The notes under the pieces: model-generated
The model's input: only the letters and a program-made list of their open reading frames with translations
The model's database searches: none
Told to the model about the DNA's origin: nothing
Made by a program: the position numbers and the translations under genes
From: a virus
Length of the DNA: 27,687 bases
IMG/VR virus record: IMGVR_UViG_3300044997_000467
Span: 1 to 27,687 of that record
Reading direction: 5' to 3' (one strand)
Part shown: positions 1 through 27,687 of the stretch, piece by piece
Layout: each line of letters starts with the position of its first letter
How positions within the stretch are numbered: the stretch's first letter is position 1

Positions 1-181
1 TTGGATCGCGTGTTGGAACGATTCGCTAAACGCCAAGCCGTGCCGGCCGATCGTGATATCGTCGGTTCCGACGGTGAGCGGCGAAGCGGCGATCGCCTCA
101 GTCTCAGAGCCGAGCGAAGCCATAGCCCTCGACCAGCCCAGACCGGTAACCCGACGCGTGCGGACGGTATCCGAGCCGGAA
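1..181. repeat. Left copy of 181-base terminal direct repeat
   Basis: Bases 1-181 match 27507-27687 at 180 of 181 positions; the only difference is C at 128 against T at 27634. Both copies lie in the same reading frame of the major capsid gene, and joining the ends gives one continuous 317-residue protein. This is what an overlapping end of a circular or circularly permuted assembly looks like. A true short terminal repeat inside the capsid gene is less likely, because phage termini usually lie near terminase genes. Confidence 0.95.
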
Positions 182-336
182 CCGGCAACGTCGCCAATTC
201 GGGCGACCAGGCCACCAGCGGCAACGTCGAAACGCTCGGCCAATGCCTGGCGAATCATCCCGGGAAGGTAGCGGTAAGCGTAGCCGATCGACGATTCGGC
301 GTCGGCGGCAAGAAGCGGAGAATTCAAAACGGCCAT
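1..336 (-). CDS. Major capsid protein, N-terminal part (gene wraps through the window ends)
   Basis: This is the 5' part of a gene that continues at 27506 and stops at 26889; the joined product is 317 residues and begins MAVLNSPLLAAD. No detailed fold can be read from it, so the major capsid (HK97-type) call rests on gene order: it follows portal and scaffold, precedes connector and tail genes, and has the usual capsid length. Its start at 336 lacks the poly-G ribosome-binding site used by most genes here. The leader is AT-rich with only GGTG about nine bases upstream. Codon 70 reads AGG (Arg) in this copy and AAG (Lys) in the right-hand copy. An internal ATG at 123 would remove 71 conserved-frame residues and is not the likely start. 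Confidence 0.8.
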   Translation of the reverse strand, partial: MAVLNSPLLAADAESSIGYAYRYLPGMIRQALAERFDVAAGGLVARIGDVAGSGSDTVRTRRVTGLGWSRAMASLGSETEAIAASPLTVGTDDITIGRHGLAFSESFQHAIQ

Positions 337-447
337 AATCGCACCAATTATTTAGGGTTTTGGCGCCGAACCCCGATTAGCCGCCCGGGTAAGCGTGACG
401 CGCCAGCCTATCGGCTAGACTTAGCCGAACACGCCCGGCGCATATTG
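337..447 (-). other. Intergenic leader of the capsid gene with small hairpin
   Basis: The 111 bases between scaffold stop and capsid start are the longest gap inside the head module. On the coding strand there is a perfect TTGACA at 451-446, overlapping the scaffold stop, but the hexamer 17 bases on is TCGGCT, a poor -10. A perfect 7-bp stem with a 4-base loop lies at 411-428 and has no T-run after it, so it is not a classical terminator. A capsid promoter, an RNA-processing site or a leader that raises capsid translation are all possible. Confidence 0.35.
411..428 (-). repeat. Perfect 7-bp inverted repeat upstream of the capsid gene
   Basis: TCGGCTA at 411-417 pairs with TAGCCGA at 422-428 around the loop GACT. 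It lies between scaffold and capsid genes. It has no T-tract on either side, so it may be an RNA-processing or stability hairpin rather than a terminator. Confidence 0.45.
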
Positions 448-1023
448 TCAAGCGCTGGCATGCTGTCGCAAGAATTCGCCGGCTTCCTTTATCTTTCCGG
501 CGCCGAGCAAAGCGGAATGCTCTCGAAGCACGTCGGCGGGCGCTAGGCGGCGGCTATTCGGCGGCTCGGTTGCGTTGGCCGATGTTTGTGGAACGGCCCG
601 CGCCGGCGCCGGCGCGCTCGGAGCGGGCGACGGCGCTGCAACCGGCGAGCCGAACCAAGCCGCAAACGCGGGATCCGCCTTTGCGTTTCCGATCCAGTCG
701 CCGAACGCTGGCGCGTCTTCAATTCCCGCGGTTTCGGCCGAATACAGGACTTCGAGCCGCTTACGCGTCGCGGCGTCGGCAACGCCGGCGCCGGCGAAGA
801 CTTCGGCACGCTCGGCGCTAGTCCGCACGCCGGCAAGCTCAGCGCGCAGCGCCGCGGCTTCGGCGGCCGTCGCGTCGAATTGCGCCGCCTTCGCCGAATA
901 CCGCGTTACTTCTTCGCGAAGCGCTGAGATTTCGGCATCTTTAGCCGACTTGATCGCGGCGACGCGCTCACCAACGATCCGATTTACTTCGTCCTGCGTA
1001 AACGTCTTAGATTCTTCGGACAT
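448..1023 (-). CDS. Putative capsid scaffolding protein
   Basis: A 191-residue, Ala/Glu-rich protein. Residues about 8-75 form a strong amphipathic coiled-coil pattern (TQDEVNRIVGER followed by charged heptads). Residues about 127-158 are a Pro/Ala/Ser-rich flexible linker, and residues 160-191 form a short C-terminal helix. This helical-linker-helix layout, with the position directly before the major capsid gene, is typical of phage scaffolding proteins that direct procapsid assembly and are later lost. The ATG has a ribosome-binding site of five G at 1030-1034. No protease motif is present in the protein. Function is inferred from composition and order, not from a catalytic signature. Confidence 0.75.
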   Translation of the reverse strand: MSEESKTFTQDEVNRIVGERVAAIKSAKDAEISALREEVTRYSAKAAQFDATAAEAAALRAELAGVRTSAERAEVFAGAGVADAATRKRLEVLYSAETAGIEDAPAFGDWIGNAKADPAFAAWFGSPVAAPSPAPSAPAPARAVPQTSANATEPPNSRRLAPADVLREHSALLGAGKIKEAGEFLRQHASA

Positions 1024-1034
1024 TTGGATCCCCC

Positions 1035-1502
1035 TTACAAATAGCGTTTAACGGTTGTTTCGGCCCAGCGCCGCCCGGCGTCGCCGCCCCAAGCTTGCCA
1101 GGCGATCCAGCCCTTCGAATCGATCCCCCAGCCCGGCGCTTGCTTGTCGACCTCATGCCGGGCGAAATACGAAACCATGCGCATAAGCACGGCCAACGAA
1201 ACGCGCCGACCGTTTGCCAGGTCGCGCGCACGCGCTAGCCCGACGGCCGTTAACCCGCGTCGGCTCGGCGGTAGCGTCGCCCGCAATTCAAGCGCTTCGC
1301 GCGCATTCTTACGCACGGCGGCCGGCACGGCGAACGTAAGGCGATCGGCCGCGGATCCGAGCGCCGCGCGAGCCTGGGCGGCCGCTTTTGATCGCGCTTC
1401 GGCTTCGGCTCGCTCATTGCCCGGAGCGTAAAAATACGGCTTACCATCGGTTCCCCAGCGGTACGCCGGCCGTCCCGCGATAAACACGCGCTGAACGGGC
1501 AT
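1035..1502 (-). CDS. Conserved phage head-region protein (GWIAWxxWGGDAGRRWA module)
   Basis: A 155-residue basic protein. The N-terminal 30 residues are aromatic and Gly-rich (YRWGTDGKPYFY), followed by an Ala-rich helix. The C-terminal half carries GLTAVGLARARDLANGR (residues 83-99), a MVSYFARHEVDK stretch (109-120) and a tryptophan-rich end (GWIAW at 131-135, WGGDAGRRWA at 138-147). I recognise this end as recurring in phage proteins near portal or capsid genes, but know no established function. Its ATG overlaps the portal stop (TAATG), so translation is coupled to the portal. It occupies the slot where a prohead protease often sits, yet no serine-protease motif is visible. A minor head or DNA-binding role is inference. 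Confidence 0.6.
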   Translation of the reverse strand: MPVQRVFIAGRPAYRWGTDGKPYFYAPGNERAEAEARSKAAAQARAALGSAADRLTFAVPAAVRKNAREALELRATLPPSRRGLTAVGLARARDLANGRRVSLAVLMRMVSYFARHEVDKQAPGWGIDSKGWIAWQAWGGDAGRRWAETTVKRYL

Positions 1503-3076
1503 TAGCCAAGCGCCCCGATCGCGTCTTCGCTGGGATCCATGCCGCCGACGTCTTCGGGCGAGCCTTCGAGCGCGGCCGCAATTCGGCGAATTTCCGCCGC
1601 GACGTCATCGGGCACGCGCTCGGCCAGATCGTCCAGCGCCAGCGCCGCGGCTTCGACGGCTGGCGACTGCGCGCCGGCTTCGCGCTGCACGCGCGCCAAT
1701 TCGGCCAGCGCATCGCCGCGCGACATTCCGGGATTACGCAACATCATCACGTCCGAGGGTGAAAGAAGCCCATTCTTTAGCGCCCATTCTTGATCCTCGC
1801 GATCGGCGCGTTCTTCCTCCGGACCCTTGCCAATTTCATGGTAGACGATTCCGATTCCGGCCGGATCAATGTTGGCCAAATAGCACGCGTGCCGAATCGT
1901 GAGAAGATCGGCCTTCCGACACAATGGGCCGCGGCGGCGTTGTTCGAGCCGCTTCGTTTCGTTGGTTAGGTGAATCGCGGCGCCCGACATTGGATTAGCG
2001 CCGGCGCGTACGGCGTCCGTTGGGGTGATCCCCATATCGGCGGCAAGCTGGGCCGAATACGCTTGCGCGTAAGACTGCAACGCCGGCAATGTCTGAACCT
2101 CGCCGATTTCAGAAACCGAAGGCTGAACCCCGCTTTCTAACGGCGAATGATAGACAAGATCGCCCGGCTCGGCGTCAAGGGTGAGCGTCGAGATTCCATC
2201 ATCCGTTCCGCGCACCGTCGAGGATAGCGGCCGCGCGTTGAAAATTAGCGCGACCTTGCCGGTAGCGTTCAACGCGGCGCGGTTGCAAGCGCTGTAAAGC
2301 ATCATTGCTTGCAGCGTACCGCGCGCGACGGATCGGCCGCGTTGCCAGTTCCAAAGATCGCCGACGTCCCACGATCGATGAATAGCCCAGGGCAAGAACG
2401 GGCGCCCGGCCGTATCGCGCCAAGGGTACGCGTCGCCGCTCAGCGAATCGACGCCGATCGCGCGATAGGTGATATCCTGGCCGATTCCGCCGCCGCGCTC
2501 GGCCGCAAAAACGCCCCACGACGGCGCCGACGGATCCGACACGTCCCAAACGTCCCAAGCGTAAACGGCCGAGCCCTCAAAGCGCCGAACGCGCAGCCGA
2601 CGCATTACGATCGGCTCGGTTGGATCGTCGGCGGCGTGCGAAGCCCAGAGCCTATGAGCCGGCACGACGTGAAATTTTACGGCGCCCGAAAGCGCGTCCG
2701 GCTCGCAATAGACAGCGCAAGATCCGCAAGCATAAGTCAGGTATTCGCCGTGTTGAAGCCGCGGCCACAAATCTTCGGTAAGCTCGGCGGCTTCGTGCGC
2801 CGACGGGCCGATCAACGTCGGCGCTCGGCCGTAATGTCCAGGCGTCGAAACGGCGTGCCCGATCGCCGCAAGCGCGTTCCTCGCCGTATCGGGCGGCCCC
2901 CAGCGCCTTAGCCGATCGTCGCTAACGTATTGCCGGAAATAGTCTTCCGACGCGGAATCGACGTCTTCCATTGCGATTTGATAGCGCGTTTCCTGCACGC
3001 GTACGCGCTCGCGTTCCCATTCCGGAAAATATTCGATCGCTGGGGGAAGCATCCCGCCTGAGCTATTGTCGATCAT
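1502..3076 (-). CDS. Portal protein
   Basis: A 524-residue protein beginning MIDNSSGGMLPP. It lies directly after the large terminase, before the scaffold and capsid genes, and has normal portal length. The middle is rich in aromatic and beta segments. A helical segment with LAADMGITPTDAV and NPMSGAAIHLTNE (roughly residues 380-420) resembles the long stem helix of portal proteins. The C-terminal tail is acidic and helical. The portal forms the dodecameric ring through which terminase packages DNA and to which the tail attaches. The start at 3076 is preferred over an upstream in-frame start at 3232: it has a five-G ribosome-binding site (3082-3086) and an ATGA overlap with the terminase stop. 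Confidence 0.85.
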   Translation of the reverse strand: MIDNSSGGMLPPAIEYFPEWERERVRVQETRYQIAMEDVDSASEDYFRQYVSDDRLRRWGPPDTARNALAAIGHAVSTPGHYGRAPTLIGPSAHEAAELTEDLWPRLQHGEYLTYACGSCAVYCEPDALSGAVKFHVVPAHRLWASHAADDPTEPIVMRRLRVRRFEGSAVYAWDVWDVSDPSAPSWGVFAAERGGGIGQDITYRAIGVDSLSGDAYPWRDTAGRPFLPWAIHRSWDVGDLWNWQRGRSVARGTLQAMMLYSACNRAALNATGKVALIFNARPLSSTVRGTDDGISTLTLDAEPGDLVYHSPLESGVQPSVSEIGEVQTLPALQSYAQAYSAQLAADMGITPTDAVRAGANPMSGAAIHLTNETKRLEQRRRGPLCRKADLLTIRHACYLANIDPAGIGIVYHEIGKGPEEERADREDQEWALKNGLLSPSDVMMLRNPGMSRGDALAELARVQREAGAQSPAVEAAALALDDLAERVPDDVAAEIRRIAAALEGSPEDVGGMDPSEDAIGALG

Positions 3077-4512
3077 TTGCGCCCCCTTCCGCCGTAGCTT
3101 GCCCGAATACTTAGATCGATGCGTCGCCGTGTTCCGCGTTCGATCGCGTAACGCGCGGCGTCTAGCACGTCTTTGTGGATGTCGCGCGAATCGCCGCGGA
3201 ACGCTTGGATCGCCTTGATCAGCGACGCGCATCGAGGATGGATCATAGCGCGACCGTTGGCAAATGCAGCGTTTATCAAGCCTAGACCATAGTGCACCGA
3301 TCCCGATCCCTTCGTTGGCGTCGCGATCAATTTAGCCGCCGGCGATCCCGACGTTATCCCGCTCTGATACCATAGCTGCGCGCGCAATAGCGCATTCGAT
3401 TTCGATTTCAATTGTCGGCCGTCGCCGGTATCGCGATCGCCGACCCATTGATCGACGCTGCTGTATTCGCAGCCGACGCCGCGCAGCATTTCGAGAATCT
3501 TAGCGGCGTCTTGATCCGGGCTGGAAACCTCGGCGCCGCCAGCTTCGGCAACGAACCAATACCGCGGCGCGTCAGTATCACCGTCGGCGACGGCCACCAA
3601 AACGGCCCATTGCTTGCCGATTACAAGCCCGTGATCGATCCCTACAATTAGTTCGGCGTTGCTCGGCACGTCGCGCCAAGAAAACGGCTTCGTTGCGGAG
3701 TCGCTGAACCCCGTAAGCCAGCGATCGGCGATCACGGGTTCCCAGGCGGCGTGTACGCGCATCGGAACCTCGATCGCCGGCCATGCCTTGATCGCTTCGT
3801 CGATCCTTTCTTGCGAAAGGAACGGCCGCGCGTAGCCCTCCGGCCATGCGTTATTGGGCGTCATTGCGGCGTGATGCTCGGCGAACACGCCGGCGTCGAT
3901 CAATTCGCGCGCCCAGCCTTGATCCGGCATGGAAAGCGTCGGCGTAAAGCTCAACGTGAACGTTCCGCCGTGCCGCAATAGTCGCGGCTGCAATTCGCCA
4001 TAGGTTCGCGCCGGCATTGGTTCGTCGCAATATACGTGATGAACGGTAGCGCCGGCCAGCGTCTTAGGATCCTGGCGATAGGTTCGAAGCGAAATAACCG
4101 AGCCGGCGCCCGGGCCGGAAACAAACCGGATCGCTGGAATCTTCCCGCCGCGGATACCTTCGCCGGGAACGAAGTAAATTCGCGGATCGATCTCGTCTTT
4201 CGGAATGACTTCCCATAGCTTCGACAGAATCGCGCCAGGCGCGGCCATTTGTTCCAGCGATTCCGAAAGCAGGATCACGTTTATCGGCCCGGTAAACCGA
4301 CGCGGACGAAATGGATTTGTACCGCGGATTTCGTGTACCAAATCGGCAACCAAGACGGTTGTCTTTCCGATTTGGTTAGCGGCTCGAACGATCCTATTGA
4401 TCGACGCGTCGGCCAAGAAAGCGCGTTGCCATGCCGACCAGGCGGCGAACCTGAGCGGATCGCGCGTCGCCAATTCGGCTGCGGCGCGGAAAGCCTGAAC
4501 GGCCAGCGTCAA
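3073..4512 (-). CDS. terL: Terminase large subunit
   Basis: A 479-residue packaging motor with both expected domains. The ATPase half has a variant Walker A (AANQIGKT, residues 44-51), Walker B with catalytic acid (VYCDEP, 160-165) and the coupling motif SFTPT (188-192). The nuclease half has an RNase H-like set of acids: GIDHG (Asp293), SVDQWVGDRD (Asp354 and nearby acids) and HKDVLDAARYA (Asp448, Asp451). It cuts concatemeric DNA and drives it through the portal using ATP. Translation starts at TTG 4512, in a TTGA overlap with the small terminase stop. It ends in an ATGA overlap with the portal gene, so all three packaging genes are coupled. Confidence 0.95.
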   Translation of the reverse strand: MTLAVQAFRAAAELATRDPLRFAAWSAWQRAFLADASINRIVRAANQIGKTTVLVADLVHEIRGTNPFRPRRFTGPINVILLSESLEQMAAPGAILSKLWEVIPKDEIDPRIYFVPGEGIRGGKIPAIRFVSGPGAGSVISLRTYRQDPKTLAGATVHHVYCDEPMPARTYGELQPRLLRHGGTFTLSFTPTLSMPDQGWARELIDAGVFAEHHAAMTPNNAWPEGYARPFLSQERIDEAIKAWPAIEVPMRVHAAWEPVIADRWLTGFSDSATKPFSWRDVPSNAELIVGIDHGLVIGKQWAVLVAVADGDTDAPRYWFVAEAGGAEVSSPDQDAAKILEMLRGVGCEYSSVDQWVGDRDTGDGRQLKSKSNALLRAQLWYQSGITSGSPAAKLIATPTKGSGSVHYGLGLINAAFANGRAMIHPRCASLIKAIQAFRGDSRDIHKDVLDAARYAIERGTRRRIDLSIRASYGGRGRK

Positions 4513-5015
4513 GCGACGATCCCGCGGCGTCGGAATACGTCGGCGATTTCGCGGGCGAACGAAGGCGGCACGCTTTCGGCAGCGCCGAGTAGGGCGATCC
4601 TAACCTCGTCCGGCGACAAGCCGCGCGCGTCGCGCTCGCGTTCGAGCGCTGAACGCAATTCCCGGAAGATTTGATCCTGCGTCTCAACCAGCCGCACGCG
4701 TGCGGCGTCGCTGCTCATTTCCGGGATCATCGTTTGCGTTTGATACCAGCGCCATATCCAGAATTCAGCCTCCGAAGCCGTCGCCGGGTTGAACGTCGGA
4801 ACCGGATCGGGATCGGCCGCGGCAACGACGCGCGGCAACGCGACGATCTGAGCGCCGCGCCGCTGAGCGTGCCACCAACGTCGTAGGGTGTCGCGGCTGA
4901 TTCCCGTTTCGCGTTCAGCGGCATGCCAGTTCGGATCGCCGCTTTCCGTCGTGATCGAAGCCGCTAGCAATTCGAGCGCCGCGGCGCGCTCGGCGGCCGG
5001 GTAGCTATGGCGCAT
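4509..5015 (-). CDS. terS: Terminase small subunit
   Basis: A 168-residue protein located just upstream of the large terminase. An N-terminal helix-turn-helix is visible (NWHAAERETGISRDTLRRWW, about residues 30-49), followed by a Pro-rich hinge, a central Trp-rich helix (EFWIWRWYQTQT) and a long charged helical region suited to oligomerisation. Small terminases form rings that recognise the packaging site and feed DNA to the large subunit. The ATG at 5015 is chosen because a five-G ribosome-binding site (5020-5024) precedes it. An in-frame open extension up to 5120 lacks any such site and its composition differs. The identification rests on order and the DNA-binding motif. Confidence 0.85.
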   Translation of the reverse strand: MRHSYPAAERAAALELLAASITTESGDPNWHAAERETGISRDTLRRWWHAQRRGAQIVALPRVVAAADPDPVPTFNPATASEAEFWIWRWYQTQTMIPEMSSDAARVRLVETQDQIFRELRSALERERDARGLSPDEVRIALLGAAESVPPSFAREIADVFRRRGIVA

Positions 5016-5150
5016 GGCTCCCCCTAGGTGCCTTGTAGGGTAGGAATATCGGCCCGGAGCGCGCGCGCAACGGGAGACGAAAAAACTCCGGGTCGTAAAT
5101 CGAATCGGATGCACGGGCAAACCTGCCCTTTAAGCCGCGCGCGCCGGCCG
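5016..5150 (-). other. Intergenic segment between RuvC-like gene and small terminase
   Basis: The 135 bases hold two inverted repeats and no convincing gene. Just after the RuvC stop there is a 5-bp stem (GGGCA 5115-5119, TGCCC 5124-5128, 4-base loop) without a T-tract. Further on, CCCGGAG (5053-5059) and CTCCGGG (5086-5092) form a 7-bp stem with a 26-base loop that includes an A-run. Being next to small terminase, this is a reasonable place for a packaging (cos or pac) site, but that is inference only. Confidence 0.35.
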
Positions 5151-5708
5151 TCAGGGCGCCGCCCAGGCTAGCCAAGCCGCAATCCCGGCCGCTTCCGCGG
5201 CGTGTTCACTCCAATCGGCCGCCGCGGCTAGCGTCCAAGCGCGCCGAGCGAGCGAATACCCGGCAGGCGCGCCTAGGTGCGGCCGGCCGTGCAGGTGATC
5301 GAGCGCAACGCGCTTCGCGCGTGCCGAATCGAGCCGCACGGGCCGCCCGAAGTAAACAGCGCGCCAGGTATCCGGCCGCGGCCGTGCCACCGGCACGCCG
5401 TGCGATTCGACCAGCCCGACAGCAACGCCGGCCGACGTCGCAAGCGCCAGCGGCGCCGGCTTTCCGGCATACCGCCCGACGGCCTCAACGGCGCAAGCCC
5501 TGGCCGTGCCGAGCGGCACGCAAGCAGTCAGCGTCGCGCCGAGCGTCAGCGCTTCGCCGCTTCGAGCCGCTGCGTTAAGCTCAGCGAGCCTCCAGCGATA
5601 GCCGCGACGGCCGCGACGATAGTCGGCAAGCCAAAGTAGATCGCCGTCTTCGCCGAGCAACGCAACGCCGCCGGCCGTTCCGCCGGGATCGATGCCCAAA
5701 TAAGCCAA
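5151..5708 (-). CDS. RuvC-like Holliday junction resolvase
   Basis: A 185-residue protein with the RNase H-fold RuvC signature. LGIDPGG at residues 4-10 gives catalytic Asp7, the second acid is Glu75 in CAVEAVGRY, and the C-terminal SEHAAEAAGIAAW (167-179) occupies the place of the last catalytic acids of RuvC, with Glu172 and possibly His169. Such phage enzymes cleave branched DNA so that concatemers can be packaged. Placement as first gene of the late block, directly before the terminases, fits that role. The start is TTG at 5708, preceded by six G (5712-5717) at short spacing, the same arrangement as the TTG gene at 12747. Specific branch preference cannot be read from sequence. Confidence 0.8.
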   Translation of the reverse strand: MAYLGIDPGGTAGGVALLGEDGDLLWLADYRRGRRGYRWRLAELNAAARSGEALTLGATLTACVPLGTARACAVEAVGRYAGKPAPLALATSAGVAVGLVESHGVPVARPRPDTWRAVYFGRPVRLDSARAKRVALDHLHGRPHLGAPAGYSLARRAWTLAAAADWSEHAAEAAGIAAWLAWAAP

Positions 5709-5766
5709 GATCCCCCCGTGTCCCTTGGCCGCATATGCGCGCCACCACCGGCAAGCAACCGAAGAA

Positions 5767-5780
5767 CATACCGCGGTATG
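5767..5780. repeat. 14-base perfect palindrome CATACCGCGGTATG
   Basis: The two 7-base arms meet without a spacer and each contains the GCGGTAT iteron (one per strand). A zero-spacer palindrome of this kind is suited to binding a dimeric DNA-binding protein. It lies about 60 bases upstream of the RuvC-like start on the coding strand, a position where binding would affect late transcription or replication initiation. Confidence 0.7.
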
Positions 5781-5870
5781 AACAACACCCCAAAAACGAT
5801 CGCGGTATACGAAAAGGCGCGGCTAATCGACCATTACCAGATATACCATCATTACCGGAATCAACATTAG

Positions 5871-5901
5871 ACTATAAGGGAAGAAAAAAAAAACCCGGCA
5901 A
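5871..5901 (-). promoter_or_regulatory. Candidate late promoter (weak)
   Basis: On the minus strand a -10-like TATAGT lies at 5876-5871 (five of six to consensus) with TTGCCG at 5901-5896 as a possible -35. The spacer is 19 bases and consists largely of a T10 tract, which is longer than ideal. It would drive the RuvC-terminase-head operon. AT-rich DNA produces such matches by chance, so this is only a candidate. Confidence 0.25.
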
Positions 5902-6000
5902 ATCGCCCGCCGCAGCCCGAAAACGACGTTCCGCCCGTTTATCGACGCCCTTTTTTTCTTTTTTTCTAGGTTCACAAAAATTTGTTTTGCGAAAAGTTAA

Positions 6001-6015
6001 GCGGTATAGCGGTAT
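6001..6015. repeat. Tandem GCGGTAT iteron pair
   Basis: GCGGTAT occurs at 6001-6007 and again at 6009-6015, an 8-base period. Two further direct copies lie at 5773 and 5802 in the same intergenic region. The same heptamer appears only sporadically elsewhere (for example near 20130). Confidence 0.6.
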
Positions 6016-6021
6016 GGAAGC

Positions 6022-6062
6022 AAAAAGCCGCGACCGTCCAGCGTTTTAGACGATCGCGGCTT
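6022..6062 (-). terminator. Rho-independent terminator after the VirE-family gene
   Basis: Read on the minus strand, AAGCCGCGA (6062-6054) pairs with TCGCGGCTT (6033-6025) as a 9-bp GC-rich stem. It is extended by a 4-bp inner stem (6049-6052 with 6035-6038) after one mismatch, with a 10-base loop, and the descending arm runs into a T5 tract (6026-6022). It begins about 20 bases after the VirE-family stop and closes the minus-strand replication operon. No T-tract exists on the other side, so it acts in one direction. Confidence 0.85.
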
Positions 6063-6082
6063 GTGGTAGCTACCAGGTAGTA

Positions 6083-7585
6083 TCAAGGTACGTCGCAAAA
6101 CCAGCGCGGCGATCGATCCTGCGAGCCGTAAGCAGGGCGGCGCGAAATCCAGCCCAAACCGCGCATGATCGCGTTAACGCGCCGAACGTAGCCCGTTGAG
6201 GCTTGCGCCCGCGGCAGCCCGCAAGCCGATTCGAGGATTTGCGCCGTTGTCGGCGCTTCCGCGTGCCCGTCCGGCCGATCAAGCCAAATCCTAATATGGT
6301 CCGCCCAAGGATCGATCGGGCGCCAGCGCTCAGCGTCGGCCGCCTGCAATTCGGCGACGTCGGCGGAAACGTGCCAGCGCTCGCCCGCCCGAAACCGCGC
6401 CAAGGCCTCCGCCCAAATTTGCGGCGCGTCGCGCTCCAAGCGGTCGACGTCGATCGGTTGACCGCCGACGGCAACGCGAACGGGCAAAAATCGCCGATCG
6501 CCGGTTGCGTCTAGCAACACCTCGTCGACGTTGGTTGTGCCGACAAATACGCATGTTCGCGGTTGGTTTACCTCGAACCGAGCGTAGGCCGGACGATACC
6601 GATCGCGCTGGGAAGTAATGAACGCCTTGATCAACGCAGCGTCGCGCCTATTGTTCCATTTATCAAATTCGGCAAGCTCGAACACGTTTACGCCGCGCAA
6701 CGCCGCGAAGCCGTCGCGGGAACCGGGATCAAATTCGGAATCTGAGTAAAACGCCGGCCCAGCTAGGGCGCGCATCGCGCTTGACTTCCGCACGCCTTGC
6801 GCGCCCACAAGTATAACGACGTTATCGGCCTTACAGCCAGGATCGAAAGCGCGCGCAATCGCCGATAGACACAAGATCCGGCCGGCCGCCTGAGTGAGCG
6901 CGTTATCATCGGCGCCCAAATACGACGGAAACAAAGCGTTTACGCGCGGGATCCCGTCCCATTTGCACGCCGAGCGCGCATCCTGTAGCATATTGATCGG
7001 GTTTCGCGCAGCGACGGCGGCGACCGCCCGGGCGACGGTATCGATCGAGAATTCGACGCCGAAGCCCTCGTCTAGTCCGATCTGTATTTCGGTTAGCTCG
7101 GTATCGCTGAGCGGCTTTTCGTCCCAGAGCGAAACGCCGCGGAATTCGTCGAATCGAGCGCGGCCCGACCATTCTTCGGCATTTTCAAGGATCAGCACGG
7201 CCGATCGCGCCGTCTTCGAGCCGTCAAGCTTCAACCGCCAGGCGTCGATCCTATCCTCGCCGCCGCCGCCAGGAACAACGCGAAGCCCGGCGCCGGCAAC
7301 CTTCGCCGCTCGGCGCAATTCGGCCCGCAAGTCGCGCGCGCGCGCTTCCCATCCTCGCCCGGCGACAAGCCCCAGGCGGGCGATCACGGGTTCAGCCGCG
7401 GCCGCCGAAGCGCAAAGCGCCGGCAAGATCGACGGCCAAACCTCGGCGCGCAAGTCGCGCCAAAACGTCGCGCGTTGATCGTCGTCTTCCGCGAAATCGA
7501 TCAAGTCGATCGCGCCCGATAGGCGCGAAATTGCTTCGGCGGACGGATCAAGGTAAGATCCTTCCGCGGCTTTGCTACCCTGCAT
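6083..7585 (-). CDS. VirE-family P-loop ATPase (primase-helicase-like replication protein)
   Basis: A 500-residue protein. The C-terminal 300 residues match the virulence-associated E family: CKWDGIPRV (207-215), Walker A GAQGVRKSS (261-269), Walker B-like VFELAEFD (301-308), the IKAFITSQRDRYRPAY block (319-334), sensor VGTTN (348-352) and GDRRFLPV (362-369) with a candidate arginine finger. The first 190 residues are Ala-rich and lack an obvious primase motif. In phages such proteins act as replicative helicases or initiators. Here it is the last gene of the replication operon and adjoins the candidate origin. The ATG at 7585 has a five-G ribosome-binding site (7594-7598) that directly abuts a hairpin (7600-7628). 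Confidence 0.85.
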   Translation of the reverse strand: MQGSKAAEGSYLDPSAEAISRLSGAIDLIDFAEDDDQRATFWRDLRAEVWPSILPALCASAAAAEPVIARLGLVAGRGWEARARDLRAELRRAAKVAGAGLRVVPGGGGEDRIDAWRLKLDGSKTARSAVLILENAEEWSGRARFDEFRGVSLWDEKPLSDTELTEIQIGLDEGFGVEFSIDTVARAVAAVAARNPINMLQDARSACKWDGIPRVNALFPSYLGADDNALTQAAGRILCLSAIARAFDPGCKADNVVILVGAQGVRKSSAMRALAGPAFYSDSEFDPGSRDGFAALRGVNVFELAEFDKWNNRRDAALIKAFITSQRDRYRPAYARFEVNQPRTCVFVGTTNVDEVLLDATGDRRFLPVRVAVGGQPIDVDRLERDAPQIWAEALARFRAGERWHVSADVAELQAADAERWRPIDPWADHIRIWLDRPDGHAEAPTTAQILESACGLPRAQASTGYVRRVNAIMRGLGWISRRPAYGSQDRSPRWFCDVP

Positions 7586-7599
7586 TGTCGTTTCCCCCT

Positions 7600-7628
7600 A
7601 GCCCGTTAGCCTTGCACGCTAGCGGGCT
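7600..7628. terminator. Hairpin beside the VirE ribosome-binding site; terminator-like on the plus strand
   Basis: An 11-bp stem (7600-7610 with 7618-7628, one G-U wobble, 7-base loop) lies between the helicase stop and the VirE-family start. On the plus strand the descending arm is followed by TCTTTATT, as in an intrinsic terminator, although no plus-strand gene lies upstream. On the minus strand the hairpin ends one base before the GGGGG ribosome-binding site and has no T-tract. It could block antisense transcription or modulate VirE translation. Confidence 0.45.
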
Positions 7629-7631
7629 TCT

Positions 7632-9104
7632 TTATTGCGATAGAAGCCTAATGTTTGCCGCGCTCAGCGACGGCGCCGGGCCGCGATCGCCCCAGCGCCA
7701 AGCGCGCCCCCAGTCTTGCGGGCTTGGGCGCGCCGGTATGCTCGCAGTAACGGCCGCGGATACGGCCGCCAACACGGCGATTAGGTCGGCGGCCGCGCCG
7801 CGCGGTAACAAATCGGGCGCCTTCGCCAGTTCCCTAGCCGCCTTTCGGGCCGTTTCGGGCAGTCTGGAAATCGGGCCGCGCGACGTTTCGCCGAGCCGCG
7901 CAAGCCGGGCGCGCTGCGCCGACGTCGCCGGCAATTGCCGATCCGCGCCGACGTAGCGAACGGGCCGGACGTCCAGCCCGATCGCCAGCGCGGCGGCGAC
8001 AAGCTCGGCCGCCCATTCATCCGCCGCTTGCGCGGCTACCGCTAGCGCTTCCAGCCGCAATAGCGCGGCCGCTTCCGGCCCGGCCGTCTTGGCGGCTTCC
8101 TCGGCGGCTTCGGCTTCGAGCGCGCCCAGGGCTTCCGGCGTCGCGAAAGCGTGCAGCGGCGCCAAGCCGAGCGGATCGAACACGATCGCCGACGCCTTGC
8201 CGCACGCCGTCCGCAGCACGCGGCCGACTTCCTGCACAAGCCCTAGCGGTGACCTCGAACGGCGCAACGCCGCCCAACGGAGCCAGGGCAGGTCGACGCC
8301 TTCAGTAAGCAATTGGACGTGTACGATCGCTCGAATTTCGCCCAGCCGCGCACGTTCGAGCGCCGCGGCAACGTCGGCGCGCGGCATCGAGCCGGAAACC
8401 GCTTCGGCCGGCCAGCCGCGGGCGCTTAGGTACGCGGCGTAATCGAGCGCGTCGGCGATCGTTTCGGCCGATACGATCCCGGCGCCTTCGGGCCGCTCGG
8501 CATCGAGCATTGCGACGATCGCCGAGTCTACGCCAACTTCGTCGCCGCGCCAAGGCACGACGCGCGCCGGAACGATCACGCCGTCGCCGAGCGCGTCAGG
8601 CAAGCCATAGCGATACAGAAGCGGCGAATCCCAGCCGTCGATCGGTGCGCCCGTCCGCCAAGGCGTCGCCGTAAAGCCGAGCCGAGCGCCAGGCGCCAAG
8701 GCTTCGGCCGCCGCCGCAACGAACGGGCCGGATAGCCCGCGATGCACCTCGTCGGCGATCCAAAGCGCCGGCGCCGATCGGCCGGATTCGCGACGCTCGG
8801 CGACGTAGCGCGGAAACGACGGAACGCAAACGATCGTGCAGCGCCGGCCGATTTGGTGCCGCCGGCCGTAGAATTCGCCGACGTCGGCGCCGGAATCGGC
8901 CAACGTCGCGGACAATTGCGATACCAGCGCTTCGGTTGGGCAGGTGATCACGACCTCGCCGCGCGTTTGCCGCACGATTTCGGCGATTAGGCGCGACTTA
9001 CCGGCGCCCGTGCAAGCTTGGATTACGCGCCGATCGCCCGCCTGGCGCTGCACGACTTCCAGCGCCAGCGGTAGCGCTTCGGCTTGCCACCGCCGCAAAC
9101 TCAA
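7632..9104 (-). CDS. Superfamily 2 DEAD/DEAH-type DNA helicase
   Basis: A 490-residue protein with an ordered SF2 motif set. These are a Q-like LRRWQAEAL (3-11), Walker A ACTGAGKS (30-37), motif Ia TCPTEAL, Walker B IADEVHR (DEVH at 118-121), motif III FTATPWR (144-150), motif V-like LLTEGVDLPW and motif VI QEVGRVLR. The core resembles RecQ/UvsW/RAD3-like or type III restriction-type helicases (ResIII family). The last 150 residues are an Ala-rich extension of unknown role. It presumably unwinds or remodels branched DNA during replication and recombination. The start is TTG at 9104, overlapping the SSB stop (TTGA), so it is coupled to SSB. Which polarity or substrate it uses cannot be told. 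Confidence 0.9.
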   Translation of the reverse strand: MSLRRWQAEALPLALEVVQRQAGDRRVIQACTGAGKSRLIAEIVRQTRGEVVITCPTEALVSQLSATLADSGADVGEFYGRRHQIGRRCTIVCVPSFPRYVAERRESGRSAPALWIADEVHRGLSGPFVAAAAEALAPGARLGFTATPWRTGAPIDGWDSPLLYRYGLPDALGDGVIVPARVVPWRGDEVGVDSAIVAMLDAERPEGAGIVSAETIADALDYAAYLSARGWPAEAVSGSMPRADVAAALERARLGEIRAIVHVQLLTEGVDLPWLRWAALRRSRSPLGLVQEVGRVLRTACGKASAIVFDPLGLAPLHAFATPEALGALEAEAAEEAAKTAGPEAAALLRLEALAVAAQAADEWAAELVAAALAIGLDVRPVRYVGADRQLPATSAQRARLARLGETSRGPISRLPETARKAARELAKAPDLLPRGAAADLIAVLAAVSAAVTASIPARPSPQDWGRAWRWGDRGPAPSLSAANIRLLSQ

Positions 9105-9487
9105 AACGGAATCCCCGAGCCGTCATCGTAAGCGGCAGCGGCCGGCGCGGAATCGCTCGAATCGCTAGATTCGGGCGCCCTTCCGACGAAACGCACGCTA
9201 TCGCAAGCCATTTCGATCTTGGCGCCGCGCGTTCCGTCGCGCTTGTCAAATTCGACCAATTCGATTCGGCCGTCACAAATAACCGTGCGCCCCTTGTCTC
9301 CAAACCGTTCGAGCGCCTGAACAGTCTTGCCGAATGCGGCGCAGTCAAACCACGTCGTTGTGTCCACCCAGGCGCCGTCGATCTTCTTTCGGCCCGAAAC
9401 CGCAACCGAAAACCGAGCAACCGTTCCGGCCGCGTTTACTTGCGGTTTGCGGCCCATATTTCCACAAATAACGGTCTTGCTAAACAT
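9101..9487 (-). CDS. ssb: Single-stranded DNA-binding protein
   Basis: A 128-residue SSB with an N-terminal OB-fold (residues about 1-105). The N-terminus MFSKTVICGNMGRKP, the AVSGRKKIDG loop and TTWFDCAAFGK are family hallmarks. A short Ser/Ala-rich linker leads to the acidic tip DDGSGIPF, the classic C-terminal peptide by which SSB recruits partner enzymes. It binds ssDNA at the fork and probably recruits the adjacent helicase and the RecT-like annealing protein. Its ATG at 9487 overlaps the primase-like gene stop by 8 bases and has a five-G ribosome-binding site (9492-9496) inside that gene. Confidence 0.95.
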   Translation of the reverse strand: MFSKTVICGNMGRKPQVNAAGTVARFSVAVSGRKKIDGAWVDTTTWFDCAAFGKTVQALERFGDKGRTVICDGRIELVEFDKRDGTRGAKIEMACDSVRFVGRAPESSDSSDSAPAAAAYDDGSGIPF

Positions 9488-10034
9488 CGTTCCCCCTCGT
9501 TTCACGGTTTGCAAACGCCGCGATTTCGTCGGCGACCAGCTGCAGCGCGGCGATATTTCCAGAGCGCACCCAATGCAACGCCGACGGGAAAAAATCGATC
9601 GCGTCGTTGGGATCCAGCCCGCACGCCGCCGCGGCACGCTGCGCGCACGTCCAGGCTGCGCGGGCTTCCGCGCCGCGCCTTGCTTCGCGATCCGATTTGC
9701 TCAGCCGCCGAGCCGCCGGCCGCGCCGAAACGCCGACGGGCAAGCCGGCCCACAAATGCCGCGCCGCGCCTTCGAGCCGCCGCCAATCCGCCGAACCAAG
9801 CGGCCGGCGGCGGCCGATCACAACGAAAGAAAGCAAATTTAGGGACGATCCGCCCGCCTGGCACGCGTAGCACGTCCAAACCGGCCCGCTTGTCCGAACC
9901 GAGCCGAACCGGCCCAACCGATTGTCTGCGCGGCTCGGCGTATGTCCGCAAGCCGGGCACGTCGCCAGACCGATCCGCCCGGCCAAATCGACAACGTCGC
10001 GGCGTGCGACTTCGTCGGCCCAAGCTGCGCCCAT
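9480..10034 (-). CDS. Zinc-ribbon primase-like protein (CHC2-type zinc finger, no TOPRIM)
   Basis: A 184-residue protein. The N-terminus resembles the DnaG-type zinc domain: VARRDVVDLAGRIGL, then CPAC (Cys26, Cys29) and CYAC (Cys55, Cys58), then GGSSLNLLSFV. These residues would bind zinc and recognise the primer start site. No TOPRIM catalytic domain follows; the remaining 110 residues are helical and Arg/Ala-rich. It may therefore be a separate zinc subunit working with the VirE-family protein. It is the first gene of the minus-strand replication operon. Its leader, GGGGGAACAA before ATG, is identical to that of the divergent RecT-like gene. A non-primase zinc-binding regulator is possible. 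Confidence 0.7.
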   Translation of the reverse strand: MGAAWADEVARRDVVDLAGRIGLATCPACGHTPSRADNRLGRFGSVRTSGPVWTCYACQAGGSSLNLLSFVVIGRRRPLGSADWRRLEGAARHLWAGLPVGVSARPAARRLSKSDREARRGAEARAAWTCAQRAAAACGLDPNDAIDFFPSALHWVRSGNIAALQLVADEIAAFANRETRGNDV

Positions 10035-10159
10035 TTGTTCCCCCGTTGCGAAACGCTAACGCTAGGCCGCCCCACATTTGGTCAAGGAAACGTCAAGCCG
10101 ACAAGGCGGTCACAAATTGACCAGTGCGGCGGATACGTGCACAAACGAAGGGGGAACAA
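10035..10159. promoter_or_regulatory. Divergent promoter region between replication and recombination operons
   Basis: The 125 bases separate genes transcribed in opposite directions. TTGACCA-type -35 boxes point outward as an inverted repeat: TGGTCAA at 10079-10085 for the minus strand and TTGACCA at 10117-10123 for the plus strand. The matching -10 hexamers are weak (TAGCGT at 10064-10059 with a 15-base spacer; CACAAA at 10140-10145 with a 17-base spacer). The symmetric arms could also be operator half-sites. Both genes carry the same GGGGGAACAA leader before ATG. Confidence 0.45.
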
Positions 10160-10843
10160 ATGCGCCAGCCAATCGATTACGGTTTGCTACTAACGCTCGC
10201 CGAAACGGCTCATAAATCCGGACAATTTAAGAAATTCGACGGGAAGGAAAAAATTTTTACCGTAATGGCGCGCGGCGCCGAAATTGGGCTTGATCCTTTC
10301 TTGTCGCTCGAAGTTTTCAATTCGATCCACAACGGGCCGCCGACGATCGGAAAGCGCGGGATCTCGATCCTGCTACACCGCGCCGGGTATCGGCTCGACT
10401 TCGCCGAGCAAACCGACGAAGCCGTAACCGTGATCGCGACGTACCCGGGAAAGGCGGCGTATACAGCGCGATACACGCTCGCCGAAGCCCGCCGCGCCGG
10501 CTACACCAAAAACGCGAAATATCAGACTGAACCCCAAGAAATGCTTTTGGCGCGCTGCCTTTCGAGGATCGCCACCAATTATGCGGCTGAAATTCTTGGC
10601 GGTGTACCGCTGGCGCTGGAAGACGACGGCGCCGCCGCGCCAGCGCCCGCCGCGCCGCTTGTGATCGAGCGCGTCGAAGCGGCCGAGCAAGCCGCAACGG
10701 AAACAGAAACGCAGCGCGCGATTTTCTACCTAGAGCGAACCGGCCGCCTTAGCGCGGCGCGCGACAATTGGGGATCGCCCGAAGGCTGGACGGCTGAGAC
10801 GCTAAATGAGATTCGCGCATGGATTGCAAAGGGGGATGCGTGA
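10160..10843 (+). CDS. RecT-like single-strand annealing protein
   Basis: A 227-residue protein. A RecT-family pattern spans residues about 1-160: helices leading to MARGAEIGLDPFLSLEVFNS, then GPPTIGKRGISILLHRAGY, a beta-hairpin region (VTVIATYPG), and MLLARCLSRIATNYAAEILGG. The last 70 residues are an acidic, Ala-rich tail, possibly for SSB contact. Such proteins anneal complementary ssDNA at broken ends. The next gene is a RecB/Cas4-type nuclease, so the two form an exonuclease-annealase pair like RecE/RecT. The ATG has a five-G ribosome-binding site at 10150-10154. The specific RecT subfamily is uncertain. Confidence 0.75.
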   Translation: MRQPIDYGLLLTLAETAHKSGQFKKFDGKEKIFTVMARGAEIGLDPFLSLEVFNSIHNGPPTIGKRGISILLHRAGYRLDFAEQTDEAVTVIATYPGKAAYTARYTLAEARRAGYTKNAKYQTEPQEMLLARCLSRIATNYAAEILGGVPLALEDDGAAAPAPAAPLVIERVEAAEQAATETETQRAIFYLERTGRLSAARDNWGSPEGWTAETLNEIRAWIAKGDA

Positions 10844-11895
10844 ACCTGGTACGGCCGACAAACCTAGCGCTTGCTGCCGACGCGTGCCCGCACGCCGTTT
10901 CGCTGAGCGAGCAGGGCACACCGCGCGATCGGCGGATCTTTGCCGCTGGTCAAGCGGCGCATACCTATTTAGAGGCGCTGTATTCGGGCGAGGATCCCAA
11001 CGCAGCGGCCGCCGAATTGGGGGCGACGGGCCGAAGCGGGCCGGACGCCGAGCCGGCGCTACCCCTCGACGCGATCGCGGAAGGCGTTGAGCTTGCGCGC
11101 CGCTGGGCAGATCGGAACGATCCGCCGCCGGCTGGCGCGCTTGTCGAATTCGCAATGAGCGACGGAACCCTAACTACGCGCGTCGACGTCGGTTGGATGG
11201 AAGCCGACGCCGACAGCCGAACGATCCTGGTTATTCGCGATTATAAAACCTCTTGGCGCGACGACGAATCCCGCGTTTTGCGGTTGCAGGCGCGCGTCCA
11301 GGTGCTGGCCGGGCTTGCGACGTACCCGGCTGCCGACGGCGTGCGAACGGAGATCGCAAATCTGAGGATCGGCGCCGTATTCGCCGCGACGATTTACCGC
11401 GACGATCCGCGGCTCGAAGGCTGGCGCGAATTCCTGCACGCCGCGGCTGCTCGAATTGTGCACGGGCCGCGCACGCCGAGCCCTGGAATCGGTTGCCTAT
11501 CTTGCGCCTATTCGCCAGCGTGCGACGCCGCCCAGGCAGCCGCCGTCGGCACGGGCGGCGACGCGATCGCCCGTTGGGCTGCGGCCAAGGGGATCGCCGA
11601 CGTCGCGGAAGTCGCCGCGCGCGAAGCGACGGCCGACGGGCCGATCGACGGCGTCGGTTTCCATGTGCACGAATCGCGCCAGGCGTCGCCGGATGCGCCT
11701 GCAATCCTCGCTGACGCGCTAGGCTGGCCAGAAGCCGCGCCGTTGCTCGAACGGCTCGCTTTGGGCGCTAGTAACATCGACGCCGCCGCGAAGACGGTTC
11801 ACGGCGGCAAGGCGGGAAAAGAAGCCCGCGAAGAACTGATCGCCCGCTGCGTCAGCTACAAAGCCGGCAAACGATGGGGATTACTTCGCGGGTAG
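10840..11895 (+). CDS. PD-(D/E)XK nuclease with Cas4/AddB-type Fe-S cysteines
   Basis: A 351-residue protein. The nuclease core shows HTYLEAL (His41), VDVGW (Asp117), IRDYKTSW (Asp134, Lys136) and QARVQVL (Gln150, Gln154): the His-Asp-DxK-Gln order of RecB/Cas4 nucleases. Four cysteines, Cys16 and CLSCAYSPAC (Cys219, 222, 228), match the iron-sulfur layout of Cas4 and AddB. The last 120 residues are an extra helical domain of unknown role. It probably resects DNA ends for the upstream RecT-like protein. The start is GTG at 10840, in a GTGA overlap with that gene and behind GGGGG (10831-10835), so the two are translated together. Polarity is not readable. Confidence 0.85.
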   Translation: MNLVRPTNLALAADACPHAVSLSEQGTPRDRRIFAAGQAAHTYLEALYSGEDPNAAAAELGATGRSGPDAEPALPLDAIAEGVELARRWADRNDPPPAGALVEFAMSDGTLTTRVDVGWMEADADSRTILVIRDYKTSWRDDESRVLRLQARVQVLAGLATYPAADGVRTEIANLRIGAVFAATIYRDDPRLEGWREFLHAAAARIVHGPRTPSPGIGCLSCAYSPACDAAQAAAVGTGGDAIARWAAAKGIADVAEVAAREATADGPIDGVGFHVHESRQASPDAPAILADALGWPEAAPLLERLALGASNIDAAAKTVHGGKAGKEAREELIARCVSYKAGKRWGLLRG

Positions 11896-11924
11896 AAAAA
11901 GATCGGCTTTTGTTTCCGCCTCGC

Positions 11925-11953
11925 TTGTTGGCACAATTGGGCCGCCTTATACT
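11925..11953 (+). promoter_or_regulatory. Sigma-70-type promoter for the small-gene cluster
   Basis: TTGTTG (11925-11930) and TATACT (11948-11953, five of six to TATAAT) are separated by exactly 17 bases. It is the best promoter match I found in the window. Transcription would begin near 11960 and give a leader of only about 15 bases ahead of the ATG at 11974. Confidence 0.6.
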
Positions 11954-11973
11954 TGCAGGCACAAGGGGGAAAA

Positions 11974-12168
11974 ATGAACCGCAACCAAATCCGTACCGCT
12001 CGCCGCCTTGCCAAGCTTGCCGACGAGGGCGGCACCATCCAAGCCGATCGCCTTGTCGTCGTCTTCGCCGATCCGCGCGACCATCGCACAATGACGCTCC
12101 GCGAAGCCTGGGCGATCGCGCTTCCGAGCCTGAGCGCCGACAATATCGCCGAAACGCTTTGGGGGTGA
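11974..12168 (+). CDS. Small hypothetical protein (64 aa), first gene of accessory cluster
   Basis: A 64-residue protein beginning MNRNQIRTARRLAKLADEGG. A basic N-terminal helix is followed by a beta-like stretch (QADRLVVVFADP) and a C-terminal helical part (LREAWAIAL). No family is recognised. It lies immediately behind the strong promoter at 11925-11953 and has a ribosome-binding site of five G (11965-11969). The very short leader suggests high early expression. Start chosen by that site; an upstream in-frame non-ATG codon lies inside the promoter and is unlikely. Confidence 0.7.
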   Translation: MNRNQIRTARRLAKLADEGGTIQADRLVVVFADPRDHRTMTLREAWAIALPSLSADNIAETLWG

Positions 12169-12171
12169 ACC

Positions 12172-12351
12172 GTGGATCGTTACTTTTGGATCGGCCTTGC
12201 CGCGCAAACCTTCGTCGGGCTTTGGCTTGCTTGGACGATTTGGATCCTGCCCTGGGAAACGTCGGAAATCCTAGTGCTTCGTCGCGTCGGCTCGGCGCTC
12301 GGATCGACGCTGCGCGATCGTATACGCGCGGCGATTTCGGCGCGGAAATGA
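12172..12351 (+). CDS. Small single-pass membrane protein (59 aa)
   Basis: A 59-residue protein starting at GTG 12172 with GGGGG at 12161-12165. Residues about 4-27 form one hydrophobic Trp-rich transmembrane segment (FWIGLAAQTF, then WLAWTIWIL). The rest is a basic cytoplasmic tail (LRRVGSALGS, then RDRIRAA), so an N-out, C-in orientation follows from the positive-inside rule. It is shorter than most holins and lies far from the lysis genes, in the small accessory cluster, so a role in host membrane modification or superinfection control is possible but unproven. Its stop overlaps the next start (ATGA). Confidence 0.65.
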   Translation: MDRYFWIGLAAQTFVGLWLAWTIWILPWETSEILVLRRVGSALGSTLRDRIRAAISARK

Positions 12352-12554
12352 ACGCCGCTGTACCGTCGGCCGAACAGGTCGGCGAATTTGTGCGCGTTTC
12401 CGGGCCGATTACAACGCGCGAATATCAGCGCGCGCAAATGATCGGACGGAACGCGGCGCTGTACGACCTGCAGCGCGCCGAAGCGGCCGGGCTTGTGTCG
12501 CGCCATTGGAGTCGCGCGCTATCTTGCACGGTTTGGGCGAGCGTGCGCCCGTGA
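12348..12554 (+). CDS. Small winged-helix-like protein (68 aa)
   Basis: A 68-residue protein. The middle (SGPITTREYQRA, then GRNAALYDLQRAEAAGLVSRHW) has the spacing of a helix-turn-helix with wing: an ITTREY entry helix, a recognition-like helix and a terminal aromatic strand. It is probably a small DNA-binding regulator, inferred from the pattern only. The ATG overlaps the stop of the membrane-protein gene and its own stop overlaps the next GTG, so three genes are read as a coupled string. Confidence 0.6.
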   Translation: MNAAVPSAEQVGEFVRVSGPITTREYQRAQMIGRNAALYDLQRAEAAGLVSRHWSRALSCTVWASVRP

Positions 12555-12766
12555 TCAACGCAAAGCCCGGCGGGCGGTGTCCGCATTGCGGCGCTAGGCT
12601 TTCGCTACGCGGCGCAATTCCGCCAAGCGGCCCGGCGATCGTTGAATGCGAGCGCTGGCCGTTTCTGCCGCTGCCAGATTTGATCCAAAAGCCGGAAGGC
12701 TATCCGGTGCATGCTTTTTACTGGTTTTTCGACGAAGGGGGGGATCTTGGATCTGCTGGAAATTAG
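12551..12766 (+). CDS. Small protein with a CPHC zinc-knuckle (71 aa)
   Basis: A 71-residue protein starting at GTG 12551 in a GTGA overlap with the preceding stop. RCPHCGARLSLR near the N-terminus is half of a zinc ribbon; a lone further cysteine occurs in VECERW, so a full four-ligand site is not evident. The C-terminal part is aromatic and hydrophobic (AFYWFFDEG). The last codons overlap the next gene by 20 bases in another frame and include that gene's G7 ribosome-binding site. No family is recognised. Confidence 0.6.
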   Translation: MINAKPGGRCPHCGARLSLRGAIPPSGPAIVECERWPFLPLPDLIQKPEGYPVHAFYWFFDEGGDLGSAGN

Positions 12767-13190
12767 ACATCTGGCCGTTTCCGAGCTTAGGCGCGTTGCC
12801 GAATTTGGCGACGGCTATACGGCGCATGATTTGGCGGAAATCATCGATCGGCCGGCCGCCGGCGTTTATGCGACGCTTGCGGGGCTTGTCCGCTCCGGGC
12901 TTGTGCGGCTCGGCGCGGACGGCGTCTATTCGGCCGCCGTCGCCAAGGTGAAGCGGCCGGAAGCGCTCAGCGTAAAGCCTGAGCTTGCCGATTTTACCAC
13001 CGTCGCGCCGACGCTACCGAGCGGGCCGACGCGCTCGGTTTGCTCGATTTCGCCGGACGTGCGAGCCGCGCTAACCGCGATCGGCAAAGCCGAAGCCAGC
13101 GCCGCGCGCGCCGCTGAGCTTTCCGCCGCCTGGACGCTGCACGTTCAAGGCTTGCGCGCCTACCTTGCTGCAATTGGGGGGAATCCATGA
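12747..13190 (+). CDS. Winged-helix DNA-binding protein (147 aa)
   Basis: A 147-residue protein starting at TTG 12747, directly after G7 (12737-12743) and ATC, the same GGGGGATCTTG arrangement as the RuvC-like gene. Residues about 14-60 read as a winged helix: SELRRVAEFGDGYTAHDLAEI, with RPAAGVYATLAGLVRSGLV as recognition helix and wing, then GADGVYSAAV. A Pro/Thr/Ser linker (about 65-95) leads to an Ala-rich C-terminal helix. It is probably a transcriptional regulator of this cluster. Its stop overlaps the next ATG (ATGA). The target is unknown. Confidence 0.65.
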   Translation: MDLLEIRHLAVSELRRVAEFGDGYTAHDLAEIIDRPAAGVYATLAGLVRSGLVRLGADGVYSAAVAKVKRPEALSVKPELADFTTVAPTLPSGPTRSVCSISPDVRAALTAIGKAEASAARAAELSAAWTLHVQGLRAYLAAIGGNP

Positions 13191-13564
13191 TTTACAGAAA
13201 CCGGGCGCAAGCCCTGCTGGATGACGCAACGCCTAGCCCCTGGACGATCGGCCGGATGGATTACGCCGGGCAAATGGTTGGGATCAGCGCGCCGTTTGGC
13301 GATTCGTCGCTTTCCCTTAGCTCTTGGCGCGATCTTGCGATCGTTTACGGAAACGAGGATCAGCCCGAACAAGGTTACAAGCGTGCGACCGGGAACGCCG
13401 CGCTAATCGCGTACGCGCCCGAATTGGCGGAAACCGTGATCGCGCTTTGGGATTCGCTGCCGAATCGGCTGCGCGACATTGCGGCGGAGTGCAGCGGCGC
13501 CGATTACGATCTGCTTTCCGACGCCGCCGATTTGTTGGAGCGGCTTAGCGGGGCCGAACCGTGA
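13187..13564 (+). CDS. Conserved hypothetical protein (ATPxPW / NAALIAYAPELAE motif)
   Basis: A 125-residue acidic protein. Its N-terminal DDATPSPWTIG and central NAALIAYAPELAE belong to a pattern that I recognise as widespread in phage and prophage hypothetical proteins (ATPGPW followed by N-x-x-LIA-x-APxL), for which I know no function. The remainder is helical (LPNRLRDIA, DAADLLERL). It has a six-G ribosome-binding site (13176-13181) and an ATGA overlap with the preceding gene. Its own stop overlaps the GTG of the next gene. Reading-frame conservation and the motif make it clearly real. Confidence 0.75.
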   Translation: MIYRNRAQALLDDATPSPWTIGRMDYAGQMVGISAPFGDSSLSLSSWRDLAIVYGNEDQPEQGYKRATGNAALIAYAPELAETVIALWDSLPNRLRDIAAECSGADYDLLSDAADLLERLSGAEP

Positions 13565-13833
13565 TCCCGGCCATTCAGCTTCCAGCCGACGCGCTGCACG
13601 AAATCGAGATCCATAGCGCGCGCGCCGTCGCCGTCGGAACGCCAGGGATCGCCGTCGTTGTGCGCGATCTGGCCTATACGGGCCGAATTCTTTACGCTCA
13701 GCTTGAAGCGGCGTTAGCCGCCGTCGCCGAAGCGCCGCGCGGCAATTGCGGCCGCGCTTTCGTCGATCCCGATCACGTCTTGCGCGTAGCCCTAGCCGCC
13801 CGTAGCGAGGTGCAGCCGTGCGCCGATACTTGA
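13561..13833 (+). CDS. Small hypothetical protein (90 aa)
   Basis: A 90-residue protein starting at GTG 13561 in a GTGA overlap. The N-terminal half has beta-strand character (AVAVGTPGIAVVVRDLAYTG) followed by an Ala-rich helix (LEAALAAVAEAP). A C-terminal HVLRVALAARSEV stretch is helical. No motif or family is recognised. The frame is supported by the chain of overlapping starts and stops on both sides: it overlaps the next gene by 16 bases. Confidence 0.55.
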   Translation: MIPAIQLPADALHEIEIHSARAVAVGTPGIAVVVRDLAYTGRILYAQLEAALAAVAEAPRGNCGRAFVDPDHVLRVALAARSEVQPCADT

Positions 13834-14267
13834 TCGCGGAAGACGGAATCACCATTCTTCGGGTCGCCGAGCCGGGCGAATCGGCCTCAGGCCGTCGCGT
13901 GATTCGATCCGCTCGGCCGCTTCGGACGGGCGCCCGGCTTTGCCGCGTGCCGGCCGGCGCCGTCGATCGCGGCGATCTTTCCGCTTCGCCCGATTTGCTA
14001 GCCGCGCTCATCGACGCCGCGGGCGGGCTGAGCCTTCGCGCTTGGCTCGCCGACGCGCTTGCTGCGGGCGACGTCGATCGCTTCGCGCGACAAGCCGCCG
14101 CGCGCGGATCGTCGGAATCGGCGGGCGCTCGGCGAACCGCCGTAACGATCGCGCTAACCGCGGAGCGATTCGCTCAATTCCAAGCCGCCCGCTTGGCGCA
14201 CGGCGTACCGGTTGCGGCAATGGTTCGCGAAGCTGTTAGATCCGCGCTATGGCCGAACATTGCCTAA
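13818..14267 (+). CDS. Ribbon-helix-helix-type protein (149 aa)
   Basis: A 149-residue protein starting at GTG 13818. The N-terminal 95 residues are Arg/Ala-rich without a recognised domain. Residues about 107-145 fit a ribbon-helix-helix (Arc/CopG-like) module: a short strand RRTAVTIALT, helix AERFAQFQAARLAHG and helix PVAAMVREAVRSAL. Such modules dimerise and bind operators in the major groove, so autoregulation of this cluster is likely. No toxin gene is adjacent, which argues against a classical toxin-antitoxin pair. It overlaps the following HNH gene by 19 bases. Confidence 0.6.
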   Translation: MRRYLIAEDGITILRVAEPGESASGRRVIRSARPLRTGARLCRVPAGAVDRGDLSASPDLLAALIDAAGGLSLRAWLADALAAGDVDRFARQAAARGSSESAGARRTAVTIALTAERFAQFQAARLAHGVPVAAMVREAVRSALWPNIA

Positions 14268-14665
14268 ATTGCGCCGAGCCGGCGACGGTACGGCACCATG
14301 TCATCCCGCGCAGTCGCGGCGGCCGCGGAACCGTGCCGCTCTGCTCAGTTTGTCACGCGTTGGCGCATCGATCGAGCCTTAGCGACCTGCGCGCCGATTC
14401 CCATCGTGAGACAACCGCTAGCGGCAAGCATGGCGGCGGCTTGCCGCCATACGGATACGCCGTCGTTTCAGGCCGGCTCGTCGCGGACGCGTCCGAGCAA
14501 GCCGCCGTAAATGCGATCCTTGGCTTGCGTCTAGACGGCAAGTCATATGCCGAAATCGCCGCGGCCCTAACCGAGCGAAAATTAAAGCCGCGCGGCTCAG
14601 CCTGGAACGTATCGGCGATCCGGAAGATCGTTATTCGCTATTTCGGCCCGACAGCTTCCGAATAG
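14249..14665 (+). CDS. HNH endonuclease-like domain fused to a serine-recombinase DNA-binding fragment
   Basis: A 138-residue protein with two recognisable parts. Residues 5-41 are an HNH zinc-finger nuclease-like unit: CLNC (Cys5, Cys8), HHVIPRSRGG (His16, His17) and LCSVCHALAH (Cys32, Cys35, His36, His40). Residues about 63-130 match the entry of the recombinase domain of large serine recombinases: GGLPPYGYAVV, LVADASEQAAV, GKSYAEIAAALTERKL and WNVSAIRKIVIR. The resolvase catalytic domain is absent. The recombinase piece would supply DNA binding and the HNH part cleavage. It is the last gene of the plus block and runs 35 bases into the 3' end of the opposing holin gene. A homing-type endonuclease is the main alternative reading. 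Confidence 0.7.
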   Translation: MAEHCLNCAEPATVRHHVIPRSRGGRGTVPLCSVCHALAHRSSLSDLRADSHRETTASGKHGGGLPPYGYAVVSGRLVADASEQAAVNAILGLRLDGKSYAEIAAALTERKLKPRGSAWNVSAIRKIVIRYFGPTASE

Positions 14666-14918
14666 CCGCGCCAACGTCGCGCGCCGATTCGCGAATCATA
14701 TAGCCAAGAAACGCGATCGCGACGGCCGCGGGCGATCCAGAAAATAGCTGCACGGGATCAGCTTCGCCGCCGAGCGCGAGGGGCGCGGAATCCTGAGCCG
14801 ACGCCGCAATGCAGGCCGCGGCAAGCACGGGCGCCCATACGAGGATCAACGCCGGCCGCCGGCGAAGGTAGCCCGTCGCGACAAAAGCGAAAAAAACAAA
14901 CCAGGCTAGATCAACCAT
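14631..14918 (-). CDS. Holin-like membrane protein
   Basis: A 95-residue protein with three hydrophobic segments: residues about 4-18 (AWFVFFAFVATGYL), 22-40 (ALILVWAPVLAAACIAA) and 59-76 (weaker, AVAIAFLGYM). A charged basic tail follows (RESARDVGAAIRKLSG). Size, three-segment topology and position beside the endolysin fit a holin that permeabilises the inner membrane to time lysis. The ATG overlaps the endolysin stop by 8 bases. It is the last gene of the late operon and its 3' end overlaps the convergent HNH gene by 35 bases with no terminator between. Confidence 0.65.
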   Translation of the reverse strand: MVDLAWFVFFAFVATGYLRRRPALILVWAPVLAAACIAASAQDSAPLALGGEADPVQLFSGSPAAVAIAFLGYMIRESARDVGAAIRKLSGRNSE

Positions 14919-15360
14919 TTGGCACGCTCCAAGGGCGGGCGCCTGCTTCAGTAATCGCCAGCGTTTGCCGGCGTCCAGGCCGGCCGAGCGCGTAGGAAAC
15001 GTGAACCCAAGCGGCGCCGCGCAACCGTTCCACGATCGCTTGATCGAACGGAAGCCCGGCGCGAACGAGCGTCGTTACGATGTCTTCGGGCTGCATTCCG
15101 AGAACGCTCAGATCGGCCGCTTCGCCGCGCATATGCTGGGACGTCTTCGAGCCGCCGACGGCTGCATTTACGGCGGGCGAACGGTAGCCGCTGGAAATAC
15201 GGATCGGCTTGCCGAGCGCGCGCCGAAGGGGATCGAGGATCGCGGCGCAAAGCGCGACGATCGCGGCCTGCTCGGCTTCGCCCGGCGTGTTGTTTTCCGG
15301 GCGGCTTGTGGTCGTCATTTCTGCCCAGGTAAAGAATTCCCCAGGACGATCGCAAATCAT
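14911..15360 (-). CDS. Endolysin, peptidase M15 family
   Basis: A 149-residue murein peptidase of the M15 (D-Ala-D-Ala carboxypeptidase-like) type. RISSGYRSPAVNAAVGGS (54-71) is the family core and SQHMRGEAADL (74-84) supplies zinc ligands His76 and Asp83. WVHVS (118-122) supplies the third ligand, His120. It has no signal peptide, so it needs a holin, and one follows at once. There is no separate cell-wall-binding domain, as usual in Gram-negative phages. The start is ATG 15360: GGGGG lies five bases upstream and the codon overlaps the previous stop (ATGA). An in-frame ATG at 15372 lies upstream of that site. Confidence 0.9.
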   Translation of the reverse strand: MICDRPGEFFTWAEMTTTSRPENNTPGEAEQAAIVALCAAILDPLRRALGKPIRISSGYRSPAVNAAVGGSKTSQHMRGEAADLSVLGMQPEDIVTTLVRAGLPFDQAIVERLRGAAWVHVSYALGRPGRRQTLAITEAGARPWSVPNG

Positions 15361-15659
15361 TCGCGCCCCCATTTGCGGCGCCAGGCGCGCGGCTTGCGTT
15401 GCGACGTCACAACCAACCGCACGACGATCGCCGTTGCGACGCTTAGATATTCCTCGTCTTCGGAGCTAAGCCCGGGCACTTCGTCGAGAACGTCGCGCGC
15501 TAGCTCGATTACGGCTGCCTCAGAATCAGACGACCAAACGCCGCCCGGCGTCGCGTCGATCACGCTAGGGATATGCGCCGCCAGGTCGCCGAGCGCGTCG
15601 GCGATCCAGTCAAGCCGCGCCGGCAAAACCCCGCGTAAAACGGTCACCAGGAATGGCAC
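15357..15659 (-). CDS. Small hypothetical protein upstream of the endolysin (100 aa)
   Basis: A 100-residue protein starting at GTG 15659 with five G at 15664-15668. The N-terminus MPFLVTVLRGVLPARL is mildly hydrophobic and the middle is acidic (SEAAVIELARDVLDEVPG, SEDEEYLSV). The C-terminus is strongly basic (RKPRAWRRKWGRE). There is no lipobox and no clear transmembrane helix, so it cannot be called a spanin. Its position between the last tail gene and the endolysin suggests a tail-tip or lysis-associated role, which is inference. The stop overlaps the endolysin start (ATGA). Confidence 0.6.
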   Translation of the reverse strand: MPFLVTVLRGVLPARLDWIADALGDLAAHIPSVIDATPGGVWSSDSEAAVIELARDVLDEVPGLSSEDEEYLSVATAIVVRLVVTSQRKPRAWRRKWGRE

Positions 15660-15671
15660 GGCGCCCCCTTA

Positions 15672-17288
15672 TTATTCGAAGATCGTTACCCTAATTAGAT
15701 CGCTTCGGCCACCGTCGCGATCGATGCCAGTAACGACGCCGACGCGCTCCGTTAGCCCGTCCGCCGCGCTTGTTACCGCGACGCAGTCGCCGATCGAAAG
15801 CTCGGCGGGAGCGCCGACGCCATATTTAGCGCCGTCGACGATCATCGAGACTTCGAGCCGATCGACGGCCAGCAGACGCAACCGATTACGGCCGACAATT
15901 TCAGCCGTCGCAGCGTCGTAAATCCAAGTTAATTCTAGCGAATCAAGCCGGAAGCCGTGCCGATCTAGCGTTTGGATCCCCCAGTCATAGCGAGCCGCCG
16001 TAAGGGTTCGCCCGGCTCGGTATTCACCAGTTTTTTTGTTCGGCGCCCATTTTAGCGCGATCGCCGTGCGGATCGAATCGGGATCCGCGCTCGAACGGTA
16101 TTCGGGCGCGTTGACTACCGAAATCCCTGCGCCGTCGACAAGCGTAAACCTTGGCCGCATTTCCGCCGGATCCGTCTCAATATACCGCAGCGAAGCGCCG
16201 CGCGAAGACGGAACCAGCGCGACGGGTAGGCACGGCAAAACGTGCGTTTGCAAGATATCCCAAGCCGACGCGACTTCGTCGATCACGCCGTCAAAGCCGA
16301 ACGCGCGCAGCCGCTCGGCCGTCGAGTCCACCGATCCCCAGTCAACCGTAAGCCCGCGAACGCGCGCCAAAAGCCAGCCCAGCACGGATCCGGCGTCGTT
16401 TGGCAAGCCGGACGCCGAGCCGTCGAAAGCTGCGTACCATTCTTGTTCGGCCGCTTCGGGATGCGTTGTCGCCCAGCGGTGTTCAAGATCAACGGCGCCG
16501 GAAATATCGCAGTAAGCGATCGGCTGGCCGGCGTTGTCGTATCCGTCGATGACCTCGAACGATTCCCGCGCGCGCCGTTCGACGTGCGAATGCGCCGGCC
16601 CGCTAAGGGTAAGGGTTCCGCCGCCCAGGTGGTGCCCGGCGACCATTACCCAAGGCGGATCAAAGCTTACGGCTAGCCCGCGAACGGCTAGGGTTCCATC
16701 GCGACCGGGCTTGCCGAAAACGACGGGATAAATTCGCCCCTCGGCGCGCTCGGCATAAGCCGTAAACGTCGATTCGCTCGGCGCGTTGATCGCGGCGAAG
16801 ACGTCGGCCCAAGCTTGCGAGCCAAGAAATATTGACCATGGGGAATTGTAGATCCGCCAGGCGGCTTCGCGTTCAGCCTCCCATTGCGTTTCGCGTCGGC
16901 TGCGCACGTCCAGCGTCCGATCCACGTCGATACGTCGCACGATCAAATTATCGATCGTCGCCGGAACGGTTGATCCGTCAAACGACGGAACGTCGCCGAT
17001 CGTGATTTCCGTAGCTTCCCCAGCGCGCGCCGCTCGAAATTCCGACGGAAAGCCCGAAGCAATGACGCGATCGCCGTCGGAAACCTCGACTAAGCACGTA
17101 GCGTAATGCCGGCCGGCCGCAAGCTTCGCCGACGTGTTGCCGAGATGAACCGCAAACGAAACCCGGCGCGGCCGATAATCAGCCGTCGCGCCGTTTAATT
17201 CGGCCGAATCGAAGATCCGAACGGGAACATCGTCGAACGTCCACCCCTCGCCGTCCCATTCGATCGAAACCGTATATCCGGCGCGCAT
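15672..17288 (-). CDS. Phage tail tip / baseplate-like protein (538 aa)
   Basis: A 538-residue, beta-rich protein with aromatic and Asp/Gly-rich strands and a compact beta-barrel-like C-terminus (GDCVAVTSAADGLTERVGVVTG). It contains an AERAEGRIYPVVFGKPGRDG stretch (about 177-196) that looks conserved. The position, two genes after the tape measure and before the lysis genes, is that of distal tail or baseplate hub components which connect the tube to host-recognition fibres. No cell-wall hydrolase motif is evident. The ATG at 17288 overlaps the preceding stop (ATGA). The precise hub or fibre assignment is uncertain. Confidence 0.6.
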   Translation of the reverse strand: MRAGYTVSIEWDGEGWTFDDVPVRIFDSAELNGATADYRPRRVSFAVHLGNTSAKLAAGRHYATCLVEVSDGDRVIASGFPSEFRAARAGEATEITIGDVPSFDGSTVPATIDNLIVRRIDVDRTLDVRSRRETQWEAEREAAWRIYNSPWSIFLGSQAWADVFAAINAPSESTFTAYAERAEGRIYPVVFGKPGRDGTLAVRGLAVSFDPPWVMVAGHHLGGGTLTLSGPAHSHVERRARESFEVIDGYDNAGQPIAYCDISGAVDLEHRWATTHPEAAEQEWYAAFDGSASGLPNDAGSVLGWLLARVRGLTVDWGSVDSTAERLRAFGFDGVIDEVASAWDILQTHVLPCLPVALVPSSRGASLRYIETDPAEMRPRFTLVDGAGISVVNAPEYRSSADPDSIRTAIALKWAPNKKTGEYRAGRTLTAARYDWGIQTLDRHGFRLDSLELTWIYDAATAEIVGRNRLRLLAVDRLEVSMIVDGAKYGVGAPAELSIGDCVAVTSAADGLTERVGVVTGIDRDGGRSDLIRVTIFE

Positions 17289-20200
17289 CAGGTCAATTCC
17301 TCGATCGTAATCGAGCCGAGCCGCACGACCTCGGAAACAAGTTCCTCGCCGCTGTTGGCGTGTTCAACGGTGAAGGTCGGCGAAAGCGTGCCGACGATCG
17401 AGCCGTAGCGCCGGCCGTAAATCAGGGGAATATCGCCCGACGCGCTCCGCTGAGTATAAGGCAAATAAAGCACGGGCACGCCGTCGGCCGCCCAACGCTG
17501 CACCAGCGCCGCCAGGGTTGAGGCCATTTCGCCGCGCGAATATGCCGGCGCTCCGCCGTTCCAGGCGCCGATATAGTCGGGATTTGCGGCGGCCGCGATC
17601 CCGATATTCGCCGCGCCGTGAACCGGATCAAGCCGATCGGCCGACGCTTGCCAAGTCAGCGCAACGACGCGCGAAGGCGGCGCGGCTTGCGCGGCCCAAC
17701 GCTGGCCGTTTTCCGCGGCGAACGTGCGGCCATTTGCCCGATATTCGTGCGTTGTGTCTTTACCGTGCGCGTCGCCCAGCACGACGGCCGGCCCTAGTAG
17801 GATCTTTAGGCTGGACTTGTCGCCGGGCACGTTGGCGAAGCCAGCGATCCCGATCCGGAGCCGGAAACCGCGGATCGTTGCCGGCGGCGCCAGGGTCAGC
17901 ACGACGCGCGGCGGGATGAACCGCCAGGAAACCGAACCGGAATCCTCGGAGCCGTTCGCGGCGATCCGAACCTTGCAAACCTTGAAGGTTTGCGCCGTAT
18001 TATTTCCAAGAACGCCGGCCGTATTGCTCAGAATTTGCCGCGCATTGCCGGAAGAATCAACGGCAAACCCACCGGCTAGCTCGTCTTCCTGGATGAACGG
18101 ACCGGAACCGCTGGAAGACGACGAAGACGGAACAAGCCAGTCGCCGCGGCGCGTATACGTTTTTGCGTTGACGTAAGGATAAATGCGGTTCCAGGCGCCC
18201 CAGCTTGATCCGTCGTGCCAGGCGTAATCGAACGCTTGCAGTCCGCCGTCAATAACCAGCGCCCAAAGAGGCGTAATCCGATCGATCGCTTCGCCCGTAT
18301 CGCTGAATTGGACTGCGATTGTTTCTGTCGCCATAACGGCCGATCGCCAGCGAACCCGCGGCGATGGATAGTCGGCCGTCCAAAGCATTTGATCGGGCGC
18401 GTAAACGCCGCCAAGCGGCGCGCTGGACCATTCTTCGCCGACAACGGCCGGGCCGCCGGAAGCCGCAAACGAAACGCCGTTATGGACGTACCGCGGGCGC
18501 CCGCCGAAGGTGCGGCCGATCGGCGAATCCTCCGCGACACCAGAAAGCAGGCCAGCGCCAAAGCTTCCAACGGCTAGATCTGTCTTGGCAACCGAGAACC
18601 GCCACAAGCGAACGTGAGAATTTACGCCACCGGCGCCGTATGCGCGAATCTCGTAATACAGCGACGCGCCAACGATCGACGTAAGCGTAACGGGTTCAAG
18701 AACGCTCCAAACGCGCGGCTCAACATCGCCGCGAATTCGCCAGGCGATCGCCGCCGTGATCCCGACGTGCGCAATCAAAACCTCGATTTCGCCGGCGTCG
18801 ACGGCGTGCGGCCCGCTAAGGCTTGCGCCCGTTAAACCGTTAAAAATTTCAATCAATCCAGGCGTAAGCACAACATTAACGGCGGATTCGCCCGCCGCGC
18901 CGACGCGGCAATGCGAACGGATCGAAAGCGCGCCCGCGTCGATCTGAGCTCCGACAACGCAAGCGGCTTCGCTTTGGTTGTCGGCTTGCGGGTATTGGTA
19001 GCGGATATAATCGGCAACCGTCGCGCCGCTGCTTTGGATATCCCAATATCCCGCGGCGTTATTCGTCGCGGTTCCGCCGGCGCCGCCAGTCGCGGCGCTG
19101 TAGACGTTGGCCGGGCTTCCGGCGTGCGGCGTCCAATCGCGGACGAACGCTGCGCGCCCGTCTTGGTAATTCTGTTCCGTATTTGAGTAGCGCGGTAGCG
19201 CGATCGTGCCGCTGTATCCGCCTAGGTGTAGGCCGATGAGCGCCGCGCCGTCGTAGCGGCGCGCAACGGCGTAGAGGCGATCGCGATAGCCCGTTATCGC
19301 TAGTTCGCGCGGGCCGTTGGCAAGTCCCGTGAATGGATACCCAGCTAGCGACCAGGTCAAGCCATCATCGCGGGTTGCGAACATTCCGGCCGCTTGGAAT
19401 GCGGCCAACCCGTGCGGGTTCGGCGCCAGGACATAGATCGTGCCGTCATCAAGCGCGGTGACACAAACCGAATCGCCGGACGATCCGCCGCCGCTTGGCA
19501 CGGTATACGCCGGCGCAACGGCCGAAAGCTGCCCGAACGCGTCGCCGAGCCGATAGATCGCAAAGTCGCCGGCGCCGCCTTCGTCGATCGCGACGATGAA
19601 CGATCCGCCAGCGCTACCGACGCCGACGGCCGCCGGGTTGAGCGCCGTAAACTCGCCAACGAAGTCGAACCGGATCCCGTCGGCGCTCGCGTATTGCTGA
19701 GCGCCGATCAACATTAGGTATTGTCCGCCGCTTCGAGCAACGCGAATACGGCCCGCCGCGCCGCCGGATTCGTCTAGCGCCACCGTAAGTGCTTGGCGGC
19801 TTCCAAGCGTCCAGGAATTCAGATCCGAAAGATCGGCCGAATCCGAAGCGTCCCAGACCCAAACCTGAGCCGTATCGGATACCGTATCGTGCGCCAGGTG
19901 ATACAGCCGAACGCGCCCGCCGCCAGCCGCGACGATCGCCGGATACGCGTATTTCGATGCCGCCGTATCGGTTGGAGCCGCGACGATTTGATCGAACGCG
20001 ATCCCGCTCGGATCGCCGGCCGGACGATAGCCGACGTAAACGTAAGCGGTTCCGCCCGAAGCGTCTTCGTAAGCCATTGCGATCGCGCCGTTTGGAAGCC
20101 CGGCGATCGCCGTATGCGTTTGATCCGCGGTATCGGTTGACGCCGAGCCGGCGACGGCTTCGGCGTGCGCGATCGACGTCGGCGGATCCCAGCCGATCCA

Positions 20201-20497
20201 AGGCGTCGCGCCGGTATCGTCGGTAACGTCCGGCGCGTTCCATCGGGCTTCGAAGCCTAGATCGGGAAATCCCGCCCGGCTCGCTTGCAGTCCGATCGAG
20301 CGATCAATTTGAGGCGTCACCAATTCGCCGATCGGCGTCCAGGCGATCGCGCTCGGCGCTTCGCCCGTCGGCTCCGGGCGCGTCATCCTAGCGCCATCGA
20401 TCGTTACGTTGGCGATCTCTTCCGGCCATAGCCGCAAGCCCGGCGCGCAAGCGGCGAGGATCGGAAGGCTTGACGGCTGGGAAAATTCAGAACCCAT
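17288..20497 (-). CDS. Large tail-tip / receptor-binding-like protein with Asp-box repeats (1069 aa)
   Basis: A 1069-residue protein. The N-terminal 430 residues are beta-rich and include Asp-box (BNR)-like units, the clearest being DDGLTWSLAG (residue 377 on); SADGIRFDF is a weaker one. This implies a beta-propeller fold, seen in sialidases and phage fibres. The middle (about 450-700) is jelly-roll-like in composition. A run of Ser (VPSSSSSSGSG) precedes the last third, which contains SSLKILLGPAVVLGD. It likely forms the host-contacting part of the tail. ATG 20497 is favoured because it overlaps the tape-measure stop by 11 bases; an in-frame TTG at 20590 would extend it by 31 residues into the tape-measure gene but has no ribosome-binding site. 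Confidence 0.65.
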   Translation of the reverse strand: MGSEFSQPSSLPILAACAPGLRLWPEEIANVTIDGARMTRPEPTGEAPSAIAWTPIGELVTPQIDRSIGLQASRAGFPDLGFEARWNAPDVTDDTGATPWIGWDPPTSIAHAEAVAGSASTDTADQTHTAIAGLPNGAIAMAYEDASGGTAYVYVGYRPAGDPSGIAFDQIVAAPTDTAASKYAYPAIVAAGGGRVRLYHLAHDTVSDTAQVWVWDASDSADLSDLNSWTLGSRQALTVALDESGGAAGRIRVARSGGQYLMLIGAQQYASADGIRFDFVGEFTALNPAAVGVGSAGGSFIVAIDEGGAGDFAIYRLGDAFGQLSAVAPAYTVPSGGGSSGDSVCVTALDDGTIYVLAPNPHGLAAFQAAGMFATRDDGLTWSLAGYPFTGLANGPRELAITGYRDRLYAVARRYDGAALIGLHLGGYSGTIALPRYSNTEQNYQDGRAAFVRDWTPHAGSPANVYSAATGGAGGTATNNAAGYWDIQSSGATVADYIRYQYPQADNQSEAACVVGAQIDAGALSIRSHCRVGAAGESAVNVVLTPGLIEIFNGLTGASLSGPHAVDAGEIEVLIAHVGITAAIAWRIRGDVEPRVWSVLEPVTLTSIVGASLYYEIRAYGAGGVNSHVRLWRFSVAKTDLAVGSFGAGLLSGVAEDSPIGRTFGGRPRYVHNGVSFAASGGPAVVGEEWSSAPLGGVYAPDQMLWTADYPSPRVRWRSAVMATETIAVQFSDTGEAIDRITPLWALVIDGGLQAFDYAWHDGSSWGAWNRIYPYVNAKTYTRRGDWLVPSSSSSSGSGPFIQEDELAGGFAVDSSGNARQILSNTAGVLGNNTAQTFKVCKVRIAANGSEDSGSVSWRFIPPRVVLTLAPPATIRGFRLRIGIAGFANVPGDKSSLKILLGPAVVLGDAHGKDTTHEYRANGRTFAAENGQRWAAQAAPPSRVVALTWQASADRLDPVHGAANIGIAAAANPDYIGAWNGGAPAYSRGEMASTLAALVQRWAADGVPVLYLPYTQRSASGDIPLIYGRRYGSIVGTLSPTFTVEHANSGEELVSEVVRLGSITIEELT

Positions 20498-22538
20498 TAG
20501 AACGGCTCCAACCGGCGAAGGCGTTTCGACCGCCGCGACGCGCCGCGCGGCCCAACGGGACGATAACGCGTCGATCGCCAAAATCTGCAATTAGCTGCAC
20601 GGGCGCCGACGCGGCCGGGCTTTCTAGGCGATCGCGCACGGCTTCCGGCCCGCCGGCCGACGCGACTAGCGGCGAAGGTACAACGACTTCGCCGCGTCGA
20701 ATCGTCGCTGGGAATTCGTCGCCGGCCATGGCCGAGCCGAAGCGCCCGGCGTGAAAGCTTGGCCGCTGCGCCGCAATTGTTGCCGCCTGAGTCGCGCCCA
20801 CAATGGCCGCCGACGCTGCGCCGATCGGATTTGGCGGCGTCGCCGCGAGGAAACCGACGATCGCTTGCGCCGTCTTGATCGCGACGTCGGTTAGCGCAAA
20901 GCCCTTCGAGACTTTGAACGCCTGCAATGCGGCGGCTCGACCAACCTTCGTTTGCGTATCATAGATATCGGTAACGTTTGCCGCCAATTGTTGCGCGAAG
21001 CCCGAAATATCGACCAATAGTCCGGCCGTTTGATCAAAAGCTTCGAGCCGCGCCGCCCGGGCTGCCTCAAACGTCGCGGCGACGGCGTCGCGCTCAGCCG
21101 TTGCCGACGCAACGACGGCCGCGAATTCTTCTTGTCGCGCCGCTTCGGCCGCGGCCGCGTCTTGCTGGCGCAACGCGTCGAGGTCGCGGAAGTATTGATC
21201 GCGGATCGCAAGCTCAGCGGATACGGCGGCGTCTTGCACGGCTACCGAATCGGCGACTTCCGCGGCCAGCGCGCGAACCGCCTTAATCCTTTCGTCGTAT
21301 TGCGCGCCCAGCGCTTCCGTTTCGCTCATTGTGGACGCTAGCGCGCCTTCGCGTGCGGCTTCGAGTTCTGCAAGCGTATCGGCTTCGCGCTGGAAATAGT
21401 CCAGCGTTGCACCGATCCCGGCGTCTAGCGTCTTAGTAAAGCTATCCCAAGCGGCTTGTTCGGCGCGCAAGGCTTCGGCGGCCGCCTTGGCACGTTGAGC
21501 GCGCGCGGCTTCGGCGGCTTGCCGGCGGCGTTCGGCGGCCGCTTCGGCGCGGCGGCGCTGCTCTTCGCGGCGGCGCTCAGCGGCCGCGGTGGCTTCGGCG
21601 GCCGCCTGCCGTTCGGCTTCAGTTTGAAGAACGCTATCGGCGCCCTCGATCCAGCCGTCGATTAAAACCGAATTCTTGCCGATCTCATCGTTCAAGCCGG
21701 CTTGTGCGTCGCGGGCTTCGCGAATTCGCCGCGCCGCTTCGGCCCAAGCATCGTCGTAAACCTTGACGCCTTCGCGAGCCTTGATCGTTACATCGCTGAA
21801 TGCGTTGTATTCGGCCACAGCGTCTTGAGCCGCCTTTGTTACGGCCCGCAATTCCTGAGGCGAAAAGTCGGCCAGGCTTCCGGATGCGCGTGCGGCTAGC
21901 AATTCTTGCTCGATAAGCGCGTTATTCGCGGCGATCAGCGCCGGCGCCAAGTCGAGCGCTTCGCGCGCGGCTAGGGCCTGGGTTGCGTCGGCCGCTTCCC
22001 GCTGAGATTTGCCAAGACGTTCGACAAGCTCGGCGTTTTCCGCCAAAACCTTTGCGGTTAGCGGCCCGGCGTTGGCCGCGATGGTTTCGAGATTTTGCGC
22101 GAATTGCTCGGCTTCCTTTCGGGCTTCTTGCGCGGAATCGTAGAAATACAACGCCGCGGCCGCGACGCCGCCAAGCGCCAAGCCGGCGATGCCGGCCGCG
22201 GCCGGTAGCGCCCCAAAGACCGCTTCGAGATCGCCCAGCGCGCCCGTCATTTCGCCGATCGTTCCGCCGAAAATGCGCCCGACGCCTTCGATCCCGCTAA
22301 TAGCCTTGCCGGTATCGAGCGCCTTAGCGCCTACGCCGTCGCCGACGTCATCGATCTTTCGAGCCGCCGCCTTGGCTTCGTTGGCTACGGCTTCCAGCCG
22401 CTTTCCGATCTTGGCCTCAAGCTGAGCGGCCGCCTTGGCCGCAGCTTCGCCCGTCGCATCGCCAAGCCCGGCGATCTTCTTTCGGTATTGCTCGATATCG
22501 GCCGTAATCGAAACCGAAACGCTAGCGTTGCGCGCCAT
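20487..22538 (-). CDS. Tape measure protein
   Basis: A 683-residue protein starting MARNASVSVSITADIEQYRK, a typical tape-measure N-terminus. A hydrophobic segment lies at about 108-133 (LPAAAGIAGLALGGVAAAAL). Most of the rest is Ala/Glu/Arg heptad coiled coil, densest at about 305-370 (RRREEQRRRAEAAAERRRQ), with a second hydrophobic stretch near the C-terminus (FALTDVAIKTAQAIVGFLAA). It sets tail length and is delivered with DNA. At about 0.15 nm per residue the tail would be roughly 100 nm. The ATG has a five-G ribosome-binding site (22544-22548) and a TAATG overlap with the previous gene. Confidence 0.9.
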   Translation of the reverse strand: MARNASVSVSITADIEQYRKKIAGLGDATGEAAAKAAAQLEAKIGKRLEAVANEAKAAARKIDDVGDGVGAKALDTGKAISGIEGVGRIFGGTIGEMTGALGDLEAVFGALPAAAGIAGLALGGVAAAALYFYDSAQEARKEAEQFAQNLETIAANAGPLTAKVLAENAELVERLGKSQREAADATQALAAREALDLAPALIAANNALIEQELLAARASGSLADFSPQELRAVTKAAQDAVAEYNAFSDVTIKAREGVKVYDDAWAEAARRIREARDAQAGLNDEIGKNSVLIDGWIEGADSVLQTEAERQAAAEATAAAERRREEQRRRAEAAAERRRQAAEAARAQRAKAAAEALRAEQAAWDSFTKTLDAGIGATLDYFQREADTLAELEAAREGALASTMSETEALGAQYDERIKAVRALAAEVADSVAVQDAAVSAELAIRDQYFRDLDALRQQDAAAAEAARQEEFAAVVASATAERDAVAATFEAARAARLEAFDQTAGLLVDISGFAQQLAANVTDIYDTQTKVGRAAALQAFKVSKGFALTDVAIKTAQAIVGFLAATPPNPIGAASAAIVGATQAATIAAQRPSFHAGRFGSAMAGDEFPATIRRGEVVVPSPLVASAGGPEAVRDRLESPAASAPVQLIADFGDRRVIVPLGRAARRGGRNAFAGWSRSNGF

Positions 22539-23233
22539 TAGATCCCCCGCTCGATTTCAGCCGCGATTTCGAGTGATAGCGGCCGAAGCGGCTTGCGCGC
22601 AAGCTCGGCCCAAACGTTGCCGCCGGATTTGTGCCCGTCGGATCTGTTATACGTCGGCGTATAATAGACGGTTTTGCCTTCTACCACCGCGGTTCTTACC
22701 TCCGTCCCGTTTACCCAGTCGGCGCGCGTCTTCGGGCCGCGCGATGATTCGCGGGTTCCCCATTTGACGTAGAAAACGTATTCGGCCGCGTTGTTGATCA
22801 CGGCCCGGGCCGTGTTTCCCCTAACCTCGAAGTAAACGAACATTTCGCCGCGGCTGTATCCGCTTAGAACCGGCCATTGCGCGATCACGGATTCAGCAAA
22901 CGGGATAAATCGACGCTGAAACGCGCGCGCAACCGGCGCCGCGATCGTTTCGATCAATTGGAATTGGGCAAGCTGCAAATCCTCGTCGCGCGCGAGCGCC
23001 CATTTTCCGAGGTTTCTAGCAAATTCCTTCGACGAATAGACGCGGGAACCCGTCGTCCCGTATGCCTGGTTTCCGATCAATTGACGCTTGGAACCCCAGC
23101 CGCGATCCGTTTCCATCGATCGAAGAATTCGCGTTGCGTCGGCGATCGAACCATTCCATTCCCGCGAAGCAGCCGTAAGCCGCCTAGACTGCGCCGTAAG
23201 GTATTGCCGCGCGATCGCGAATTCAGCGGCCAA
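22538..23233 (-). CDS. Tail-region hypothetical protein between chaperones and tape measure (231 aa)
   Basis: A 231-residue protein starting at TTG 23233 with five G (23238-23242). The N-terminal third is helical and charged (QYLTAQSRRLTAASREW). The region INNAAEYVFYVKWGTRESS (about 146-164) resembles the N-Y-x-x-Y-V-x-x-G-T stretch of gp10-type tail-completion proteins, but the rest does not obviously fit. Tape measure usually follows the chaperones directly, so this insertion is unusual. It may be a minor tail or neck protein. I do not recognise a family with confidence. Translation is coupled to the tape measure by TAATG. Confidence 0.6.
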   Translation of the reverse strand: MAAEFAIARQYLTAQSRRLTAASREWNGSIADATRILRSMETDRGWGSKRQLIGNQAYGTTGSRVYSSKEFARNLGKWALARDEDLQLAQFQLIETIAAPVARAFQRRFIPFAESVIAQWPVLSGYSRGEMFVYFEVRGNTARAVINNAAEYVFYVKWGTRESSRGPKTRADWVNGTEVRTAVVEGKTVYYTPTYNRSDGHKSGGNVWAELARKPLRPLSLEIAAEIERGI

Positions 23234-23242
23234 GGCGCCCCC

Positions 23243-23820
23243 TTACGCCTTGCGTATCACGGCGCCCGCCTTGGCGAGCGCGGTAAAGTCGGCGGCAATT
23301 TTGGCGCGCCGTTTTAGCTCAATTTCTGCCCAATCCCAGGCGATCACAAATTCCCGATCCTCAGGTGAAAGCCCGAAGACGTAAGCCGGACCCAAGCCGA
23401 GCCGCACGCCGAGCCGCGCCAAATACAGATCTTCGGCGCCGCCCGGCGTGATCAGTTTCCCGCGGTGTGCTCGATTCGCCGATAATCGGGAAGCGCCCGC
23501 AGCAACCTGGCGAGGGTTTCGTATCCGACGGCGATTGCTTCACGATAAACCGCGCCGGCTTGCTCGAAATGCGCGATCACGCGATCGCCGTACCCGACGA
23601 CGTCCGCCCGTGCGACCGCGCCAAACTCGCCCCAAGGCGGATCGCCGTCAAACGCGATTCCGAGCGCGGCCGCTGCGACGGCGCCTTGATCGATCGCCGA
23701 GCCGGACGGATTGAACGCTTCACGAAGCCGTCGAATATCGTTGTATCCGACTGGGATCCTCAGTCGGTATTCCTGGCCGGCGATCGTGACGCTCCAGGCG
23801 CGCGCGTCTTGTGCTTCCAT
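23243..23820 (-). CDS. Tail assembly chaperone, frameshifted long form (GT-type, 192 aa)
   Basis: The 122-residue chaperone is read to codon AAC (23457-23455). A -1 slip on GGGAAAC then continues in the new frame with LITPGGAEDLYLARLGVRL and on to a TAA at 23243-23245, adding 70 residues. The extension ends in a helical region (WAEIELKRRAKIAADFTALAKAG). This is the classic lambda gpG/gpGT arrangement, in which the T extension binds the tube subunit while the G part coats the tape measure during assembly. The extension frame has codon usage like its neighbours and fills a region otherwise lacking a gene. Confidence 0.85.
23452..23820 (-). CDS. Tail assembly chaperone, short form (G-type, 122 aa)
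   Basis: A 122-residue protein starting MEAQDARAWSVTIAGQEYRLR: a short beta-rich N-terminus followed by helices (GYNDIRRLREAF, GYGDRVIAHFEQA, TLARLLRALP). It lies between the tail tube and tape-measure regions, as all siphovirus chaperones do. It is the product of ribosomes that do not shift at GGGAAAC and end at TGA 23452-23454. The ATG has a six-G ribosome-binding site (23824-23829) immediately after the tube-gene terminator. Function is inferred from order and from the frameshift design. Confidence 0.8.
   Translation of the reverse strand: MEAQDARAWSVTIAGQEYRLRIPVGYNDIRRLREAFNPSGSAIDQGAVAAAALGIAFDGDPPWGEFGAVARADVVGYGDRVIAHFEQAGAVYREAIAVGYETLARLLRALPDYRRIEHTAGN
23455..23461 (-). other. Programmed -1 ribosomal frameshift site GGGAAAC
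   Basis: Read on the coding strand, the frame is GCG GGA AAC TGA, so the heptamer G GGA AAC has the canonical X XXY YYZ register. Slipping re-pairs GGA to GGG and AAC to AAA. The stop codon is directly after the site. A 4-bp GC hairpin (CGCC, loop GGGC, GGCG) starts a few bases downstream and could stimulate the shift. Confidence 0.9.
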
Positions 23821-23832
23821 CGTCCCCCCACA

Positions 23833-23863
23833 AAATTAGAAAGCCGGGCGAATTTCGCCCGGC
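23833..23863 (-). terminator. Terminator hairpin after the tail-tube gene
   Basis: Nine perfect pairs (23843-23851 with 23855-23863) enclose a 3-base loop. On the coding strand the stem is followed by TTTCTAATTTT. It stands between the tail-tube stop (23890) and the chaperone start (23820). Such a partial terminator would lower transcription of chaperones and tape measure relative to the abundant tube protein. Confidence 0.8.
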
Positions 23864-23889
23864 CCGGAGTAACTATAAGCCGCGTTCAG

Positions 23890-24354
23890 TCAAGTAACCG
23901 CGCCAAGGTAGCCCGTAAAAGAAACCGATCCGGTTAGCGCGTCGCCGGATTCGTTGATCGAGACGCTGAGCCGCGCGTAATCGACTTCGAGCGTCCCCGT
24001 TTGGCCGTTGGCTGTGGCCGTATAGACGAGCTTTCCAGTAAACGGCCCGAATCCGCCCGGATTTGTCGTCGTTGCGGCCGACCAGGTGCCAGTCTTGCGG
24101 ATCGCATCGAGCGCGCGCGCATTGCTCGGATTCGAGAAATCCTCAGCCTTGACCGTGAACGAAAACGAGCCGGTTACCTGGACTTGATCCGTGTAAACAT
24201 AACTCTTGAAGGCGCCGCGATGCAAAATCGCCGCGGTTCCCTTCTGGGCTTCCTGGATCCCGTCTAGCGTCCAGTCGCCGACGTCGTCAAAGGTGATCGA
24301 CAGCGCGGATCCATCCTGGAACGCAACGCTGGCATGCTGCTTAGTGAAAAACAT
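23890..24354 (-). CDS. Major tail tube protein
   Basis: A 154-residue protein starting MFFTKQHASVAFQDGSALSI. It is beta-rich throughout (SYVYTDQVQVTGSFSFTV, KLVYTATANGQ, GSVSFTGYLGAV) with a short loop region (NPSNARALDAIRK), as expected for the lambda gpV-type tube fold. Size and location, directly before the frameshifted chaperones, support the call. The ATG at 24354 has five G four bases upstream (24359-24363). The longer upstream reading frame overlaps the tail-terminator gene and is not used. A terminator hairpin follows the gene, consistent with its high copy number. Confidence 0.8.
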   Translation of the reverse strand: MFFTKQHASVAFQDGSALSITFDDVGDWTLDGIQEAQKGTAAILHRGAFKSYVYTDQVQVTGSFSFTVKAEDFSNPSNARALDAIRKTGTWSAATTTNPGGFGPFTGKLVYTATANGQTGTLEVDYARLSVSINESGDALTGSVSFTGYLGAVT

Positions 24355-24383
24355 TGCGCCCCCAGGGCTGTTACGCCGCAAGA

Positions 24384-24830
24384 TTACGGCTGGGAATGAT
24401 GTACCGCGGTTACCGCAAATTGCACGCCGATCGTAGCTCCGTCGGTTGCCGTGCCTTGAAAGTCGATCCGATCGACGCGACAAGTCGCGCCGCCAAGATC
24501 CGCCGCAACGGCCGAGCGAATTAGCTCGCTTGCATCCGTTGCCGCGTTTACGTCTGTCCATTGATCGTCGATATTCGGGCGCAGCCGAAAGACGACAAGC
24601 AAGGCAAACCGCGAAACGGCCAGCGTTACGCCGCGGCCGCGATCTTGGTATTCGATCGCCTCAGGAAATAGATAATAAACGAAATGCGGCGTAACGTAGC
24701 CCGGGCCGTCCGGATCTAGCGTTAGCGCTTCCCTCAAATGCGTTTCGCCCGTGCCCTGAGAATACGCCGACAAATCGACAGCTTCGATCGCCGCCTTGAT
24801 CGCTGTTCCGATCGCGCTAACGCTGGACAT
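24384..24830 (-). CDS. Putative tail terminator / neck protein (148 aa)
   Basis: A 148-residue protein starting MSSVSAIGTAIKAAIEAV. A helical start leads to a strand-rich middle (HFVYYLFPEAIEY, VTLAVSRFALLVVFRLRP) and a C-terminal section with CRVDRIDFQGT. Alternating helix and sheet of this length just before the tail tube gene is typical of gpU-type tail terminators that cap the tube. The identification is by order and composition. The ATG at 24830 overlaps the preceding stop (TAATG), so the gene is translationally coupled to the connector. Confidence 0.6.
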   Translation of the reverse strand: MSSVSAIGTAIKAAIEAVDLSAYSQGTGETHLREALTLDPDGPGYVTPHFVYYLFPEAIEYQDRGRGVTLAVSRFALLVVFRLRPNIDDQWTDVNAATDASELIRSAVAADLGGATCRVDRIDFQGTATDGATIGVQFAVTAVHHSQP

Positions 24831-25609
24831 TACAGCACGCGCCGGCGCAACCCAGCGCCATAAATCCACGGCGTAGCGCCGCCGCGCGTAACGACGCCAC
24901 CGCCCGGGCCGCGCCGTGTATCGTCGTCTGCTAACCCGTCTTGATCGAAGTCTTGGCGATAGCGGATCGCTGTCCAGGCGGCGACGGCGGCCGCCTTGTG
25001 TTCATCCGCAAGCGCCGAATACCGGACGTCGCCAGCGCCGGCGCCGCCGATTAGCGAGCGGAAAACGTAATATAGCGCCGTTTCGCGCACGTATTCGCGG
25101 AGCGAAGTCGGTTCTACGACGGCTTCCGGCCAACGGCCCGACGCGACAAGCCGCAAAAGCGTATCCGCCCAGGCTTCGTCGATATGGCCTTGCAGCGATG
25201 CCGCCGCCGATCCCATTGTCGTTGCTAGACGAGGGTGCAACGCTTCCAGATCGGCTTGCGTAACCGGACAATGCAGCGCGCGGCGCGCTAGGTAGGCTTC
25301 GCGGCGGCCCGTCGTGATGACGCCGGCGATCGTGAGATCCCAAGATTCCGAATAACCATCGCCGAAGCCGAGCGACGCCGGAACGTCGCCCGCCTGGATT
25401 TGGTATTGCGCTACCGAGCCGACGATCGAAACGGCGCCCGTTACGACGGTAGTTCCGTCGGGCGCCGTAAGCGTATACGTTCCGGCCGAAGGCACGACAA
25501 GCGAGCCGCCTAAACGGGCTTCGAGCCGCGTTAAATGCGCGCGGCCGCGCTCGATTACTTCCGGCGCGCGGATCCTAAAAGTGTGTCCAACGTCGGAAGG
25601 TATCGGCAC
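24830..25609 (-). CDS. Putative head-tail connector / adaptor protein (259 aa)
   Basis: A 259-residue protein starting at GTG 25609 with a six-G ribosome-binding site (25614-25619). The N-terminal half is beta-rich (TYTLTAPDGTTVVTGAVSIVG, an Ig-like alternation), and residues about 100-220 are helical (RREAYLARRALHCP, YVRETALYYVFRSL, HKAAAVAAWTAIRYR). The C-terminus is Gly/Arg-rich and flexible. Helical adaptor proteins of this kind bind the portal and give the docking site for the tail. The role is inferred from position between the capsid-decoration and tail-terminator genes. Confidence 0.55.
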   Translation of the reverse strand: MPIPSDVGHTFRIRAPEVIERGRAHLTRLEARLGGSLVVPSAGTYTLTAPDGTTVVTGAVSIVGSVAQYQIQAGDVPASLGFGDGYSESWDLTIAGVITTGRREAYLARRALHCPVTQADLEALHPRLATTMGSAAASLQGHIDEAWADTLLRLVASGRWPEAVVEPTSLREYVRETALYYVFRSLIGGAGAGDVRYSALADEHKAAAVAAWTAIRYRQDFDQDGLADDDTRRGPGGGVVTRGGATPWIYGAGLRRRVL

Positions 25610-25637
25610 GGCGCCCCCCTAGCGAAGCCTAATCCGA

Positions 25638-25982
25638 TCAGAGGGTAACGGCCCAAGTGCCCAGGCTAAACCAAGCGCCCGCGACATTCGCGATCGTGCC
25701 GCGGTAGCCCTGGCCGATCGTCACAATGGTATTGCCGGCCGCGTTCTTCATTACAAGATTTTCTGCGGCGTCGGCCATATTGACAACGTCGAGGATCATA
25801 CCCTTGGTATGAGCCTCAGCAAAAAGCGTAACGTCCCGCGAAGCGCCGCCCGGATCGAGTGCAATCACGTTTTGGTTGACGGTATCGAGATCGAGCGTGT
25901 AAGCGCCAGAAAGCGTGATCAAGCCCTGGAAATTCGGCTGAGAAAGCGCCGCATCGCGGCCGATAACGGAAGAAAGCGCCAT
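25638..25982 (-). CDS. Capsid decoration-like protein (114 aa)
   Basis: A 114-residue beta-rich protein (GLITLSGAYTLDLD, ALDPGGASRDVTLFAEA, NAAGNTIVTIGQGYRGTIA) ending SLGTWAVTL. The repetitive strand-turn pattern and the location soon after the major capsid gene are those of small decoration or head-fibre proteins on capsid surfaces. Unlike its neighbours, its ribosome-binding site is AAAGGA about ten bases upstream rather than poly-G. It immediately follows the 54-residue gene. A minor head protein is the alternative. Confidence 0.5.
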   Translation of the reverse strand: MALSSVIGRDAALSQPNFQGLITLSGAYTLDLDTVNQNVIALDPGGASRDVTLFAEAHTKGMILDVVNMADAAENLVMKNAAGNTIVTIGQGYRGTIANVAGAWFSLGTWAVTL

Positions 25983-25988
25983 AACGGT

Positions 25989-26153
25989 TTATCCTTTACG
26001 TTTATTGTCAGCGACGCGGAAAGCGTCAGCGACGCGTGTTTGCATTTGTTCAAACGTTGTTTTTGTATCGCCTGCCGCGCGCCGCTCATTGAGCATTGCA
26101 GCCGCAACGCGTTGCGCGACCTCGCGATCGCGGCTCGGCTTGTCGCCGCTCAT
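25989..26153 (-). CDS. Small charged protein (54 aa) between the 240-aa and decoration genes
   Basis: A 54-residue protein beginning MSGDKPSRDREVAQRVAAAM and ending with DNKRKG. Most of it is a single highly charged helix (AAAMLNERRAAG, FEQMQTRVADAFRV). The ATG at 26153 overlaps the preceding stop as ATGA and AAGGCGG lies upstream. The frame fills an otherwise empty 160-base gap and its stop is followed at once by the next gene. A small head-assembly helper is possible. It is easily missed because of its size. Confidence 0.65.
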   Translation of the reverse strand: MSGDKPSRDREVAQRVAAAMLNERRAAGDTKTTFEQMQTRVADAFRVADNKRKG

Positions 26154-26872
26154 TGTGCCGCCGCCTTCGGCGGCTTGGCCGGCTTCGTCGGCGGGCTAGC
26201 CTTATCGAGCGCGTCGGCGCGCGCCTTGGCCGTCGCGACAGCTTCGGCCCGGGCTTCGCTGGGAATGGAAGCGTCGCGGGCCGCGACATTGACGCGCCGG
26301 GCGGCGCGCGCTTTCGCGTCGGCGAGGATCGCGGGATCGGGCGGCGCGATAACGCCGGACGTCACCAGCGACGCGCGCCAGCGGTTCAACGCCGCGCGAT
26401 CGACTTGGTGTTGTACCGTATTGCCGCGCACGCCGCGGCGCGGCTTTTCCCAGGCTGTATGAAAAAACGTTCCACCGACGCAGTCGGTTTCGCGCAAATA
26501 CGGCCCAGGTGCCGCGCCTTCCGGCAAATGCTCGGCGTTGACGTGCAGATCCAAGGGAAGCACGACGGCGCCGCCTTCTTCGAGGATCTGCACGGCGCGC
26601 GACCACATACGCGAACGCGGCTCGCCAGCCGTAACCGTCCGCACGCCGGCCGCGCCGGGCCGGATCGGGTAGGGCTGCAAAACTGGAAGCCAAGTCGGGC
26701 CGGGCATTCCTTCGATAGCGACCTCCCAAGATCCGCCGTTTGCCGCGTGATGCACGAGGAAGAACGGCGCATTTGGTGAAATTGGAAGCCGCGGACGATC
26801 GACGTAGCCGCCAAGGCTAGCCGGCCGCGAATCGGCTCCCAAATCGTGCGAAGTTAGCGTAGGAATGCCCAA
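26150..26872 (-). CDS. Hypothetical head-region protein downstream of the major capsid gene (240 aa)
   Basis: A 240-residue protein starting at TTG 26872 with five G (26877-26881). The first 170 residues mix beta and loop segments with several Trp and His residues (PFFLVHHAANGGSWEVAI, LPVLQPYPIRPG, AVQILEEGGAVVLPLDL). The last 60 residues are an Ala/Lys/Arg helix and a Pro/Lys tail (ASPPTKPAKPPKAAAQ). No family is recognised. It directly follows the capsid gene, where decoration, internal or neck proteins occur. Its stop overlaps the ATG of the 54-residue gene. Confidence 0.6.
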   Translation of the reverse strand: MGIPTLTSHDLGADSRPASLGGYVDRPRLPISPNAPFFLVHHAANGGSWEVAIEGMPGPTWLPVLQPYPIRPGAAGVRTVTAGEPRSRMWSRAVQILEEGGAVVLPLDLHVNAEHLPEGAAPGPYLRETDCVGGTFFHTAWEKPRRGVRGNTVQHQVDRAALNRWRASLVTSGVIAPPDPAILADAKARAARRVNVAARDASIPSEARAEAVATAKARADALDKASPPTKPAKPPKAAAQ

Positions 26873-26888
26873 GTTTCCCCCTTGGCTA

Positions 26889-27687
26889 TCAGGTAGCGTT
26901 AGAACGGATCAAGAATTGCGGGAACAGATCCGCGCTCAGCTTGCCGACGCCAACGAAGGCGTTTGCGTCGATCCGCTTGGTGGCGGACTGACCATCCGTC
27001 TTGCGGGTAACCACGATCCCCCATTCGGGAACGAAGACGGGCGCGGAATCCGAAAGATCGCCCATTTGCGCCGTGGAACCGACAGCGTAAGCGAGCGCGC
27101 CAGGGCTGTAAGCGAAGCCGTAGTAATCGCCGCCCGAAAGCGCGACGTCGGCCGAGCCGTAAACGTCGATCCCCAGGAAGGTGAACCGGAAACCGGCTTC
27201 CGCCTGCATACGCTGGTACAACTCGAAAGATTCCGGGTATTGAAGCGCGGTTTCCGAGCGAATCGAATTACGCAAATGCGTAATCTGCTCAGGGTGAAGG
27301 ATCGAAACGGCGCGACCATCGAACCCGGCCGAAGCCTCAAAATCCCCGCGCAGCGCGATCCAGTCGTTGACGTCCAACGTAGCGGCGGGATCGGCCGAAT
27401 TCGTCGCAAACGTCGCGCCCGTCGTGCAAACGAGCGAACGAAGCGTAGCAAGATACGAATCGACGAAAGTAGCGGCGATATCGTCGATCTTCAACAGCGC
27501 GTCGTCTTGGATCGCGTGTTGGAACGATTCGCTAAACGCCAAGCCGTGCCGGCCGATCGTGATATCGTCGGTTCCGACGGTGAGCGGCGAAGCGGCGATC
27601 GCCTCAGTCTCAGAGCCGAGCGAAGCCATAGCCTTCGACCAGCCCAGACCGGTAACCCGACGCGTGCGGACGGTATCCGAGCCGGAA
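26889..27687 (-). CDS. Major capsid protein, C-terminal part (gene continues at the window start)
   Basis: This is the 3' part of the 317-residue capsid gene whose first 112 codons lie at 336-1. Bases 27507-27687 repeat the left end, so the frame is open at the right edge. The C-terminal half is beta-rich (FRFTFLGIDVYGSADVAL, PVFVPEWGIVVTRKTDGQ) with a helical spine-like stretch (HPEQITHLRNSIRS), consistent with an HK97-type capsid subunit but without a decisive motif. The gene ends with a double stop, TGATAG, just before the 240-residue gene. Confidence 0.8.
   Translation of the reverse strand, partial: SGSDTVRTRRVTGLGWSKAMASLGSETEAIAASPLTVGTDDITIGRHGLAFSESFQHAIQDDALLKIDDIAATFVDSYLATLRSLVCTTGATFATNSADPAATLDVNDWIALRGDFEASAGFDGRAVSILHPEQITHLRNSIRSETALQYPESFELYQRMQAEAGFRFTFLGIDVYGSADVALSGGDYYGFAYSPGALAYAVGSTAQMGDLSDSAPVFVPEWGIVVTRKTDGQSATKRIDANAFVGVGKLSADLFPQFLIRSNAT
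27507..27687. repeat. Right copy of 181-base terminal direct repeat
   Basis: This stretch equals bases 1-181 except for T at 27634 (C at 128). It shows that the contig overlaps itself and that the genome can be drawn as a circle of about 27,506 bases. The substitution changes capsid codon 70 from Arg to Lys. Confidence 0.95.

Follow-up and report, generated by a model that had tools for sequence, protein, structure and literature searches.

A mirrored iteron array directly downstream of vapE as the probable replication origin of a complete 27.5-kb phage genome

The intergenic region between the vapE gene and a RuvC-like gene of the phage studied here (5709..6082, a few bases of the repeats reaching into the vapE 3' end) is very probably its replication origin, of the type described for SaPI and PICI elements, and would be bound by the phage's own VapE helicase. 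The proposal comes from comparison of sequences and from analogy with studied homologues, and it is carried by the arrangement of the repeats and by their position, both of which match those found at other vapE loci. The window, that is, the whole stretch of 27,687 nucleotides analysed (IMG/VR record IMGVR_UViG_3300044997_000467), has ends that overlap by 181 bp (1-181 and 27507-27687) with one mismatch, and it therefore represents the whole genome of a phage, about 27.5 kb long (about 27,506 bp) and either circular or circularly permuted.

Read leftward, the gene order is SSB, helicase, VapE, terminator, repeat region, RuvC-like protein, terminase small-subunit candidate and terminase large subunit, followed by a portal candidate and, across the window end, by the tail genes as far as the endolysin; the repeat region thus separates the replication genes from the late ones. 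The replication block, encoded on the minus strand, comprises the single-strand DNA-binding protein (9101..9637, PF00436, 1.7e-14, the true start being probably within the frame), a helicase of the superfamily-2 type (7632..9104, phrog_16 and ResIII) and the VapE-family helicase of 500 aa (6083..7585, PF05272, E 6e-66). The vapE transcript is predicted to end at an intrinsic terminator with a 16-pair stem (6025..6062, minus strand), which confirms the placement given by the sequence-only reading, between the terminator of the replication block (6062-6025) and the first late gene and beside the VapE ATPase (6083-7585). The first gene on the side away from vapE codes for a RuvC-like Holliday junction resolvase (5151..5708, minus strand), and it is followed by the terminase small-subunit candidate (4509-5120) and the terminase large subunit (3073-4512); phrog matches (phrog_1770, 4.6e-7; phrog_2, 8.6e-10) are the basis of the RuvC-like and terminase assignments. 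The genome carries virion genes, among them those for the terminase, the portal candidate and the tail, and in this it is unlike a phage-inducible chromosomal island, a satellite that lacks them. Elsewhere in the window, 14249-14665 on the plus strand codes for a small protein that joins an HNH-like N-terminus to the 'Recombinase' domain (PF07508) of large serine recombinases, and the catalytic resolvase domain is absent from it.

The GCGGTAT iteron is present on the plus strand at 5773-5779, 5802-5808, 6001-6007 and 6009-6015 and on the minus strand at 5768-5774. These four direct and one inverted copies, together with the two CATTACC copies (5832-5838 and 5850-5856), the palindrome, the A10 and T7 tracts and the segment with 42 A/T in 60 bases, had all been listed before and are all in place. 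Two elements had been overlooked, a 9-bp tandem triplet on the minus strand and a second palindrome. From left to right the array consists of an outer inverted pair of half-sites that forms the perfect palindrome CATACCGCGGTATG (5767..5780, one of the 9 perfect 14-bp palindromes of the genome), a single iteron GCGGTAT (5802..5808, plus strand), the inner tandem triplet CCGGTAATG-ATGGTATAT-CTGGTAATG with an exact 9-bp step (5832..5858, minus strand, GGTA at 5835, 5844 and 5853), to which both CATTACC copies belong, the A/T-rich core, an inner tandem pair GCGGTATA GCGGTATG with an 8-bp period, mirrored relative to the triplet (6001..6016, plus strand), and further outer half-sites (6064..6090) made of the palindrome TGGTAGCTACCA at 6064-6075 and of GGTA at 6076 and 6087, the last of these falling inside the vapE 3' end. 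There are thus two iteron sets, the triplet with the single site and a palindrome on one side and the tandem pair with a palindrome on the other. The iterons are degenerate, more so than in other vapE arrays, with only four bases common to all copies, and a GGTA half-site describes the repeat unit better than GCGGTAT does. In the 322 bp from 5769 to 6090 there are 12 GGTA/TACC half-sites where 1.6 are expected (135 genome-wide), and the array lies directly 3' of vapE, with the gene end at 6083 and half-sites from 6090 to 5769. The half-site and its layout were recognised partly after viewing relatives, and a layout scan of the window with 5-mers gave no 5-mer that passes.

The number of GCGGTAT copies in the window is 10 against 4.65 expected, a number that 4 of 100 shuffles reach, and no 7-mer is clustered more densely anywhere in the genome, with an equal cluster appearing in 5-9% of Markov genomes. 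The count against shuffled sequence that had been suggested for this 7-mer gives by itself only moderate evidence against chance. For GGTA, the strength of the cluster was matched by none of 150 Markov genomes of order 1 and by one of 150 at each of orders 2 and 3, and the 12 copies compare with 2.6 in local shuffles, none of 3000 reaching 12, with the caveat that in 7% of the shuffles of this A/T-rich region one 4-mer or another, if the choice is left free, also occurs 12 times. The cluster combined with the mirrored tandem layout was found in 0/100 and 0/100 Markov genomes (0/200), and pairs on the same strand at 8-11 bp are commoner than under random placing (P 0.0009). Clustering by chance in a spacer rich in A/T, which would agree with the borderline 7-mer enrichment and with the 7% of shuffles just mentioned, is very unlikely in view of the local GGTA excess and the mirrored layout, and also of the position of the array, which is the one predicted from other vapE loci.

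The core between the inner tandems (5859..6000) is the proposed melting region and consists of A10 with an A/T-rich stretch, a GC-rich middle, and T7CT7 with a second A/T-rich stretch. Its A+T content is 59% in 5861-6000 compared with 37% genome-wide, and the best 40 bp, at 5951, reach 78%; A10 lies at 5884-5893 and T7 is found twice, at 5951-5957 and 5959-5965. No 60-mers in the genome are richer in A/T than two that lie in or adjoin the core (42/60 at 5834 and 43/60 at 5951). The inverted repeat formed by A10 and T7CT7 was rejected as a feature, being a by-product of the homopolymers. A DnaA/iteron origin of the plasmid type was also discarded, since no TTWTNCACA box occurs within one mismatch in 5709-6082. 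The GC skew, which had been suggested as a check for an origin, gave nothing at 5.9 kb, and its sole inflection, at about 10.08 kb after detrending, coincides with the switch of coding strand.

The core also contains a terminator-like hairpin with 6 pairs, including two G-U pairs, and a T10 run after it (5884..5912, minus strand). Such sites number 2 against 2.2 expected by chance, and the fold is no better than that of shuffles. This hairpin points in the direction of late transcription and precedes the late genes, and it may be an attenuator, an anti-termination site or a product of chance. In the leader as a whole the predicted RNA structure was likewise no better than in shuffles, and no Rfam families were found.

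Because a terminator is predicted between vapE and the RuvC-terminase genes, the promoter of these genes is probably located in 5709-6020, and a late promoter within the repeat region is likely on these geometric grounds, with the terminator upstream and the late genes downstream. The region might then be a late-gene control region only, its GGTA sites being operators of a phage regulator that switches on the RuvC-terminase operon, such as a candidate ribbon-helix-helix protein (13818-14267) or a candidate winged-helix protein (12711-13190). Tandem and palindromic sites do fit cooperative regulators, and small DNA-binding candidates are present in the genome, though below curated cut-offs. We nevertheless regard this explanation as unlikely: the search of the repeat region for a sigma-70 promoter by consensus found none, the half-site cluster is unique in the genome, with none seen at 10.05-10.15 kb, where the other main promoter region lies, and such arrays track vapE elsewhere, including on small plasmids without late genes. 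Of the two functions put forward by the sequence-only reading, an origin or a late switch, the origin is thus supported by the layout, the position and the kinship of VapE, and the late switch, for which no consensus promoter was found, may also act here.

A refinement that overlaps with the origin reading is that the same site combines a VapE origin with the late promoter, one protein-DNA complex coupling replication to late transcription. The geometry of the terminator points to a promoter in the region, and Pseudomonas phage vB_Pae_U5 (L030) has a corresponding gap between its replication and terminase genes, in which its close relative LPPA36 (L029) carries an array. As no promoter was identified and the coupling is pure inference, we consider this combination possible but rather doubtful.

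The nearest solved relative of the VapE protein is PriRep1 with double-stranded DNA (PDB 7PDS), both by profile (1.6e-95) and by fold (9.9e-25 over about 445 columns); the molecule is named 'Similar to D. nodosus vapE' in that entry, and we take it to be the Rep protein of SaPI1. The structural model has a mean pLDDT of 81, and in residues from about 426 to 500 a winged-helix-like order of helices and strands is predicted with a pLDDT of about 68-87 per block. We propose from these similarities that VapE is both the initiator and a self-loading helicase. Its C-terminal winged-helix domain would bind the GGTA-type iterons, and one VapE ring would be seeded at each of the mirrored inner tandem groups, about 150 bp apart, while the palindromic pairs outside them would contribute additional VapE sites. 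The A/T-rich core would then melt and the two helicases depart in opposite directions, while the SSB of the phage, whose gene lies upstream in this block, would coat the single strands. It is from homologues that we infer VapE binding, ring assembly, melting and origin firing in this phage.

To compare the region with other vapE loci, an alignment of distant VapE proteins was used to collect 80 viral and 80 prokaryotic loci, and 79 non-redundant loci were scanned for iterons by a procedure blind to position, with a score threshold of 15 chosen by eye. Strong iteron clusters were found 0-1 kb 3' of vapE in 26/79 loci and in 0/449 of the upstream kilobase bins, and in a few loci further downstream; many have mirrored 9-bp tandems on either side of a core of about 105 bp, and a layout-based scan with other settings gave the same position. 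The strict layout of mirrored 8-10-bp tandems of 5-mers was present in the 0-1 kb bin of 21/79 loci, compared with 1/449 upstream, with core gaps of 72-163 bp (median 109), a range that includes the 150-159 bp of the window. The 19 arrays that were read have mirrored inner tandems at steps of 8-10 bp, most commonly 9, around a core of mostly 66-110 bp, many of them have outer inverted pairs, and 14 of 15 cores have more A+T than their own locus. In more than half of the vapE loci no array was detected 0-1 kb downstream, and among these are L032 and L034, the best-scoring vapE relatives, which have a similar set of SSB and helicase. These data indicate that a mirrored iteron origin layout is common in vapE phages and plasmids, as judged from the sequences.

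Arrays directly 3' of vapE were found in Paenibacillus phage Bob and on the plasmids pGO128 (Gluconobacter oxydans, 4.3 kb) and NZ_OX291476.1 (Serratia, 12.9 kb), and Pseudomonas phage LPPA36 and Marinobacter phage PS3 also carry an array 3' of the gene. Across the 26 arrays, the similarity of the VapE C-terminus tracks that of the iterons (permutation P 0.001, and 0.007 after correction for the helicase core), which is weak evidence that the two vary together, since relatedness is only partly removed. The array of pGO128 (L194, NC_003374.1) is made of AGCACT repeats at 2680-2950, and no other obvious replication gene is annotated on this plasmid, which would be a natural minimal replicon for VapE as a plasmid initiator. 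One group of vapE loci (L040, L042, L045, L048, L050, L052 and L054) shows an array of GTTGGGA/GGTTGG repeats in both orientations 2-5 kb 3' of vapE and not immediately behind the gene. In L036, CTACGGC occurs 22 times in 290 bp (65-353), an apparent tandem repeat at the far end of the locus, away from vapE.

No close relative of the window phage was found in the collections searched: the segment 3000-9000 has no nucleotide relatives among phages, and protein scans of viral contigs with VapE, the RuvC-like protein and TerL singly gave none or one distant locus. The exact 14-bp palindrome had 26 matches in viral contigs, which were attributed to chance, since a match to a window protein was present only in L011 and was an isolated one (endolysin). 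Relatives of the virion exist in L198/G002 and L199/G003, which share terminase (42-44% identity), portal and tail genes and have no VapE match, and replication modules therefore appear to have been swapped between phages of one virion lineage. A further contig, IMGVR_UViG_3300037963_003942 (G001), is related mainly by its tail genes and also has no VapE match.

The comparison with G002 bears on whether the repeats are a packaging site (pac or cosB-like) for the small terminase subunit. The cosB site of phage lambda combines repeated sites with bent A/T tracts, and the region studied here has repeats and A/T tracts as well and is separated by about 600 bp from the terminase genes, on their upstream side. 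The whole 26.9-kb contig of G002, the only relative scanned in full and possibly incomplete, has a terminase with 43% identity, is syntenic with the window in its terminase, portal and tail genes, and has neither a VapE match nor a comparable repeat cluster, and unrelated vapE plasmids carry the array. The array therefore appears to go with VapE and not with the terminase, and a packaging site is extremely improbable.

If the pattern is general, a mirrored iteron origin would be standard for a large share of VapE elements, among them tailed phages, prophages, small plasmids and satellites, with an iteron that changes together with the C-terminal winged helix of VapE, and the window would be a divergent phage case in which the site may also drive late transcription; we hold the chances of this generalisation to be about even. 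A 2018 paper stated that the mirrored iteron origin of PICIs is shared by 'no other known bacterial replicon' (PMC6092414), and the view of this origin as exclusive to PICIs would then be overturned. We found no paper reporting such origins as common in vapE phages or plasmids, in a search that covered a minority of the subscription journals. Hundreds of records of phages and plasmids contain VapE ('virulence-associated protein E'), and for most of these no replication origin is given. The rule of seeking mirrored 9-bp tandem iterons with an A/T-rich core directly 3' of vapE would give candidate origins for many of them. Such a rule would tie the replication of phages, plasmids and satellites to one family of self-loading helicases and opens the question of how the VapE C-terminal domain and the iteron change together. 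It is this wider pattern that raises the weight of the finding.

Among known systems, the primase-helicase alpha of the phage satellite P4 recognises its own iteron origin (ori and crr), and we liken it to VapE by description only, as it belongs to another protein family. P4 alpha and its ori are also named in PMC6092414. The helicase Cch2 of SCCmec binds direct repeats 3' of its own gene and is similar in having a C-terminal domain that binds double-stranded DNA and repeats in the 3' intergenic region (PMC7581432), but it belongs to the D5/Primase_Cterm branch, has only three iterons (AAGTG) and is not from a phage. In LPPA36, PS3, Bob, pGO128 and NZ_OX291476.1, as in the window, the array lies directly or within 0.5 kb 3' of vapE and the inner tandems are mostly mirrored with a period of 8-10 bp, whereas the iterons there exceed those of the window in length and in conservation (CTGTCCC, GGGGTGA, CTGCAAC, AGCACT and CCACCCG). 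The sequence-only reading knew of no described equivalent, and in this it was mistaken, since the SaPI/PICI origins are one: the C-terminal domain of the SaPI Rep protein recognises an iteron origin directly downstream of the rep gene (PMC7581432), and these origins share with the window a VapE-family helicase, an array that follows the gene of the initiator helicase immediately on its 3' side, and short iterons grouped in two sets, one on each side of an A/T-rich core. The window differs from them in being not a satellite but an entire phage genome that supplies terminase, portal and tail genes itself, in its degenerate GGTA half-site and palindromic outer pairs, and in a core that has a GC-rich middle and, at 150 bp, is longer than in most of the arrays compared. 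The feature is real, and it is most likely an ordinary representative of an already described class of origins, found in an unusual setting.

Follow-up and report, generated by a model that had tools for sequence, protein, structure and literature searches.

The window, the whole 27,687-nucleotide stretch of viral DNA that was analysed, bears on its plus strand a gene for a RecT-like single-strand annealing protein (10160–10843; phrog_4171, E 7.9e-24 when read from 10124, a longer start), whose start lies in a GGGGGAACAAATG context at 10150–10162 and which is likely the first gene of an operon. It is overlapped by a PD-(D/E)XK exonuclease gene on the same strand (10819–11895; PF12705, E 1.2e-8), and 78 nt further on the first of a string of small genes, g0, begins. 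This gap contains a promoter-like site, TTGTTG-17-TATACT (11925–11953, plus strand)—the second-best weight-matrix score on both strands of the whole window. A sequence-only reading had placed a strong promoter ahead of the small genes; the site is promoter-like by the matrix scan, the adjective is not supported, and a strict consensus scan of 9500–16500 returned 0 sites. The site is partly covered by a direct repeat on the plus strand, CTTGNNGGCACAANNGGG, whose two copies (11924–11941 and 11952–11969) agree at 14 of 18 positions—a level that one of 400 shuffled versions of the gap also reached—and mark a candidate operator. A sigma-54-like half site in the gap, TTGGCAC, was considered but dropped, since on visual inspection its partner half does not match.

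Between 11974 and 14267 lie eight short ORFs (g0–g7), all on the plus strand, and a ninth, g8 (14249–14665), extends the string beyond 14267 and closes the operon. From g0 onward, the intergenic distances are +3, −4, −4, −20, −4, −4, −16, and −19 nt. The seven short genes counted earlier at 11925–14267 are hence eight, while the statement that each overlaps the next from the membrane-protein gene on is borne out: overlap begins at the second ORF, g1, and every later gap is negative (−4 to −20 nt). Such overlap is not unusual: in the RecT regions of three annotated actinophages, overlapping junctions number 19 of 21, 15 of 17, and 19 of 25. An Rfam search gave no match and a tRNA search found none.

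With five core genes as the codon-use reference and six frames compared per ORF, the coding frame comes out on top for g0, g1, g2, g4 (taken from the longer start 12711), g5, and g7, and not on top for g3, g6, and g8. Evidence independent of codon use is provided by a relative phage: in g1, g3, g4, g7, and g8, conservation against its homologs is lowest at the third codon position (28–40% identical versus 52–63% at positions 1 and 2). These alignments support the five as genes and indicate purifying selection on them. That the set includes spurious ORFs—above all g6, g0, or g2, which lack relatives, with the frame of g6 not the top of six—has next to no probability in our estimate, as the frames of g0 and g2 score best of six, the packing is tight, the start contexts are plausible, and the relative is packed alike with different genes.

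This relative, G001, is the one relative phage recovered; its terminase matches at 73% and its exonuclease is 60% identical. Behind a 72-nt gap it bears eleven overlapping small genes, the last of which is an HNH-like gene, converging on a peptidase gene. Homologs of five window genes are found there—g1, g3, g4, g7, and g8, each with 0 of 200 shuffles—with the order of g3 and g4 reversed, whereas g0, g2, g5, and g6 have no recognisable counterpart and face r1 and r3–r7 instead. Gene order, overlaps, and a gap with a promoter-like site are observed in the window, and the layout and five of the proteins are kept in the relative. The paired repeat is not clearly retained in G001, where GGCACA near the ribosome site is the only shared part. 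G001 bears an element, GTCGCTGTGGTAWAC, with one copy upstream of RecT and one upstream of the first small gene; no other copy occurs in the 20145 bases of L173 with up to three mismatches allowed.

The lineage is sparsely represented in the search sets, which may omit records very near the window. Single-protein scans of viral contigs with the exonuclease, g5, and terminase gave no close relative. A set of 50,697 phage records, searched by blastn with 9100–14700 and by tblastn with the exonuclease and g5, gave none either. Alignment-based scans brought up replication relatives, RecT relatives together with G001, and more distant terminase relatives; with the exonuclease alignment, G001 was the sole match among viral contigs, and genome contigs yielded 0 matches. 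In tblastn of window and G001 proteins against 185 loci, only G001 loci matched, except for r11 in L167 (38% over 52 aa, E 0.004); hits of g4 in L188 (E 0.003) and r3 in L189 (E 0.002) were judged chance because of the tiny database (five loci, three new). None of 12 related virus records was matched by profiles of g7, g8, and the exonuclease, a result of little weight given that it has no positive control. The best terminase relative among genomes lies in a Gemmatimonadota MAG, at 51%.

All of the small genes lie on the plus strand. The first, g0 (11974–12168, 64 aa), is of unassigned function, as is g6 (13561–13833, 90 aa); for neither was a homolog found in Pfam and PHROG searches or in pairwise comparison with the proteins of the relative. 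g1 (12172–12351, 59 aa) is likely a single-span membrane protein with a basic C-terminal segment and matches 8038–8223 of L090 at 51% over 41 aa. The earlier assignment of a membrane protein is borderline for g1 itself (hydropathy 1.52) and higher in the homolog of the relative (1.89). g2 (12348–12554, 68 aa) is a possible DNA-binding protein, its best PHROG match being a transcription regulator (E 0.084); homology to r1 was rejected (z 1.4). g4 (12747–13190, 147 aa), read from a TTG start behind GAAGGGGGGG, bears a predicted winged-helix DNA-binding domain (Pfam TrmB, E 8.6e-4 from the longer start 12711, short of the curated cut-off) and has a counterpart in r8 (z 9.1). Of the winged-helix proteins proposed before, g4 can hence be kept with this caveat and g2 cannot. 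g3 (12551–12766, 71 aa) is a counterpart of r9 (z 17.5) and carries the invariant residues C10, C13, C33, and H54, which make it a probable small zinc protein. Their pattern, CX2C-X19-C-X20-H, with different spacing in the relative, does not fit the CX2CX4HX4C of the zinc-knuckle that had been suggested; the structure model is beta and of low confidence, and a fold search with it gave no usable match. g5 (13187–13564, 125 aa) belongs to a phage family of unassigned function (phrog_1273, E 2.2e-5) that was not found in the relative phage. An Ea22-like identity for g5, presumed from the impression of a common motif, was rejected, as the PHROG families differ.

g7 (13818–14267, plus strand, 149 aa), the counterpart of r10 (z 27.6) with a partial match also to r5 (z 5.5, 0 of 200 shuffles), is predicted to be a single-chain tandem ribbon-helix-helix protein and is a candidate autoregulator. 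Its model—built from two sequences only, with a pLDDT of 71.5—shows two beta-alpha-alpha units (E49–56, H58–68, H73–83 and E107–113, H115–128, H132–144), which are predicted to form the dimer fold within one chain in the manner of F TraY. Residues 49–149 of the model resemble F-plasmid relaxosome chains (Z 9.2–10.1 over 91–98 residues) and the engineered single-chain Arc (Z 7.4). On the sequence level, residues 109–144 approach RHH_1 (E 0.044, short of the cut-off), no known ribbon-helix-helix protein matches g7 above the sequence cut-off, and a comparison with the sequences of solved structures gave only noise, with TraY absent among the matches. The model thus supports the ribbon-helix-helix protein of the sequence-only reading, in a fuller, tandem form. 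F TraY is described as a single-chain ribbon-helix-helix protein of the relaxosome, whose one chain contains the entire dimer fold (PMC12117103), and we infer that the matched chains are TraY. The likeness lies in the predicted fold of residues 49–149, whereas g7 differs from TraY in its sequence (~18% identity), in an extra N-terminal part of low confidence, and in lacking a relaxosome context.

g8 (14249–14665, plus strand, 138 aa; r11, z 43.4) joins an HNH-like zinc domain (PF01844, E 1.3e-3) to the 'Recombinase' domain of serine recombinases (PF07508, E 3.7e-6). The N-terminal half matches an IscB-type HNH (E 1e-4); for the C-terminal half, the match is to the YokA recombinase domain (E 0.0015). 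The zinc residues C5, C8, H16, H17, C32, C35, H36, and H40 are invariant across 10 aligned rows and are common to HNH nucleases, whereas the segment with the motif Asn is absent: none of the 10 rows has an Asn between GG and LC, and the alignment to IscB-type HNH leaves a four-residue gap at its position. Likewise, g8 shares the recombinase domain with large serine recombinases but not the resolvase catalytic domain with its active serine, as only the Recombinase domain was matched.

These features of g7 and g8 bear on a reading in which g3, g4, g7, and g8 work together with RecT and the exonuclease in recombination, replication start, or packaging, with g7 acting like the DNA-bending TraY and g8 as a nuclease or DNA-binding partner. 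All four genes are retained behind the RecT–exonuclease pair in both phages, the g7 model resembles relaxosome chains, and g8 has HNH-like and recombinase-like parts. However, both catalytic hallmarks are missing in g8, no relaxase was recognised among the proteins scanned, and in 12 of 24 other contigs—those examined by eye—no g7-like gene directly precedes the g8 homolog; we consider such a DNA-processing role unlikely.

A role in the virion or in lysis is very improbable. The opposite strand carries lysis genes immediately downstream, and g7 has a weak PHROG match to a head protease (E 0.15), but this match is at noise level, and the recognised head, tail, and lysis genes are all on the minus strand. 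A convincing virion match, the kind of result named earlier as speaking against the island proposal, was found for 0 of 9 proteins. The non-structural nature of this accessory region is hence supported, and it probably has a promoter of its own.

The initial proposal was an island for host takeover, superinfection control, or anti-defence, roles that are guesses for the cluster and possible—toxic ones included—for single genes. On this reading, small proteins would inhibit host immunity or essential host proteins early, and either g7 or g4 would be an autorepressor of the Aca kind. Small overlapping genes, the promoter-like site, encoded DNA-binding proteins, and the high turnover of g0, g2, g5, and g6 versus r1 and r3–r7 are consistent with it, as are the 45 of 193 tested mycobacteriophage genes reported as toxic (PMC7474061) and the inhibition of host DNA replication to which the lambda exo-xis region has been linked (PMC10834534). 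On the other hand, the five kept genes resemble regulators or DNA-processing proteins, a PADLOC scan of the nine proteins gave nothing over noise in a library of defence, not anti-defence, proteins, and the structure search for anti-CRISPR or anti-restriction folds, covering the two modelled proteins g3 and g7, found none among their matches. Nor does the island stand alone, with the RecT and exonuclease genes 78 nt upstream and the string running into the HNH-like gene. We regard this island as distinctly unlikely.

Since the RecT and exonuclease genes immediately precede it, the cluster reads as the distal part of a recombination operon. The reading that we favour, with some reserve, is that it forms the accessory portion of an operon made up of RecT, exonuclease, small genes, and HNH-like gene, in a lambda exo-xis layout and probably autoregulated by g7. 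Early transcription would start at two places, upstream of RecT and at ~11960, and the overlapping start codons might couple translation. g7, whose binding we infer, would occupy the repeats surrounding the −10 box and limit its own operon, so that the operon probably feeds back on its own promoter. g4 might act as a second DNA-binding regulator, g1 would be located in the inner membrane, and g0, g2, g5, and g6 might be rapidly changing genes with a tuning role in host physiology or in phage development; g8 might aid recombination or bind DNA without cutting. Highly doubtful is a bolder version—an autoregulated anti-host island of a small phage lineage, where TraY-like g7 represses the promoter, host defences or division are knocked out by the rapidly exchanged g0, g2, g5, and g6 or r1 and r3–r7, and phage or host target sites are shielded by g8 as a catalytically silenced HNH–recombinase chimera.

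In place of a vague possible takeover island there is now a defined, probably early accessory operon, two parts of which are conserved: the predicted regulator with its single-chain ribbon-helix-helix fold, and the HNH–recombinase chimera that lacks the HNH Asn. For this lineage, which has few relatives in the databases, the division into a kept core and exchanged genes shows where host-directed functions should first be sought.

The closest layout is that of the lambda exo-xis region, where small early genes (orf60a, orf63, orf61, ea22, ea8.5), some of them overlapping, likewise follow bet–exo in one operon; it is dispensable for replication (PMC10834534). The window shares its arrangement, a small-gene string directly downstream of the recombination exonuclease in the same operon. 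It differs by the promoter-like site after the exonuclease gene and by the lack of a recognised integrase among the proteins examined, and no window protein falls into the PHROG families of Ea22, Ea8.5, Orf61, Orf63, or Orf60a. Corynebacterium phage Bran, Gordonia phage KappaFarmDelta, and Mycobacterium phage Cambiare also carry RecT—31–40% identical to that of the window—amid extended runs of small, mutually overlapping genes; in two of these three RecT regions, the annotation includes a small membrane protein. No homologs of g0–g8 were found at these loci, which unlike the window bear many unknown genes upstream of RecT too. As lambda and the actinophages show, it is the normal layout of phage early regions to have short overlapping ORFs next to the recombination genes.

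The small genes under study are the 3' portion of a recombination operon (10160-14665, plus strand), whose 5' part encodes RecT (phrog_4171, E 7.9e-24) and which carries a PD-(D/E)XK exonuclease (profile match, E 1.2e-8) upstream of the small genes. A 78-nt gap separates the exonuclease gene from g0, the first of nine small ORFs (g0–g8, 11974-14665); the products of g0–g7 measure 64, 59, 68, 71, 147, 125, 90, and 149 aa, that of g8 measures 138 aa, and the junction spacing from g0 onward is +3, -4, -4, -20, -4, -4, -16, and -19 nt. The sequence-only reading had described seven short genes, overlapping from the membrane-protein gene onward, as a cluster with its own promoter. The overlapping ORFs are indeed borne out by junction measurement, and most of the names given to the parts are sensible; the count, though, is eight ORFs (g0–g7) followed by g8, and the cluster belongs to the recombination operon instead of being set apart from it. 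Gene overlap by itself is ordinary: three annotated actinophages show it at 19/21, 15/17, and 19/25 junctions of their RecT regions. Among the products, g1 is likely a one-span membrane protein, g4 carries a winged-helix domain according to a profile search, and g5 matches phrog_1273, a family of unknown function. In g3, once proposed as a zinc knuckle, three Cys and one His are kept—a set that does not make a knuckle.

Searches with single window proteins or DNA found no close relatives; a RecT protein alignment search led to IMGVR_UViG_3300042197_002668 (28,814 bases; G001), which shares 73% identity with the window in the terminase, 61% in the helicase, 59% in the exonuclease, and 46% in RecT. 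Its exonuclease gene is followed by a 72-nt gap, eleven overlapping small genes (r1–r11), and a convergent peptidase gene. Comparison of all 99 pairs between g0–g8 and r1–r11, with 200 shuffles per pair test, yields five clear homologs—g8–r11 (z 43.4), g7–r10 (27.6), g3–r9 (17.5), g1–r2 (15.8), and g4–r8 (9.1)—whose scores were each reached by 0 of 200 shuffles, with the g3/g4 order inverted in G001 versus the window. A further pair, g7–r5 (z 5.5), covers part of the protein only, and g0, g2, g5, and g6 have no recognizable counterpart among r1–r11. Between both phages, conservation is lowest at the third codon position in the exonuclease gene and in the five genes with clear homologs, so these genes are real and under selection. 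The cluster was not seen in the other, more distant loci examined. Terminase relatives occur in a Gemmatimonadota MAG (51%; chromosome CP070815.1), a Myxococcales MAG (41%), and a Pseudomonadota MAG (41%); the neighborhood of the first lacks the small-gene cluster, and this terminase possibly hints at the host phylum.

The window record (27,687 bases, 63.5% G+C) is classed as linear in IMG/VR. Its ends (1-181 and 27507-27687) overlap directly over 181 bases, 180 of them identical, which makes a complete circular map of about 27,506 bases most likely. G001 is probably circular too, as its contig end overlaps its start, with r4 readable at both. The gene plan consists of two divergent blocks, the minus strand encoding helicase, single-strand binding protein, VapE-type primase, Holliday junction resolvase, terminase, portal, capsid, tail, and lysis genes—labeled in part from profile or homology matches and otherwise by reading translations. 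Between the resolvase-like and primase genes, 374 nt (5709-6082) hold no convincing minus-strand gene. A 95-aa ORF (14631-14918, minus strand), possibly a membrane lysis protein, overlaps the end of g8 convergently and adjoins an endolysin-type peptidase gene (14911-15372, phrog_894).

The own promoter once proposed for the cluster, as a strong one, is probable: TTGTTG-17-TATACT (11925-11953) ranks second among all window positions in a weight-matrix scan, although a strict promoter scan of 9500-16500 gave zero matches. The 78-nt gap also contains two copies of an 18-mer that agree at 14 positions, a score attained in 1 of 400 shuffles. In G001, GTCGCTGTGGTAWAC, which has the form of an extended -10-like element, lies upstream of 5998 (RecT) and of 7845 (r1) in the numbering of locus L090; it is confined to these two starts of the plus-strand operon within 20,145 bases searched at up to three mismatches, the search pattern being derived from the same two sites. 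This distribution supports a second transcription start 3' of the exonuclease gene in G001. At the equivalent places of the window, 5' of RecT and of the first small gene, GTCGCTGTGGTAWAC is absent. In the window, the g0 start context is AGGGGGAAAAATG, similar to the GGGGGAACAAATG of the two divergent first genes; the latter is the common start context of both divergent operon heads (10032-10044, minus; 10150-10162, plus), its copies falling inside a 16-nt inverted repeat. The TTGTTG-17-TATACT site and this g0 context constitute the window's evidence for a putative own promoter.

g8 (14249-14665) is a fusion of two domains, one HNH-like and the other the Recombinase domain known from large serine recombinases. 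Its family comprises 26 available members—window, G001, and 24 other viral contigs, five of which match little beyond the HNH-like part. The zinc domain follows the pattern CXXC/HH/CXXCH, and in most members a serine-recombinase DNA-binding domain is attached to it; the segment holding the HNH Asn is missing in all ten members aligned out of the 26. By eye, no g7-like gene was seen directly 5' of the g8 homologs in 12 of the 24 other contigs.

Calculated from two input sequences, the g7 model (pLDDT 71.5, close to 90 at the C-terminus) contains two predicted beta-alpha-alpha units. F-plasmid relaxosome chains appear in the top 11 of 29 Foldseek rows at weak E-values (0.05-0.8) and align by VIA-align over 91-98 residues (Z 9.2-10.1); an engineered single-chain Arc reaches Z 7.4. 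TraM is missing from one matched relaxosome entry, and we take the matched chains to be TraY. According to PMC12117103, which describes these structures, a single F TraY chain contains the complete dimer fold, and g7 is likewise predicted to hold two beta-alpha-alpha units in one chain.

From the observed layout, conservation, and predicted fold, we infer a scheme of timing, binding, and repression: the operon would be transcribed early, overlapping genes would be translationally coupled, and g7—perhaps also g4—might feed back on a promoter in the 78-nt gap. One or more cluster genes may plausibly affect the host, as growth inhibition is common among small phage genes (45/193 in one mycobacteriophage screen, PMC7474061); the anti-defense role suggested by the sequence-only reading exceeds the evidence. 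By position, the cluster corresponds to the exo-xis region of lambda, where bet-exo is likewise followed by small genes, some of them overlapping. However, no protein is common to both, and the relation is therefore a likeness of layout and not membership.
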